A DNA stretch of 64,000 bases, from NCBI RefSeq assembly GCF_009901955.1, contig NZ_WUTS01000001.1, positions 2,952,172-3,016,171 of the forward strand, read 5' to 3'. A program made the position numbers and the translations under genes. The number at the start of each line of letters is the position of its first letter. Positions within the stretch are counted from its first letter, which is position 1. Source of the stretch: Halomonas icarae (lineage in GTDB: Bacteria; Pseudomonadota; Gammaproteobacteria; Pseudomonadales; Halomonadaceae). The notes below the pieces were generated by a model, which saw only the letters and a list, made by a program, of their open reading frames with translations, was not told where the DNA came from and made no database searches. Positions 1 to 64,000 of the stretch are shown here, one piece after another.

Positions 1-249
1 CTCGTGGAAGCCAGCGTACGTGGCGTCGAGGAGGTCACCGGACAGACCCCCGAACTCTCCACCAGCGGTGGCACCTCGGATGGACGCTTTATCGCTACCC
101 TGGGCAGCCAGGTGGTAGAGCTGGGCCCCCTCAATGCCACCATCCATCAGGTCAACGAGCGGGTGCGGGCCAGCGACCTGGACGAGCTGAGCCGCATCTA
201 TGAAGCGATCATGAAGCACCTGTTCATCAACGGCAGTGCCCGACCCTGA
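1..249 (+). CDS. dapE: Succinyl-diaminopimelate desuccinylase, C-terminal end (partial)
   Basis: The gene enters from the left edge in frame 1 and only its last 82 residues are present, ending at TGA 247-249. DapE hydrolyses N-succinyl-L,L-diaminopimelate in the lysine and cell-wall diaminopimelate branch. The tail reads through [13 protein letters not shown], typical of the M20 metallopeptidase lid/catalytic junction, then [17 protein letters not shown], which carries the conserved histidine segment, and a helix ending in LEELxxIY-type sequence. This ending matches bacterial DapE well. The metal-binding N-terminal part lies outside the window. A short hypothetical gene starts 7 bases after the stop, so the two are probably cotranscribed. 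Confidence 0.85.
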
Positions 250-256
250 GGCTTGC

Positions 257-658
257 ATGACAGCTGACAGCGAACCCCGTTATCCCGATATCGAGATCTA
301 CCTGGCCAAGGCGCCCGTGGAGGCACTGAATGCGTGGCTGGGCGAGGCCATCGGAGCCGATCCTCTGGCCCCGGCCGGCAAGGGCAAGTGGCGCACCCGT
401 GGCCAGCATGCCGGCAACGAGATCCCGGTGCTGCTGGTGGAGCGTGCCGCCGACGGCTTCGCCAGTCTCTGGTTCGATAGCGCCCAGACTCCCTGGTCGA
501 ATGACGCGGCCTGTGCCCGCTCCGCCGCCCGTCACCTGGGCGGCGAGGTACGCTGCTCGCTGGGCGGCTGGCAACCCGGCGACGAGCCCGACCGCTTTCT
601 GCAGGTGCTTCCCGACGGGCGTGAAGCAGAGATCCACTGGCCCGACTCCGGCCGGTAG
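257..658 (+). CDS. Conserved hypothetical protein (133 aa) downstream of dapE
   Basis: I do not recognise a named family. The protein starts at ATG 257, seven bases after the dapE stop; an in-frame upstream start at 236 would overlap dapE and is less likely. It is a soluble, acidic, tryptophan-rich protein without signal peptide or membrane segment. Visible features are an N-terminal IEIYLAKAP strand/helix, a central PVLLVERAADGFASLWFDS strand pair and a C-terminal DRFLQVLPDGREAEIHWP strand. The alternating pattern suggests a small alpha/beta domain. Its position directly behind dapE suggests cotranscription, but gives no function. Confidence 0.6.
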   Translation: MTADSEPRYPDIEIYLAKAPVEALNAWLGEAIGADPLAPAGKGKWRTRGQHAGNEIPVLLVERAADGFASLWFDSAQTPWSNDAACARSAARHLGGEVRCSLGGWQPGDEPDRFLQVLPDGREAEIHWPDSGR

Positions 659-665
659 CACGAAA

Positions 666-697
666 CAACATCGCCCCGCGGCTGCGGGGCGATGTTG
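666..697. terminator. Bidirectional terminator between convergent genes
   Basis: A perfect 14-bp inverted repeat with a GGCT loop lies between two converging genes. On the minus strand it is followed by TTTCG, on the plus strand by AAAGG, so termination is better supported for the minus-strand gene. Confidence 0.7.
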
Positions 698-775
698 AAA
701 GGCGTAAGCACCAAAGGCTTGAGTACTACAGGTGTGAGCACAGGGCGCCCCGGAGCCAGCCGATGACGCTGCGCT

Positions 776-1240
776 TCAGGTAATCACCGTGACATCGTCG
801 GCCTGTAGCCCCTTTTCGTTCTCCACCACGTAATAGCGGACCTTCTGGCCCTCGGCCAGGGTGCGGTGACCACGGCCACGAATGGCCCGGAAGTGAACGA
901 AGACATCCTCGCCGCTGTCGCGAGTGATAAAACCATACCCCTTGTTGACGTTGAACCACTTCACCTCACCGAGTTCACGATCATCGCTCTCGATCTCGGC
1001 CAGGTTGACCAGCTGGGGGCTGAGGGCATTGACTGCCAGGGTGGCGACCAGCAGCACCAGGAAAACCGCCAGGGCCGCGGCAGCATAGACCACGGCGACA
1101 CCGCCTAGCTGGAGGCTGTCGAACAGCGCTTCGGACAGGGCGCCGCCGGCCAGGTGAATAAACAGGGCGATCAGCAACGGCGCCGGGGCAGCTAGCAGCA
1201 GACTGATCAGACTACAGCGAAACATGAGCTTACGATTCAT
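776..1240 (-). CDS. Membrane-anchored cold-shock-domain protein
   Basis: A 154-residue protein with two hydrophobic segments in its first half (about residues 7-31 and 45-72, the second an Ala/Val/Leu-rich stretch) followed by a complete C-terminal cold shock domain. The domain has [15 protein letters not shown] with the RNP-1 KGYGFI motif and VFVHF as RNP-2, and ends VTVIT. Cold shock domains bind single-stranded RNA and DNA, so this protein should present the nucleic-acid-binding domain at the cytoplasmic face of the inner membrane. ATG 1240 was chosen; a TTG nine codons upstream is also in frame. It is divergent from slyX. Confidence 0.75.
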
Positions 1241-1335
1241 GGACTCGAATGACTCTCTAGTTGGCAATGAACGATATTGATAACCACGAGGAAGGTGCCA
1301 CGATGAACGGTGGCACGCAGCGCAAGGATTCTAGC

Positions 1336-1584
1336 ATGAGCACGACCCACACGTCCGACACCCTTGACGAGCGCCTCACCGCCCTGGAGAGCCGTATCGC
1401 CTACCAGGAACACTGGCTGGACACCCTGGACCAGGCGGTCGTCGCCCAGGAGGCGCGCCTGACCAGGCTGGAGCGCATCAATGACTTGATGCAGCAGAAG
1501 GTTCGCGAGCAGCAGCAGGCACTGCAGGAGGGAGGAGATGCGGCGACACCAAGCGCCGAGGACGAGCTACCGCCGCACTATTAG
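1336..1584 (+). CDS. slyX: SlyX family protein
   Basis: An 82-residue, largely coiled-coil protein of the SlyX family. The N-terminal part shows the family pattern LDERLTALESRIAYQEHWLDTLDQAVVAQEARLTRLE, with heptad hydrophobics throughout, and it ends in a short acidic tail with the family PPHY terminus. The function of SlyX is unknown. ATG 1336 is preferred over the in-frame ATGs further upstream because AAGG lies at 1324-1327 and because the family starts here; the upstream extension is low-complexity and overlaps the divergent promoter region. Confidence 0.85.
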   Translation: MSTTHTSDTLDERLTALESRIAYQEHWLDTLDQAVVAQEARLTRLERINDLMQQKVREQQQALQEGGDAATPSAEDELPPHY

Positions 1585-1638
1585 CCTCAAGGGGCAAGGA
1601 AAGCGTAGCGCCACCACAGGGTGAGCGGCGCAGCCGGG

Positions 1639-2613
<975 letters not shown>

Positions 2614-2696
2614 TCAGAAGAAAGTGGCGTCATTGTAACAGGCACGCCGGATCATAGGGGCCGTACCCCCGACCGAGGCAGCCGTGCCGCGAGTCG

Positions 2697-2906
2697 CTAG
2701 AGCACCTCGTCATCGCGGCCCAGCACCACCGTCAGCACCTCGGGATCGCCGGGGTCGGCCTCGATGCGCACCTGGATAGGCGCACAGCAGACGTGGCAAT
2801 CCTCCCAGGTGATCTGGCTGCCCTGGGAGGCATCCAGCAGCAGATCGAAGGGGGCATCACAGTAGGGACAACGCACCCGTCGCGGGGTCAGTGCCTCTTC
2901 ATGCAT
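2697..2906 (-). CDS. CPXCG-motif cysteine-rich small protein
   Basis: A 69-residue protein with two paired-cysteine knuckles, CPYC near residue 13 and CHVCC near residue 37, followed by an Asp/Glu-rich tail. This is the layout of the CPXCG zinc-ribbon family, which occurs widely in gammaproteobacteria and has no assigned role. Four or five cysteines at these spacings are expected to bind one zinc ion. It reads away from the divergent acnA gene. Confidence 0.85.
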   Translation of the reverse strand: MHEEALTPRRVRCPYCDAPFDLLLDASQGSQITWEDCHVCCAPIQVRIEADPGDPEVLTVVLGRDDEVL

Positions 2907-3122
2907 GGTAACTCCCCGGCCCTGCTCGGCCTGTCATGAAAGCATGGGTTGGCGTATGGCTTTCCGGCGTTTGATCCACGCTGACGCAGATAACATGAGA
3001 TGGCGACGCCCGGCGAGCATTTCAAGCACCCTCCGGGCAGCAGTTGAAAAGCCTGCCTATCATGACCATATACATTAAGGCGTACCAGGAAGGTTCGTTC
3101 ACACTCCGATGGGAGGATTTCG

Positions 3123-5894
3123 ATGAGCACCGACTCTTTTTCCGATACTCTGCAGAGCCTCGAGGCCGCAGGCCGGACCTACCACTACTACAGCCTGCCC
3201 AAGGCAGCCGAGGCCCTGGGAAGCATCGAGCGTCTGCCCAAGACCCTCAAGATCCTGCTCGAGAATCAGCTGCGCTTTGCCGATGACGAGAGCGTGTCCC
3301 GGGAGGACATGCAGGCACTGGTGGACTGGCAGCAGGAGGGACGCTCCGACCGTGAAATCGGTTACCGCCCGGCTCGTGTGCTGATGCAGGACTTCACCGG
3401 CGTGCCGGGGGTGGTCGACCTCGCCTCCATGCGAGCGGCCGTCGAGCGCCTCGGCGAGGACCCGGCGCGGATCAATCCGCTCTCCCCGGTGGACCTGGTC
3501 ATCGACCACTCGGTGATGGTGGACAAGTTCGGCAACCCCTCCGCGTTCAAGGATAACGTGGCCATCGAGATGGAGCGCAACCGAGAACGCTACGAGTTCC
3601 TGCGCTGGGGCCAGGAGGCCTTCGACAACTTCCGCGTGGTGCCACCGGGCACCGGCATCTGCCACCAGGTCAACCTCGAGTACCTGGGCAGAACGGTGTG
3701 GACCAGGGAGCAGGACGGCAAGACCCTCGCCTACCCCGACACCCTGGTGGGCACCGACTCTCACACCACCATGATCAACGGCCTTGGCGTACTCGGCTGG
3801 GGCGTGGGGGGTATCGAGGCCGAGGCCGCCATGCTGGGGCAGCCGGTCTCGATGCTGATTCCCGAGGTGGTCGGCTTCAAGCTCAGCGGCAAGCTGCGCG
3901 AGGGAATCACCGCCACCGACCTGGTGCTTACGGTGACCCAGATGCTGCGCAACCACGGCGTGGTGGGCAAGTTCGTGGAGTTCTACGGTGACGGCCTCAA
4001 GGATCTGCCGCTGGCGGATCGCGCCACCATCGCCAACATGGCACCGGAATATGGCGCCACCTGTGGCTTCTTCCCGGTAGACGACGAGACGCTGACCTAT
4101 ATGCGCCTTACCGGCCGCGACGATGCGCAGATCGCCCTGGTGGAGGCCTACAGCAAGGCCCAGGGTCTGTGGCGCGAGTCCGGTGAGGAGCCGGTGTTCA
4201 GCGATACCCTGGCGCTGGACATGACCGAGGTCGAAGCCAGCCTGGCCGGCCCCAAGCGTCCTCAGGATCGCGTGGCCCTCTCCGACATGAAGTCAACCTT
4301 CGAGGCGCTGCTCGAGGACGACACGGAGACCAGAACCACCAAGCCGGGCGTCAAGCAGGCCGCCTCCGTGGAGAAGGGGCGCCTGTTCTCCGAGGGCGGG
4401 CAGACCGCGGTGGGCGTCGAGCGCAGCTTCGAGCATGCCGACAGCCAGGACGTCGACCTCGACGGCGAGCAGTTCAAGCTCAACCCGGGCGACGTGGTGA
4501 TCGCCGCCATCACCTCCTGTACCAATACCTCCAACCCAAGCGTGATGATGGCTGCCGGCCTGCTGGCCCGCAAGGCCCGCGAGCAGGGGCTATCCACCAA
4601 GCCTTGGGTGAAGACCTCACTGGCGCCGGGCTCCAAGGTGGTCACCGACTACCTGGCCGCCGGTGGCGTGCAGGAGGACCTCGATGCCCTCGGCTTCAAC
4701 CTGGTGGGCTATGGCTGCACCACCTGCATCGGCAACTCTGGTCCACTGGCGGAGCCCATCGAGCAGGCCATCAATACGGCCGACCTCACCGTGGCCTCGG
4801 TCCTCTCCGGTAACCGTAATTTCGAGGGTCGCGTGCACCCGCTGGTCAAGACCAACTGGCTGGCTTCACCGCCCCTGGTCGTGGCCTATGCCCTGGCCGG
4901 CAACGTCCGGCTCGACCTGACCCAGGAACCTCTGAGCACCGGCAAGGACGGTGAGCCGATCTACCTCAAGGACATCTGGCCCAGCCAGGCGGAAATCGCC
5001 GAAGCGGTGGAGCGGGTCAACACCGAGATGTTCCGCAAGCAGTATGCCGAGGTCTTCGACGGGGACGAGGTCTGGAAGGCCATCGAAGTCCCCCAGAGCA
5101 AGGTCTACCAGTGGTCGACGGACTCCACCTACATACAGCATCCGCCGTTCTTCGACGGCATGGGACGAGAACCCGATGTCGTGGAGGACGTCAAGGACGC
5201 CCGTATCCTGGCCATGCTGGGCGACTCGGTGACCACCGACCATATCTCGCCGGCCGGCGCCATCAAGCCCGACAGCCCCGCCGGTCGCTACCTGCAGGAG
5301 CACGGGGTCAAGCCGGTGGACTTCAACTCCTACGGTTCGCGGCGCGGCAACCATGAAGTGATGATGCGCGGCACCTTCGCCAACGTCCGCATCAAGAACG
5401 AGATGCTCGACGGCGTGGTGGGCGGCGAGACACGCCATGTGCCCTCCGGCGAACAGATGGCGATCTATGACGCCGCCATGAAGTACCAGCAGGAGAACAC
5501 TCCGCTGGTGGTGGTGGCCGGCAAGGAGTACGGCACCGGCTCCAGTCGTGACTGGGCCGCCAAGGGGACGCGCCTGCTTGGCGTCCGCGCGGTACTGGCC
5601 GAGTCCTACGAGCGTATCCATCGCTCCAACCTGATCGGCATGGGCGTGGTGCCGCTGCAGTTCCCCGAGGGCGAGAGTCGCCAGTCGCTGGGGCTCACCG
5701 GCGATGAGCAGATCTCCATCGAAGGGCTCTCCGAGCTCACCCCGGGCAGCAGCGTCAAGGTGTCCATCAAGAGCGACAAGGGCGAGAAGAACATCGAGGC
5801 GCTGTGCCGCATCGATACCGCCAACGAGCTGGAGTACTACCGCCATGGCGGCATCCTGCACTATGTGCTGCGCAAGATGATCGGTTCGGCCTGA
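3123..5894 (+). CDS. acnA: Aconitate hydratase A
   Basis: A 923-residue monomeric [4Fe-4S] enzyme that interconverts citrate and isocitrate in the TCA cycle. The three cluster cysteines are visible: Cys466 in ITSCTNT, and Cys532 and Cys535 in [10 protein letters not shown]. Their spacing of 66 and 3 equals that of E. coli AcnA. The C-terminal swivel domain carries [16 protein letters not shown] and [15 protein letters not shown]. The start has a strong GGGAGG site at 3112-3117. It is about 30 residues longer than E. coli AcnA, with the extra sequence before the first cluster cysteine. The gene is monocistronic, closed by a hairpin at 5926. Confidence 0.97.
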
Positions 5895-5925
5895 CCCCCT
5901 TCGGCCGACTCAACCGCACCAGCAA

Positions 5926-5954
5926 CAGCCCCGCCGGGATATCCGGCGGGGCTG
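5926..5954. terminator. Terminator between acnA and maeA
   Basis: A 12-bp GC-rich stem (CAGCCCCGCCGG and its complement) with a GATAT loop lies 31 bp after the acnA stop and downstream of the convergent maeA. The plus side continues CTTGGTTT. It probably serves both genes. Confidence 0.8.
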
Positions 5955-6020
5955 CTTGGTTTCGAGCGTCAGATGTCGAACAACCTCTTGGCTCAGAGCG
6001 CTTGACTCGGCGCTTCTGGC

Positions 6021-7700
6021 CTAGAAGGAACGGCGGCGATAGCGCCGATACTCCGGGGTCCAGCTGTTGCGCTCGATGGCCTCGCGCAGCTTGATGCCGT
6101 TGGTCTTCAGCGCCATGCCCTCCCCCTGAGCCTGACCGGCCACATCGAAGGCGATCGACTTGGAGAGCTCGCGAATCTTGCTCAGCGGTGGCAGCAGCGC
6201 GCCCCTGCCCTCCTTGACGATAGGCGCCTCTCGCGCCAGCGCTCGCGAGGCGGCCATCAACATGTCGTCGGTGACTCGCCGCGCCTCGGCGGCGATCACC
6301 CCAAGGCCGATTCCCGGGAAGATATAGGCATTGTTGCACTGGGCGATGGGAATCGTGCGCCCCTCGTACTCCACCGGAGCGAAGGGGCTACCGGTCGCAA
6401 CCAGCGCCGCCCCGTCGGTCCAGCGGATCACATCCTCGGGCAAGGCTTCGGCCTGTGAGGTGGGGTTGGAGAGTGGCATGATGACCGGCGTCTCGCAGCT
6501 GGCGTGCATGGTACGCACCACCTCTTCGGTGAAGATGCCCGGCCGCCCGCACACCCCGATCAGCACCGTCGGCTTGACCTGTCGCACCGTCTCCACCAGA
6601 TCCTGGCCGTTCCAGTCCTCGGTGAGGGCCGCACCGTGGGCCAGACGGCTCTGGAAGTCGCGCAACCAGCTCTGGTCGTCGGTGACCAGCCCCTCCCGGT
6701 CGACCATGTAGATACGGTCACGCGCCTCGCGTTCGCTGAGCCCCTCCGCCTGCATGGCCACCACCACCTGTTCGGCGATGCCACACCCGGCGGAGCCCGC
6801 CCCCACGAACACCACACGCTGCTGAGTGATCCCCTCACCACGGGCCTTGCAGGCCGCCATCAGGGTGCCCACCACCACCGCGGCGGTACCCTGGACATCG
6901 TCGTTGAAGCAGCACAGCTCATCACGGTAGCGCGTCAGCAGCGGCACGGCATTGGCCTGGGCAAAATCCTCGAACTGCAACAGCACCCCTGGCCAGCGCC
7001 GCTTCACCGCCACGATAAACGCTTCGATAAAGGCGTCATACTCTTCCTGGGAGATCCGCGGGTGGCGCCATCCCATGTACATCGGGTCATCGAGCAGGGC
7101 CTGATTGTTGGTCCCCACATCGAGCATGATCGGCTGGGTATAGGCAGGACTGATGCCACCACAGGCGGTGTACAGCGACAGCTTGCCGATCGGAATTCCC
7201 ATGCCACCGATCCCCTGATCCCCCAGGCCAAGAATGCGTTCACCGTCGGTGACCACGATCACCTTGACCTTCTCCTTGGTGGAGGAGCGCAGGATGTCAT
7301 CCATCCGGTCACGATCGGGATAGCTGATGAACAGCCCCCGGTGATTGCGGTAGATATTGGAGAACTCCTGGCACGCCTTGCCCACCGTGGGCGTATAGAT
7401 GATGGGCAGCATCTCTTCGAGGTGCTCCGAGACCAGTCGATAGTAGAGGGTCTCGTTGTCATCCTGAATGGCACGCAGATAGATATGCTTGTCGAGATCG
7501 GTCTGACACTGTCGGTACTGTCGGTAGGCCCGCTCCAACTGCTCCTCGATGGTCTCCACACACTGCGGCAACAGGCCGATCAGGTTGAACTCGATGCGCT
7601 CCTCCTGACTGAAGGCACTGCCCTTGTTGAGCAGCGGCATCTCCAGCAACGGTGGACCGGCATAGGGGATATACAGCGGGCGCTTGGATTCGGTGGTCAT
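6021..7700 (-). CDS. maeA: NAD-dependent malic enzyme (malate oxidoreductase, decarboxylating)
   Basis: A 559-residue malic enzyme that oxidises and decarboxylates malate to pyruvate. The N-terminal domain shows the family segment [17 protein letters not shown] and the [12 protein letters not shown] loop; the catalytic region has [25 protein letters not shown]. The Rossmann domain carries [11 protein letters not shown]. Length and sequence agree with the E. coli MaeA (SfcA) type of 565 residues rather than the larger MaeB-type fusion with a phosphotransacetylase domain. Cofactor preference for NAD is inferred from family resemblance only. It converges with acnA. Confidence 0.93.
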
Positions 7701-7783
7701 CTCAGCTCTCGATCGGTTGACGGGAACAGGCCGGGGGGCGTCCTATCGGCACCCGCCAACTACTCTACCATGCACGAAACGGC

Positions 7784-7809
7784 AGCGCCCCGGCCTTGGC
7801 CGGGGCGCT
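7784..7809 (-). terminator. Terminator of the small exported-protein gene
   Basis: A strong GC-rich hairpin (AGCGCCCCGG paired with its complement, loop CCTTGG) sits about 40 bp downstream of the minus-strand gene at 7849-8178 and upstream of maeA. The minus strand continues into GCCGTTTCG. Confidence 0.75.
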
Positions 7810-7848
7810 CAATGCTGGGTTGATAATCCCTGGCGATCAGCCTGGGTC

Positions 7849-8178
7849 TCAGTCGAGGTCGCCGAGGGTTACCACCAGGTCGCGACGCGACACATCAACC
7901 CCCCAGAAGGTGTAGGAGTCGCCGTCCGAGTCGACCAGCTTGATATCGAAGATAGGGCTCTTGTATCCGGTCAGCGTGACCCGACGAGTGGCACCATCGA
8001 GCATCACCTCACTTCCCAGAACATCCTCCTCCCAGGAGGTCGACTTGTCCGGGCTGACATAGAGATAGTAGATCGTATAGCCAGTGTCATTGGTGATATC
8101 AACATAATAGTCCCGCGCCTGTGCTGTCACCGCGAACAGGATCAGGAAGAGTGCCAGCAGCCAGCGTTGAATCGGCAT
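7849..8178 (-). CDS. Small exported protein of unknown function
   Basis: A 109-residue protein with a clear Sec signal peptide (MPIQRWLLALFLILFAVTAQA, probable cleavage after AQA at about residue 21). The mature part is about 88 residues, acidic and rich in beta-type residues: an NDTGYTIYYLYVSPD strand pair, a WEEDVLGSEVMLDG segment and a VTLTGYKSPIFDIKLVDSDGDSY segment. The WxxDxLG element recurs in small periplasmic beta-sandwich proteins, from memory. There are no cysteines. It is monocistronic with its own terminator. No specific function can be assigned. Confidence 0.7.
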   Translation of the reverse strand: MPIQRWLLALFLILFAVTAQARDYYVDITNDTGYTIYYLYVSPDKSTSWEEDVLGSEVMLDGATRRVTLTGYKSPIFDIKLVDSDGDSYTFWGVDVSRRDLVVTLGDLD

Positions 8179-8365
8179 CGTCGGTTCCTTTCATTAGAGT
8201 GGCGCACTAGCCACGGGAGTCATTATTGTTAATTTAGAATAATCACACTCATGGCAGAGTGCCAACCCCTTTCGGGTCACCGCACCTGATGAGAGAAGAT
8301 CATCTCGACGCAACCACCGCTCCCCACTCATAAAACCCATTCCGAAAGCGTCTGGCGAGGTGCTG

Positions 8366-9574
8366 TCAGCTACCCTTGACTGGCGCGATGGATGAGGCCG
8401 ATGCCTTGAAGAAGAATGGCCGCAGTTTCACCCCGAGCATATTGCCGGCGAAGGCCGCCACCAGCCACACCCAGCCATGCAGGCTGCCGGAGGCGATACC
8501 GCTGAAGTAGGCGCCGATATTGCAGCCGAAGGCCAGACGAGCACCATAGCCGAGCATAATGCCACCGATCACGGCTGCCACCACCGAGCGCAGGGGGATG
8601 CGAAAGCTGGGGGCGAAGCGGCCGGCCAGCGAGGCGGCGATCAAGGCGCCGACCATCAAGCCGATGTTCATGACGCTGGTGATATCACGCCAGATCGTGG
8701 CCTCCAGGGCGGCAGCATTCCACGAGGACTGCCAGTAACCCCACTGGCTGACATCTCCCCCCAGTGCCGTGAAGCCCTTGGCGCCCCACAGGGCGAAGGC
8801 GGAGGTGATGCCCCAGGGGCGCCCGGCCAAAGCCAGGGTGGCAAAGTTCAGCAGCGCCAGGGCCACGGCCCCCACCAGCAGTGGCCAGGGACCGACAAGC
8901 CAGCGCCGATTGCCGACATCGATCTTCGCTGCCCGCTCAAGCTGCCCGTGACGGCGCTTCTCCATCACCACCGTAAAGGCGGCGATGGCCGCAAACAGCG
9001 CCAGGCTGATCGCCATTCCGCCACCGGTGCCCGCGGTCTTGACCAGCGACACCGGCTGGAAGGCCGGCAGGCTCTGCCACCAAGCGAAATGAGCCGTACC
9101 GATCAGCGAACCGATAATGAAGAACACCAGGGTGATCAGCATGCGCGCGTTGCCGCCCCCGGCGGTAAACAGGGTGCCGGAGGCACAGCCGCCTCCCAGC
9201 TGCATGCCCACCCCAAAGAGAAAGGCTCCGAACAGCACCGACACACCAATGGGTGCCACGAAGCCATAGACCGGCTGACCCAACAGGCTGCCGGCCCCCA
9301 ATGCCGGGAAGAACAGCAGCACCGCGATGGCCAGCATCACCATCTGCGCGCGCAGGCCGCGACCTCGCCGCTCGGTGATAAAGACCCGCCAGGCGGCGGT
9401 AAAACCGAAGGCCGCATGGTAGAGCACCATGCCCAGCAGGCCGCCAACCACCATCAGCCCACCCAGGCGCGCACCGAAGACGGTGCCCACGACCAGCGCT
9501 CCCAGCAGCAGGGCCCCGGCCGCCACGGCGGGAAGGGAGAGTCGCTTAGGTCGGGTCAAGGCGAATTCACTCAT
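8366..9574 (-). CDS. YeeE/YedE family sulfur-compound (thiosulfate) transporter
   Basis: A 402-residue integral membrane protein of the YeeE/YedE (Sulf_transp) family with about ten or more hydrophobic segments. The two internal halves each carry the family cysteine signature: GMQLGGGCASGTLFTAGGG in the first half and ARLAFGCNIGAYFSGIASGS in the second. In characterised members (TsuA/YeeE) these cysteines sit along the path for thiosulfate uptake. No TusA-like partner or sulfur-metabolism gene is adjacent here, so the substrate is inferred from the family only. It is isolated, with an AT-rich upstream region at about 9660-9720. Confidence 0.88.
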   Translation of the reverse strand: MSEFALTRPKRLSLPAVAAGALLLGALVVGTVFGARLGGLMVVGGLLGMVLYHAAFGFTAAWRVFITERRGRGLRAQMVMLAIAVLLFFPALGAGSLLGQPVYGFVAPIGVSVLFGAFLFGVGMQLGGGCASGTLFTAGGGNARMLITLVFFIIGSLIGTAHFAWWQSLPAFQPVSLVKTAGTGGGMAISLALFAAIAAFTVVMEKRRHGQLERAAKIDVGNRRWLVGPWPLLVGAVALALLNFATLALAGRPWGITSAFALWGAKGFTALGGDVSQWGYWQSSWNAAALEATIWRDITSVMNIGLMVGALIAASLAGRFAPSFRIPLRSVVAAVIGGIMLGYGARLAFGCNIGAYFSGIASGSLHGWVWLVAAFAGNMLGVKLRPFFFKASASSIAPVKGS

Positions 9575-9777
9575 GGCAGGTTCACTCGGAGGCAGAGGAG
9601 TATCACGGGGAGATGGACATCACGGGACAGGATGCCCGCAAACCGGTCAGGATAACGGAACCCGCAAATCGCGTAAAAGTATTTAAAAGAAGAAATTGAT
9701 GCCAAAAAGTAATTAAAGGCTTGAACGAATGTCGGCCGCCAGCAGGCGCCCGACATATCAACGCAACCGAGGTGGCG

Positions 9778-10803
9778 TCAGACGAAGCGACCCAGTCCTG
9801 CCGCCTGCCGCAGCCGATCCATCAACGGCGCCGCCTCGGCCCGAGCGCGCTCTGCTCCCTTCAGCAGTACCTGCTCGATATGCCCTGGGTCCTCCAGCAA
9901 CGCCTGGTAACGCTCGCGAGGCTCGCGCAGGTGATCGTTGAGGTATTCGAAGACACGGTTCTTGGCCTCGCCCCAACCGATACCGCCAACATACTCCTCG
10001 CGCATGGCCGCCGTCTCCTCGGCCGTGGCGAACGCGGAGTAGATCTGGAACAGGGTGCAGGTATCCGGATCCTTGGGCTCGCCGGGCTCCAGCGAGTTGG
10101 TCTTGATCTTGCGCACCAGCTTCTGCAGTTTCTTTTCGGAAACGAACAGCGGAATGGTGTTGTTGTAGCTCTTGGACATCTTGCGTCCGTCCAAGCCCCC
10201 CAGCACCTCGACCTTCTGGTCCACCACCGCCTCGGGCAGGGTAAAGTACTGCCCCTTGTAGAGATGGTTGAAGCGACCCGCCATATCACGGGCCATCTCG
10301 ATATGCTGGATCTGATCCCGCCCCACCGGCACCCGGTTGGCGTTGAACATCAGGATATCGGCCGCCATCAGCACCGGATACCCAAACAGACCCATGGTGA
10401 TGCCCTTGTCAGGGTCCTGGTTGCCGGCCGCCTCGTTCTCGGCTACCGCCGCCTTGTAGGCATGGGCACGATTCATCAGCCCCTTGGCACAGACACAGGT
10501 GAGCATCCAGGTCAGCTCGGGAATCTCGGGAATGTCCGACTGCCGGTAGAAGATGGCGTTGTCGGTGTCCAGACCGAGCGCCATCCAGGTGGCGGCGATC
10601 TCCAGACGCGACTCCTGCACCCGACGGGGATCCTGACACTTGATCAATGCATGCAGGTCGGCCAGGAAGTAGTAGGACTGGACTCCCGGATCCTGGCTCG
10701 CCTCGATGGCGGGCTTGATGGCACCGACATAGTTACCCAGATGGGGGGTACCGGTGGTGGTAATGCCGGTAAGGACGCGGATCTTCTCGGAAGCTGCACT
10801 CAT
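9778..10803 (-). CDS. trpS: Tryptophanyl-tRNA synthetase
   Basis: A 341-residue class Ic aminoacyl-tRNA synthetase that charges tRNA-Trp. The HIGH-like motif is [11 protein letters not shown] near residue 15, and the second signature is [15 protein letters not shown] near residue 195. Start at ATG 10803 gives the usual N terminus ([15 protein letters not shown]); the open frame runs 48 codons further upstream, but that extension is arginine/glycine-rich and non-conserved. No clear Shine-Dalgarno sequence was seen before this ATG. Confidence 0.95.
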
Positions 10804-10989
10804 GGAAAGCGGACTCTGCGGTTCGTAAATGGTCGCTATGGTAACGCGCGGGCCCCCACAAGGCGACCAGGGGCAGACGCCGCTCCTCCCCCCACCCCCG
10901 ATGACCAATGACCGATAGCCGAGGGCATAAGCGGGAGCGTGTGGCAAAGGGCTCGACCAGGCTCTGGGCCCGATCTCGCACCTTCGCCT

Positions 10990-11304
10990 TCAGGGACGTC
11001 CAGCTCCACACTTCCAGCAGGCCTCGAAGACCCCCTCCAGGGTCTCGCCGCAGCCCGGGCAGTGCCAGGCCGCGGCATCGCTCCTGCCCGTCAGGGCATC
11101 GCCTATCAGGGCGTCGGCACGCTCGCGATTATGCGACTTCACCCACACCTCGGGCTCGCACTCCCCGAGCGGCAGCTCACCGGCGCCGCCACCCAGGGCC
11201 ATGTTGCGCAACTCCGCGGGGATGCCCGCCGCTTCGAGCAGGTTATACACATGGCTGACCAGCAGCGCATTGCTGTGGGCAAAGACACGCACCGACTCTC
11301 TCAT
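10990..11304 (-). CDS. DUF2007 (putative signal-transducing) protein with zinc ribbon
   Basis: A 104-residue protein. The N-terminal 70 residues match the DUF2007 ferredoxin-like domain (VRVFAHSNALLVSHVYNLLEAAGIPAELRN, then EVWVKSHNRERADALI). A C-terminal zinc ribbon follows, with CPGCGE near residue 83 and CWKCG near residue 96. DUF2007 members are thought to act as small ligand-binding or protein-protein modules, with no firm function known. It begins 4 bp after the rlmI stop on the same strand, so it is very likely cotranscribed with rlmI and mutM. Confidence 0.85.
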   Translation of the reverse strand: MRESVRVFAHSNALLVSHVYNLLEAAGIPAELRNMALGGGAGELPLGECEPEVWVKSHNRERADALIGDALTGRSDAAAWHCPGCGETLEGVFEACWKCGAGRP

Positions 11305-11308
11305 CCTG

Positions 11309-12502
11309 TCAGTCCCGGAAGACCCGCACCCCCAGAGCCTTCAGGTAGCTGGTCTCGGGAATCGCCGGATGCACCGGGTGGTCCGGCCCCTGATGGCCTT
11401 GGAAGAGAATCTGGCCGTGGCGATCCTGATGGCGCACCGCTCCACGCACCACGTCGACCAGCCGTTCCGGTGCCAGGTGCATGGAGCACGATGCCGATAG
11501 CAGCAGGCCATCGCGGCCCAGCAGGCGCATCGCCTCACGGTTGAGCTTGCCGTAGGCGCGCTCACCATTGGGAATATCCTTGCGCTTCTTGATGAAGGCG
11601 GGCGGATCGAGGATCACCACATCGAACTGCTCGCCCTCCGCCTTGAGAGCCGCCAGAACGTCGAAGGCATCCCCCTCCCCCACCGACACCTGCTCGTGCA
11701 GGCCATTGAGTGCGGCATTGTCGGCCACCCGCTCCAGCGCCGGGGCCGAGGCATCCACGCAGAGCACCTCCCGAGCACCATGAGCCGCGGCCTGTACGCC
11801 CCAGCCGCCGACATAGCTGAACAGGTCCAGCACCCGCTTGCCGGCCACGAACTGATTGAGCCAGGCGCGGTTGACGCGGTGGTCATAGAACCAGCCGGTC
11901 TTCTGGCCATCCAGCACCGGTGCCGAGAAGCGCACGCCATTCTCCTCCAGCAGCACGGGGTCACCCACGTCGCCCTTGACCACCTCCACGGAGCGCTCGA
12001 GGCCCTCCTGACGGCGCCCCGAAGTATCGTTGCGCAGCACCACGTTCACGGGTGAGAGCACCTTATCCAGGGCATCGAGGAGCTCGGTCAGCACCGCCTG
12101 CATGCCGGCGGTATTGAGCTGCACCACCAACGTATCGCCGAAGCGGTCGATCACCAGCCCAGGCAGCAGGTCGCCCTCGCCGTGCACGAGGCGGTAGTAG
12201 GGGGCAGCGAACAGCCGCTGTCGAAGGGCCAGGGCCTGATTGAGGCGATGTACCAGCAGCGAGCGATCGAGACTCTGCTGCGAATCCCGGGAGACCAGAC
12301 GCGCGCAGATCAGCGAGTTGGGATTGACGTAGGCCACGCCCATGGCCTTGCCATTGGCCGCCTCCACCACCACCTGCTGCCCCGGCTCCAGGCCCTTGAG
12401 CGGTGTCGCAGCGGTATCGATCTCGTTGGAGTAGAGCCACAGGTGGCCGGCCTTCAGGCGGCGGTCGGCGTTCTTCTTCAGGCGAAGTGAGGACAGGGTC
12501 AT
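11309..12502 (-). CDS. rlmI: 23S rRNA 5-methylcytosine methyltransferase (RlmI family)
   Basis: A 397-residue SAM-dependent methyltransferase matching RlmI (YccW), which makes m5C1962 in 23S rRNA. It has an N-terminal PUA domain (LRLKKNADRRLKAGHLWLYSNEID), an EEHD-like middle region, then the Rossmann methyltransferase: VLDLFSYVGGWGVQA (motif I) and VVILDPPAFIKKR (motif IV). The length equals that of E. coli RlmI (396). ATG 12502 gives the canonical N terminus; the open frame upstream overlaps mutM and is not conserved. It lies 20 bp after the mutM stop. Confidence 0.92.
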   Translation of the reverse strand: MTLSSLRLKKNADRRLKAGHLWLYSNEIDTAATPLKGLEPGQQVVVEAANGKAMGVAYVNPNSLICARLVSRDSQQSLDRSLLVHRLNQALALRQRLFAAPYYRLVHGEGDLLPGLVIDRFGDTLVVQLNTAGMQAVLTELLDALDKVLSPVNVVLRNDTSGRRQEGLERSVEVVKGDVGDPVLLEENGVRFSAPVLDGQKTGWFYDHRVNRAWLNQFVAGKRVLDLFSYVGGWGVQAAAHGAREVLCVDASAPALERVADNAALNGLHEQVSVGEGDAFDVLAALKAEGEQFDVVILDPPAFIKKRKDIPNGERAYGKLNREAMRLLGRDGLLLSASCSMHLAPERLVDVVRGAVRHQDRHGQILFQGHQGPDHPVHPAIPETSYLKALGVRVFRD

Positions 12503-12521
12503 GGTGGGTCTCTCCGGGAAG

Positions 12522-13352
12522 TCAGGTCTGGCAACGAGGGCAGTAGACACTGGCCCGCTGCCCGAGGGTAATAAGGCGAAGCTCGGTGCCACAGCACCGG
12601 CAGGGCTCGCCATGGCGGCCGTAGACATTGAGCCGCTGCTTGAAGTAGCCGGGCTCGCCGGTGCCTCCGACGAAGTCACGCAGGGTCGTGCCCCCCTGGG
12701 TAATGGCGGCGGCCAGTACCTCCTTGGCCGCGGCGGCCAGACGTGCATAGCGCTCGGCCGAAATCCGCCCGGCGGCGCGGCGCGGATCGATGCCGGCCAT
12801 GAACAGCGCCTCGGAAGCGTAGATATTGCCGACCCCCACCACCACGGCGTTATCCATCAGGAAGGGTTTGACCGCGACACGCCGCCCTCGCGAGAGGCGG
12901 TAGAGCCGCTCACCGTCGAAGGCCTCCGAAAGCGGCTCCGGCCCCAGTCGCCTCAGGCGCGAGTCCTCTTCAACGCTGCCGGCCAGCCAATCGACGAAGC
13001 CGAAGCGCCGCGGGTCGTGATAGCGCAGGATGGCACCATCATCGAGCACCAGGTCGAGGTGGTCATGCTTTCTAGGCAGCTCACCGAGACGCACGATTCG
13101 CAGACTGCCCGACATGCCCAGATGCCATAGCAGGGTCGCTCCGGCAGAGTCTCCTCCGGCAAGGGGGAGCAGCAGGTACTTGGCACGACGGGCCAGCGAA
13201 CCAATGCGAGCACCAACCAGCCGGTCGGCCAGGTCGGCCGGTACCGGCACTCGCAGACGGGACTGGCGCACGATCACTTCACCGATCTCACGCCCCTCGA
13301 CATGCGGGGCGATGCCACGGCGGGTGGTCTCGACTTCGGGGAGTTCTGGCAT
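12522..13352 (-). CDS. mutM: Formamidopyrimidine-DNA glycosylase
   Basis: A 276-residue bifunctional glycosylase/AP lyase that removes 8-oxoguanine and formamidopyrimidines. The catalytic N terminus MPELPEVET (Pro after the initiator Met is the nucleophile, Glu next) is intact. The helix-two-turn-helix region includes [20 protein letters not shown] and the C-terminal zinc finger has CRCCG and CPRCQT. Length is normal. It heads the mutM-rlmI-DUF2007 group, just after the rpmB-rpmG terminator. Confidence 0.97.
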
Positions 13353-13386
13353 CGGTGACAGGCTCTACGGCTTCCTCAGAAACGCC

Positions 13387-13416
13387 TGAACCCGGCTGAG
13401 GGATCAGCCGGGTTCA
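13387..13416 (-). terminator. Terminator of rpmB-rpmG
   Basis: A perfect 13-bp inverted repeat with a 4-base loop lies 40 bp downstream of the rpmG stop; the minus strand continues GGCGTTTCTG. It separates the ribosomal protein pair from mutM. Confidence 0.82.
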
Positions 13417-13455
13417 GATCAACAGGCTTGAACACCTGCGGAAGAGGATCAAGGC

Positions 13456-13611
13456 TTACTTGATCTTGGCTTCCTTGTACATCACGTGCTTGCGAACGAC
13501 CGGATCAAACTTCTTCATCTCCAGCTTGTCCGGAGTGTTCCGCTTGTTCTTGTCGGTGGTGTAGAAGTGGCCGGTACCGGCGCTGGACACCATTCTGATC
13601 TTGTCACGCAT
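13456..13611 (-). CDS. rpmG: Large ribosomal subunit protein L33 (bL33)
   Basis: A 51-residue basic protein translated from ATG 13611 to TAA 13456-13458: it starts [19 protein letters not shown] and ends VMYKEAKIK. This is the bacterial L33 sequence. It is the cysteine-free form: the paired CXXC zinc motifs of the C+ paralogue are absent. It lies 42 bp after rpmB, in the usual rpmB-rpmG pair. Confidence 0.97.
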
Positions 13612-13653
13612 GACTATTTGCTCCCCTTGTATGGATCGCTAGACGCGAATCGC

Positions 13654-13890
13654 TTAGACGGCTTCGCCGCGCTTGCGGATATCGCCCAGAACCGCATCGA
13701 TACCCTTCTTGTCGATGATACGCATGCCCTTGGAAGAGACGCGCAGCTTGACGAAACGGTTCTCGGACTCCACCCAGAAACGGTGGGAGTGCAGGTTCGG
13801 CAGAAACCGGCGGCGGGTCTTGCGCTGGGAGTGTGAAACGTTGTTACCAGTCACCGGGCGCTTGCCGGTAACCTGACATACTTTGGACAT
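13654..13890 (-). CDS. rpmB: Large ribosomal subunit protein L28 (bL28)
   Basis: A 78-residue ribosomal protein starting [22 protein letters not shown] and containing [21 protein letters not shown] 13890 is preceded by a GGAGG-type site (TTGGAGGCTCCC); an in-frame start ten codons upstream would remove it. The N-terminal cysteine of the L28 zinc motif is present, but the full CXXC pairs are not, so this is the zinc-independent form. A strong promoter is visible about 110 bp upstream. Confidence 0.97.
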
Positions 13891-14197
13891 GGGAGCCTCC
13901 AACCACTGGCCAGGTGTCAATCACCTGTTGTGTTCAAAACCTGTCGGGCAAACCGGGAGATCCCGTGACATTTGACCCAAGGGAATTCAAAGGCTGCACT
14001 TTATACCAGAGACCGCCTCACCGGACAAGCCCGTAGCGCAAGGACAAATCTGTCCAGCGACGGCAAGGGCGACGCGAAAGACGACTGATGGTGGGCCGGT
14101 GCTTGGCAGGCAGCCCCCGTACTCTTCACTCAACTCTCTCGGGGGCCAGGCGCAGCCGAGGCGACATTATAGAGCAAGTCGCGCCCCGCGTCATGTC
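13891..14197. other. Intergenic region between radC and rpmB
   Basis: This 307-bp gap contains the rpmB promoter at 14000-14028 and, further upstream, a second TATAAT-like hexamer on the minus strand at 14166-14171 with a poor -35. I saw no RNA gene and no convincing terminator for radC, so some read-through from radC into rpmB is possible. Confidence 0.5.
14000..14028 (-). promoter_or_regulatory. Sigma-70-type promoter of rpmB-rpmG
   Basis: On the minus strand TTGTCC (14028-14023) and TATAAA (14005-14000) are separated by 17 bp. Both hexamers and the spacing are near consensus. The predicted start point gives a leader of about 105 bases before rpmB. Confidence 0.7.
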
Positions 14198-14872
14198 CTA
14201 CAGCCACCCTCGCTCGGCGAAGGAGACGACCTCGCCATCCCCGACCACGAAGTGGTCGAGTACGCGGATCTCGAACAGTCCGAGGGCCTCGCACAGGCGG
14301 TCGGTGATGCGCCGGTCGGCGTCACTAGGCTCTGCCACCCCCGATGGATGGTTGTGGGCCAGGATAAGCGCCCCGGCGCCCAGCTCCAGGGCACGCCGCG
14401 CCACCTCGCGAGGATAGACGGAGGCGCTGTCCAGGGTGCCGCGGAACAGTGATTCATAGCGAATCACGCGGTGCTGGGTATCGAGGAATAGCGCGGCAAA
14501 CTCTTCATGCCCCAGGTGACGCAGCTGGCTGGAGAGATAGGCACGCACCAGGGTCGGCGAGGTGAGCGCCTCCCCCCGGGCCAGCTGGCTTGCCAGGTGC
14601 CGCCGCGACAGCTCGAGGGTGGCCTGAAGCTGGACATACTTGGCATCCCCCATGCCCCGCGCCGCACAGAAGCGCTCGCGCTCGGCCTCCAGCAGCTGTC
14701 GCAGGCCACCGAACTCCAGCAGCAGATCGCGGGCCAGGTCCACCGCCGAACGGCCCTGCACGCCGACCCGCAGAAAGATCGCCAACAGCTCGGCATCCGA
14801 GAGCACCTCGGCACCCAGCGCCAGCAGTTTCTCCCTGGGGCGCTCCCCCTCAGGCCAGTCCTTGATCGACAT
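14198..14872 (-). CDS. radC: RadC family (MPN/JAB domain) protein
   Basis: A 224-residue protein of the RadC/YicR family. A helix-hairpin-helix region near residues 30-75 ([15 protein letters not shown] ... [18 protein letters not shown]) precedes the JAB/MPN domain. The metal-binding signature is [15 protein letters not shown] near residue 172, with the upstream glutamate in the [11 protein letters not shown] strand region. The name radC is historical; a direct role in DNA repair has been withdrawn in E. coli and the substrate is unknown. It is divergent from coaBC, the usual arrangement in gammaproteobacteria. Confidence 0.93.
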
Positions 14873-15013
14873 CGCTCGCCCCTCCCCTCAGCCTGGCCCT
14901 CAGTGTAGTCACTCTGCTGCAGGGCCAGCCCGGCTTGCCATACCGGCTCGGCTACGCAAGGTGGGGCGCCAGTGGTAAGGTAGGCGGCTGAGATACTCGC
15001 CGGGAACCTGTCC

Positions 15014-16267
15014 ATGTCATCGCTATCCGGAACCGGACTCACAGGCCGCCGCATTCTGCTCGGCATCAGTGCCGGTATCGCCGCCTACAAGAGCGCCCTG
15101 CTTGCTCGTCTGCTCAAACAGGCGGGCTGCGAAGTGCGCGTCGTCATGACCGAGGGGGCCCAGGCCTTTATCACGCCGCTGACCCTGCAGGCCCTGACCG
15201 GTGAGCCCGTACGTACCTCGCTGCTTGACCCCGAGGCCGAGGCCGGCATGGGGCATATCGAGCTGGCGAAGTGGGCCGACACCATTCTGATCGCTCCGGC
15301 CACCGCCGATCTGATGGCACGCCTGGCCGCGGGCATGGCCGACGACCTGCTCACCACCCTGTGCCTGGCCAGTGATGCCGAGAAGGTCATGGCACCCGCC
15401 ATGAATCAGGCCATGTGGCGCCAGCCCGCGACCCGGCGCAACGCCACTCGTCTCGGCGAGGATGGCTGGCGCCTGCTGGGGCCGGACAGTGGCGATCAGG
15501 CCTGTGGCGATACCGGCCCCGGGCGCATGCTGGAGCCCGAGGCGATCCTCGGTTCACTGCTCTCACCGCAGGCCGCCGATCACGCGTCGGCCACCGGCCT
15601 GACCATCACCATTACCGCCGGCCCGACCCGGGAGCCCCTGGACCCGGTGCGCTACCTCTCCAACCACAGCTCCGGCAAGATGGGCTACGCCCTGGCCACG
15701 GCTGCCGCGGCACTGGGCGCCCGGGTCAAGCTGATAAGCGGCCCGGTGACCCTGCCCTGTCCGGCCGGTGTGGAGAGAGTCGCGGTGGAGACGGCGCTCG
15801 AGATGCATGAGGCGACGGCGCGACTCGCCCCGCAGAGCGATATCTTTATCGGCTGCGCCGCGGTCGCCGACTACCGCGCCGAAGCGGCCGCCGAGCACAA
15901 GATCAAGAAGGTCGAGGGCGAGGATGTCCTGACCCTGCGCCTGGTCAAGAACCCCGACATCATCGCCGCGGTGGCCGCACTGCCGGTGCCGCAGCGTCCG
16001 CTGGTGGTCGGCTTCGCCGCCGAGACCCGGGACGTCGCGAGCTATGCCCGCGACAAGCTGGCTCGCAAGCGGCTCGACATGATCGTCGCCAACGATGTCT
16101 CCCGCGAGGGGCTCGGCTTCGGCAGCGATCATAACGCCGCCCTGCTGCTCTGGCGCGGCGCCGCGGGAGAGGAGCGGGAGAGCCTCGCTCCCCAGCCGAA
16201 GCGCGAGATGGCCCAGGCGATCATGCGTCGTGCCCTGGCCTGCCTGGCCGAGCGAGCCGACGACTGA
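15014..16267 (+). CDS. coaBC: Bifunctional phosphopantothenoylcysteine decarboxylase / phosphopantothenate-cysteine ligase
   Basis: A 417-residue fusion enzyme for two coenzyme A steps. The N-terminal flavoprotein CoaC half has [18 protein letters not shown], the PAMNQAMW motif near residue 130 and the substrate flap [13 protein letters not shown]. The C-terminal CoaB half has [30 protein letters not shown] and the lysine-containing [13 protein letters not shown] dimer element. Length is normal. It is the first gene of a plus-strand run (coaBC, dut, algC, argB, slmA) with gaps of about 45 bp or less. Confidence 0.96.
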
Positions 16268-16311
16268 GCCACCCACCGATCCACGACCCCGAACCGTATC
16301 AGGAACCTCCG

Positions 16312-16809
16312 ATGCCCCAACCCGATGCCAAGCCCCGCCTGGCCGTCAAGCTGCTCGACGAACGCCTGCGCGACTACCTGCCCCACTACGCCACCCGGGG
16401 CTCTGCCGGCATGGACCTGCGCGCCCTGCTCGACGAACCCCTGACCCTGAGCCCGGGACAGTGTGAGCTGGTACGCACTGGGCTGGCCATTCATATCGCC
16501 GACCCGGCCCTCGCCGGCCTGATCCTGCCCCGCTCGGGGCTGGGCCACAAGCACGGCATCGTGCTCGGTAATCTGGTGGGACTGATCGATTCGGACTACC
16601 AGGGCGAGCTGATGATCTCGGTCTGGAACCGGGGTCAGGCCGACTTCACCCTGGAGCCCTTCGAGCGCCTGGCCCAGTACGTGCTGGTGCCGGTGGTACA
16701 GGCCGAACTCGAGCTGGTAGACGACTTCGCTACCGGCCAGAGCAGCAGCCCCCAGAACAGTAACGGCCAGCGTGGCAGCGGCGGCTTCGGCAGCTCCGGC
16801 CGCCACTGA
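16312..16809 (+). CDS. dut: dUTP diphosphatase
   Basis: A 165-residue homotrimeric dUTPase, which removes dUTP and supplies dUMP. All five family motifs are visible: GSAGMDLRA (I), [12 protein letters not shown] (II), [15 protein letters not shown] (III), [10 protein letters not shown] (IV) and the C-terminal [10 protein letters not shown] (V). Before motif V there is a Gln/Ser/Asn-rich linker ([13 protein letters not shown]) about ten residues longer than in E. coli Dut. It lies between coaBC and algC, the conserved order. Confidence 0.97.
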
Positions 16810-16853
16810 CCCAGCCAGCGCCTCCAGTCACCGCTCACAGGAACGTACGCTTC

Positions 16854-19168
<2,315 letters not shown>

Positions 19169-19175
19169 TCACACC

Positions 19176-19787
19176 ATGAGCCAGGCAACCCCCACCCCCA
19201 GTCGTCGCGATCAGATTCTGCAGGCGCTGGCCATGATGCTTGAGGAGGACAGTGGCAAGCGTATCACCGTGTCTGCCCTGGCGAAGCAGGTCGGCGTCAC
19301 CGAGGCCGCCCTCTATCGCCACTTCCCCAGCAAGGCCCGCATGTTCGAAAGCCTCATCGAGTTTATCGAGGAGACCCTGTTTGCCCGCATCGGGCGCATT
19401 CTGGAAGAGGAGCACGAGGCGCTGCCCCGCTGCGCCGCCCTGCTTGCCCTGCTGCTGGGGTTCGCCGAGAAGAACCCTGGCCTCTCGCGACTGCTCGACG
19501 GCGGGGTGCTCACCGGCGAGACCGCCCGCCTGCGAGTCCGTATCCATCAGCTCTTCGAACGGCTCGAGACCCAGCTCAAGCAGATCTTGCGCGAGGCCGA
19601 ACTGCGCGAGGGGCGGCGCACCACTCTGCCCGCCTCGGCCGCCGCCAACCTGCTGCTGGCCACCGCCGAGGGGCGCATCAGTCAGTACGTGAGAAGTGAC
19701 TTCAAGCGCCGCCCCACCGAGCACTGGAAGGAGCAGTGGTTGCTGCTCTCCAACCAGCTGCTCAGGGAAAGCCCGCAGCCAGCGTAG
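19176..19787 (+). CDS. slmA: Nucleoid occlusion factor SlmA (TetR family)
   Basis: A 203-residue TetR-fold DNA-binding protein. The N-terminal helix-turn-helix is [34 protein letters not shown], the SlmA signature. The rest ([15 protein letters not shown] ... LLRESPQPA) matches the family in length and pattern. SlmA binds specific chromosomal sites and blocks FtsZ assembly over the nucleoid, and so complements the MinCDE system encoded at 56-58 kb. It follows argB by 7 bp and ends the coaBC run. Confidence 0.92.
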
Positions 19788-19809
19788 GCTCAACCCCCGC
19801 CAGAGACGC

Positions 19810-19846
19810 CAGAGCCCCCGCCGGATACACTCCGGCGGGGGCTCTG
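19810..19846. terminator. Terminator between convergent slmA and rpoH
   Basis: A perfect 16-bp GC-rich inverted repeat with a TACAC loop, placed between the two converging genes. No U-rich tract follows on either strand, so efficiency is uncertain. Confidence 0.65.
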
Positions 19847-19886
19847 TGGGACTTGGTGGCAACGTCAGGCGTGTCACTCAGGGGCG

Positions 19887-20753
19887 TCAGGCCACCAGGG
19901 CATCACCGATCTGCTGCTTGATCTTCTTCATGGCATTCTTCTCGAGCTGACGGATACGCTCGGCGGAGACGCCATAGATATCGGCCAGGTCATGCAGGGT
20001 GGCCTTGGGCTCGGTGAGCCAGCGACGCCGCAGGATATCGCGCGAACGCTCGTCCAGCCCCTCCATCGCTTGCTGCAGACGGCGGGTGGAATCCCCCTCC
20101 CAGTCGCTCGCCTCGAGCTGAACGGCCGGGTCGGCGGAGGCGTCATCGAGATAATGCACCGGCGCCTGCCAGTTGCTCTCATCGTCCTCACCGGGCGCCG
20201 CATCGAAACCGGCATCATGGGAAGCCAGGCGGCCCTCCATCTCACGCACCACCTCGGGCTTGACGTCGAGATCCTTGGCAATCGCCTCGACCTCATCGCT
20301 GTTGAGCCAGGCCAGGCGCTTCTTGGCGCTGCGCAGGTTGAAGAACAGCTTGCGCTGGGCCTTGGTGGTGGCGATCTTCACGATACGCCAGTTGCGCAAT
20401 ACGAACTCGTGAATCTCCGCCTTGATCCAGTGCACGGCGAAGGAGACCAGCCGCACCCCCTGATTGGGGTCGAATCGCTTGACCGCCTTCATCAGGCCGA
20501 CATTACCCTCCTGAATCAGGTCCGCCTGGGGCAGGCCATAGCCGGAATAGCTGCGGGCAATATGCACGACGAAGCGCAGGTGCGACAGTACCAGGCGGCG
20601 CGCCGCCTCCAGATCGCCCTCGTCATGCAGTTGGAAGGCCAGCTCCCTCTCTTCATCGGGGGTCAGCATCGGAATGCCGGTCACCGCCCGGATATATCCG
20701 TTGAGGTCGTGCCCCGGGGAGAGTTGGCCCACCGGAAGAAGACTGTTGCTCAT
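19887..20753 (-). CDS. rpoH: RNA polymerase heat-shock sigma factor, sigma-32
   Basis: A 288-residue sigma-70-family factor. Region 2 reads [40 protein letters not shown]; the RpoH box [10 protein letters not shown], specific to sigma-32, is present near residue 133; region 4 ends [20 protein letters not shown]. It directs transcription of chaperone and protease genes. GAGGAGA lies just before ATG 20753. It is downstream of ftsX on the same strand with a 159-bp gap containing near-repeats of the word ATAGACAC, so it probably also has its own promoter. Confidence 0.97.
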
Positions 20754-20912
20754 GTGCAGGATGTCTCCTCAATCAGCCCATTCGTGCGTGTCTATACGTT
20801 ATGGTGTCTATGCGTTGTGCGTGCGGCACCTAAGACACCAGAAACAATGTAAGGTTCCGCGAAATTTCAAGTCCCGTCTACCCGACGGGTCAATCAACAC
20901 GGCGCCCAGGTA

Positions 20913-21883
20913 TCAGCGCGGCTTCACCTCGGCGAGGTGGCGGCTGACCGCAATCCAGGCACCCAACCAGCCCAACAGCATACTACACCCCACCAGGAAA
21001 GCGGAACCGCCTACCCCCAGCCTCGGCAGGCTGAAACTGGCGCCGTAGCTGGCCGCCAGGGCCGAGACCGGTGTCGCCAGCCACTCCCCTCCCAGGGTCA
21101 GCAGCCCCCAGGCCAGCAGGCCACCACCCAGGCCATACCAGGCCCCGCTGTAGAGGAAGGGGCGGCGCACGAAGCCATGGGTGGCGCCGATCAAGGTGAC
21201 CACTTCGATCTCCTTGCGACGACTCTCAACCGCCAGGCGGATGGTATTGCCTACCACCAGCAGCACACCTCCCCCGAACAGCACCGCCAGCGCCAACGTC
21301 ACGCGCTGGCCGAGCTCGGCCAGGCTGCGCAGCCGTTCGATCCAGGCCAGGTCCAGGCGCACCTCCTCTACCCCGGGAACCGCCGCCAGCGACTCGGCCA
21401 GCGCGCGGACGGCCTCCGGTGCCGGGGCTTCGGGCGTCACAACCACGCTGGCCGGCAGAGGATTGTCATCGAGGCGCCCCAGGGCATCCTCCAGCCCCAG
21501 CGCCTGCTGAAACTCCGCCATGCCCTCGGCCGCGGTGATCAACCGGGTGCGGGCCACGCCGGGCTGAGCGCCCAAGGCCTCGTCGATGCGTGCCGCTTCC
21601 CCATCGCCAACCCCAGGCGCGAGGTAGACAGTGAGGGTCGCGCTCTCGGTCAGTTCGGCATCGAGCAGTCGCGCACTGTCCAGGGTCAGCCACAGCCCCG
21701 CGGGCAGCACCATGGCGATGGCGATGGCCAGCATGGTCACCAGGCTGGCGACGGGCGTTCGCAGCAGCCGCCAGGCGCTGTCCAGACACATCGCCCGGTG
21801 GTGGCGCAACCAGCCGCGGAGGCGACTCGAGGAGCGTGTGCGGTGGGTGCGAGCACCCCGTGGAGAGGGCGCGGGGCGACGAC

Positions 21884-21887
<4 letters not shown>
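20913..21887 (-). CDS. ftsX: Cell division protein FtsX
   Basis: A 324-residue membrane protein with one hydrophobic segment near residues 47-68, a periplasmic domain of about 110 residues (LTVYLAPGVGDGEAARID ... VEEVRLDLAWIERL), and three C-terminal segments. This is the FtsX topology. With FtsE it forms an ABC-type complex that controls peptidoglycan hydrolases at the septum. The arginine-rich N-terminal cytoplasmic tail (about 35 residues) is typical. ATG 21887 overlaps the ftsE stop by 4 bases. Confidence 0.93.
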
Positions 21888-23871
<1,984 letters not shown>

Positions 23872-23960
23872 GGACAGTATCAGCCTCGCGGATGAACGAA
23901 TCGTCACATCCTACCACTGCCCACCATGACTGTGGACAAGTCGCCGGTTACAATCCCGTC

Positions 23961-24617
23961 ATGACTCGACGCTCCCCACGCCCACGCCGTTCAGGCAAGC
24001 CCACGACCGCCGGCCGCCGAAGCTCCGACCGACGCCATGCGGGCCGCCTGCGCATCATCGGCGGCGACTTCCGCCGCCGGCTGCTGCCGGTACTCGACAG
24101 CCCCGGCCTGCGTCCCACGCCAGACCGAGTGCGCGAGACGCTGTTCAACTGGCTTGCCGCCACCCTGCCCAGCGCCCGGGTGCTTGACCTCTTCGCGGGC
24201 ACCGGCTCCCTCGGCCTGGAAGCGCTCTCGCGCGGCGCCCGCGAGACCATCTTCGTGGAGCGCGACGCCCGGGTGGCCGACCAGCTGGGCAGGAACCTCG
24301 ACACCCTGGGGGCCACATCGCGGGGGCGCGTCATCAACGCCGATGTCGACCGCTTCCTGAGCGATGCGCCCTCCCCGGCCACTCTGGTCTTTCTCGACCC
24401 CCCCTTCCGCCAGGGGCTGGCCGAGCCGTGCTGTGCCGCGCTGGAATCGGGCTGGCTGACCGACGAGGCCTTCATCTATCTGGAAACCGAAGCCGGGCTC
24501 GACCCGCAGGTGCCTCCCAGCTGGCGGCTACACCGTGAGGTTCACGCCGGCGACAGCCATGGTCGACTCTATCGGCGTGACGCGACCGCCCTGTCGCCGG
24601 CCGAAGACGCTTGCTGA
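23961..24617 (+). CDS. rsmD: 16S rRNA (guanine966-N2)-methyltransferase
   Basis: A 218-residue SAM-dependent methyltransferase of the RsmD family. Visible are RIIGGDFRRRLLPV (substrate-side N terminus), GLRPTPDRVRETLFNWL, motif I VLDLFAGTGSLGLEALSRGA and the catalytic LVFLDPPFRQGL. The N-terminal 30 residues are very basic (RRSPRPRRSGK), suiting rRNA binding. ATG 23961 was chosen because the upstream extension is non-basic and overlaps the region before divergent ftsY. Divergent ftsY/rsmD is a conserved arrangement. Confidence 0.94.
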   Translation: MTRRSPRPRRSGKPTTAGRRSSDRRHAGRLRIIGGDFRRRLLPVLDSPGLRPTPDRVRETLFNWLAATLPSARVLDLFAGTGSLGLEALSRGARETIFVERDARVADQLGRNLDTLGATSRGRVINADVDRFLSDAPSPATLVFLDPPFRQGLAEPCCAALESGWLTDEAFIYLETEAGLDPQVPPSWRLHREVHAGDSHGRLYRRDATALSPAEDAC

Positions 24618-24714
24618 GCCAGGGGCTCGGCGTTACGCTGCGGGACTGGAACGCCCGCTGCGGGCGCCGGCTCGGCCACAAGGACCACCCGGAACGACAC
24701 CTCAGGAGAACAGG

Positions 24715-24909
24715 ATGAGCATCGAACTCTTCAACCGGCTCGAACAGAAGGTCACCAGCGCCGTGGAGGCCCTGGAACTGCTTAAGATGGAAGCCGAAGA
24801 GCTGCGCGAGGAAAACAGCCGCCTGAAGCAGGAGCGCGAGGAGTGGGAGAGCCGTCTGACCGCCGTGCTCGGCAAGCTGGATGAGCTGGATACCAGCAGC
24901 CAGAGCTGA
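24715..24909 (+). CDS. zapB: Cell division protein ZapB-like coiled coil
   Basis: A 64-residue, almost entirely coiled-coil protein: MSIELFNRLEQKVTSAVEAL, followed by heptads with LREENSRLKQEREEWESRL. This matches ZapB, which stabilises the FtsZ ring through ZapA, in size and N-terminal sequence. Start ATG 24715 has AGGAG at 24703-24707. The open frame continues upstream, but the start, site and homology agree here. It lies about 100 bp after rsmD. Confidence 0.85.
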   Translation: MSIELFNRLEQKVTSAVEALELLKMEAEELREENSRLKQEREEWESRLTAVLGKLDELDTSSQS

Positions 24910-24927
24910 GCCACCACCGCGCCGGTC

Positions 24928-25410
24928 TCACGCCAGCGCCAGTGACATCAGCAACGCATCTTCCCTGACCGCCCCGGCCTGCCGGGGCGGATAGTATCCG
25001 CGGCGAACGCCGTCCTCCGCGAAGCCTGCCGCGCGATAGAGCGCGATGGCCGAGACATTGCCAGCCCGCACCTCCAGCAACAGGCGCTCGCTGCGCCAAA
25101 CTCGGGCCTGCTCGACCACCTCCGACAGGAGCCGACGAGCCACTCCTCGCCCTCGCCAGCGCGCATCCACCAGAATCGCCTGCAGCTCGGCCTCGAAGGG
25201 CTGCCGCTCCAGCGCGGCATACCCCACCACGACATCATCGACCACCTGGCCCACCACCCACATCGTCGACGACCGCAGGGTTGCCGCGAGCTGGCTCGTC
25301 GAGCCGGCGGTTGCCCACCCATGGGCGGCTTCCAGGGCCGTCAGCGATTCCAGCGCGGCCTCATCCAGGGACGTCAACACCGGCCGGTCGCCAGACACCT
25401 CACTGCTCAC
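24928..25410 (-). CDS. rimI: Ribosomal-protein-alanine N-acetyltransferase RimI
   Basis: A 160-residue GNAT acetyltransferase. The acetyl-CoA loop is WRGRGVARRLLSEVVEQA, followed by LLLEVRAGNVSAIALYRAAGF, the RimI signature; RimI acetylates the N terminus of S18. Start: GTG 25410 overlaps the stop of the preceding HolD-like gene (GTGAGCAGTGA), with GGAG six bases upstream; the next GTG at 25398 is an alternative. The holD-rimI overlap is the same as in E. coli. Confidence 0.88.
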   Translation of the reverse strand: MSSEVSGDRPVLTSLDEAALESLTALEAAHGWATAGSTSQLAATLRSSTMWVVGQVVDDVVVGYAALERQPFEAELQAILVDARWRGRGVARRLLSEVVEQARVWRSERLLLEVRAGNVSAIALYRAAGFAEDGVRRGYYPPRQAGAVREDALLMSLALA

Positions 25411-26221
25411 TCGATGCTCCACCCTGTGTCTCGCGCCATGCCTCGCCCAGGGCCAGCAACCGGGGCAGCAGTGCGCGCTTGGCCTCGGCGCCATTAACGA
25501 GCTCGGCCAGCGAAGGCCCCTGCCAGGCGGGCAGCCCGAACAGCGGACAGTGCTCTCCCTCGAGCGACAGCACTCGCTCCAGCACCTCGTCCCGGCCGAA
25601 CACCAGCAACCGCTCAGGCTCCCAGCCGCGCCTGCTGGCCCCGGCCACAAAGGCCTTCAGCCCCTCCCGGGCCTCCACCAGAGGCTCCTGTACCGGAAGT
25701 CCCTCCTGCAGTGGCCAGCGAAAGTCCTGAAACACCGGGGGCGGCGACTCGATACCTGCGGCGCGCAGGAGATTGGCGAGCAACATCAGCTGAAGACGCC
25801 CCGGTGCCTGGTCGCCCGGCAGCACCAGCAGCCAGCGCCCCTCCAGGCAGGCCACCTGAAAGGCGAAGCGCAGGGCTTCCCGGGGCGCCTCATCGGCCAT
25901 CGCGCGCGACGGTTCGGCCTCGGCACTGACCTCCTCGAGAGGCGCCATATCGCCCAGCAAGGCCGCTCGCGCCTTGCCAGGACGCGGCACGCGCTCGGTG
26001 CGCTCCTGAGCTGGGCTCTCGGCCGGCGGGGCCGCCGGTTGCTCCCGCGCCTCATCCAGCAGCGCCTGCAGGCGCTGACCATGCCCGACCTCGGGAGGCC
26101 GCTCGGGCAGCTCCCACTCACAGGCCGGCGTGGGATGCGCATTGGGCAGCGCATAGCGCGCCACCCAGGCGGTCAGACCCATCGCCTCCAGATACTGGAG
26201 GCGCTGCGGCTCGCTGGTCAC
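25400..26221 (-). CDS. HolD-like protein (possible DNA polymerase III psi subunit), enlarged
   Basis: A 273-residue protein directly upstream of rimI. Position (overlapping rimI, as holD does in E. coli) and three sequence stretches suggest a divergent psi subunit of the clamp loader: an N-terminal QRLQYLEAMGLTAWVARY, a central RWLLVLPGDQ...LQLMLLANLLRAAGI, and a C-terminal LAELVNGAEAKRALLPRLLAL that resembles the psi C terminus. It is twice the E. coli length, with an extra Pro/Glu/Ala-rich middle of about 80 residues. GTG 26221 overlaps the bolA stop (GTGA); an ATG 19 codons upstream is also in frame. Function is inferred. Confidence 0.55.
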   Translation of the reverse strand: MTSEPQRLQYLEAMGLTAWVARYALPNAHPTPACEWELPERPPEVGHGQRLQALLDEAREQPAAPPAESPAQERTERVPRPGKARAALLGDMAPLEEVSAEAEPSRAMADEAPREALRFAFQVACLEGRWLLVLPGDQAPGRLQLMLLANLLRAAGIESPPPVFQDFRWPLQEGLPVQEPLVEAREGLKAFVAGASRRGWEPERLLVFGRDEVLERVLSLEGEHCPLFGLPAWQGPSLAELVNGAEAKRALLPRLLALGEAWRETQGGASSEQ

Positions 26222-26526
26222 CGGCCGCCGCCCCGGCAGTCCGGCGAGTCGGGACGCGCCTGGCCGCTGGCCTGCCACTCCTGGGGCGTATAGAGGTGCA
26301 GTGCCAGGGCATGCACCGGCCCGGCCAGCTCATCGGCCAACAGCGCGTAGAGCTGCTGATGGCGCTTGACCGGCATCAGACCCTCGAAGCGCTCGCTGAC
26401 CAGCGTCACCTTGAAGTGGGTTTCGGAGTTGGGCGGCACGGCGTGCCGATGGCTCTCGTTCTCCACCTGTAGAAAGGCGGGCTCGAGGGCCTGGAGCTTC
26501 TCTTCGATGCTTGACTGGATGCTCAT
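26218..26526 (-). CDS. bolA: BolA family transcriptional/iron-sulfur regulator
   Basis: A 102-residue BolA protein. It starts MSIQSSIEEKLQALEPAFLQVENESHRH and contains ETHFKVTLVSERFEGLMPVKRHQQLYALLADEL, the class II KH-like BolA fold with the conserved histidine used with monothiol glutaredoxins. ATG 26526 gives the standard start; the upstream in-frame extension is not conserved. The stop overlaps the GTG of the HolD-like gene. Confidence 0.93.
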   Translation of the reverse strand: MSIQSSIEEKLQALEPAFLQVENESHRHAVPPNSETHFKVTLVSERFEGLMPVKRHQQLYALLADELAGPVHALALHLYTPQEWQASGQARPDSPDCRGGGR

Positions 26527-26608
26527 GGCGGCTTCCCAAAATGGTGAAGTGAAACACCCATTGTACTCGCTATAGGCAAGGCGAACGATGCACCGCGACC
26601 CGGCGACG

Positions 26609-27991
26609 CTATCCACGCCGGGCGGCTGCGGCAAGCGGAATTCGCAGCAGGCTGAACAACAGGGCGGCCAGGGTCGTCAGGGCACCGAGCCATAGCGTGG
26701 CCTGCACCGCCACGCCGGCGGCCAGGAAGGCGCCGACCAGGGCCACCCCCAGCGACTGCCCCACGGTACGCGACGTGCTCATGACCCCGGACGCATTGGC
26801 GCTGCGCGACAGCGGTACGCTACCGATCAGCTCGCGGTTGTTGGGCGGCTGAAAGAGCCCGAAGCCCATACCGCACAGCGCCATGGGCCACAGCACCTCG
26901 ATCACCCCGGCCTCGGCATCGAGCCAGGCCAGGGCAGACAGCCCCCCCATCAGCAGCAGCAGGCCCAGCGACGCCAGCAGGGAGGGGTTCACCCGGTCGG
27001 CCAGCCGGCCCGCCAGCGGCCCCACCAGCATGATCGCCAGCGGCCAGGGGGTGAAGAGCCAGGCGGTCTCGAGGGGAGAGAACCCCATCTGCTGCTGGAA
27101 CAGGAAGGAGAGCGCCACGAAGGCGAGCCCTTGCCCGATGAAGGCACTCCCCTGAGCGGCCAGCGCCAGGCTGAAGCGCCGCTCGGCAAAGATCACCAGC
27201 GGCAGCAACGGGTGAGTGGCACGTCGCTGGCGACGCACGAACAGCAGAGCCGCCACCAGACTGGTGCCCAGCCAGGCCGCCAGGGCCCAGGCCGCCATGC
27301 CATGACCGAGGCCATCCATGGCGACGAAGAGGCCGCCGAGCATGGTGATCGAGAGCAGCGCCCCCTGCCAGTCGAAGCCACCGGGGCGCGCCGCTTCACG
27401 CGGCAGTGCCCTCCAGGCCAGCACCACCGCTACCGCACCAAGCGGCAGGTGCAGCGCAAACAGCCATGGCCAGTCGGCCACCGAGAGCAGGGCTCCACCG
27501 ATCGCCGGGCCGGCAGCATAGCCCCCCGCCACGACCATGGCCGAGAGTCCCAGGGCGCTTCCCAGCAGCCGCGTCGGAAAGACCTGGCGATAGATCGAGG
27601 GGCCGATGGAGAGTGTCGCCGCCGCGCCAAGTCCCTGCAGGGCACGAAAGACCAGCAGGCTCTCGAGAGTGGTCGAGAGGGCGCTGCCCAGCGCCGCCAG
27701 GGTGAATACCGCCACCCCCGCCACATAGAGCCGGCGTCGGCTCAGCAGCTCGCTCAGGGCGGCGAAGACCAGCAGGAAGGCGGCCGAGCTGACCTGGAAG
27801 AGGTTGGTGACCCATACCACACGCGACGCCGACACCTCGAGGCCGGTGGCGATGGAGGGCAGCGCGATATTGACCATGGTGGTATCCACCACCGCCATCA
27901 GGGTACCGAGGATCAGCGCCAGCACCGCCAGGCGTCGCTCGGGCCCCGGCAGGCCATCATCATCGGGGCGCGTCTCGAACAGTCGGCTCAT
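26609..27991 (-). CDS. MFS drug-efflux transporter, DHA2 (EmrB/QacA) type
   Basis: A 460-residue major facilitator protein with at least twelve hydrophobic segments. It has the DHA2 motif MAVVDTTMVNIALPSIATGL in the first segment, the loop motif SELLSRRRLYVAGV, and motif C-like GYAAGPAIGGALL, typical of drug:H+ antiporters. The final part has FGLFQPPNNRELIGSVPLSRSANASGVMSTSRTVGQSLGVALVG, typical of the family. Substrate cannot be deduced. It precedes bolA by about 80 bp on the same strand and starts at ATG 27991. Confidence 0.9.
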   Translation of the reverse strand: MSRLFETRPDDDGLPGPERRLAVLALILGTLMAVVDTTMVNIALPSIATGLEVSASRVVWVTNLFQVSSAAFLLVFAALSELLSRRRLYVAGVAVFTLAALGSALSTTLESLLVFRALQGLGAAATLSIGPSIYRQVFPTRLLGSALGLSAMVVAGGYAAGPAIGGALLSVADWPWLFALHLPLGAVAVVLAWRALPREAARPGGFDWQGALLSITMLGGLFVAMDGLGHGMAAWALAAWLGTSLVAALLFVRRQRRATHPLLPLVIFAERRFSLALAAQGSAFIGQGLAFVALSFLFQQQMGFSPLETAWLFTPWPLAIMLVGPLAGRLADRVNPSLLASLGLLLLMGGLSALAWLDAEAGVIEVLWPMALCGMGFGLFQPPNNRELIGSVPLSRSANASGVMSTSRTVGQSLGVALVGAFLAAGVAVQATLWLGALTTLAALLFSLLRIPLAAAARRG

Positions 27992-28021
27992 TCCATGTTC
28001 CGCATCAGGGTCTGTTAACGA

Positions 28022-28045
28022 AGAAACCGGCCGAAGCCGGTTTCT
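28022..28045 (-). terminator. Terminator with UUCG tetraloop
   Basis: A 10-bp stem (AGAAACCGGC with complement) that on the minus strand closes a TTCG loop, a very stable RNA tetraloop. It lies 22 bp after the hypothetical gene at 28068-28454 and before the MFS gene. Confidence 0.75.
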
Positions 28046-28067
28046 CTCGCGAATCTCCGATCAGGCG

Positions 28068-28454
28068 TCAGTCCTGGTCGGTCTCCAGCAGCAGGCTATC
28101 GTCGATCTCGGAGATCTCCAGCGCCGCCTCATCATCCAGGTCGATGGCGAGATAGCTGTGCTCGAGCTGCAGGAAGCGCTGAAACAGCGGCCAGTCGAGG
28201 ACCTCGGGCCACTGCCGCTGATCCTCTTCCCAGGCGCGGAGCTCGGTCTCGAGGATCTCGAGGTAGCGCTCACGCACGAAGCCCTGCAGGGCCTCAGGGG
28301 TATCCATCTCCGGGATCAGGTAGATGGTGCTCTCGTGTTCGACGTCGGCCAGCGTCAGGTCCTCGTTGCCGAGGGTGGGCTCGAGCCCATTGATCCAATC
28401 CACGAAGTGCTGGGTCGGGCGGACGCTCAGGGCAGAGCGGTTGAGCAGTTTCAT
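28068..28454 (-). CDS. Hypothetical acidic protein next to lysS
   Basis: A 128-residue, strongly acidic soluble protein starting MKLLNRSALSVRPTQHFVDWINGL. I recognise no family by name. Features are WEEDQRQWPEVLDWPLFQRFL in the middle and a C-terminal run of acidic residues (IDLDDEAALEISEIDDSLL). The start at ATG 28454 has a GGAGA site upstream (GAGGAGACCGCC). It lies about 80 bp downstream of lysS with its own terminator behind it, so it may be the distal gene of the prfB-lysS unit. Confidence 0.65.
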   Translation of the reverse strand: MKLLNRSALSVRPTQHFVDWINGLEPTLGNEDLTLADVEHESTIYLIPEMDTPEALQGFVRERYLEILETELRAWEEDQRQWPEVLDWPLFQRFLQLEHSYLAIDLDDEAALEISEIDDSLLLETDQD

Positions 28455-28533
28455 GGCGGTCTCCTCGACGTCGAAACGCTGACCATTATGGGCGCTACCC
28501 ACGGCGTTTACCAATGCTTCCCGAACCGCTCCT

Positions 28534-30084
28534 CTACTCGACTTCTGGCCTCATGGCAGGGAACAGCAGCACATCGCGGATCGAGGCGCTATCGGTCAGC
28601 AGCATCACCAGACGGTCGATGCCGATGCCCTCGCCGGCGGTGGGCGGCAGACCATATTCGAGAGCCCGCACATAATCGGCGTCGAAGTACATCGCCTCGT
28701 CGTCGCCGGCCTCCTTCTCGGCCACCTGCTCGCGGAAACGCTCGGCCTGATCCTCGGCGTCGTTGAGCTCGGAGAAGCCGTTGGCGATCTCGCGCCCCCC
28801 GACGAAGAACTCGAAACGCTCGGTGACGAAGGGGTTGGCATCCTTGCGCCGCGCCAGAGGACTCACCTCGGTGGGATACTCGGTGATAAAGGTGGGCTGC
28901 TGCAGACGATGCTCCACGGTCTTCTCGAAGATCTCGATCTGGATCTTGCCCAGCCCCCAGCCATCCTTGACGTCGATATCCAGGCGTTCGGCGATCTGAC
29001 GCGCCGCGGCCTCGTCGGCCAGCGAATCGGCGTGGATATCGGGGTTGTACTCGAGAATTGCGTCGAACACGCTCAGGCGACGCAGCGGCTGGCCGAAATC
29101 GTACTCGAAGGTTTCCAGCACCTCGCCATCACGATTGCGCACGGTGTTGACCACGGTGGTGCTGCCCAGCACCTCCTGGGTCAGGGTACGCAACATCTCC
29201 TCGGTCAGATCCATCAGGTCATGGTAATCCGCATAGGCCTGATAGAACTCGATCATGGTGAACTCGGGGTTGTGGCGCGTGGAGAGCCCCTCGTTACGGA
29301 AGTTGCGGTTGATCTCGAAGACCTTCTCGAAGCCCCCCACCACCAGGCGCTTGAGGTAGAGCTCCGGCGCAATGCGCAAGTACATGTCCTGGTCCAGCGC
29401 ATTGTGGTGGGTCACGAAGGGGCGTGCCGTGGCACCACCAGGGATCGCCTGCAGCATGGGGGTCTCCACCTCCATGAAGCCGCGCGCCTCGAAGAAGCGA
29501 CGCATGGCACTGATGACCCCGGCACGGGTCTCGAACACCTGGCGCGAGTCAGGGTTCATGATCAGGTCCACATAGCGCTGACGATAACGCGCCTCCATAT
29601 CGGTGAGGCCGTGGAACTTGTCGGGCAGCGGCCGCAGGCTCTTGGTGAGCAGCACCGCCTCTTCCATCATCACATAGAGGTCACCCTTGCCCGACTTGTG
29701 CACCGGGCCACGCCCGGCGACGATATCGCCGATGTCCCAGCCCTTGATCTCCTCGAGCAGCTCGGCCGGCAGTCCCTTCTTGTCGACGTAGAGCTGAATC
29801 TGGCCGCTGACATCCTGAATAACGATAAAGGGACCACGCTTGCGCATGATACGGCCGGCCACACTGGCCTGGTGGCCCAGCGCCTCGAGCTCGGCCTTGT
29901 CCTTGTCACCCAGTGCCGCCTCGAGTTCGGCGGCCTGGCTGTCACGACGGAAATGGTTGGGGAAGGCGCTCTCGCCCTGGGCGGCGGCCCGCTCGCGGCG
30001 TGCCGCCAGCTTGGCGCGGCGCTCGGCGATCAAGCGGTTCTCTTCGTTCTGCGGGCTTTCCGCTGAGGGACTCTCGTTGGCCAT
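28534..30084 (-). CDS. lysS: Lysyl-tRNA synthetase (class II)
   Basis: A 516-residue class II synthetase. The N-terminal OB fold ([26 protein letters not shown]) binds the anticodon; the catalytic domain has motif 2 in [29 protein letters not shown] and motif 3 in [13 protein letters not shown]. The first 40 residues form a basic helix rich in Arg and Ala ([14 protein letters not shown]). It is downstream of prfB, as in E. coli, with a structured 159-bp gap. Confidence 0.97.
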
Positions 30085-30158
30085 ATCGCTACCTGTTGGA
30101 AATCTCGAATACGAAAGCTGAGACGCATCTAGAGCCGTGCAAGCGACGCCGATACAAG

Positions 30159-30219
30159 CCGCCCCTCTGCGGAGAGCGGCATCGACTCGGGCCGATGGAC
30201 ATCTCGAGCAGAGGGGCGG
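30159..30219 (-). promoter_or_regulatory. Large structured hairpin between prfB and lysS
   Basis: A perfect 12-bp inverted repeat (CCGCCCCTCTGC at 30159-30170 and its complement at 30208-30219) encloses 37 bases that contain a second short repeat (CATCG / CGATG). It could terminate prfB or act as an attenuator of lysS. The role is inferred. Confidence 0.5.
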
Positions 30220-30243
30220 GGGCGCGTCGGCGAGCGCAGCAGG

Positions 30244-31342
30244 CTATAGACCCTGTTTGAGGCTGGCGACGATAAACTGATCCAGATCGCCGTCCAGCAC
30301 CTTGTCGCAGTTGCTGGTCTGTACACCGGTACGCAGGTCCTTGATGCGCTGATCATCCAGCACATAGGAGCGGATCTGGCTGCCCCAGCCGATATCGGAC
30401 TTGGAGTCCTCGGCTTCCTGCTTGGCAGCGTTGCGCTTCTCCATCTCATGCTCCCACAGCCTCGCCTTGAGTTGTTTCATGGCGAAGTCGCGGTTGGCAT
30501 GCTGGCTACGCTGGCTCTGACAGGCCACCACGATACCGGTGGGCTCATGGGTGATGCGCACCGCCGAGTCGGTGGTGTTGACGTGCTGACCGCCGGCGCC
30601 GCTGGAGCGGTAGGTGTCGACGCGCAGGTCCGAGGGATTGATATCGACCTCGAAGCTGTCATCGATCTCCGGGGAGAGGAACACCGACGCGAACGACGTA
30701 TGGCGGCGACCGCCGGAGTCGAAGGGACTCTTGCGGACCAGGCGGTGCACGCCGGTCTCGGTGCGCAGCCAGCCGAAGGCATGATCACCCTGAATATGCA
30801 GGGTGGCCGACTTGATGCCCGCCACATCGCCGGCGGAGAGCTCGGTAATATCGGCCTTGAAGCCATGATGCTCGGCCCAGCGCAGGTACATGCGCAGCAG
30901 GATGTTCGCCCAGTCCTGGGCCTCGGTCCCGCCGGAACCGGCCTGGATATCGAGATAGGCGTTGTTCTCGTCCATCTCGCCGGAGAACATCCGCCGAAAC
31001 TCGAGCTTCTCGAGGCTGGCATGGAAGCCCTGGAGCTCCTTCTCCACCTCGGCGACGGTGGCCTCGTCATCCTCCATCTCGGCCAGCTCCAGCAGGTCGC
31101 GACTATCGCCCAGCCCCTGGTCCAGCTCGTCGATGGTGGCCACGATGGTCTCGAGGGAAGCGCGCTCCTTGCCCAGCTTCTGGGCATAGTCCGGATCGTT
31201 CCAGACATTGGGGTCTTCCAGCTCGCGGGTAACTTCCTCTAGCCGATCCTTCTTTTCGGCATAGTCAAAGATACCCCCTCAGGACGTCTGTCCGCTCAGA
31301 CAGGTCCTTGATGAGGTTGTGAATCGGGTTGGTTTCCAGCAT
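30244..31342 (-). CDS. prfB: Peptide chain release factor 2, with programmed +1 frameshift
   Basis: RF2 recognises UGA and UAA. The first 25 codons from ATG 31342 ([20 protein letters not shown] and on to LRGYL) end at an in-frame TGA at 31267-31265. Skipping one base (T31267) gives GAC and opens the 340-codon main frame, so the coding parts are 31342-31268 and 31266-30244 and the product is 365 residues, equal to E. coli RF2. The slip site CTTTGAC and the internal Shine-Dalgarno AGGGGG just upstream are intact. SPF (anticodon-like, near [10 protein letters not shown]) and GGQ ([10 protein letters not shown]) are present. RF2 thus controls its own synthesis. Confidence 0.97.
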
Positions 31343-31488
31343 GGGGCGTCTCGCCTGAATTCGGGTGGACGTACGGCCGTCGCGGGCGGGCAGGAGTGCG
31401 GCCCGCAGCGGCACGGAAAAGACGGCCATTGTAGCGAAAGCCGCGGCGAGCCGCACCCATCCGCCCCACTCGCACGACCCAGACGCCA

Positions 31489-31512
31489 AGACCCCGGCCT
31501 GGGCCGGGGTCT
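31489..31512 (-). terminator. Terminator of fadL
   Basis: A GC-rich hairpin (AGACCCCGGCC with its complement, very small loop) 27 bp downstream of the fadL stop, on the prfB side. Confidence 0.7.
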
Positions 31513-31538
31513 CTGTCCTGCGCTTGGCAGACTCTCGC

Positions 31539-32891
31539 TTAGAAGCGGTAAGTCAGCTGGGCGCCGAAGCCATGGGCCTCGTTCTTGTAGTCAGCTGCGT
31601 AAGTGGTGCCCCCAACCGGTACACCGCCGGTTGCTGGACTTGCCAGGTGGTCTGTGCGGTTCTGTTCGATGCGAGTGGCCTGCTCGGTGAGGTAGGAGTA
31701 CGCAAAGTCGATCGTGAGAGAGTCGGTCGGCGTCCAACCGGCGCCAAGCGAGAAGATTCGGCGATCATCGGAGGGAATACGCACGCTGCGATGCCGGTCG
31801 TTGCTCGGGGTCTCATCCAAGGTCAGGCCGGCACGCAGCACCCACTGCGGGTTCAGCTGATACTGCCCACCCACTGCGAAGGCCCAGGCGTTGCTGTAGT
31901 TCTGTGTCTCATCGGTGATGACCGGAATGGCATCACCGATGACGCGGATCTCCTGGAACTTGCTCCAGCGTGACCAGGAGGCACCGAACATCAGCTTGAG
32001 CCTATCAGTCATCTGCTGGGTCACGGAGAAGTTGACGGTTTCGGGAGTAGTCAGATCGAGAGAAGCATTGTCAGACCTGACGATATTGCCCATCGGGTCG
32101 ATGGCCTTGAAATCCCCCTCAAGCTCATATTCGACTTCGGAGCGATACGTCAGCCCAAGGGTCGTCTCCGGCACCGGCCGATACATGACCCCCAGGTTAT
32201 ATCCCCAGGCCTCATCATCGCCATCGACACGTGCATCGACATCGCCCGCAGGATCATAGCTTTGAACACTAGGAATCTGGCGACGCAGCTCACCCTCCAC
32301 CTGATTGTAGGTAATACCGGCGCCGACCGACCACTGGTCATTGAAGCGATAGGAGACCGTCGGCTGTGCACTGACGACCGTGACCTCGGTGTAGTTGCCG
32401 AAGTAGCGCCCCTGGAAATCATCCTCATAATCGGTCTTGGAGCCAAAGGGCGCATAAACCCCGAAGCCGAAGGCCAGCCTGTCATTGACCGGATGTGCAT
32501 AGAAGGCGAAGGGCACCGCCTTGTTGCCTACCATATCGCCCTCATTACCACCGGGAATCTCACCGACCGGCACCTGAACACCATTTGGCATGCCGCCGCC
32601 AAGGATACCAGCATCAACGTTACGCGTAGCGGTAACGTTGCTGATATCGTTATTGACAACCAGATAGGTGGCACCGGCAGAGAGCTGGGCGCGATCCAGG
32701 AACGACATCCCTGCCGGGTTGCCAAAGACGATGGTGGCGTCGTTGACGTTGGAGCTGCGCCCGGCATGACCATAGCCCTGGCCGCTGACGCTCTGCTCGT
32801 TAAGCTGGAAGCCCCCGGCCTGGGCCTGGCTGGCAAATGCGGCGGCCGCCACGGCGGCGGCGAGCGTCAGGCGATTGAACTTGTTCTTCAT
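31539..32891 (-). CDS. fadL: FadL/TodX-family outer-membrane transporter (long-chain fatty acids)
   Basis: A 450-residue outer-membrane beta barrel. A signal peptide (about residues 1-25, KFNRLTLAAAVAAAAFASQA, cleavage after QAQA) precedes the FadL hallmark GGFQLNEQSVSGQGYGHAGRSS and NPAGMSF. The protein ends in the barrel signature AQLTYRF with terminal phenylalanine. Members take up long-chain fatty acids or other hydrophobic compounds; the exact substrate is unknown. Start: ATG 32891 (MKNKFN) has AAGGGA eight bases upstream; an ATG three codons earlier sits on top of that site. It is divergent from the merR-copA module. Confidence 0.88.
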   Translation of the reverse strand: MKNKFNRLTLAAAVAAAAFASQAQAGGFQLNEQSVSGQGYGHAGRSSNVNDATIVFGNPAGMSFLDRAQLSAGATYLVVNNDISNVTATRNVDAGILGGGMPNGVQVPVGEIPGGNEGDMVGNKAVPFAFYAHPVNDRLAFGFGVYAPFGSKTDYEDDFQGRYFGNYTEVTVVSAQPTVSYRFNDQWSVGAGITYNQVEGELRRQIPSVQSYDPAGDVDARVDGDDEAWGYNLGVMYRPVPETTLGLTYRSEVEYELEGDFKAIDPMGNIVRSDNASLDLTTPETVNFSVTQQMTDRLKLMFGASWSRWSKFQEIRVIGDAIPVITDETQNYSNAWAFAVGGQYQLNPQWVLRAGLTLDETPSNDRHRSVRIPSDDRRIFSLGAGWTPTDSLTIDFAYSYLTEQATRIEQNRTDHLASPATGGVPVGGTTYAADYKNEAHGFGAQLTYRF

Positions 32892-33014
32892 GAGATCCAT
32901 CCCTTGCGGTGCGGTTGTTGCGGTACGATTGTTACGTTGGCGCTGGTATTGCCTCTCCCCGGAGGCGGGCGCGTGCCCTCCCCTTTTCGCGTATGCCAAC
33001 GCTTGTTTCAACCC

Positions 33015-33028
33015 CAAACGACCGTTTT
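33015..33028. promoter_or_regulatory. Possible PsrA-like operator upstream of fadL
   Basis: CAAAC-GACC-GTTTT is a near-palindrome that differs at one end base from the (G/C)AAAC-N2-4-GTTT(G/C) consensus recalled for PsrA, a fatty-acid-responsive TetR regulator. It lies 124 bp before the fadL start. The link is inference. Confidence 0.35.
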
Positions 33029-33145
33029 AATGTCGAATACACTAATACTTTGGTCGCACAGCTGTTTGATGTTGTGAACTTTCAGTGGGTTACACAACAC
33101 CTCACGGGATATGCCGCAACGACGCGCGCCCTGACTCGGGACGGC

Positions 33146-33177
33146 TTGACCCTTGGGTAACCCAAAGGTTTTACACT
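33146..33177 (+). promoter_or_regulatory. MerR-type promoter/operator of the copper module
   Basis: TTGACC (33146-33151) and TACACT (33172-33177) are separated by an overlong 20-bp spacer that contains a dyad, CCTTGGGT-AACCCAAAGG. An overlong spacer with a dyad is the defining layout of promoters that MerR-family proteins activate by distorting DNA. The transcription start should fall near 33184-33186. Confidence 0.8.
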
Positions 33178-33207
33178 GCAGGCATGCCACTCTCGAGAGA
33201 CACCGTC

Positions 33208-33669
33208 ATGAAGGTCAGTGAACTGGCGAAGGGGGCCGGGGTTACCGCCGAGACCGTGCGCCACTATGTACGTGAAGGGCTTCTGCATCCCGAGCGCCAC
33301 CCCGACAACGGTTACCAGCTATTCACCCAGGCCGACCTGGAGCGACTGCGCTTTATTCAGCGCGCCCGCACCCTGGGCTTCGGTGTGGCCGAGATACGCG
33401 AGATCCTCGACCACGCCGATCACGGCGACTCTCCCTGCCCCATGGTGCGCGACCTGCTGGCCAGTCGCCTGCCACAGATCCATGCGCGCATCGCCGAGCT
33501 TCAGGCGCTGGCCGAACGCATGGAGCAGGCACTGGAGACCTGGGCCGACATGCCCGATGGCACCCCGGACGGCCACAGCCTGTGCCGGCTGATCGAGAGC
33601 TTTCCCGAACCGCTGCGGGGCGATGCAAGGCATCGCGCCGACGAGCACGCCCCCAAGGAGGAGCCATGA
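33208..33669 (+). CDS. MerR-family metal-responsive regulator of the copper ATPase gene
   Basis: A 153-residue MerR protein: helix-turn-helix [37 protein letters not shown], then a long dimerisation helix. Two cysteines are visible in the metal-sensing half, in [11 protein letters not shown] near residue 78 and HSLCRLIES near residue 128. The CX7C loop of CueR is not present, so the metal cannot be read off. ATG 33208 is chosen: the alternative ATG 33184 lies at the predicted transcription start. The gene overlaps copA by ATGA, so the regulator and exporter share one transcript and autoregulation is expected. Confidence 0.85.
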
Positions 33670-36257
33670 ACGCCACCCTCGAACGCCAGATCCCCGGCAT
33701 GAGCTGCCAGGGCTGCGTCAAACGCATGCGCGAGGCGATTCAGGCCGAGGACCCGAACGCCGAGGTGGTCGGTGTGCCGGCGGAGAAGCGCCTTGACGTG
33801 GTAACCCGGCTGGATGGCCAGACACTGGACCGCGTGTTGAGCGAGGCCGGCTATCCGGCGGAGGGGGCAGCGGCATCCGGCGAAGAAGAGGCCCCTATCA
33901 GGCAAGCCGATGCTCCTGGCGGCGAGGCACCGGCCGAACCAGACGCTGGCAGCGGCGAGCGCGCCACCACTCGACGGCTCGCCATCGGCGGCATGACCTG
34001 CGCCAGCTGCGTGAAGAGCGTACAGCAGGTGCTGGAGCGCACCCCGGGCGTGGTCTCGGCCACCGTCAACTTCGGCACCCATACCGCCCAGGTACAGGGC
34101 AGCGCTACCGAGGAGGCGATGGTCCAGGCCGTGGAGTCAGTGGGCTATAGCGCCGACCCCATCCACGACCTTCGCCAGGCCGAGGAGGCCAGAGCCCAGC
34201 GCGGCCAGCGTGAGTATCGTCGCCTGCTGCGAGGCAGCGTCTGGTCACTGGCACTGGCCATCCCGCTGATGATCAGCATGTTCGTCTTCCACCCTCAGCC
34301 GGAGGGCGCAGGCCGACTCTTCTGGATGCTGATCGGCGGGCTGACGCTGGCGGTCATGGCCCTCCCCGGCCGCCACTTCTTCGTCAACGCCTGGAAGAAC
34401 TTTCGACACCATCAGGCCAATATGGACACCCTGATCGCCATGGGAACCGGTACCGCCTGGGCCTACTCCATGGCGGTGGTGGCCTTCGCTCCCTGGCTGC
34501 CGGAGATGGCCCGCGGCATCTATTTCGAGGCCTCCTCGATGATCATCGGCCTGGTGCTGCTGGGTAACGCCCTGGAGCTGCGCGCCCGAGGACGTACCAG
34601 CGACGCCCTGAAGCGCCTGCTCGACCTGCAGAGCCGCACCGCACGCGTGATCCGTGACGGCGAGGAGCGTGAGGTCGAGATCGATGAGGTGCGCGAAGGT
34701 GACCATATCCGCGTGCGCCCCGGCGAGCGCCTGCCGGTGGATGGCGAGGTGATCGAGGGCCAGAGCCATATCGACGAGTCGATGCTCACCGGCGAGCCCC
34801 TTCCGGTCAGCAAGGCGCAGGACGATGAGGTAAGCGCCGGTACCGTCAACGGCAAGGGTTCGCTGGTCTATCGCGCCACCCGCGTCGGCGCCGACACTCG
34901 CCTGGGACGCATCACCGAGCAGGTGGCCAGCGCCCAGAACTCGCGCCCCCCCATCGGCCAGCTGGCCGACAGAATATCGAGCATCTTCGTGCCTTCGGTG
35001 ATGATCATCGCCGTGCTTACCGCCCTGGTCTGGTACAACGTCGGCCCCGAGCCGCGGATATTGCATATGCTGGTGACCGCCACCACGGTGCTGATCATCG
35101 CCTGCCCCTGCGCCCTGGGCCTGGCCACGCCGATCTCCACCATGATCGGTGTGGGCAAGGCCGCCGAGCACGGCGTACTGGTCAGAAGCGGTGACGCCCT
35201 GCAGACGGCCAGCCGCCTCACCACCCTGGTGGTGGACAAGACCGGCACCCTGACTGAAGGCAAGCCGCAGGTCACCGAGACCCATTTTTTCTCAGACGCG
35301 GGCCTCGCTGGCGACGACGCGAAGCAACTCGGCCTAGTAGCGGCCCTGGAGCGTGGTTCGGAGCACCCCCTGGCCGCGGCCCTGCTGGCCTATTCTGAGG
35401 AACGGGCCGAGGAGGCCGTTGCCGAACCCGCCGAGATCAAGAACTTCGAAAGTGTCACCGGGGGCGGGGTCAAGGCCGACACCCTAGACGGCAGGGCACT
35501 GCTGCTGGGCAATGCTCGACTGCTGGAGGAGGCCGGTATCGACCTCGGCAAGGCACGTCACAGCGCCGAGGAGCTGGAGAGGAAAGCACGCACCGTGGTC
35601 TACCTGGCGGTGGACGGCAGCCTCACGGCGCTATTCGGCATCAGCGACCCGCTACGCCACGACACCGTCGAGGCGGTCAAGCGCCTGCAGGACGACGGCC
35701 TAAAGGTGGTGATGCTGACCGGCGATAACGAGCACACCGCCCGGGCCATTGCCCGCGCCGTGGGCATCGATGAGTTCCGCGCCGGCCTGCTGCCCGAGGA
35801 CAAGCACGCCGAGATCGAGCGCCTGCAGGGTGAAGGCGAGGTGGTCGGCATGGTCGGCGACGGCATCAACGACGCCCCGGCCCTGGCCCAGGCCGATGTC
35901 GGCTTCGCCATCGGCCAGGGCACCGATGTGGCCATCGAGAGCGCCGGCATCACCCTGGTACGCGGCTCGCTGCATGGCGTGGCCGCCGCCATCGAGATCA
36001 GCCGCGCGACGCTTGCCAATATCAAGCAGAACCTGGTGGGCGCCTTCGGCTACAACACCCTGGGCATCCCCATCGCCGCCGGGGTGCTCTACCCCATCAC
36101 CGGCACCCTGCTGTCGCCGATGATCGCCGGGGCGGCGATGTCGCTCTCCTCGATCACCGTGGTCAGCAACGCCAACCGGCTGCGGCTGTTCAGCCCCTCC
36201 GGCGAGTCCGGGGGCGGCGAAGAGAACAGCAGCCAGCACAAGGAGGCTACGTCATGA
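33666..36257 (+). CDS. copA: Copper-exporting P1B-type ATPase
   Basis: An 863-residue Cu+ pump. Two N-terminal heavy-metal domains carry GMSCQGC (residue about 11) and GMTCASC (about 111), separated by a Pro/Glu/Ala-rich linker. The membrane part includes the ion-path motif [12 protein letters not shown]; the phosphorylation site is [11 protein letters not shown], the nucleotide-binding region has GSEHPLA and the hinge [16 protein letters not shown]. The conserved tail after the last segment is [11 protein letters not shown] 33666 overlaps the merR stop; the stop overlaps the next ATG. The C-terminal tail is Ser/Gly/Glu-rich. Confidence 0.95.
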
Positions 36258-36328
36258 GCTGGATCGTCAATCTGGCAGGACTCGCCCTGATCGGTCTGAT
36301 CGCCTGGTGGTTCTGGGGCAGCGGCTGA
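36254..36328 (+). CDS. 24-residue single-pass membrane peptide coupled to copA
   Basis: A 25-codon frame starts at ATG 36254, overlapping the copA stop (ATGA), with AGGAGG at 36241-36246 as an excellent ribosome site. It encodes a peptide of 24 residues, [24 protein letters not shown] when read in two parts ([13 protein letters not shown] then [11 protein letters not shown]), almost entirely one transmembrane helix. From memory, the same N terminus anchors cupredoxin-domain proteins encoded beside copper ATPases, so it may be a truncated remnant; alternatively it is a genuine small ATPase partner, in the way KdpF is for KdpABC. No cupredoxin sequence follows. Confidence 0.6.
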
Positions 36329-36340
36329 GCCGCTGCCGTC

Positions 36341-36958
36341 TCAGCTGACCCCCATATAGCGCCCCGGCTTGTGGTTCAGCGCGATGATCAGGTTGAGCGC
36401 CACCGCCCCGAGTACCGACAGCCCCACCCGGTCGGCCGGCAGCAGCGCCAGGCCGACCAGCATGATGACCCCGTCGATCGCCAGCTGCACATAGCCGGCA
36501 CGCAGCCCATAGCGATCCTGGAGATAGAGCACCAGGATATTGACCCCTCCGAGGCTGGCGCGGTGGCGAAACAGGATCAGCATGCCGATGCCGATCAGGC
36601 AGCCGCCCATCAGCGCTCCATAGAAGGGTGCCAGCGAATCGATGCTGATCCAGCGGCCGGTAAGCTCGGAAAACAGCGACACCAGCCCGATGGCGGCGAA
36701 GGTACGCAATGTGAACGACCAGCCCATGCGCTTGATGGCCAGCCAGTAGAACGGCAGATTGATCAGGAAGAACCAGACGCCGAAGGACCAGCCGGTAGCG
36801 TACTGCAGCAGGAAGGCCATGCCGGCGGTGCTGCCGGTGAGCAGCGTGGCCTGGGTGTAGAAGGCCACCCCGAGGGCCACGAACAAGGTACCGAGCAGCA
36901 GTGCCAGGGCGTCCTCATAGGGACGATGCGGGGATGAGGGGGATACCTGGGGCTCCAT
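36341..36958 (-). CDS. YitT family membrane protein
   Basis: A 205-residue integral membrane protein with about five to six hydrophobic segments, matching the YitT/DUF161 family: LFVALGVAFYTQATLLTGSTAGMAFLLQYATGWSFGVWFFLINLPFYWLAIKRMGW, and later SLGGVNILVLYLQDRYGLRAG. No function is established for this family; this short form lacks the C-terminal cytoplasmic domain of some Bacillus members. It converges with the copper operon, 12 bp after it. Confidence 0.82.
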   Translation of the reverse strand: MEPQVSPSSPHRPYEDALALLLGTLFVALGVAFYTQATLLTGSTAGMAFLLQYATGWSFGVWFFLINLPFYWLAIKRMGWSFTLRTFAAIGLVSLFSELTGRWISIDSLAPFYGALMGGCLIGIGMLILFRHRASLGGVNILVLYLQDRYGLRAGYVQLAIDGVIMLVGLALLPADRVGLSVLGAVALNLIIALNHKPGRYMGVS

Positions 36959-37038
36959 CGCGACTCTCTGGGTCAGGAAAGGGGACGCGACGCAGTGTAT
37001 CGAAGCGCCGCCCCCGGCGCCTGCCTGGATTCGATGTC

Positions 37039-38841
37039 TCAGCCCTGCTCGGCGTGTTCGATCATCAGCTGCAGGTTCTCGCGACCCCGCCAGCGATTGC
37101 GGTTGAGCTTGTAGGCACAGCGCAGCCGATCACCCACGCCGAAGGCCGGCACCTCGCCAGGCGTCAGTGCCCGGAACCAGATCGCCCGATGGGTTACCGC
37201 CCCCAGTGATAGCTCCAGCATCAGGTGAGTGCCGTCGGCACCCACCGGGCGCAGGCGCTCGACGACAAACTCGCCCTGAAACAGCGGCGGATCGAACTCA
37301 CGACCGAAGGGCCCTACCGCCTGCAGCTCCTCGAGGGTCGCGAGGCTCAGCTGCTCGGGGGCCAGGTCGCCATCGGTCAGGATCCTGGGATAGAGCTCGG
37401 CCTCGCCCAGCTGTTCGGCCACCGCCATTAGAAAGGCGGCCTTGAAGGCATCGAGCTGCTCGGCGGGCACGCCGACGCCGGCCGCCCCACGATGCCCTCC
37501 GAAACGCGGCAACGCCTCGGGGGCAAGCTCGAAGGTGCGCTGCAGGGCATCTCGCAGATGCAGCCCCTCGATGGAGCGCCCCGAACCGGTCAGCATGCCG
37601 GGGGCGGCCGCCGGCGTGAGCACCAGCGCCGGGCGGCCGTAGGCCTGCACCAGCCTGGAGGCGACGATGCCCTGCACCCCCGCATGCCCATCCTCCAGAA
37701 AGACCACGACGGCCGGTTCATTGGCACTCAGCGCCGGCATCGCCAGCGCTCGCGCCTCCTCGGCCATGTCGGCCTCGATCGCCTTGCGAGACTGGTTGTC
37801 CTGATCCAGCGTGTCCAAGTGCCGCGCCGCCGAGACATCATCCGCCGCCAGCATGAAGTGCAACGCGGCATAAGGGTCATCGAGGCGCGAACGAGCGTTG
37901 ATCCGCGGCCCCATCTGGAACCCCAGGGTCTCGGCGTCGAAGGGCACGCTATCGGCGCCCAGCCGCTGCGCCATGGCTCGCCAGCAGGCCGCCTCCATGC
38001 GGTTGATCAACGCCAGACCGTGGGTTACCACCGCGCGGTTGGCGGGGCTGCCCCCCAGGGAGACACAGTCCGCCACGGTGCCCAGCGCCACATAGGAGAG
38101 CCAGGGCGAGAGCTTGGGCGTCGCCTGGGCCAGCACACCCCACTCGATCAACACGCTGCGGGTCAGCGACATGACCAGCCAGGCCACCATGCAGCCGGCG
38201 ATGGTCGGGTCGGGGTAGTCGCAGTCGTCGCGAGTCGGGTTGACCACGGCACGCGCCGAGGGCGGTGGCCCCTCCACCGGCAGCGCGTGGTGGTCGCTGA
38301 CCACCACCTCGATGCCCTGGGCCGCCAAGCGTGCGATACGCGGCTCGTCGCTGCTGCCACAGTCGGCGGTAATCACCAGGCTGGGCCGCGGCTTGAGGGC
38401 CAGGGCTCGCTCCACCAGCGGCAGACTGATGCCGTAGCCGTCATGGATACGATGACCAATCAGGCTGTGCAGCTTCGCCTCCGGCACGCCGAACAGCTCG
38501 TGCAGGGTGCGCCGAATCACCACATGGGAGGTGATGCCGTCGACATCGTAGTCGGTCAGGATGCCGATATGCTCGCCGTCGACCACCGCCTGAGCGATGC
38601 GCTCGGCGGCACGCCGGCCATCGGCCAGCTTCTCGGGGTGGGCCAAATGTCGCAGGCTGGGCGAGACCAGCGGATCAAGCTCCCCCCGATAGCCCGGCAG
38701 ACGCCCGGCCAGCACCCGAGCCTGAAGCTCGCTGAGCCCTTCTCGCTGGGCGCGAGCATAGAGCGCGGCATCCCGGGGCCGCGGCAGGATGCGCGGCCTC
38801 AGGCGCTCGTTCAGATCGTTGGGGTCGCGTATGGCGTTCAA
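37039..38841 (-). CDS. recJ: RecJ-type single-stranded-DNA 5'-3' exonuclease, divergent
   Basis: A 600-residue DHH/DHHA1 nuclease. The acidic motif DYDVDGITS near residue 97, VVSDHHALP near residue 185, the central GPRINARSRLDDP and the DHHA1 motif GSGRSIEGLHLRDAL ... FGGHRGAAG are all present; the C terminus is the RecJ OB domain. Against recalled E. coli RecJ (577 residues), the catalytic acids and histidines are conserved, but NARSRL replaces NAAGRL, ADCGSS replaces VDNGISS and HRGAAG replaces HAMAAG. RecJ acts in recombination and mismatch repair. Position before thrC and prfB fits the recJ locus. Confidence 0.85.
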   Translation of the reverse strand: MNAIRDPNDLNERLRPRILPRPRDAALYARAQREGLSELQARVLAGRLPGYRGELDPLVSPSLRHLAHPEKLADGRRAAERIAQAVVDGEHIGILTDYDVDGITSHVVIRRTLHELFGVPEAKLHSLIGHRIHDGYGISLPLVERALALKPRPSLVITADCGSSDEPRIARLAAQGIEVVVSDHHALPVEGPPPSARAVVNPTRDDCDYPDPTIAGCMVAWLVMSLTRSVLIEWGVLAQATPKLSPWLSYVALGTVADCVSLGGSPANRAVVTHGLALINRMEAACWRAMAQRLGADSVPFDAETLGFQMGPRINARSRLDDPYAALHFMLAADDVSAARHLDTLDQDNQSRKAIEADMAEEARALAMPALSANEPAVVVFLEDGHAGVQGIVASRLVQAYGRPALVLTPAAAPGMLTGSGRSIEGLHLRDALQRTFELAPEALPRFGGHRGAAGVGVPAEQLDAFKAAFLMAVAEQLGEAELYPRILTDGDLAPEQLSLATLEELQAVGPFGREFDPPLFQGEFVVERLRPVGADGTHLMLELSLGAVTHRAIWFRALTPGEVPAFGVGDRLRCAYKLNRNRWRGRENLQLMIEHAEQG

Positions 38842-38952
38842 GCCAGGCTCCTGCGGGTTATCGCGGACGGTTGAGTAGAGGTAACAGCTCGCTCGGGGCT
38901 GATCCGGCGAAAGGCCTGTTCGGGGGCGCTGTGAATACCTCCCTGTACGCTA

Positions 38953-38974
38953 CTTTTTCCTTCCCTGGAAAAAG
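38953..38974 (-). terminator. Candidate terminator in the thrC-recJ gap
   Basis: An 8-bp inverted repeat CTTTTTCC / GGAAAAAG with a 6-base loop, about 65 bp downstream of thrC and 110 bp upstream of recJ. On the minus strand it ends in AAAAAG rather than a T run, so support is modest. Confidence 0.4.
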
Positions 38975-39015
38975 ACCCCCTCCAGACCTGTCCCCGGCGC
39001 CCCTCGCTACTTACG

Positions 39016-39036
39016 CTTCCGACTTCCGGCTTCCGA
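39016..39036. repeat. Heptamer tandem repeat after thrC
   Basis: Three direct copies of CTTCCGR (R = A or G) abut the thrC stop. The 10-bp word CTTCCGGCTT within it reappears inverted at 54791-54800. Confidence 0.8.
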
Positions 39037-39038
39037 CC

Positions 39039-40427
39039 TCAGCGGCGATTCTCGGCGACGAACCGTTGCACCGCAGAAAGCTCCGCCGGCAACACCGTGT
39101 AGCGCTCCTCACGCTCCAGCAGGTCGTCCATATGCGGCGGCAGCGGTACCCCCGGGAAACCGGCCTTGACCACCGCCTCGGCGAACTTGGCCGGGTGCGC
39201 GGTGGCCAGGGTGATCATCGGTACGCTCTCGTCACCCCGTTCGCGCTCGGCGGCGCGGTAGCCGGTGGCGGTGTGCGGGTCGAGGATCTCCTGGGTGCGA
39301 TGGTGCGCCTCGCGGATCACCTCCAGAATGGTGCTGTCATCGACGCTGTGGCTGGCGAAGCGCTCACGCAGGCGCGATAGCGGTGCCTCGGCCAGGGCCG
39401 TGGGCTCGGCCTGGAAGCGCTCAAGCAGGGCATCCACGGCCTTGCCGTCGCGATCATACGCCTCGAACAGCAGGCGTTCGAAGTTCGAGGAGACCACGAT
39501 ATCCATGGAGGGCGCGAGCGTGGCCACCAGCTCCTTCTTCGAGAAGTCGTTGGCGGCCAGGGTGCGGTGCAGGATGTCGTTGGCGTTGGTAGCAATCACG
39601 AAGCGCTCGACCGGCAGGCCCATGCGATAGGCCATGTAGCCGGCGAAGACATTGCCGAAGTTGGCCGATGGCACACAGAAGCTCACCTTGCGCTGGGGCG
39701 CTCCCAGGGCCACGGCGGAGGCCACGTAGTAGACGATCTGGGCCATGATGCGCGCCCAGTTGATGGAGTTTACCGCCACCAGCCGGGTACCGTTCAGGAA
39801 GTCCTGATCGGCGAAGCTCGCCTTGACCATCGCCTGGGCGTCGTCGAAGTTGCCCTCGATGGCGACGTTGAAGACGTTGTCCGCCAGCACCGTGGTCATC
39901 TGGCGACGCTGCACCTCCGACACCCGATTGTGCGGATGGAGGATAAAGATATCGAGGTTGTCGCAGTGGCGGCAGCCCTCGATGGCCGCCGAGCCGGTAT
40001 CGCCAGAGGTCGCCCCCATGATCACCGCCCGCTCGCCACGCTTCTTGAGAAAGTGGTCGAGGATGCGACCCAGCAGCTGCAGGGCGACATCCTTGAAGGC
40101 CAGGGTCGGACCGTGGAACAGCTCGAGCAGAAAGTGGTTGGCGTCAAGCTGATTGAGCGGCACCACGGCATCGTGACTGAAGGTGGCATACGCCTCCTTC
40201 ACGATCCCGCGGAAGGTCTCGTCATCGATCTCGCCGTTGACGAAGGGCTTCATCACCCGGAAGGCGATCTCGGCATAGGAGAGACCGGCCATGGCCGCCA
40301 GCTCATCCTGCGAGAGCTCGGGCACATGCTCGGGCACGTAGAGGCCACCATCACTGGCCATGCCGGTAAGCACGACCTCCTCGAAGGAGAGTGCGGGCGC
40401 CTGCCCGCGGGTACTGATATAGCGCAT
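39039..40427 (-). CDS. thrC: Threonine synthase
   Basis: A 462-residue PLP enzyme converting O-phosphohomoserine to threonine. The PLP lysine is in FHGPTLAFKDVALQLLGR near residue 110; the phosphate-binding MGATSGDTGSAAIEG loop follows, and VPSANFGNVFAGYMA near residue 245. It starts MRYISTRGQAPALSFEEVVLTG, the longer class I type of E. coli and Pseudomonas. It begins 3 bp after the hom stop, so the two are one transcript for the last steps of threonine synthesis. Confidence 0.96.
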   Translation of the reverse strand: MRYISTRGQAPALSFEEVVLTGMASDGGLYVPEHVPELSQDELAAMAGLSYAEIAFRVMKPFVNGEIDDETFRGIVKEAYATFSHDAVVPLNQLDANHFLLELFHGPTLAFKDVALQLLGRILDHFLKKRGERAVIMGATSGDTGSAAIEGCRHCDNLDIFILHPHNRVSEVQRRQMTTVLADNVFNVAIEGNFDDAQAMVKASFADQDFLNGTRLVAVNSINWARIMAQIVYYVASAVALGAPQRKVSFCVPSANFGNVFAGYMAYRMGLPVERFVIATNANDILHRTLAANDFSKKELVATLAPSMDIVVSSNFERLLFEAYDRDGKAVDALLERFQAEPTALAEAPLSRLRERFASHSVDDSTILEVIREAHHRTQEILDPHTATGYRAAERERGDESVPMITLATAHPAKFAEAVVKAGFPGVPLPPHMDDLLEREERYTVLPAELSAVQRFVAENRR

Positions 40428-40430
40428 GGG

Positions 40431-41747
40431 TTATTCCTGCTCGTCCAGGGATTCGACGCGAATCCGGGTCACCGGTCCGGCGACATCGGACATGGACTCG
40501 ATCTGGCGAATCGCCTCGTTCATGCTCTTCTCGGGGGTGCGGTGAGTCAGCAGAATGATCGGCACCAGTTCACCCTCGGTGGCCTCCTTCTGGATCAGCG
40601 CCTCGATGGAGATGCCCTGCTCGGAAAGAATGGTTGCCACCCGGGCCAGTACGCCGGGGCGATCCACCGCCAGCAGCCGCAGGTAGTAGGCGGTGGTGAT
40701 CTCCTCCATGGGCATGATCGGCAGCTGACTGACGTCCTCGCTGATGCCGCTGAAGGCCAGGTAGGGCACCCGGTAGTGGTGATCGGTGGCGATATCACGG
40801 GCCACATCGAGCAGATCGGCCACCACCGCGGAGGCGGTGGGCTCGGCCCCGGCGCCGGCGCCGTAGTAGAGGGTCGGCCCCACGGCATCGCCCATCACGG
40901 CGATGGCATTCTTGACGCCATGCACGTTGGCCAGCAGGCGCTCCTTGGGGATCAGCGTGGGGTGCACACGCAGCTCCAGGCCCTGCTCGGTCCGCTTGGA
41001 GATCCCCAGGTGCTTGATCACGTAGCCCAGGTTGTCGGCCTGCTCCACATCCTCGGCGGTGACCCGGGAGATGCCCTCGGTATAGGCCTTCTCGAACTGC
41101 AGCGGCACCCCATAGGCGATGGAGGCGAGGATGGTCAGCTTGTGCGCGGCGTCGATGCCCTCGACATCGAAGGTCGGATCGGCTTCCGCATAGCCGAGCG
41201 CCTGGGCCTCGGCGAGAACATCCTCGAAGGCCCGCCCATCGTCGCGCATATGGGTCAGGATATAGTTGCCGGTACCGTTGATGATCCCCGCCACCCACTC
41301 GATGCGATTGGCGCCAAGCCCCTCACGCAGCGACTTGATCACCGGGATGCCGCCGGCCACCGCGGCCTCGAAGGCCACGATCACGCCCTTCTCGTGAGCG
41401 GCCGCGAAGATCTCGTTGCCATGCACCGCGATCAGCGCCTTGTTGGCGGTGACCACGTGCTTGCCATTCTCGATGGCGGCAAGCACCAGCTCACGCGCCA
41501 CGTCATAGCCACCGATCAGCTCCACCACCACGTCGACGTTGGGGTTGCTGGCCACCTCGAAGATATCGGCGGTCGTGTCGATGCCGGTGAGGTCACACTC
41601 GGGGTTGGGGGTGCGATAGGCGACCTGCTCGATGACAATCGGTCGCCCGGCCCGCCGGGTAATATCGTCGGCGTTGCGAGTCAGCACGTTGAAGGTTCCG
41701 CCACCGACGGTCCCCAGCCCACAGATTCCTACTCTCACCGGTTTCAA
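40431..41747 (-). CDS. hom: Homoserine dehydrogenase (monofunctional, ACT domain)
   Basis: A 438-residue enzyme reducing aspartate semialdehyde to homoserine. The NAD(P) loop is GICGLGTVGGGTFNVL at the N terminus; the catalytic core has TANKALIAVHG, AAVAGGIPVIKSLREGL and GIINGTGNYIL, and a C-terminal ACT domain (AVDRPGVLARVATILSEQGISIEAL) can sense threonine. Start: TTG 41747, with AGGAG eight bases upstream (AGCAGGAGTAATACA); no ATG fits. Upstream in-frame sequence is not conserved. It is not fused to aspartokinase. Confidence 0.95.
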   Translation of the reverse strand: MKPVRVGICGLGTVGGGTFNVLTRNADDITRRAGRPIVIEQVAYRTPNPECDLTGIDTTADIFEVASNPNVDVVVELIGGYDVARELVLAAIENGKHVVTANKALIAVHGNEIFAAAHEKGVIVAFEAAVAGGIPVIKSLREGLGANRIEWVAGIINGTGNYILTHMRDDGRAFEDVLAEAQALGYAEADPTFDVEGIDAAHKLTILASIAYGVPLQFEKAYTEGISRVTAEDVEQADNLGYVIKHLGISKRTEQGLELRVHPTLIPKERLLANVHGVKNAIAVMGDAVGPTLYYGAGAGAEPTASAVVADLLDVARDIATDHHYRVPYLAFSGISEDVSQLPIMPMEEITTAYYLRLLAVDRPGVLARVATILSEQGISIEALIQKEATEGELVPIILLTHRTPEKSMNEAIRQIESMSDVAGPVTRIRVESLDEQE

Positions 41748-41810
41748 TGTATTACTCCTGCTCGTGTGTCCGAGTTCGTTATATAGCGTGTCGTGTCCAG
41801 ATGGCTCGGC

Positions 41811-41831
41811 GGCCCGCCACCGGGGCGGGCC
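41811..41831 (-). terminator. Hairpin between dsbC and hom
   Basis: An 8-bp stem GGCCCGCC/GGCGGGCC with an ACCGG loop in the 139-bp gap after dsbC. No T run follows on the minus strand, so it may be a partial terminator or RNA-stabilising hairpin. Confidence 0.45.
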
Positions 41832-41886
41832 AGGGCGCTCGGCCACCAGCGCCTGGCCTGCAGGCGTGCGGACAGAGCGGGATGCC

Positions 41887-42636
41887 CTACTCGTCGAGCC
41901 CCAGCATAGCGGCCAGGCGCTCGGCGGGCACATAGCCCGGTACCAGGCGGCCGTCAGGCAGCACAATGGCCGGCGTCCCCTGAACGCCAAGCTCGAGTCC
42001 CAGATGATACTGTGACTCGACCGGATTGTCGCAGTCCGCGGCGGTCGAAAGCGAATCCCCCCGCTTGGCGGCACTCATCGCCTCGGCGGGGTTGTCGGCA
42101 CACCACACCTGCTGCATGGTACGCGCGCCCTGGCCGCTCATGCCGCTACGCGGGAAGGCCAGGTAGTGCACATCGATACCCAGCTCGTTGAGCCGCGGCA
42201 CCTCTTCGTGAAGCTGCTGGCAGTAGGGGCAGGTGGTATCGGTGAACACCATCACACTGGCGCGGCTCTGGGCTCCGCGGAAGATCACCCGTTTGGATTC
42301 CGGTACCTGGCTCAGACGCTCGGCACGCTCGGCGTTGCGACTCTGCTCGCTCAGGTTGACCAGCCCCTGCTCGCCATTGCGGTAGAGGTCGCCCACCAGA
42401 AAGTGCTCGCCTTGCGCGTCGCTGTAGAAGCGCTCGCCGGTCTCCAGGCGCACCTCGAAGAGCCCCTCCATCGGCGCCTCGCGAACGCTGCGCACCGGCA
42501 TCGCCTGGCCGCTGACCGAAAGCCGCTCGGCAAGACGCTCGGCCTCACCCTGCTGGGCCAAGGTTTGCGTCGAGAGCAGCATGGCAATAGGCGCGGCGGA
42601 CAGCCCGATAAGAAGGAGCCGGGAAAGGGTCGTCAT
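41887..42636 (-). CDS. dsbC: Thiol:disulfide interchange protein DsbC
   Basis: A 249-residue periplasmic disulfide isomerase. A signal peptide (to about residue 27) is followed by the N-terminal dimerisation domain and the thioredoxin fold with active site TTCPYCQQLH near residue 137. A second cysteine pair (VWCADNP and TAADCDNP) matches the structural disulfide, and the cis-proline is in VQGTPAIVLPDG. It shuffles non-native disulfides and is kept reduced by DsbD. It begins 3 bp after the xerD stop. Confidence 0.94.
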   Translation of the reverse strand: MTTLSRLLLIGLSAAPIAMLLSTQTLAQQGEAERLAERLSVSGQAMPVRSVREAPMEGLFEVRLETGERFYSDAQGEHFLVGDLYRNGEQGLVNLSEQSRNAERAERLSQVPESKRVIFRGAQSRASVMVFTDTTCPYCQQLHEEVPRLNELGIDVHYLAFPRSGMSGQGARTMQQVWCADNPAEAMSAAKRGDSLSTAADCDNPVESQYHLGLELGVQGTPAIVLPDGRLVPGYVPAERLAAMLGLDE

Positions 42637-42639
42637 GAT

Positions 42640-43539
42640 TCATCCTCGTGGGTGATGATCGGCATGCAGGCGCTCCAGACGCGCCTGGGCCACATGGGTA
42701 TAGATCTGGGTAGTGGAAAGGTCACTATGACCTAGCAGCAACTGTACGACACGCAGATTGGCACCATGATTCAACAAGTGGGTGGCGAATGCATGGCGCA
42801 GGGTATGGGGCGACAGCGAGCGCTCGATGCCGGCCACCCTGGCGTGATGCTTGATCCGGTACCAGAAGGCCTGTCGGGTCAGCGGGCGGTCGTCACGCCC
42901 CGGAAAGAGCGCAGGCCGCATGACATCATGCATCAAGGCACCACGCGCGGTGCGCAGATAGCGCGTGACCCAGTGAACGGCTTCCTCGCCCAGAGGCACC
43001 AGGCGGTCCTTGTCACCCTTGCCGCGCACCCTGACCACTCCCTGGCGCAGATTCACGGCATCGGTGGTCAGTCCCACCAGCTCTGAGACGCGTAGTCCCG
43101 TGCCATAAAGCACCTCCAGCATGGTGCGGTCACGAAGCCCCAGATCCGTCGTCACATCCGGTGCCGCAATCAACCGCTCCACCTCGGCCTCCTCCAGGGT
43201 CTCGGGCAGGCTGGGTTGCACCCGGGGCAACCTGACCTCGGCCAGCGGGTCACGCTCGATACGCCCCGTCTCCAGCGCCCAACGATAGAAGCGACGCAGA
43301 CTGGAGAGCAGGCGCGCATTGCTGCGCAGCCGATAGCCGGCCGCACGCCGCGCGTCGAGCCAGGCCGGCAGGCTCCTGGCATCTGGCGAGAGCAACCCCT
43401 CGCCAAGCTCGGCGAGATGCGCCGCCCAGGCGGTCAGGTCGCGGCGGTAGGCAGCCAGCGTATGCTCGCTGACCCCCTGCTCCAGCCACAGGGCATCGAG
43501 AAAGGTATCGATCACGGCTGTCTCGTCGACCCTACTCAT
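42640..43539 (-). CDS. xerD: Site-specific tyrosine recombinase XerD
   Basis: A 299-residue tyrosine recombinase that, with XerC, resolves chromosome dimers at dif. The catalytic set is visible: Arg in YGTGLRVSELVGL, Lys in RGKGDKDRLVPLG, HTLRHAFATHLLNHG, LGHSDLSTTQIYTHV with the nucleophilic Tyr near residue 280. The N-terminal SAM-like domain starts DTFLDALWLEQGVSEHTLAAYRRDL. ATG 43539 was chosen; the open frame continues upstream without conservation and overlaps the rplS terminator. The gene heads xerD-dsbC-hom-thrC. Confidence 0.95.
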   Translation of the reverse strand: MSRVDETAVIDTFLDALWLEQGVSEHTLAAYRRDLTAWAAHLAELGEGLLSPDARSLPAWLDARRAAGYRLRSNARLLSSLRRFYRWALETGRIERDPLAEVRLPRVQPSLPETLEEAEVERLIAAPDVTTDLGLRDRTMLEVLYGTGLRVSELVGLTTDAVNLRQGVVRVRGKGDKDRLVPLGEEAVHWVTRYLRTARGALMHDVMRPALFPGRDDRPLTRQAFWYRIKHHARVAGIERSLSPHTLRHAFATHLLNHGANLRVVQLLLGHSDLSTTQIYTHVAQARLERLHADHHPRG

Positions 43540-43573
43540 GAGGTTCTCCGGCTGGCATGTTGCACCCAAAAGG

Positions 43574-43606
43574 AAACCCCGCCCCGCGAGAGCGGTGACG
43601 GGGTTT
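43574..43606 (-). terminator. Terminator of the rpsP-rimM-trmD-rplS operon
   Basis: An outer stem AAACCCCG/CGGGGTTT with an inner CCGC/GCGG stem capped by GAGA; the minus strand continues CCTTTTGGG. It lies about 50 bp after the rplS stop. Confidence 0.8.
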
Positions 43607-43657
43607 GTCGATCGAGCCGGGGCAGTGCCCCGACCCGAGGGCTCGGAGGCCTTGGCC

Positions 43658-44014
43658 TCAGGCCAGCTTTTCCTTGATGCGTGCAGACTTGCCGCTGCGC
43701 TCACGGAGGTAGTAGAGCTTGGCCTTGCGCACGTCACCGCGACGCTTGACGCTGATGGAGTCGACCAGCGGGCTGTAGGTCTGGAAGGTACGCTCGACAC
43801 CCACACCGTGAGAGATCTTGCGCACGGTGAAGGCGGAGTTCAGGCCGCGGTTACGCTTGCCGATCACCACGCCTTCGAAGGCCTGGAGACGCTCACGGCT
43901 GCCTTCCTTGACCTTGACCTGGACGATAATGGTGTCGCCGGGGGCAAAGGTCGGGATCTCCTTGCTCATCTGCTCGGCTTCGAGCGCCTGGATCACCTTG
44001 TTCTTGCTGCTCAT
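43658..44014 (-). CDS. rplS: Large ribosomal subunit protein L19 (bL19)
   Basis: A 118-residue ribosomal protein: [66 protein letters not shown] 44014 follows an AGGAG-type site (CAAGGAGTCATTGTC); an in-frame start ten codons upstream is ignored. It lies at the interface of the subunits. It is the last gene of the rpsP operon, about 150 bp after trmD, allowing separate expression levels. Confidence 0.97.
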
Positions 44015-44167
44015 GACAATGACTCCTTGATAACGTTGACTCATCGATCGCCTGGGTTGCCGATGAATCGTGATCCCGGCGCTCGAATGCTCTCGAGAGC
44101 GCGGGAGATAATGGGTGACGCGGGGCAGTGAGTTCGATCGCTCAGCGCTCCCGCACCTCCGCCTGCC

Positions 44168-44968
44168 CTATCTGGCGGGCAAAGCGTGCTCCTCGAGGAA
44201 CTCCTGCAACAGCTTGCGTTGCTCCTTGTTCAACTCCCTGCCCTCGAGCAGGTCGGGACGTCGCTGCCAGGTACGCCCAAGAGACTGCTTCAGCCGCCAG
44301 CGCCGAATGGCACCGTGATTGCCGCTGAGCAGGACTTCCGGCACCCGACGCCCGTCGATCACCTCGGGGCGAGTGTAGTGCGGGCAGTCCAGCAGTCCTT
44401 CGTTGAAGGAGTCCTCGACCGCGGAATCCTGATGACCCAGCACTCCGGGCACCAGCCTTGCCGCGGCATCGATCAGTACCATGGCCGGCAGCTCGCCGCC
44501 GCTCAACACATAATCACCGATCGACCACTCTTCATCGATGTCGCTCTCCACCACGCGCTCATCGATGCCTTCGTAACGCCCCGCCACCACGACCAGTGGC
44601 GGCCCGGCCGCCAGCTCCCGAGCCCCGGCCTGATCGAGCCGTCGCCCCTGGGGCGACAGATAGACCACCCTGGGACGCTGCCCGGTGGCCTGCTCGGCCC
44701 TGGCTTTGGCCGCATGAATCGCCGCGCGCAGGGTATCGACCTTCATCAACATCCCTGGCCCGCCGCCATAGGGGCGGTCGTCCACGGTGCGATGTCTGTC
44801 GGTGGCAAAGTCGCGAGGATTCCAGACCTCCAGCGCCACATGCCCCTTCTCGACTGCTCGACCGGTAACGCCGTAGCGCGTGATCGCCTCGAACATCTCC
44901 GGAAACAGCGAGACGACCCCGACCCACATATCGGCCACCCGTTCGGGTGCCGGAGAGTCAGCCGTCAT
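44168..44968 (-). CDS. trmD: tRNA (guanine37-N1)-methyltransferase
   Basis: A 266-residue SPOUT methyltransferase making m1G37, which prevents frameshifting. The trefoil-knot motifs are [14 protein letters not shown] near residue 52, [14 protein letters not shown] near residue 106 and [15 protein letters not shown] near residue 130. ATG 44968 is preferred, with AAGGA about ten bases before it; a TTG 6 codons upstream (44986) that overlaps the rimM stop is an alternative. Confidence 0.96.
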
Positions 44969-44982
44969 CGAATCGGATTCCT

Positions 44983-45534
44983 TCAAAACTCGGGATCCCA
45001 GTCGACGTGCATCACGCCATCTTCGAGATCCACCTCGAGGATCACCTCTTCGGGCAGGAACGGCAGCAGTCGCTCGCGGGCATCAATGGCGTCCGTCTCG
45101 AGACTTCCCTTCACGACCATGACATCATTGGCGCCGGTCTCGAAGAGATGGTCGATACGGCCCAGCACGCTGCCATCACGGGTCACGACCCGCAGGCCTT
45201 CCAGCTCGTGCCAGTAGAAATCGTCGCCGCTGAGCTCGGGCAGTTCTGCCTTGGGCAGCACGATCTCTGCGCCGGCCAGCGCTTCGGCGGCCTCGCGGGA
45301 GTCGCAGCCTTCGAGCTGGGCCACCAGACCCTTGCCGTGGCGGCGCCCCTGCACCAGTCGACAACGCTTCAGCGTATCGCCCTGACGCACCACCCACTCG
45401 GGGTAGTCGAGGATGCCCTCCATGGGGCTGGTGTACGAATACACCTTGAGCCAGCCCTTAACGCCATAGGGGCTGGTCAACTTTCCCAGCACCACATGAT
45501 CGTCGGCGGGCTGAGCCTTTGCAGATTCGCTCAT
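44983..45534 (-). CDS. rimM: Ribosome maturation factor RimM
   Basis: A 183-residue protein that assists 30S head assembly. It starts with [24 protein letters not shown] (RimM N-terminal barrel) and has the PRC-barrel region [38 protein letters not shown] and the C-terminal [16 protein letters not shown] 45534 is chosen; the extension upstream is not conserved. Between rpsP and trmD as usual. Confidence 0.95.
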
Positions 45535-45572
45535 CGACGACCTCGGAACCGAGACAATCATCGCATCAGACC

Positions 45573-45821
45573 TCAGGCCTGCTTGCGAGCTTCCTTGACC
45601 AGCTCGGCAACACGGCCGGAGAGCTGGGCACCCTGGCTCTGCCAGTGGGTGACACGGTCGAGATCGACACGCAGACGCTCTTCCTGACCACGGGCAACCG
45701 GGTTGAAGAAGCCGAGACGCTCGATGAAACGGCCATCACGGGCGTTGCGGGAATCGGTAACGGTCAGGTGGTAGAAGGGACGCTTCTTGGCGCCACCACG
45801 AGCCAGACGAATGGTAACCAT
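45573..45821 (-). CDS. rpsP: Small ribosomal subunit protein S16 (bS16)
   Basis: An 82-residue ribosomal protein: [20 protein letters not shown], then [19 protein letters not shown]. First gene of the rpsP-rimM-trmD-rplS operon; length is standard. It follows ffh by 123 bp on the same strand, where a promoter is expected. Confidence 0.98.
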
Positions 45822-45944
45822 GGCCTATTAAGTCCTTCGGTTGATTGGGATTCGTTCACGACGATGACCGCGACACTCGCGGTCCTGTCAGTCAAGACGC
45901 AGCATTCTACGGAAAACAGTCCCGCTTGGGAACCTTTTTCGGGC

Positions 45945-47363
45945 TTATCGCCAGGGCTTGCCACCGGGGCCGCCCATTCCCCCCATGCCACCCATGCCAC
46001 CCATGCCGCCGGGGCCAGCGCCGCCCATCATGCCGGACATGCCACGCATCATGTTCTGCATGCCACCCTTCTTGCCCGCCTTCTTCATCATCTTCTGCAT
46101 CTGCTTGTGCTGCTTGAGCAGACGATTCAGATCGGGCACCTGCAGGCCGGCACCGGCGGCGATGCGCCGCTTGCGCGAGCCGTTGATGATCTCGGGCTTG
46201 CGACGCTCCTGGGGCGTCATGGAGTTGATCAGCGCCTCGAGCTTGCCCATCTCCTTCTCGGGGCCGGGCCCCTGAGCCATCTCGGCCATCTGCCCCATGC
46301 CGGGCAACTTGCCCAGCAGACCGCCCATACCGCCCATCTTCTTGAGCTGCTGGAGCTGGTCGCGGAAGTCCTCGAGATCGAAGCCCTGGCCCTTCTTGAC
46401 CTTCTTGGCCAGTTTCTCGGCCTTGCCCTTGTCGACGCTGCGCTCGGCCTCCTCGATCAGCGACAATACGTCGCCCATACCGAGGATGCGCGACGCCACG
46501 CGATCCGGATGGAAGGGCTCGAGGGCGTCGACCTTCTCGCCAACGCCCATGAACTTGATCGGCTTGCCGGTGATATGACGCACCGAGAGCGCCGCACCAC
46601 CACGCGCATCGCCGTCGGCCTTGGTCAGGATCACCCCGGTCAGCGGCAGCGCCTCATGGAAGGCCTTGGCGGTATTGGCGGCATCCTGGCCGGTCATGGC
46701 GTCGACGACGAACAGCGTCTCCTGAGGCGAGACCGCCTTATGCAACGCCTGGATCTCGGCCATCATCGCCTCATCGATGGCAAGGCGACCGGCGGTATCC
46801 ACCAGCACCACATCGTGGAACTGGATCTTGGCATGCTTGATCGCCGCCTCGGCGATAGCGACAGGCTGCTGGTCGGAGCGCGACGGGAAGAAGTCGACCT
46901 CGACCTCCTTCGCCAGGGTCTCGAGCTGGTCGATGGCCGCCGGGCGGTAAACGTCGGCAGAGACCACCAGCACCTTCTTCTTCTCGCGCTCGCGCAGATA
47001 GCGCGCCAGCTTGGCCACCGAGGTGGTCTTGCCCGCGCCCTGCAGGCCGGCCATCAGCACCACCGCCGGCGAGCCCTTGAGGGTCAGCCCCTCGTTGACC
47101 TCGCCCATGGTCGCTTCCAGCTCCTGCTGGACGATCTTGACGAACTGCTGACCGGGCGAGAGGCTCTTGGAAACTTCCTGACCCACGGCGCGTTCGCGCA
47201 CGCGGTCGATAAAGTCCTTGACCACCGGCAGGGCGACATCCGCCTCGAGCAGCGCACGGCGCACCTCGCGCAGGGTGTCCTTTACATTGTCCTCGGTCAG
47301 GCGAGCCTGACCCTTGATCGATTTGAGCGTCTGCGACAGGCGCTCGCTGAGATTCTGAAACAT
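45945..47363 (-). CDS. ffh: Signal recognition particle protein Ffh
   Basis: A 472-residue SRP54 GTPase. The NG domain has GLQGAGKTTSVAKLA (G1), DTAGRLAIDEAMM (G3) and TKADGDARGG (G4). The methionine-rich M domain includes RRIAAGAGLQVPDLNRLLKQHKQMQKMMKK, the RNA-binding helix-turn-helix. The C terminus is a Gly-Met tract (GGMGG repeated) of about 25 residues ending GGPGGKPWR. It binds 4.5S RNA and hands signal sequences to FtsY (22.5-23.9 kb). ATG 47363; the upstream open frame is not conserved. Confidence 0.96.
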   Translation of the reverse strand: MFQNLSERLSQTLKSIKGQARLTEDNVKDTLREVRRALLEADVALPVVKDFIDRVRERAVGQEVSKSLSPGQQFVKIVQQELEATMGEVNEGLTLKGSPAVVLMAGLQGAGKTTSVAKLARYLREREKKKVLVVSADVYRPAAIDQLETLAKEVEVDFFPSRSDQQPVAIAEAAIKHAKIQFHDVVLVDTAGRLAIDEAMMAEIQALHKAVSPQETLFVVDAMTGQDAANTAKAFHEALPLTGVILTKADGDARGGAALSVRHITGKPIKFMGVGEKVDALEPFHPDRVASRILGMGDVLSLIEEAERSVDKGKAEKLAKKVKKGQGFDLEDFRDQLQQLKKMGGMGGLLGKLPGMGQMAEMAQGPGPEKEMGKLEALINSMTPQERRKPEIINGSRKRRIAAGAGLQVPDLNRLLKQHKQMQKMMKKAGKKGGMQNMMRGMSGMMGGAGPGGMGGMGGMGGMGGPGGKPWR

Positions 47364-47550
47364 TGGCCTCTCCACGTGTGCGATGGCCTGAAGGTTGGGG
47401 GCGATTATACGCGCTGTGGCCGCGAGTCTCCATGCACCACGTCCTGACCCAGACTCCAAGGCCTGTGCGCCAGCCGGGTGATTGGGTATAGTAACCGCAC
47501 TGATGCCACCCTTATGCTGACCACTTTCACAAGCGCACGGATCGCAACCC

Positions 47551-48351
47551 ATGCAGGCGCTCGCCCTGGCCGTAATGGCCTCTCTCTTCTATCTCGCCGC
47601 CGCCTCCTGGCAGGGACTGACTCTGGTTCGCCGGGTAGCGCCACAGCCGATGCTGGTACGCGGCCTGTCGCTGCTTGGCCTGCTCTGCCACCTGCCACTG
47701 GTCGTCAGCCTGTTCGGTCATGATGCTCAGGTACTGCCGGGGCTCTACACCAGCATGATCCTGATCAGTGCCATGGCGGTGGCGGTACTGCTGGGTGTCA
47801 GCCTGTTCAAGCCGGTACTGGGTGCCGCCGTCGGCGTACTGCCGATGGCAGGCCTTGCGCTGTTGCTGGCTGCCACGGTACCGGCACCACCCCCGGCCGA
47901 GGCACTCTCTCCCGGTGTCGCCCTCCATGCCATCAGCTCCCTGTTGGGATTCGCGGTGCTGGCCATCGCCGCCGTGCAGGCCATCCTGCTGGGTCTGCAG
48001 AACCGCGCCCTGCGCCACCACCACATCCGCGGAATTGTCCAGGCTCTGCCCCCGCTCACCTCCATGGAGCGGTTGTTGTTTGAGTTGATCTGGGCAGGCA
48101 TGGCACTGCTGACCCTGGCGATCCTCAGCGGCTTCGTGTTCCTCGACAACATGTTTGCCCAGCACCTGGCTCACAAGACGATCCTCTCGTTGGCTGCCTG
48201 GGTAATCTTCGCCATCCTGCTGTTCAGCCACCACCGCCTGGGCTGGCGCGGCATGCGTGCCGTGCGTTGGACCCTTGGCGGCTGCGCCGTTCTGGTAGCG
48301 GCTTACTTTGGTAGCCTCTTCGTTCTGGAAGTGCTGCTCAACCGCGGCTGA
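47551..48351 (+). CDS. ypjD: YpjD-type inner membrane protein of the CcsA family
   Basis: A 266-residue membrane protein with about eight hydrophobic segments. The sequence GVALHAISSLLGFAVLAIAAVQAILLGLQNRALRHH near residues 125-160 and LAHKTILSLAAWVIFAILLFSHHRLGWRG near the end place it in the cytochrome c assembly (CcsA/HemX) fold family, with conserved histidines at segment ends. Cytochrome assembly itself is not implied: E. coli YpjD has the same gene neighbours (ffh and corB/yfjD) and no proven role. Confidence 0.85.
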   Translation: MQALALAVMASLFYLAAASWQGLTLVRRVAPQPMLVRGLSLLGLLCHLPLVVSLFGHDAQVLPGLYTSMILISAMAVAVLLGVSLFKPVLGAAVGVLPMAGLALLLAATVPAPPPAEALSPGVALHAISSLLGFAVLAIAAVQAILLGLQNRALRHHHIRGIVQALPPLTSMERLLFELIWAGMALLTLAILSGFVFLDNMFAQHLAHKTILSLAAWVIFAILLFSHHRLGWRGMRAVRWTLGGCAVLVAAYFGSLFVLEVLLNRG

Positions 48352-48430
48352 GCGGCCCTTCTGATACCTTGACACCGCGCGCCCACCTCCCGTCAAATCG
48401 AGCCTGACCCGCGACCGAGGACTCTTCGAC

Positions 48431-49696
48431 TTGAGCGACGACTTCCCATTGGGATTGCTGTTCGGCCTGCTGTTCCTGCTTGTCTGCCTGTCTGCCTTCT
48501 TCTCGAGCTCCGAGACCGGCATGATGTCGATCAACCGCTACCGCCTCAGCCACCGGGTCAGCAGTGGGGAGGCACGGGCCCAACGTGTCGCCAGACTACT
48601 GGCTCGCCCCGACCGGCTGATCGGCGTGATCCTGATCGGCAACAACTTCGTCAACAACCTGGCGGCCTCCATCGCCACCATCATCGCCATTCATTTTCTT
48701 GGCGACGTTACCGGCCCGGCCGTCGCCACCGCCGCATTGACCATCACCATCCTGATTTTCGCCGAGGTCACCCCCAAGACTTATGCAGCGGTGAAGCCGG
48801 AGCGCATCGCCTTCCCTGCTTCGCTGGTGCTCGAGCCACTGCTCAAGCTGCTCTACCCGCTGGTGTGGCTGGTCAATGTGATCTCCAATGGTCTGCTGCG
48901 GCTGATCGGCGTGCGCAGCATCGATGGGGATGGCGACAATCTGACCCGCGATGAACTGCGCACCGTGGTTCACGAGGCGGGCACCCTTATCCCTCACCGC
49001 CACCAGGCGATGCTGCTCTCCATCCTCGATCTCGAGAACGTCACCGTGAACGACATCATGGTGCCGCGCCACGAGGTGATCGGCATCAACCTGGACGATG
49101 ATCTCGACGAGATCCTCACCCAGATCCGCACCAGCCAGCACACCCGGCTGCCGGTCTACAAGGGCGACATCAACAACATCATCGGCCTGCTGCACCTGCG
49201 CAATGCGGCACGCTTCCTATCCCGCGGCGAAGTGACCAAGGCCGCCATCGTCCAGGAGGCTCGTGAGCCCTACTTCATCCCCGAGTCCAATCCGCTGCAC
49301 ACCCAGCTGCTCCACTTTCAGCAGCAGAAGCGGCGTATCGGCATCGTGGTGGACGAGTATGGCGATGTGGAGGGCCTGGTGACCCTGGAGGATATCCTCG
49401 AGGAGATCGTCGGCGAGTTCACCACCGGGGTAGCAGGCATGCAGGAGGATATCCGGCACCAGGAGGACGGCAGCGTGGTGATAGAGGGCACCGCCAATAT
49501 CCGCGACATCAACAAGTCGCTGGGCTGGCAACTGCCTACCGACGGCCCCAAGACGCTCAATGGCCTGATCCTCGAACACCTTGAGGGATTTCCGGAGGGC
49601 CCGACCTCGCTACAGGTGGGCGACGTGCGCATGGAGATCCAGGCGGTGCGTGACAACCTGATCACCGCGGCACGCTGCTGGCTGGCCCCGCGGTGA
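48431..49696 (+). CDS. corB: CorB/YfjD family (CNNM-CBS) transporter-associated protein
   Basis: A 421-residue protein with an N-terminal DUF21/CNNM membrane domain (about residues 5-190, with FFSSSETGMMSINRYRLSHRV and FAEVTPKTYAAVKPERIAFP), two CBS domains (about 205-330, VTVNDIMVPRHEVIGI and RRIGIVVDEYGDVEGLVTLEDILEEIVGE) and a C-terminal CorC/HlyC domain. The family is linked to magnesium and cobalt transport or resistance. Start is TTG 48431 with GAGGA nine bases upstream; no ATG fits. Adjacent to ypjD as in E. coli. Confidence 0.9.
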   Translation: MSDDFPLGLLFGLLFLLVCLSAFFSSSETGMMSINRYRLSHRVSSGEARAQRVARLLARPDRLIGVILIGNNFVNNLAASIATIIAIHFLGDVTGPAVATAALTITILIFAEVTPKTYAAVKPERIAFPASLVLEPLLKLLYPLVWLVNVISNGLLRLIGVRSIDGDGDNLTRDELRTVVHEAGTLIPHRHQAMLLSILDLENVTVNDIMVPRHEVIGINLDDDLDEILTQIRTSQHTRLPVYKGDINNIIGLLHLRNAARFLSRGEVTKAAIVQEAREPYFIPESNPLHTQLLHFQQQKRRIGIVVDEYGDVEGLVTLEDILEEIVGEFTTGVAGMQEDIRHQEDGSVVIEGTANIRDINKSLGWQLPTDGPKTLNGLILEHLEGFPEGPTSLQVGDVRMEIQAVRDNLITAARCWLAPR

Positions 49697-49718
49697 GCGC
49701 GACGCCAGGCACATGCCT

Positions 49719-50441
49719 CTAGCGACTCTGGGTCTGGTGTTCGACCGCCGGCTGGATCGAGGCATCCCCAACGCACTTGAGCTCCCGAACTCTGGCCTCC
49801 AGCTGGCAACGAGTCGCCGCCCCGGGAGAGAGCGGCTCGCCGAGCTGCAGCACCACTCGGGCGCGGAAACGTCGCGGTCGCTGACTCAGCGCACGACCGT
49901 GGCAGTGAGAGGTCCATGAGCCCCAGAGCCCGGAGAGGCTCGCCGGAATCACCGGCACCGGGTCACGGGCGAGGATCAGCTCCAGGCCACGACGAAACTC
50001 CTGCACCTCGCCATCCATTGTCAGACGCCCCTCCGGAAACAGCATCACCACCTCGCCATCGCGCAGCGCCCGACTCACCTCCTCCATCGCCCGGCGCAGA
50101 GTGCCTGGATCGCTGCGCTCCGACTCAACGGGAATCGCCCCCACCAGCCGGAACAGCCAGTTGAGCCAGGGTGAATCATAGATCGGCTTGTCCATCAGAA
50201 AGCGCAGTGGTCGCGGGCTCGCGCCACCCAGCACCAGGGCATCCATGAAACTGACGTGGTTGCACACCACCAGGGCCGCCCCACGCTCGGGAAGGTGCTC
50301 GAGCCCCGTCAGGCGCAGCCGATAGAGCAGGCGAACCAGCAGATAGACCAGCAGGCGTACCGCCGGGCGCGGCGCCCGAATGATCCGCCAGACGAGACAC
50401 AGCGCCACACAGGCGATCAGGAACCAGCTAAACGCTGTCAC
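49719..50441 (-). CDS. 1-acylglycerol-3-phosphate acyltransferase (PlsC family)
   Basis: A 240-residue membrane acyltransferase. A hydrophobic N terminus is followed by the catalytic CNHVSFMDALVLG (HX4D) near residue 77, LFRLVGAIPVES, and VVMLFPEGRLTMDGEVQEFRRG (the acyl-acceptor block with FPEG). The C terminus is basic and ends in an Arg/Gln-rich tail. It may make phosphatidic acid or acylate other lysolipids; the sequence is somewhat like the acyltransferase half of Aas. Start GTG 50441, 8 bp after the TetR stop on the same strand. Confidence 0.82.
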   Translation of the reverse strand: MTAFSWFLIACVALCLVWRIIRAPRPAVRLLVYLLVRLLYRLRLTGLEHLPERGAALVVCNHVSFMDALVLGGASPRPLRFLMDKPIYDSPWLNWLFRLVGAIPVESERSDPGTLRRAMEEVSRALRDGEVVMLFPEGRLTMDGEVQEFRRGLELILARDPVPVIPASLSGLWGSWTSHCHGRALSQRPRRFRARVVLQLGEPLSPGAATRCQLEARVRELKCVGDASIQPAVEHQTQSR

Positions 50442-50449
50442 GACGACAC

Positions 50450-51055
50450 CTATCTGGCCCTCAGGCCGGCGAGGATGGTGTCGAGCAGCTGGTCGAGCAG
50501 CTCCCCCACTTCCAACTGCTGGCCCTGCCAGTAGCCCAGCCGCTCGTTAAGGCCCAGCTGTACCAGGCCATGCACGCTGCCCCAGAGGGTGCGCCCCAGC
50601 CGGCGCGCCTCGAGATCATCCAGGGCCGGCTGGTACTCCTTGAGAGTGGCTTCGACACGCAGGAAGAGCGCCTCGATCATCTCGTTCTGGCGCTGGTCCA
50701 GCTCTCCCTCCTGGGCCAGCGGGAAGTCGAACAGCAGCTGCCAGCGATACGCTTCGCGCTGGGCAAACTGCCAGTAGGCACGCGCCAGGGCGCGCAACCG
50801 CTCCTCCGGTGCTGCCTGGCCGGCCAGCGGCTCGACCACCTCGCGCAGATGCCCAAGGGTTTCGATGTTGACGTGCTGCAGGAGGTTGTGAAAGCTGCCA
50901 TAAAGCTTGAGCAGGGTACTGGGCGCGCACCCCACCTCGCGAGCCAGCGCACGCAGTGACAGGCCGTGTACCGAGTTGCCCTGCAACCAGGCATCACAGG
51001 CCGCCATTACCTGGGCATGAAGCGCCTCGGGGGCATGTTGTCTGGGACGAGCCAT
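50450..51055 (-). CDS. TetR/AcrR-family regulator with WHG-type C-terminal domain
   Basis: A 201-residue repressor. The helix-turn-helix is VHGLSLRALAREVGCAPSTLLKLYGSFHNLLQHVN near residues 27-65. The C-terminal ligand domain contains LWGSVHGLVQLGLNERLGYW, the WHG signature. ATG 51055 was chosen; a long in-frame upstream extension overlaps the divergent gene. It probably controls itself and the cotranscribed plsC-like gene, and perhaps the divergent SRAP gene, through the palindrome at 51113-51131. Ligand unknown. Confidence 0.85.
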   Translation of the reverse strand: MARPRQHAPEALHAQVMAACDAWLQGNSVHGLSLRALAREVGCAPSTLLKLYGSFHNLLQHVNIETLGHLREVVEPLAGQAAPEERLRALARAYWQFAQREAYRWQLLFDFPLAQEGELDQRQNEMIEALFLRVEATLKEYQPALDDLEARRLGRTLWGSVHGLVQLGLNERLGYWQGQQLEVGELLDQLLDTILAGLRAR

Positions 51056-51112
51056 CGAGTTCCTCGCGTGCCGAAGCAGGCAGTTGCGTGAAGGTCCCCA
51101 AGGATAGCGCAC

Positions 51113-51131
51113 ATCGAACACTGTTTTCGAT
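51113..51131. promoter_or_regulatory. Candidate TetR operator
   Basis: A perfect inverted repeat ATCGAA-N7-TTCGAT lies in the divergent region between the TetR gene and the SRAP gene, 58 bp before the TetR start and 40 bp before the SRAP start. Assignment to the TetR protein is inference. Confidence 0.5.
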
Positions 51132-51170
51132 AGCCATGTTACCCTGACACTCCCCAGACTCGGAGATTCC

Positions 51171-51845
51171 ATGGCCGGCCGACTGCATATCGCCCCGATC
51201 GACATCAGCCAGCTCGTGCCCGACCTGGTGATGGAGACGCCCCTCTTGACCGGTGCCAACCTGGCCCCCCGACGCATGCTCTCGGGCATTCGCCTGGACG
51301 CGGGCCGGCCGCGCCTGGAACAACTGTTCTGGGGGCTGACGCCGCCCTGGCTGGAGGTGCTGGACCACGCGCCCCATTGCGCCCGCGCCGAATCCCTGGC
51401 GTCGCGCCGCATGTTCCGCGAGGCCTTTCACGCCAGGCGCTGTCTGATCCCGGCCACCGGCGTCTATGTATGGAAGCCCCAGCCACGCTTCAAGCAGCCC
51501 TTCCTGGTCACACGAGTGGACCGCGGCCCGCTGCTGCTGGCCGCGCTCTGGTGTCGCTTCCACACCAGCCTGGCCGAGCACACCGACTCCATGGCGCTGA
51601 TCACCGTGCCGACCAACGGCCTGCTGGCGCCACTCAGCGATCGCCTCCCGGCGGCAATACCACCTGCCGAGGCACGGCGCTGGCTCGATCCGCAGACACC
51701 AAGCGAGGCGGCCCAGGCCATGCTGGCACCGGCGCCCAGGGAACTGTTGGGCGCTTTTCCGGTATCAAGACGTGTGAATAATCCGGCGAACCAGGACGCG
51801 GCCTGCGCCCACCCGGTCGGCCCCATGCTGCGCCACGAGGCCTGA
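51171..51845 (+). CDS. SRAP-fold protein (YedK/HMCES family) lacking catalytic residues
   Basis: A 224-residue protein with the SRAP fold throughout: NLAPRRMLS, FWGLTPPWLE, RAESLASRRMFREAFHARRCLIPATGVYVWKP, ALITVPTNGLL and FPVSRRVNNPANQD align with the family. Active SRAP proteins begin MCGR and use Cys2 to crosslink to abasic sites in single-stranded DNA. Here the start is MAGR, so Cys2 is Ala; the Asn of the NARxE motif is Cys, the Glu of GFYEW is Val, and the His of IHDRMP is Ser. It is probably a DNA-binding pseudoenzyme or has another chemistry. Divergent from a TetR gene. Confidence 0.8.
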   Translation: MAGRLHIAPIDISQLVPDLVMETPLLTGANLAPRRMLSGIRLDAGRPRLEQLFWGLTPPWLEVLDHAPHCARAESLASRRMFREAFHARRCLIPATGVYVWKPQPRFKQPFLVTRVDRGPLLLAALWCRFHTSLAEHTDSMALITVPTNGLLAPLSDRLPAAIPPAEARRWLDPQTPSEAAQAMLAPAPRELLGAFPVSRRVNNPANQDAACAHPVGPMLRHEA

Positions 51846-51872
51846 GCCGGCATCCCTGCACAAGGAGTGAGA

Positions 51873-54785
51873 ATGTTGCCTATCCTGTCCGTCGCCCGCT
51901 GCGGGCGACTGCTGCCCCCGCTGCTTGTCCTGCTGGGCCTGGCCTCACAGAGCCTAGCCTCCCAGGCCCTGGCCACCCAGACGGCGACCACCCCCACCGC
52001 GGCCGTCGAGGCAAGCACCACGCCCAGGGTCAGCCCTCACGACGAACGCGACTATCGCGTGTTGAGCCTGGAGAACGGCTTCACCGCCCTGCTGGTCAGC
52101 GACCCCGATGCCGACAAGGCCGCGGCCTCCCTCAATGTCTCGGTCGGCAGCGCCCAGGATCCGGAAGACCTGTCGGGTCTCGCCCACTTCCTCGAGCACA
52201 TGCTGTTCCTGGGCACCGAGCCCTACCCCGAGGCGGATGCCTATCAGGGCTATCTGACCCGCCATGGCGGCAGCCACAACGCCTTTACAGCGCCCCAGGA
52301 CACCAACTACTTCTTCACCATCGAGCCCGATGCCCTCGAAGGCGCCCTGGATCGCTTCAGCCAGTTCTTTATCGCGCCGCTATTCAACGCCGACCGCCTG
52401 GAGAGCGAACGCAACGTGGTGCACTCCGAATATATGGCGCGCATCCGCGACGAGGGCCGGCGGGTCAACGACGTGCTCGACCGCCTGCTGAACCCCGAAC
52501 ACCCCTTCACCGGCTTTTCGGTCGGCAGCCGCACGACCCTGGCCGACCGTCCCAGCGACGAGCCGAGTCTGCGTGAGCGGGTCATCGACTTCTATGCGTC
52601 GCACTACGATGCCAACGTCATGCACCTGGCGATCGTCGCCCCTCAGCCCCTCGACGAACTGGAGCGGCTAGTCGCCGAGCGCTTCGCCACGGTGCCGGAC
52701 CGAGGCCTGGTGCGGCCGAAGATCAGCGACCCGCTGTTCCTGCCGGAGACACTTCCCAGGCGAGTCGCCGTGCAGTCCCTGCGTGACAGCCACCAGCTGC
52801 GCTTTCTCTTTCCGGTAAACGACCCCATCGCCGAGTACCGCCACAAGCCTGTCGACCTGATCGCCCACCTGCTCGGGCATGAGGGCGAGGGTAGCCTGCT
52901 TGCGGCCCTGCGCGAGGCGGGCTGGGCCGATGGGCTCTCCGCCGGCGTCTCGCGGGGTGACGGACGCCACGCCCTGTTCACCGTCGACATCAGCCTGACC
53001 CCTCTGGGGGCAGAACATCGCGATGCCATCGAGGCGAGCCTGTTCGCTGCCATCGAGACGATTCGCGAGGCCGGCCCCGAGGCGTGGCGCTACTCCCAGC
53101 AGGCGCGCCTGGCCGAACAGGGTTTCCAGTTTCAGCAGCACGGCTCGCCCCAGCAGGACGCCATGCGCCTGGCCATGAACCTGGCACGCTACCCGGTGGA
53201 GGATGTGCAATATGCCGACTATCGCATGGATGGCTTCGACCGGGGGCGGACCCGCGACTACCTGGCCGCACTAAGGCCCGACAACCTGATTCGGCTCTAT
53301 AGCGCCCCGGACGTCGAAGGCGAGCGGACCTCGCCCTGGTTCGACACCCCCTGGGGCGACGACGCCTACACCGCCGATGCCACGCCTCGCGATGGGCTGA
53401 TGCTGCCCGAACCCAACCCCTATATCGCCGAAGATCTCGCGCTGCTCGACGCCCAGGACGAGCGCCCTCGACAGCGTATCGATGAAGCCACCTTCACCTT
53501 CTGGCACATGGCAGACGCCAGCTTCGACACGCCCAAGGTGGAGTGGCGCTTCAGCCTGCAACACCCGCGTGCCGCCGAGGCGCCCCGCGAAGCGGTACTG
53601 GCCCGGCTGCTCGCCGGCTGGCTGGAGGATAGCCTCAACGAGGTGCTCTATCCCGCGCGGCTGGCCGGCCAGGGAGTCGAGGCCTACGCCCACGCCCGCG
53701 GCATTACCCTGGCCTTCTCCGGCTGGCGCGATCGTCAGACGGTGGTGATGGAGCGTGTGATCGAGCAGCTTCAGCAGGGGGCCATCAAGCCCGACGCCTT
53801 CGAACGGGTGCGCCATCGCCTGCAGCGGGAGTGGCGCAATGCGCCCCAGGACCCACTCCACCGACAGGCCAACCGAACCCTGGCCGAGACCCTGGTGCGC
53901 CCCCAGTGGCCCACCAATACACTGCTTGAGGCCAGCGAAGGCATGACGCCGGGGGACCTGCGTGAATTTCGCGACATCTTCCTCGACGAACTGCATCTGG
54001 AGGCCATGGCGGTGGGCAATATCGGCGCCGAGCAAGCCGATGAGATTGCACAGCAGATGGCCGACACCCTGGCGCCGAGCCTCACGGCGGCAGCGATTCC
54101 CGACCTGGTCCCGCTGGCTGCCTCCGCGGATCTTCCCGCCCTGACCCCACAGACAGGTCGCGAGGAGTCGATACTGCTGCGCTACCTGCAGGGCCCGGAC
54201 CGCTCCCTCGATAGCCAAGCACGCCTGGCACTGCTCGGCCAGCTGATCGACACCCCCTTCTACCAGCGTCTGCGCACCGAGCAGCAGCTCGGTTACGTGG
54301 TTCACGCCGGCTACTCGCCGATGCTGGATGCCCCGGGTCTCGCCCTGCTGGTGCAGTCACCGGAGACCGATAGCGAGTCGATCGCCGACCATATGGATCG
54401 TTTTCTGCAGAGCTTCGGCGCCACCCTGGAAACGCTGGACGAGGAGGCACTCGCCCCTTACCGCCAGGCGGTGCATGCCGAACTGACCCGGCGCGATACC
54501 AGCCTGGGCGGCCGGACCAATCGCCTGTGGCGCACCCTGGCCTACGGCGATACCGAGTTCGAGCGGCGCGACAAGCTCGCCGAGCGGGTCCTGGCTATTA
54601 CCGCCGACGAGCTGCGCGAGGCCTGGACGGCCCTGCTTGCCAGCCCCGAGGTGCGAGTCGCCTATGACCCGGGCGATGCGCCCACCGACGTGCTGGCATT
54701 CACGGCTGACCTCGAGCCGTTGCCGGAAGGTAAAGAGTGTGGGGCGAGGAGTGAACCCCGGCTGCGCCGGAACGATAAGCTGTAA
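51873..54785 (+). CDS. M16 family zinc metalloprotease, pitrilysin/insulinase type
   Basis: A 970-residue exported protease. A hydrophobic signal peptide covers about residues 1-36. The inverted zinc motif HFLEHMLFLGT near residue 105, with the distant glutamate in the ERNVVHSEYMARI segment near residue 180, marks an active M16 N-terminal half; three inactive M16 domains follow, giving the E. coli Ptr (protease III, 962 residues) layout. It degrades small peptides in the periplasm. Start ATG 51873 has AAGGAG five bases upstream. The last 20 residues (KECGARSEPRLRRNDKL) look like read-through into an intergenic repeat, ending inside it. Confidence 0.9.
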   Translation: MLPILSVARCGRLLPPLLVLLGLASQSLASQALATQTATTPTAAVEASTTPRVSPHDERDYRVLSLENGFTALLVSDPDADKAAASLNVSVGSAQDPEDLSGLAHFLEHMLFLGTEPYPEADAYQGYLTRHGGSHNAFTAPQDTNYFFTIEPDALEGALDRFSQFFIAPLFNADRLESERNVVHSEYMARIRDEGRRVNDVLDRLLNPEHPFTGFSVGSRTTLADRPSDEPSLRERVIDFYASHYDANVMHLAIVAPQPLDELERLVAERFATVPDRGLVRPKISDPLFLPETLPRRVAVQSLRDSHQLRFLFPVNDPIAEYRHKPVDLIAHLLGHEGEGSLLAALREAGWADGLSAGVSRGDGRHALFTVDISLTPLGAEHRDAIEASLFAAIETIREAGPEAWRYSQQARLAEQGFQFQQHGSPQQDAMRLAMNLARYPVEDVQYADYRMDGFDRGRTRDYLAALRPDNLIRLYSAPDVEGERTSPWFDTPWGDDAYTADATPRDGLMLPEPNPYIAEDLALLDAQDERPRQRIDEATFTFWHMADASFDTPKVEWRFSLQHPRAAEAPREAVLARLLAGWLEDSLNEVLYPARLAGQGVEAYAHARGITLAFSGWRDRQTVVMERVIEQLQQGAIKPDAFERVRHRLQREWRNAPQDPLHRQANRTLAETLVRPQWPTNTLLEASEGMTPGDLREFRDIFLDELHLEAMAVGNIGAEQADEIAQQMADTLAPSLTAAAIPDLVPLAASADLPALTPQTGREESILLRYLQGPDRSLDSQARLALLGQLIDTPFYQRLRTEQQLGYVVHAGYSPMLDAPGLALLVQSPETDSESIADHMDRFLQSFGATLETLDEEALAPYRQAVHAELTRRDTSLGGRTNRLWRTLAYGDTEFERRDKLAERVLAITADELREAWTALLASPEVRVAYDPGDAPTDVLAFTADLEPLPEGKECGARSEPRLRRNDKL

Positions 54786-54800
54786 GCTACAAGCCGGAAG
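54777..54800. repeat. Heptamer tandem repeat at the M16 stop codon
   Basis: Three copies of the 7-bp pattern AAGCNNN, then AAG. The stop codon of the M16 gene lies inside it. AAGCCGGAAG at 54791-54800 is the exact inverted copy of the 10-mer at 39023-39032. Confidence 0.8.
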
Positions 54801-54828
54801 AGGGCCACATCAAAAGTGATGTGGCCCT
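54801..54828. terminator. Terminator between convergent M16 protease and sbcB
   Basis: A perfect 12-bp stem (AGGGCCACATCA and complement) with an AAAG loop, centred between the two convergent genes. No T run on the plus side. Confidence 0.7.
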
Positions 54829-54876
54829 GACGATGGCAGGCCAGGCAAAAGCTGCTGCGAAGGAGAAGACAGCGCG

Positions 54877-56370
54877 TTAGCCCGCGTCGAATGCCTGGGG
54901 AGGCAGGATGGCCTCGACATGCATCACCAGCTCCTCGAGGATTTGACGGTCGCGGTCGCTCAGCTCGACCCGGTTGAGCCGTTCGATCTCTCGGGCGAAG
55001 CCCTTGAGGGTCAGGCTCGCCACCTCAGCGTCATTCATGCGAGCCCAGCGGTAGGCCTCCCACTGGGCCAGCTCATCGCCTTCAAGCGTCTCGGGGAAGC
55101 TGCGCGCGCGATAGCGAAACAGCATCTCCTCCAGGCGTGGATCCTGGAAGGCGAAGCTGGCACCCACCAGATCCCAGGCCGCCATCTCGCGCACCTGCTG
55201 CATCTGACGGCGATCCGCCGGCGAGAAGAAACCTCCCGAGTAGAGCATCAGGTCGGGGTCACCCGACCCCGCCGGGGGTGGCTCGGCGAACACCTCGGCG
55301 GCACGGGCGGCCACCTCCGGATGCCCAGCCAGACGCTTCCAGTGCTCGCGGCAGGTCGCCATATCCAGCCCCAGGCGCTCGACGATATCACCATGCTCTC
55401 CGCGCCGCGGACCCGCCACGTCCTTGAGGGCGCTGGCCGGGAACAGCACCGGGCACTTGTTGATATGGATCACCTTGAGCGGGATCCGCTCGGTGCCCTC
55501 GGCAAGGTCGTCATTACTGACGAAGACCCGCTGGCGTATCTGCTCGGCGGAGAGCTCGAGGAGTGGCGCGGGGTCCACCGAAAGATCATAGACGACGACC
55601 CCGTTGGGGTTGCTGGGATGCTCAGCAAGGGGCACCACCAGGGCGGCACAGCCGCGACTGGCCGGGTAACGCCGTGAGATATGCAGCAGTGGCTTGCGTC
55701 CAGGCACATCAAGCAGCTTGCCCACGGCGCGCTTGCCGCGCAGCTTGAGCAGAAAGTCGAAGAGGTTGGCATTGGCCTCACGCAGACGCCTGGCCAGGGC
55801 GATGGTCGCCCGCACGTCGGCCAGGGCATCGTGGGCCCCGACATGCTCGATGCCGTTGGCGGCGGTGAGATCCTCGAGCCGGAAGCTGGGCGCCCCGTCC
55901 TCGCGACGCGGCCACTCGAGCCCCTCCGGACGCAGGGCGTGAAAGGCCCGCACCACATCGATCAGGTCCCAGCGCGAATTGCCGTTCTGCCACTCCCGGG
56001 CATAGGGGTCGAGCAGGTTGCGGTAGAAGAGATGACGACTGACCTCGTCGTCGAAACGCACGCTGTTGTAGCCTACCGCGCAGGTGCCCGGCACGCTCAT
56101 CAGCGCCTCGATCTGCCCGGCAAACTGCGCCTCGGGCAGCCCGCGGCGACGCGCCTGCTGGGGCGTGATACCGGTGACCAGACAGGCCTGGGGATGCGGC
56201 AGGAAGTCATCTGCCGGCCGGCAGTACCAGGTGACCGGCTCACCGATCTCGTTGAATTCGGCATCGGTACGGATCGCGGCGAACTGAGACGGACGGTCAC
56301 GACGGGGGTCGGCACCGAAGGTCTCGTAGTCGTGCCACAGGAAGGTCTTCGGGGCGTCAGGCGGCGCCAT
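54877..56370 (-). CDS. sbcB: Exodeoxyribonuclease I
   Basis: A 497-residue DEDDh 3'-5' exonuclease on single-stranded DNA. The Exo motifs are LWHDYETFG near residue 13 (Asp and Glu), AVGYNSVRFDDEV near residue 97 and EHVGAHDALADVRATIALA near residue 180. C-terminal SH3-like and helical domains are complete. ATG 56370 is the start; a TTG immediately before it is not favoured. Length equals that of E. coli ExoI (475) plus about twenty residues. Confidence 0.95.
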   Translation of the reverse strand: MAPPDAPKTFLWHDYETFGADPRRDRPSQFAAIRTDAEFNEIGEPVTWYCRPADDFLPHPQACLVTGITPQQARRRGLPEAQFAGQIEALMSVPGTCAVGYNSVRFDDEVSRHLFYRNLLDPYAREWQNGNSRWDLIDVVRAFHALRPEGLEWPRREDGAPSFRLEDLTAANGIEHVGAHDALADVRATIALARRLREANANLFDFLLKLRGKRAVGKLLDVPGRKPLLHISRRYPASRGCAALVVPLAEHPSNPNGVVVYDLSVDPAPLLELSAEQIRQRVFVSNDDLAEGTERIPLKVIHINKCPVLFPASALKDVAGPRRGEHGDIVERLGLDMATCREHWKRLAGHPEVAARAAEVFAEPPPAGSGDPDLMLYSGGFFSPADRRQMQQVREMAAWDLVGASFAFQDPRLEEMLFRYRARSFPETLEGDELAQWEAYRWARMNDAEVASLTLKGFAREIERLNRVELSDRDRQILEELVMHVEAILPPQAFDAG

Positions 56371-56457
56371 CAAGGTTTCTCCGGCGATTCAGCATGGAGC
56401 CAACAGCCTAGCACAGCCCAACGACTCACTCAGCCAGACAGGTTCAGCCAGACCGGC

Positions 56458-56718
56458 TCAGCCCGGCGCCCCCTTGGGCAGGGTCACATTGAGCTCGAGC
56501 ACCGAACAGTTGTCCTCACTGTCGAGGCTGATATTGATGGCGTCATCATCCACCTGCACATAGCGGCGAATCACCTCCAACAGCTCCCGCTCCAGCATCG
56601 GCATGTAGTCCGGCTGGCCGCGCTGACTGCGCTGGTGAGCGACGATGATCTGTAGCCGCTCCTTGGCGACTGGCGCGGACTTCTTGCGCTCCCGTTTCAG
56701 GAATTCAAGCAGCTTCAC
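56458..56718 (-). CDS. minE: Cell division topological specificity factor MinE
   Basis: An 86-residue protein: LLEFLKRERKKSAPVAKERLQIIVAHQRS, the membrane/MinD-interacting N terminus, then a dimerisation part ending SLDSEDNCSVLELNVTLP. It stimulates MinD ATPase and drives pole-to-pole oscillation. Start GTG 56718 overlaps the minD stop (GTGA). Confidence 0.96.
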   Translation of the reverse strand: MKLLEFLKRERKKSAPVAKERLQIIVAHQRSQRGQPDYMPMLERELLEVIRRYVQVDDDAINISLDSEDNCSVLELNVTLPKGAPG

Positions 56719-57533
56719 CGACGACCTCCTCCAAACATGCGACTGAGCAGACTCTTCTTCTGATACTCGTGAAAGCGCAGCGGCACATCCTCGCCAATCA
56801 GCCGCGATACGGTATCGGTATAGGCCTGACCGGCATCGCTGGAGGCGTCGTGGGTTACCGGCACCCCCTGGTTGGAAGCACGCAGCACCGCCTCCGACTC
56901 CGGTATCAAGCCGATCAGGTCGATCGCCAGGATCTCGCGGATATCCTCGAGGTTGAGCATATCGCCGGTATCGACCCGCAGCGGGTTGTAGCGAGTGATC
57001 AGCAGGTGTTCCTTGATGGCTTCCTCGCCACGCTCGGCACGTCGTGTCTTGGAGGCCAGCAGGCCGAGAATACGATCGGAATCACGCACCGAGGAGATCT
57101 CGGGGTTGGTGACCACGATCGCCTCATCGGCGAAGTACATGGCCAGCTGGGCTCCCCCTTCGATGCCGGCGGGCGAGTCGCAGAGGATGTAGTCGAAGTC
57201 CTTGCTCAAGGTCTCGAGTACCTTCTCGATCCCTTCACGCGTCAAGGCCTCCTTGTCACGAGTCTGGGAGGCGGGAAGGATGTGCAGGTTTTCCACACGC
57301 TTGTCGCGGATCAGAGCCTGGCTCAGCCCCGCTTCACCCTGAATGACGTTGACCAGGTCGTAGACCACACGCCGCTCGCAGCCCATGATCAGGTCCAGGT
57401 TACGCAGCCCGACGTCGAAGTCGATGACCACGGTCTTGTTACCGCGCAGTGCCAGGCCAGTGGCAATGGCTGCCGCGCTGGTTGTCTTGCCGACGCCTCC
57501 CTTGCCGGAGGTCACAACGATGATCTTGGCCAA
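56715..57533 (-). CDS. minD: Septum site-determining ATPase MinD
   Basis: A 272-residue ParA-type ATPase. The deviant Walker A is VTSGKGGVGKTTSAAAIATGL at residues 6-26, switch II is LCDSPAGIEGGAQLAM, and the membrane-targeting C-terminal helix is YQKKSLLSRMFGGG. Start is TTG 57533 (M-A-K-I), with AGGAAG about six bases before it; no ATG fits. It recruits MinC to the membrane and forms the oscillator with MinE. Confidence 0.97.
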   Translation of the reverse strand: MAKIIVVTSGKGGVGKTTSAAAIATGLALRGNKTVVIDFDVGLRNLDLIMGCERRVVYDLVNVIQGEAGLSQALIRDKRVENLHILPASQTRDKEALTREGIEKVLETLSKDFDYILCDSPAGIEGGAQLAMYFADEAIVVTNPEISSVRDSDRILGLLASKTRRAERGEEAIKEHLLITRYNPLRVDTGDMLNLEDIREILAIDLIGLIPESEAVLRASNQGVPVTHDASSDAGQAYTDTVSRLIGEDVPLRFHEYQKKSLLSRMFGGGRR

Positions 57534-57588
57534 GAGTCACTTCCTGTCGTGTTGTTGAAATGGCGCGAGCCATCGACGGAGATACCGC

Positions 57589-58323
57589 TCAGGTGAGCGA
57601 GGTGATGCCCAGCTGATCCCCATCGAGGCGAACCTGTACCGGGGTGCCCAGCAACCGCCGGTCGATGTCCTCGAGGCGCTTGTAGTTCCCGGCCACCGAG
57701 AGCAGCTCGGCGTGGAGCTCACGGCAGAAGATGCAGGCCAGGGCATCACCATGGATGCCGGCCAGAGCACGTCCACGCAGAGCGCCGTAAACATGCACGC
57801 TGCCCGCCGCGAGCACCTCGGCGCCGGCATTGACCGCCCCGATCACCACCAGATCACCGCTGGGGGAGGTGATCTGCTGCCCGGAGCGCACCGTGCCACG
57901 AAAGATGCGTCCACCACCGATGCTATCCGCTGGCACCGCCAGCTCGGCCGGCGCCTCTTCATCGGCGGCAACGCTTTCCAGAGGGCGAGCCCTGCCGGCC
58001 TCCTGGGGTGGAAACCAGCCCAGACCCAGTGCCCAGGCCGACTGCTTGATCGGATCGGCTCCCCCGCGCACCGCCACGGGCAGCAGCTTGTGAGCCCGGC
58101 AGACGGCGCAGATGCGCTCCAGGGCGAGGTGAGGCTCGTCGAGCTTCTCGACACTGAGCACCACCGGCGTGTGCTGAAAGAAGGCCGGCGACTGGCTGAG
58201 CTTGCCGGCGAGCTGATCGCGGATCAGCTCGGGGTCCGCACTGGTCAGCTCCATGACCGTCATCGGCAGCATGCCTCCCTTGAAGGTGAAGGCCGTGCTT
58301 TCCCTGTCCAGTTTGAGGCTCAT
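57589..58323 (-). CDS. minC: Septum site-determining inhibitor MinC
   Basis: A 244-residue FtsZ inhibitor. The N-terminal domain starts STAFTFKGGMLPMTVMEL; a Pro/Ala-rich linker leads to the C-terminal beta-helix domain, with VRSGQQITSPSGDLVVIGAVNAGAEVLAAGSVHVYGALRGRALAGIHGD, which binds MinD. It heads the minC-minD-minE operon, divergent from the DUF349 gene. Together with SlmA (19.2 kb) it positions the division site. Confidence 0.95.
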   Translation of the reverse strand: MSLKLDRESTAFTFKGGMLPMTVMELTSADPELIRDQLAGKLSQSPAFFQHTPVVLSVEKLDEPHLALERICAVCRAHKLLPVAVRGGADPIKQSAWALGLGWFPPQEAGRARPLESVAADEEAPAELAVPADSIGGGRIFRGTVRSGQQITSPSGDLVVIGAVNAGAEVLAAGSVHVYGALRGRALAGIHGDALACIFCRELHAELLSVAGNYKRLEDIDRRLLGTPVQVRLDGDQLGITSLT

Positions 58324-58565
58324 TGCCGAACTCCAGGTCGCTGTGATGGGAGTAAAGTCAAAGCTAAGCGACTCCTACTGCCCCTGCAACTCCCATCATA
58401 CGCGCGACACACCTTATCTGTCAGTGTCGCCATATAACCACAAGGGCCCGTGGCACGGACTTTTCCCCAGCGGCGCCGCATGCTTAGATAGCCCTTGCCC
58501 GATTGACCAACAATGATATGAGCAGATGCGTTTTAACACACCTGCCCCTCTTGCCAGGATAGCCA

Positions 58566-61340
58566 ATGTCCGGACTCCTTCGCCGCTTCTTTGCTCCCCG
58601 CTGGCAGCACCCTAACCCCGACGTGCGCCGCCAGGCCATCGAGCGCCTCGACCCCACCCGTCACGACCAGCGCCATACTCTGGAGCGACTGGCAGCGGAC
58701 GCCGACCCGGGCGTGCGGACCGCGGCACTGGCCCGGCTCGAGGACCCCGATGCCCTAATCGCTCTGCTCGGCGAGGCGACACGCTCGCCGGAGCTCAAGC
58801 GACGCCTGACGTCACTGGTTTGTGGGAAGGAGGGACGGCTCGAGCTTTCCGCACGGGTCGCCGTGGTCGCCCGCCTGAGTGAGACAGAGCTGCTCGAGAC
58901 CGTCGCCCTGGAGGGTGACAATCAGCAACTGCGTCTGGCAGCGATCGAGCGGATTAATGACGAGGACGCCCTGGTACGCCAGGCGTGCGACAACGGCATT
59001 GCCGCCGTGCGCCATGCGGCAGCGGCAAGGGTCGACAGTGACGCCGGCCTGTCACGCCTGGTGCGTGAAGCAAGGCGCGACCGCCAGGTGGTGCGCCAGG
59101 CCCGCGAGCGGCTCAACCGGCGGCGTGCCGATGCCGCTCAGCTGGCCGCCGCCAGGGAGCACCGCGAGGCACTGGTCAGCGCACTGGAGCGCCATGCGAG
59201 CGCACCCTGGGAGCCTCTCTACGCCGGCCGAATGCGCCACCTGATGCGCGAGTGGCAGCAGCTCGAAGACACACCCGACCCAGGCCTGGAGCTACGCTAT
59301 CACGATGCCTGCCTGCGCTGTCGCAAGGTGATCGAGGATCATGAAGCCCAGCAGCGTGCCAACGCCGCGGTCCATCGACATCGCGAAGATGTCCAGCAGG
59401 CCAGCGCAAGCCTGGTGGAAGCGCTGGAGGAGAGTATCGAGGCACTCGAGCGCAGCGAAACACTGGGCGCCCAGGATATCGCCAGCCTGCGCTCTCAGAA
59501 GCGCCTACTGGCCCACCGCTGGCAGGAACTGGCCGACCAGCATGTCACCGATGCAGCGCTGCGCCGGCGTTACGACACCGCCCTGGGGCGCATCGAGAAG
59601 ATCGGTAGTGCCTGGGCTCGCCTCGACCAGCGGGCCGGCGATCTGGAGCGTGCCCTCGAAGAGAATGACAGGGAGCGCCTGAAGACGCTGCTCACCGCAA
59701 TCGACTGGCCCGACAGCCTGGCCCCCACATCACTGCTCCACACCTGCCACCAACGCCTCGAGCAGCATGCCACGCCTGCCGGCGTATCGGCTGAACACAT
59801 TGAGACCCAGCTCGATGAGCTCGAGCGCCTGCTGGAACGCGGTGCCTTCAAGCCTGCCAGCCGCTTGCATCAGCAACTGCGCCAGCTTGCCGATAAGGTA
59901 GACCCCACCACCCTTCGCCCCCTGGAGGCACGCGTTAAGCGACTTGGCGCACGGCTGGCCGAACTGCGCGACTGGCGAGGATTCGTGGCCGGCCCCAAGC
60001 GTGAACAGCTGGTTGCTAGTATTGAGGCGCTAGCCGATGACGAGACCAGCGTAGAGACGGTCCTGGACCGACGCCACCGTCAGCTGGTGAAAGAGTGGAA
60101 GTCACTGGGCGATGCCGCTGCCAATCGTGAGCAGTCGACACGCTTCCGCACCGCTTCGGACCGCATTCATCAGCGTCTGGCGCCATGGCGAGCGCGCCTG
60201 GAGTCCGAACGTGCCAATAATCTGGCGACACGCATCGCGCTCTGCGAACAACTTGAGACGCTTCTCGACCACCCCGCACAGGAGGCCGACCCCGACGCTC
60301 TGCGTGAGATCCGTGATCGTGCTCGAGATCAGTGGCGCCGAGCCTCACCGGTTCCACGCGAGAAGTCGGAGGCCATCGGCCGACGTTTCGGCGCCATTCG
60401 CCACCGCCTTCAAGCGCTGATCGATCAGCGCGCCCGGGAGATCGCCGAGGCCAAGCACGAACTTGTCGATAAGGCTCGACAACTATCGGAAGAAAAAGAG
60501 ATACCGGCAGCCAGGCGGGCCGAACAAGCCAAGGAGCTCCAGCGCCGCTGGCGAGCGCTGGGCAGAGCCCCAAAGCGCGAAGAGCAGGCCTTGTGGCGTG
60601 AGTTCCGCGGCCTCTGCGACACCATTTTCGCGAGCCGCGAAGCGGCCCGTGACGATCGTGTTCGCCGTGCCGAAGAGCGACTGAATGCCATGCAGGGCCT
60701 GATCAATCGTCTGCATGGCTGGCAGCCTGTCCGATCAAGTGACGAGGTGATATTGACCCAGGCCATCGCCGAGGCTGCCACACTGGAGCCCCTTCCCGGT
60801 GGCCGCCGTAGCGAGGGCATGCGTCGGCGCTGGTCGGGCATCGTGCGTGCTAGGCGCCAACGGCTGGAGAGGCTGGCGGTGATCGAACAGGTAACCGACT
60901 GGCAGGAGGTGAGGCCGCTGCTCGATGCCCATCTGCAGGCGGATGCCGAGCACCTGGCGGGCAACGAACCCGGCGATGTCCCCCTGCCGGAAGGCCAGAT
61001 GCTTGCCGAGGACATGCGCAGCGCTCACTTCCGCCGCAATGCCGCGCGCCGGGACAGCCCCCCCCTTGATACGGTAGAAGAACGCCTTGCACGCACCCGG
61101 GTGCACCTTGCGCTACTGGCTGAGGGCAGCGTCAGCCATCGTGATGAGCCACTACGTCTGGCCATTCAGGTCGAGCGCCTCAACGACAACATGGGCCGCG
61201 AACTTTCCCGAGCCGAAGAGGTACGCAGCATACTGGCCGAGCTGCTCGCCACCGGGCCGGTGCCTCCTGCTCTCTGGGAGCATACCGTCGGCGAGCTGGA
61301 CCATATGCTGGAGCGACTGTCGAGCCTGCCCCCTCCCTAA
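58566..61340 (+). CDS. Large DUF349 domain protein (924 aa) with HEAT-like N terminus
   Basis: A 924-residue soluble protein. The first 190 residues form HEAT-like repeats (PNPDVRRQAIERLD, ADPGVRTAALARLEDPDAL, DDALVRQACDNGI), and the rest is alpha-helical and coiled-coil with at least two DUF349 units, best seen at residues about 545-605 (LCEQLETLL...) and 625-705 (LVDKARQLSEEKEIPAARRAEQAKELQRRWRALGRAPKREEQALWREFR). Charge is high and Trp is regular (about one per repeat). DUF349 proteins have no assigned function. AGGA six bases before ATG 58566. It stands alone with a shared terminator. Confidence 0.85.
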   Translation: MSGLLRRFFAPRWQHPNPDVRRQAIERLDPTRHDQRHTLERLAADADPGVRTAALARLEDPDALIALLGEATRSPELKRRLTSLVCGKEGRLELSARVAVVARLSETELLETVALEGDNQQLRLAAIERINDEDALVRQACDNGIAAVRHAAAARVDSDAGLSRLVREARRDRQVVRQARERLNRRRADAAQLAAAREHREALVSALERHASAPWEPLYAGRMRHLMREWQQLEDTPDPGLELRYHDACLRCRKVIEDHEAQQRANAAVHRHREDVQQASASLVEALEESIEALERSETLGAQDIASLRSQKRLLAHRWQELADQHVTDAALRRRYDTALGRIEKIGSAWARLDQRAGDLERALEENDRERLKTLLTAIDWPDSLAPTSLLHTCHQRLEQHATPAGVSAEHIETQLDELERLLERGAFKPASRLHQQLRQLADKVDPTTLRPLEARVKRLGARLAELRDWRGFVAGPKREQLVASIEALADDETSVETVLDRRHRQLVKEWKSLGDAAANREQSTRFRTASDRIHQRLAPWRARLESERANNLATRIALCEQLETLLDHPAQEADPDALREIRDRARDQWRRASPVPREKSEAIGRRFGAIRHRLQALIDQRAREIAEAKHELVDKARQLSEEKEIPAARRAEQAKELQRRWRALGRAPKREEQALWREFRGLCDTIFASREAARDDRVRRAEERLNAMQGLINRLHGWQPVRSSDEVILTQAIAEAATLEPLPGGRRSEGMRRRWSGIVRARRQRLERLAVIEQVTDWQEVRPLLDAHLQADAEHLAGNEPGDVPLPEGQMLAEDMRSAHFRRNAARRDSPPLDTVEERLARTRVHLALLAEGSVSHRDEPLRLAIQVERLNDNMGRELSRAEEVRSILAELLATGPVPPALWEHTVGELDHMLERLSSLPPP

Positions 61341-61363
61341 GCCTTCTTCTCCCCTCCTGAGCG

Positions 61364-61399
61364 ACACGGGAGCGCGAGGTATCCCCCACGCTCCCGTGT
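61364..61399. terminator. Terminator shared by the DUF349 gene and phaB
   Basis: An 11-bp stem (ACACGGGAGCG and complement) with a 14-base loop in the short gap between the two convergent genes. Confidence 0.7.
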
Positions 61400-61434
61400 G
61401 ATTCTGCCCGTAACAAGACGGAAGGAAACCGGCG

Positions 61435-62181
61435 TCAACCCATGAACTGGCCGCCGTTGATATCGATATTGGCACCGGTGATAAAGCCGGACTCCTCGTC
61501 GGCCAGGTAGGCCACCAGGCGACCGATCTCCTCGGGCTTGCCATAGCGCTTCACCGGAATGGTCTCACGAATCGATTCGCGCACCTTCTCGGGGATATTC
61601 ATGATCATGTCGGTCGCGATATAGCCCGGCGACACGGTGTTGACGGTGATGCCCTTGGTAGCGGTCTCCTGCGCCAGAGACATGGTCAGGCCATGCATCC
61701 CCGCCTTGGCGGCGGCGTAGTTGACCTGGCCAAACTGCCCCTTGCGGCCATTGATCGAGGAGATGTTGATGATTCGGCCATACTGCCGCTCGAGCATGCT
61801 CTCGACCACGCTGCGGCAGGTATTGAAGACACTGTTCAAGTTGGTATCGATAACCTCGTGCCACTGCGCGGGGCTCATCTTCTTCATGGTGCCGTCGCGG
61901 GTGATGCCGGCACAGTTGACCAGAACGTCAATGGGGCCGTGCTTCTCCTCGATCTCCTTGACACCCTTCACGCAAGCGTCGTAGTCGACCAGGTCGACTC
62001 CGGCGATGTCGATGTTGTCGAAGCCAGCAGCCTTCTGCTCCTCGAGCCAGGCCTTGGCCTTCTCCGGGTTATGGTAACCGGCCACTACCTTGTAGCCTTC
62101 GGCGGCCAGTGAGCGGCAAATTGCACTGCCGATGCCGCCAGTACCACCGGTGACCCAAGCGACGCGTGATGAATTGGCCAT
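61435..62181 (-). CDS. phaB: Acetoacetyl-CoA reductase
   Basis: A 248-residue SDR enzyme giving (R)-3-hydroxybutyryl-CoA for polyhydroxybutyrate. The cofactor loop is WVTGGTGGIGSAIC, the NAG motif is NCAGITRDG, and the catalytic set is Ser in IINISSINGRKGQFGQVNYAAAKAG (Ser, Tyr, Lys). TNLNSVFNTCRSV and GYIATDMIMNIPEKV match PhaB. NADPH use is inferred from the family. ATG 62181 gives the standard N terminus. No phaA or phaC gene is adjacent, so the PHA genes are dispersed in this genome. Confidence 0.9.
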   Translation of the reverse strand: MANSSRVAWVTGGTGGIGSAICRSLAAEGYKVVAGYHNPEKAKAWLEEQKAAGFDNIDIAGVDLVDYDACVKGVKEIEEKHGPIDVLVNCAGITRDGTMKKMSPAQWHEVIDTNLNSVFNTCRSVVESMLERQYGRIINISSINGRKGQFGQVNYAAAKAGMHGLTMSLAQETATKGITVNTVSPGYIATDMIMNIPEKVRESIRETIPVKRYGKPEEIGRLVAYLADEESGFITGANIDINGGQFMG

Positions 62182-62327
62182 GTAAATCTCCCTGAAAATG
62201 ATGACACTACGATCCGACAGCATCGGCCGGACATCGCATTGTTCTTGGTCAAGCTGTCACCTTGATGACAAGCCGGATTCAGTATGGCCCATCGAGGGCA
62301 CAAGGGACGAGCGTTTGAGAGGAGGGC

Positions 62328-62355
62328 TTGACTAAAGGCGAATCCCGTGTAAAAT
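62328..62355 (+). promoter_or_regulatory. Sigma-70 promoter of the initiator tRNA
   Basis: TTGACT (62328-62333) and TAAAAT (62350-62355) are 16 bp apart, and the tRNA begins 15 bases after the -10, consistent with a short 5' leader. Confidence 0.75.
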
Positions 62356-62369
62356 ATGTCCTACATTGA

Positions 62370-62446
<77 letters not shown>

Positions 62447-62455
62447 AATACCGAG

Positions 62456-62487
62456 AAAGCCGATTCCTTAGGGGGTCGGCTTTTTTT
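62456..62487 (+). terminator. Terminator of the initiator tRNA
   Basis: An 8-bp stem AAAGCCGA/TCGGCTTT with a 12-base loop; the 3' arm runs into seven T residues. A classical intrinsic terminator. Confidence 0.88.
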
Positions 62488-62617
62488 GTGCTCATAACCC
62501 GGCGGTCATCGGTTCTCTCTCGCTTCAGAGTCAGCGGTCCCCGCTACCCAATACCGAGAAAGGCGATTCCTCAGGAGTCGGCGTTTTTCGTGCCCATGAC
62601 CCGAAGGTCATCGGTTC
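62488..62617. repeat. Degenerate tandem copies of the tRNA 3' half and terminator
   Basis: Copy 2 (62488-62590) repeats the anticodon-to-CCA part of the tRNA (GCTCATAACCCGGCGGTC, then a diverged T-arm, then GGTCCCCGCTACC) plus the terminator with its T run (62583-62588). Copy 3 (about 62590-62617) repeats only GCCCATGACCCGAAGGTCATCGGTTC (shown in pieces of the same order). Neither can fold as a full tRNA. Confidence 0.85.
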
Positions 62618-62695
62618 CCTCTCCCTCTCCCCTTGAATCCGACCGTTCTCACCCGCATATCCTGAGCAAACACACTCGTTTCCGGGAATCCAACC

Positions 62696-63643
62696 ATGTC
62701 CATCGTCGATCCGCGTACCGGTGAGCCGCTCACCGCCGATATCAGTGCCCCGCAGGAAGCCCAGCCACAGCCCTCCCAGCCAGAAGCAGGCGAGGCTCCC
62801 GAGGTCATCATCGACGTCGATGCCAGCAATATCCAGCAGGTGCTGGAGCTCTCCATGCAGGTGCCGGTACTGCTCGACTGCTGGGCACCCTGGTGTGGTC
62901 CCTGCAAGAACCTGATGCCGGTGCTGGAGAAGCTGGCCCACGAATACCAGGGCGCCTTCCTCCTGGCCAAGCTCAATATCGACGAGAACCAGGAGATCGC
63001 CGCCCAGCTGGGGGTGCGCTCGGTGCCCGACGTCAAGCTCGTCAGCCAGGGAGGCCTGGTCGATCACTTCCAGGGCGCACTACCCGAGAAGGAGATCCGC
63101 GAGTGGCTGGGGCGTTACTTCCCGGCGCCGGAAAATGTCCCGGCGAGCCCCGAAGACCAGGCCGCCGAGGCACTGGCCGCCGGTGATGCCGCCGGTGCCC
63201 GCGCCATCTACCAGGAGCTGGTCCAGCAGTATCCGGAGCATATCCCCTACCAGATCGAGCTGGCGCGAACCCTGGTGGCCGAGGGGGGCGCCGATGAGGC
63301 CCGCAGTGTGCTCGACAATCTGCCGCCGGAAGAGCGCGATGCCGCCCCGGCCAGAGGCGTGCGGGCCAGCATCGAGTTCGGCGAGGAGGCCCCCTCCGCC
63401 GAAGAGTTTGCCGCCCTCGGTGAGCGCGATGACAGCGAGGCCCAGTATCTGCGCGCCATGCGCCGAGTCGCCGACGGCGACTACGAAACGGGCCTCGAGG
63501 GACTGCTGACCTTGATGAAGGCCGACCGCAGCTATGGCGACGATGCCGCACGCAAGACCCTGCTACGGGTCTTCGATGCCCTGGGCGCCGATCATCCGCT
63601 GACGGTCAGCTACCGCCGCAAGCTATTCACCATGCTCTACTGA
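62696..63643 (+). CDS. ybbN: YbbN/CnoX-type thioredoxin with TPR-like C terminus
   Basis: A 315-residue protein: a Pro/Gln-rich N terminus of about 38 residues, a thioredoxin domain with active site WAPWCGPCKNLMP near residue 68 and cis-Pro in VRSVPDVKL, then tetratricopeptide-like helices (AAEALAAGDAAGARAIYQELVQQYPEHIPYQIELARTLV, ADGDYETGLEGLLTLMKADRSY). E. coli YbbN (CnoX) is a holdase/redox chaperone working with GroEL but, as I recall, lacks a second active-site cysteine; this one has the full CGPC. ATG 62696 lies 250 bp after the tRNA. Confidence 0.9.
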   Translation: MSIVDPRTGEPLTADISAPQEAQPQPSQPEAGEAPEVIIDVDASNIQQVLELSMQVPVLLDCWAPWCGPCKNLMPVLEKLAHEYQGAFLLAKLNIDENQEIAAQLGVRSVPDVKLVSQGGLVDHFQGALPEKEIREWLGRYFPAPENVPASPEDQAAEALAAGDAAGARAIYQELVQQYPEHIPYQIELARTLVAEGGADEARSVLDNLPPEERDAAPARGVRASIEFGEEAPSAEEFAALGERDDSEAQYLRAMRRVADGDYETGLEGLLTLMKADRSYGDDAARKTLLRVFDALGADHPLTVSYRRKLFTMLY

Positions 63644-63652
63644 TCCAGCTGT

Positions 63653-63722
63653 GGTGAGTGGTGAGTGGTGAGTGGTGAGTGGTGAGTGGTGAGTGGTGAG
63701 TGGTGAGTGGTGAGTGGTGAGT
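63653..63722. repeat. Heptamer tandem repeat, 10 copies of GGTGAGT
   Basis: Ten perfect head-to-tail 7-bp units (70 bp) start 10 bases after the ybbN stop. A mixed remnant region with related words (inverted CACTCACC, GCGCTCACC) continues to about 63810. Confidence 0.97.
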
Positions 63723-63809
63723 GGCAACGATTAACGACTCGCCATTCACAAGCGCGAAGCGCACTCACCACGCGCAGCGGCGCTCACCCCTCACCAGCCC
63801 AAAGGGCGC

Positions 63810-64000
63810 TCACTCGCTCAGCACCCCATCCAGCCGAGAGAGCGCCGCTTCCAGCTGTGTGGCGGTGGTACCGAAGTTGAGCCGAACAAAGCCAGGCCAG
63901 CCGAAGTCGGCACCATCGGAGAGCGCCACCCCGGTGCGCTCCAACAAGGCTCGCTGGGGTGACTCACCCAGCCCAGCCTGGCGCAGATCGAGCCAGGCCA
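63810..64000 (-). CDS. MalY/PatB-type aminotransferase/C-S lyase, C-terminal end (partial)
   Basis: The minus-strand frame is open to the window edge and ends at TGA 63812-63810. The last 62 residues read AWLDLRQAGLGESPQRALL, then ERTGVALSDGADFGWPGFVRLNFGTT and finally ATQLEAALSRLDGVLSE. This is the C terminus of fold-type I PLP enzymes of the MalY/PatB cystathionine beta-lyase family, with the substrate-carboxylate arginine in FVRLNF. The catalytic lysine lies beyond the edge. The exact reaction cannot be decided. Confidence 0.8.
   Translation of the reverse strand, partial: AWLDLRQAGLGESPQRALLERTGVALSDGADFGWPGFVRLNFGTTATQLEAALSRLDGVLSE

Follow-up and report, generated by a model that had tools for sequence, protein, structure and literature searches.

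The window, a stretch of 64,000 nucleotides from Halomonas icarae, encodes a SRAP protein in which all four catalytic residues of E. coli YedK are replaced. The gene appears to be the Halomonas-type orthologue of an old SRAP pseudoenzyme retained through the Halomonadaceae, as the family of the window genome and its relatives is called here. Sequence, predicted fold and analogy with YedK mutants favour, at slightly better than even chances, an ancient pseudoenzyme unable to make the crosslink of YedK, whose probable role is to act on single-stranded or damaged DNA in a reversible way, without covalent attachment.

The pseudo-SRAP protein and its active-site positions

The reading frame of the gene is complete and opens with a clean ATG at 51171. 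Residues at the active-site positions are given below for a clade set of 106 members, which comprises 81 core and 24 divergent sequences plus L188, found in another family of the same order.

51162..51165, + strand: Shine-Dalgarno-like GGAG, read from the upstream sequence
51171..51845, + strand: pseudo-SRAP gene, 224 amino acids (ORF, PF02586, predicted fold)
51174..51176, + strand: codon of Ala2, where YedK has the crosslinking Cys2; of 106 clade members 92 have A, 5 P, 5 S and 4 T, and none has C
51378..51380, + strand: codon of Cys70, where YedK has Asn75; 94 of 106 clade members have C and none has N
51468..51470, + strand: codon of Val100, where YedK has Glu105; 4 of 106 clade members have E, the rest V, A, I, L, Q or D
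51636..51638, + strand: codon of Ser156, where YedK has His160; none of 106 clade members has H

The PF02586 profile matches the protein with 138.2 bits (curated cut-off 27.1), which places it in the SRAP superfamily, and solved YedK is retrieved by sequence search at E 3e-19. Its score against PRK09951 of NCBIfam (68.6 bits, cut-off 349) leaves it outside that subfamily. No signal peptide is present, and the PF02586 search of the window's genome identified the pseudo-SRAP as the sole SRAP match. The AlphaFold2 model (pLDDT 93.3, pTM 0.92) may be biased toward the canonical fold, as the alignment behind it contained 9 viral SRAPs, 8 of which were checked and are canonical. The top structural matches of the model are YedK and HMCES structures (Z 25.4-27.5; Foldseek, VIA-align), and Z values of 21.2-27.5 over 15 SRAP entries assign it to the SRAP fold. 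Similarity to E. coli YedK (PDB 6nua, 6kcq, 8d2m) extends over the near full-length fold, with Z 26.2-27.0 for the DNA complexes and 27-28% identity, and most SRAP-wide residues are common to both proteins; unlike YedK, the window protein has all four of Cys2, Asn75, Glu105 and His160 replaced. The SRAP domain of human HMCES (PDB 5ko9, 6oov) is also alike in fold (Z 27.5 and 27.3, 22% identity), but the window protein is devoid of the four active-site residues and consists of the SRAP domain alone (224 amino acids).

The motifs MAGR, HCARAES, GVYVW and LSDRLP, described in the initial annotation together with the gene coordinates and the complete frame, were the same on re-reading. Their correspondence to YedK Cys2, Asn75, Glu105 and His160 was also found. 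Cys70 aligns on Asn75, Val100 on Glu105 and Ser156 on His160, and the structural alignment begins at model residue 2 or 3, and at residue 2 in most YedK and HMCES chains. The features of the YedK/HMCES crosslinking enzymes, namely the Cys2 nucleophile, the Glu105/His160 acid-base pair and Asn75 of the NARxE motif, are all missing. The view that these four sites are the main active-site positions needs one correction: Cys2 and Glu105, and to a lesser degree His160, are more important than Asn75. For YedK N75A, PMC9436759 reports a very modest effect on crosslinking at an internal abasic site, yet a slower reaction with a 3'-PUA end. A start located further upstream could have supplied a cysteine, but none is encoded by the 21 in-frame codons reaching back to the preceding stop.

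Conservation and origin of the clade

Full-length orthologues sharing 62-90% identity were found in 36/36 other sampled genomes of the genus, and in the alignment all four losses are seen again in 37/37 genus genomes, counting that of the window: 34 have Ala and 3 have Thr as residue 2, position 70 is Cys in 37, and Glu105 and His160 are absent. At the family level (f1), matches at E 1e-50 or better were obtained in 184 of 201 genomes and 19 of 24 genera. Eleven of the 17 remaining genomes have been examined: nine host a full-length relative at 37-40% identity, and two, from genera g39 and g45, have no SRAP; the others without a strong match are G121, G123, G132, G134, G141 and G149. Among the 80 loci kept of 202 found, named relatives belong to Halomonas, Billgrantia, Litchfieldella, Onishia, Modicisalibacter, Bisbaumannia and Vreelandella.

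Purifying selection acts on the pseudo-SRAP gene, as shown by a median dN/dS of 0.27 and a maximum of 0.50 (2829 pairs with dS 0.1-1.2, this gene only). The four substitutions are not due to chance, being seen in every genus genome, and the loss of Cys2 extends to the whole clade set. Orthologues across the family, low dN/dS and conserved gene order together indicate selection and not decay, as had been surmised from the intact frame. A decaying or freshly mutated pseudogene would explain the loss of catalytic residues, but the gene is intact, syntenic and under purifying selection in relatives; the conservation data refute this explanation, whose probability is practically nil. Orthologues keeping MCGR, which would have marked the window gene as a mutated copy, were not encountered among those read. 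An early study of the SRAP family (PMC3765255) terms Cys2 absolutely conserved; it is absent from 106/106 clade members. The initial proposal of a pseudoenzyme is thus supported by the replacement of four catalytic residues in a gene maintained across the family.

In a tree from which the active-site columns were masked (73 rows, built quickly, with SH-aLRT support only, as for all trees here) Halomonadaceae pseudo-SRAPs lie on one side of a branch with support 86. L188, in which the four catalytic places are taken by Ala2, Thr, Asp and Ser, joins next (96, long branch), followed by a SRAP clade of family f21 (84). Canonical Halomonas SRAP copies are placed elsewhere (99). Pseudo-SRAPs make up an old, maintained clade. 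Mobile and viral origins were considered and discarded: matches in plasmid (1640 records) and phage (48 records) sequences are all below 60% identity, and virus scans gave 10 and 15 loci, of which the 8 aligned all keep Cys2, Asn, Glu and His.

Canonical SRAP copies are not rare in the genus. The pseudo-SRAP query gave more than one match in 13 of 37 genus genomes and a single match in 24, many of which may lack a canonical SRAP. The canonical MCGR proteins of same-genus genomes (for example L039 and L045) belong to the same superfamily, at about 30-40% identity, but form a separate clade, mostly keep the catalytic residues, and no M16 gene was found within their short flanks. One of them, L041 (genome G019), is a canonical-type SRAP with Ser2 (MSGR) and the remaining active site intact.

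At large, 157 of 218 surveyed SRAP rows have C/N/E/H at the four positions, and 31 of the 218 belong to the pseudo-SRAP clade. These figures refer to a set in which rows lacking the N-terminus are retained and which includes 155 loci (L188-L342) found, among the matches listed, by the pseudo-SRAP profile or its viral scan; these 155 are not a random sample. Outside the clade a residue other than Cys at position 2 was noted in L041, L230, L260, four f21 rows (L244, L251, L258, L263) and L206, which is cut off at a contig end and has no N-terminus; this tally leaves out the fragment L174.

Other SRAPs deviate in different ways. In the f21 clade of the same order (L198, L200, L202, L204, L205, L244, L251, L258, L263) the His160 segment is missing and His occupies the Asn75 place. 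Three f21 proteins start with MTSRY and one with MSGRY, so that Cys2 is gone and Glu105 is kept. L063, of the same family, has Gln at the Asn75 place. Another partial loss is seen in family f8 (L191, L194, L195, L203), where Cys2 and Asn75 are kept, and Asp and Thr replace Glu105 and His160. The f21 clade (L198, L244, L251, L258, L263) is the nearest to pseudo-SRAPs in the tree (84, not starred), and resembles them in the missing His160 segment and in the loss of Cys2 in some members, but differs in keeping Glu105, in having His at Asn75, and in that no M16 neighbour was found at L198, L200, L202, L204 and L205.

Positions that vary and positions that are kept

On the tree built without the four catalytic columns, 26 state changes were counted at position 100, 21 at position 156 and 7 at position 2 (six canonical outgroup rows included), and changes at position 2 within the clade are confined to A, S, T and P. 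The former acid-base sites thus vary, one among mostly hydrophobic and the other among mostly small residues, and residue 2 is confined to four small residues. Cys70 is absent from 12 of the 106 clade members: L188, nine far members and two near ones. The patterns of the contig scan contained APHCARAE and the Cys212 stretch, which biases the Cys70 and Cys212 counts taken from its 80 kept loci (of 202 found); those from whole-genome searches are unbiased. A metal or disulfide pair formed by Cys70 and Cys212 was tried as a candidate and proved weak: Cys212 occurs in 36/157 canonical rows and in L188, which has no Cys70, and L167 has Cys70 without Cys212.

The four clade members keeping Glu105 all come from the divergent genus g26 (4/4 members read). 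In these (L150, L152, L156, L157) the motif GYYEW retains Glu105, and both Cys2 and His160 are absent. The g26 proteins are possible AP lyases, and may represent an evolutionary intermediate.

Arg4, Asn30, Pro33, Trp54 and Arg158, SRAP-wide residues outside the active site, are kept in 106/106 clade members, and Arg72 and Lys108 in 105/106. Among the columns at least 85% conserved in the 157 canonical rows, the most altered in 30 pseudo-SRAP rows are the four catalytic ones, 148 and 159. Arg4 and two further arginines are presumably DNA contacts. A general hint on conserved arginines is found in PMC3765255. Retained SRAP residues may serve folding only. At thirty positions, including 2 and 70, one residue is fixed to at least 95% in the core clade and is shared by at most 15% of canonical rows. 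The canonical rows compared are much the more diverse of the two sets, and the nine far members have lost many of the thirty. Leu5 and Met81, typical of the clade, show no variation in either the core or the divergent members of Halomonadaceae. The thirty fixed positions would suit a new function, without proving one.

The M16 neighbour and the functional readings

The near neighbours of the gene encode a TetR-type regulator, an M16 metallopeptidase, an acyltransferase and CNNM/CorC-type proteins.

50450..51055, - strand: divergent TetR-type regulator (PF13305 TetR_C_33, 47 bits)
51114..51130, no strand assigned: imperfect palindrome TCGAACACTGTTTTCGA, lying between the TetR-type gene and the pseudo-SRAP gene, candidate operator for the regulator
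51873..54785, + strand: pitrilysin-type M16 metallopeptidase, conserved downstream partner (Pfam M16 domains, signal peptide by eye), starting 27 bases past the SRAP stop

The NCBIfam pitrilysin model scores 465 bits on the M16 protein, below its cut-off of 765. All 80 closer loci (kept of 202 found) have the TetR-type gene and 78 have M16, with gene order unchanged; L135 and L137, where M16 is missing, stop at contig ends. M16 is found downstream in 24/24 divergent loci, which come from genomes picked mainly for weak matches, and the TetR-type gene in 15/24, with 0/9 in the far ones. An M16 frame also follows L188, its first possible start being located 24 bases downstream of the SRAP. In 52 of the 80 loci a candidate M16 start (ATG or GTG) shares 4 bases with the end of the SRAP frame; 25 have another candidate start nearby, and 3 gave no long frame.

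M16 linkage is not a general SRAP trait. A search of the order for M16 gave a match in 73 of 115 genomes, and only 5 of the best-scoring 30 loci have a SRAP upstream, four of them from the window's family, the fifth being L386. No SRAP was found upstream of M16 in L365 and L368, from two other genera of L386's family. The SRAP-M16 pair would have arisen near the base of the pseudo-SRAP clade.

The palindrome TCGAACACTGTTTTCGA occurs in one exact copy in the genome, and two more sites (L389, L390) are found at 2 mismatches. Its 15-base core is present upstream of 48/80 relatives in exact form and of 70/80 with at most 2 mismatches, counts taken without a shuffle control. It is plausibly the operator of the TetR-type regulator. 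No LexA-like site (at most 1 mismatch to a LexA consensus) was found in the 250 bases upstream of the window gene, and 7/80 relatives had one, again without a shuffle control. The pseudo-SRAP and pitrilysin genes are probably co-expressed, and their promoter may respond to the TetR-type regulator rather than to LexA.

The constancy of this pairing, in closer and divergent loci and in another family, and the frequent overlap of the two frames speak for a role away from DNA. The SRAP fold would have been recruited as a protein-interaction partner or regulator tied to pitrilysin or its substrates, and DNA binding lost. Core-fixed residues in segments that canonical SRAPs lack or vary (131-134, 194-196, 219) point the same way, although 131 and 134 are not kept in divergent members. 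A partner that is a periplasmic-type protease and not a repair gene counts against a DNA role. In E. coli, ptrA sits among the recC, recB and recD genes, a parallel to the pitrilysin link. Direct contact of the two proteins is unlikely, because an apparent signal peptide is seen on the M16 protein only and the two are expected in different compartments. The pairing may moreover be transcriptional only, the gap measuring 27 bases in the window, and the SRAP-wide invariant residues are still present. On these grounds a role outside DNA is regarded as rather unlikely.

Start methionines are normally removed before A, S, T and P. A free amine at residue 2, which is one of these four in 106/106 members, might thus still form a Schiff base at abasic sites, making the protein a weak AP lyase, perhaps aided in the core clade by Cys70 or His69. 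According to PMC9436759, YedK deprived of the Cys2 thiolate makes no DNA-protein crosslink, as the thiazolidine needs the Cys2 thiol, and the C2A mutant retains both Schiff-base formation and lyase activity. In the same source, Cys2 of YedK is in contact with residue 75, hence Cys70 should adjoin residue 2; with Glu105 present in 4/4 members read, g26 proteins would be similar to YedK C2A H160Q, in which the Schiff-base rate equals that of C2A and the lyase is 2.5-fold slower. Against residual activity stand the loss of Glu105 in 102/106, which in YedK strongly cuts both steps (in C2A E105Q, relative to C2A, lyase is 25-fold and the Schiff-base rate about 10-fold lower; PMC9436759), and the absence of Cys70 noted above, and a small residue 2 may be retained for packing alone. 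Residual or relocated chemistry is accordingly considered improbable. The fixed Cys70 at the active site of the core clade could nevertheless mean chemistry. In a more specific and still less probable version, a long shot, the thiol has moved, and the Met-freed Ala2 amine and the Cys70 side chain would jointly trap aldehydes, at abasic sites or others, as a two-residue SRAP trap. If so, the genus keeping Glu105 would be a surviving intermediate endowed with AP-lyase activity.

The reading preferred here is the non-covalent one. With the Cys2 nucleophile and the Glu105/His160 pair gone, no thiazolidine crosslink would form at abasic sites, to judge from YedK mutants. Ala2, Val100 and Ser156, combined with the mutant data, make absence of crosslinking likely, and lyase activity is expected to be very poor. 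The pseudoenzyme retains the predicted SRAP fold and the majority of SRAP-wide residues, and probably binds single-stranded or junction DNA, perhaps at abasic sites, reversibly, as a shield or a reader. A DNA role is plausible, and a non-covalent one the most likely, because the scaffold is kept and because HMCES has a role in alternative end joining that requires DNA binding and not crosslinking (PMC10250235).

No paper on a natural SRAP without catalytic residues was found among the SRAP/YedK/HMCES/DUF159 matches listed for the open-licence literature (titles and abstract openings), nor any in the open-licence literature coupling Halomonas or pitrilysin with the SOS response-associated peptidase. 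The annotation derived from the Pfam name, SOS response associated peptidase, is probably misleading for the whole pseudo-SRAP clade. Knowledge of SRAP proteins centres on one reaction, and Halomonadaceae keep a SRAP devoid of the residues for it. As the sole SRAP found in the window genome, it would provide a natural separation-of-function allele, suited to reveal what the SRAP scaffold does without crosslinking, and the genus g26 keeping Glu105 may offer a testable intermediate.
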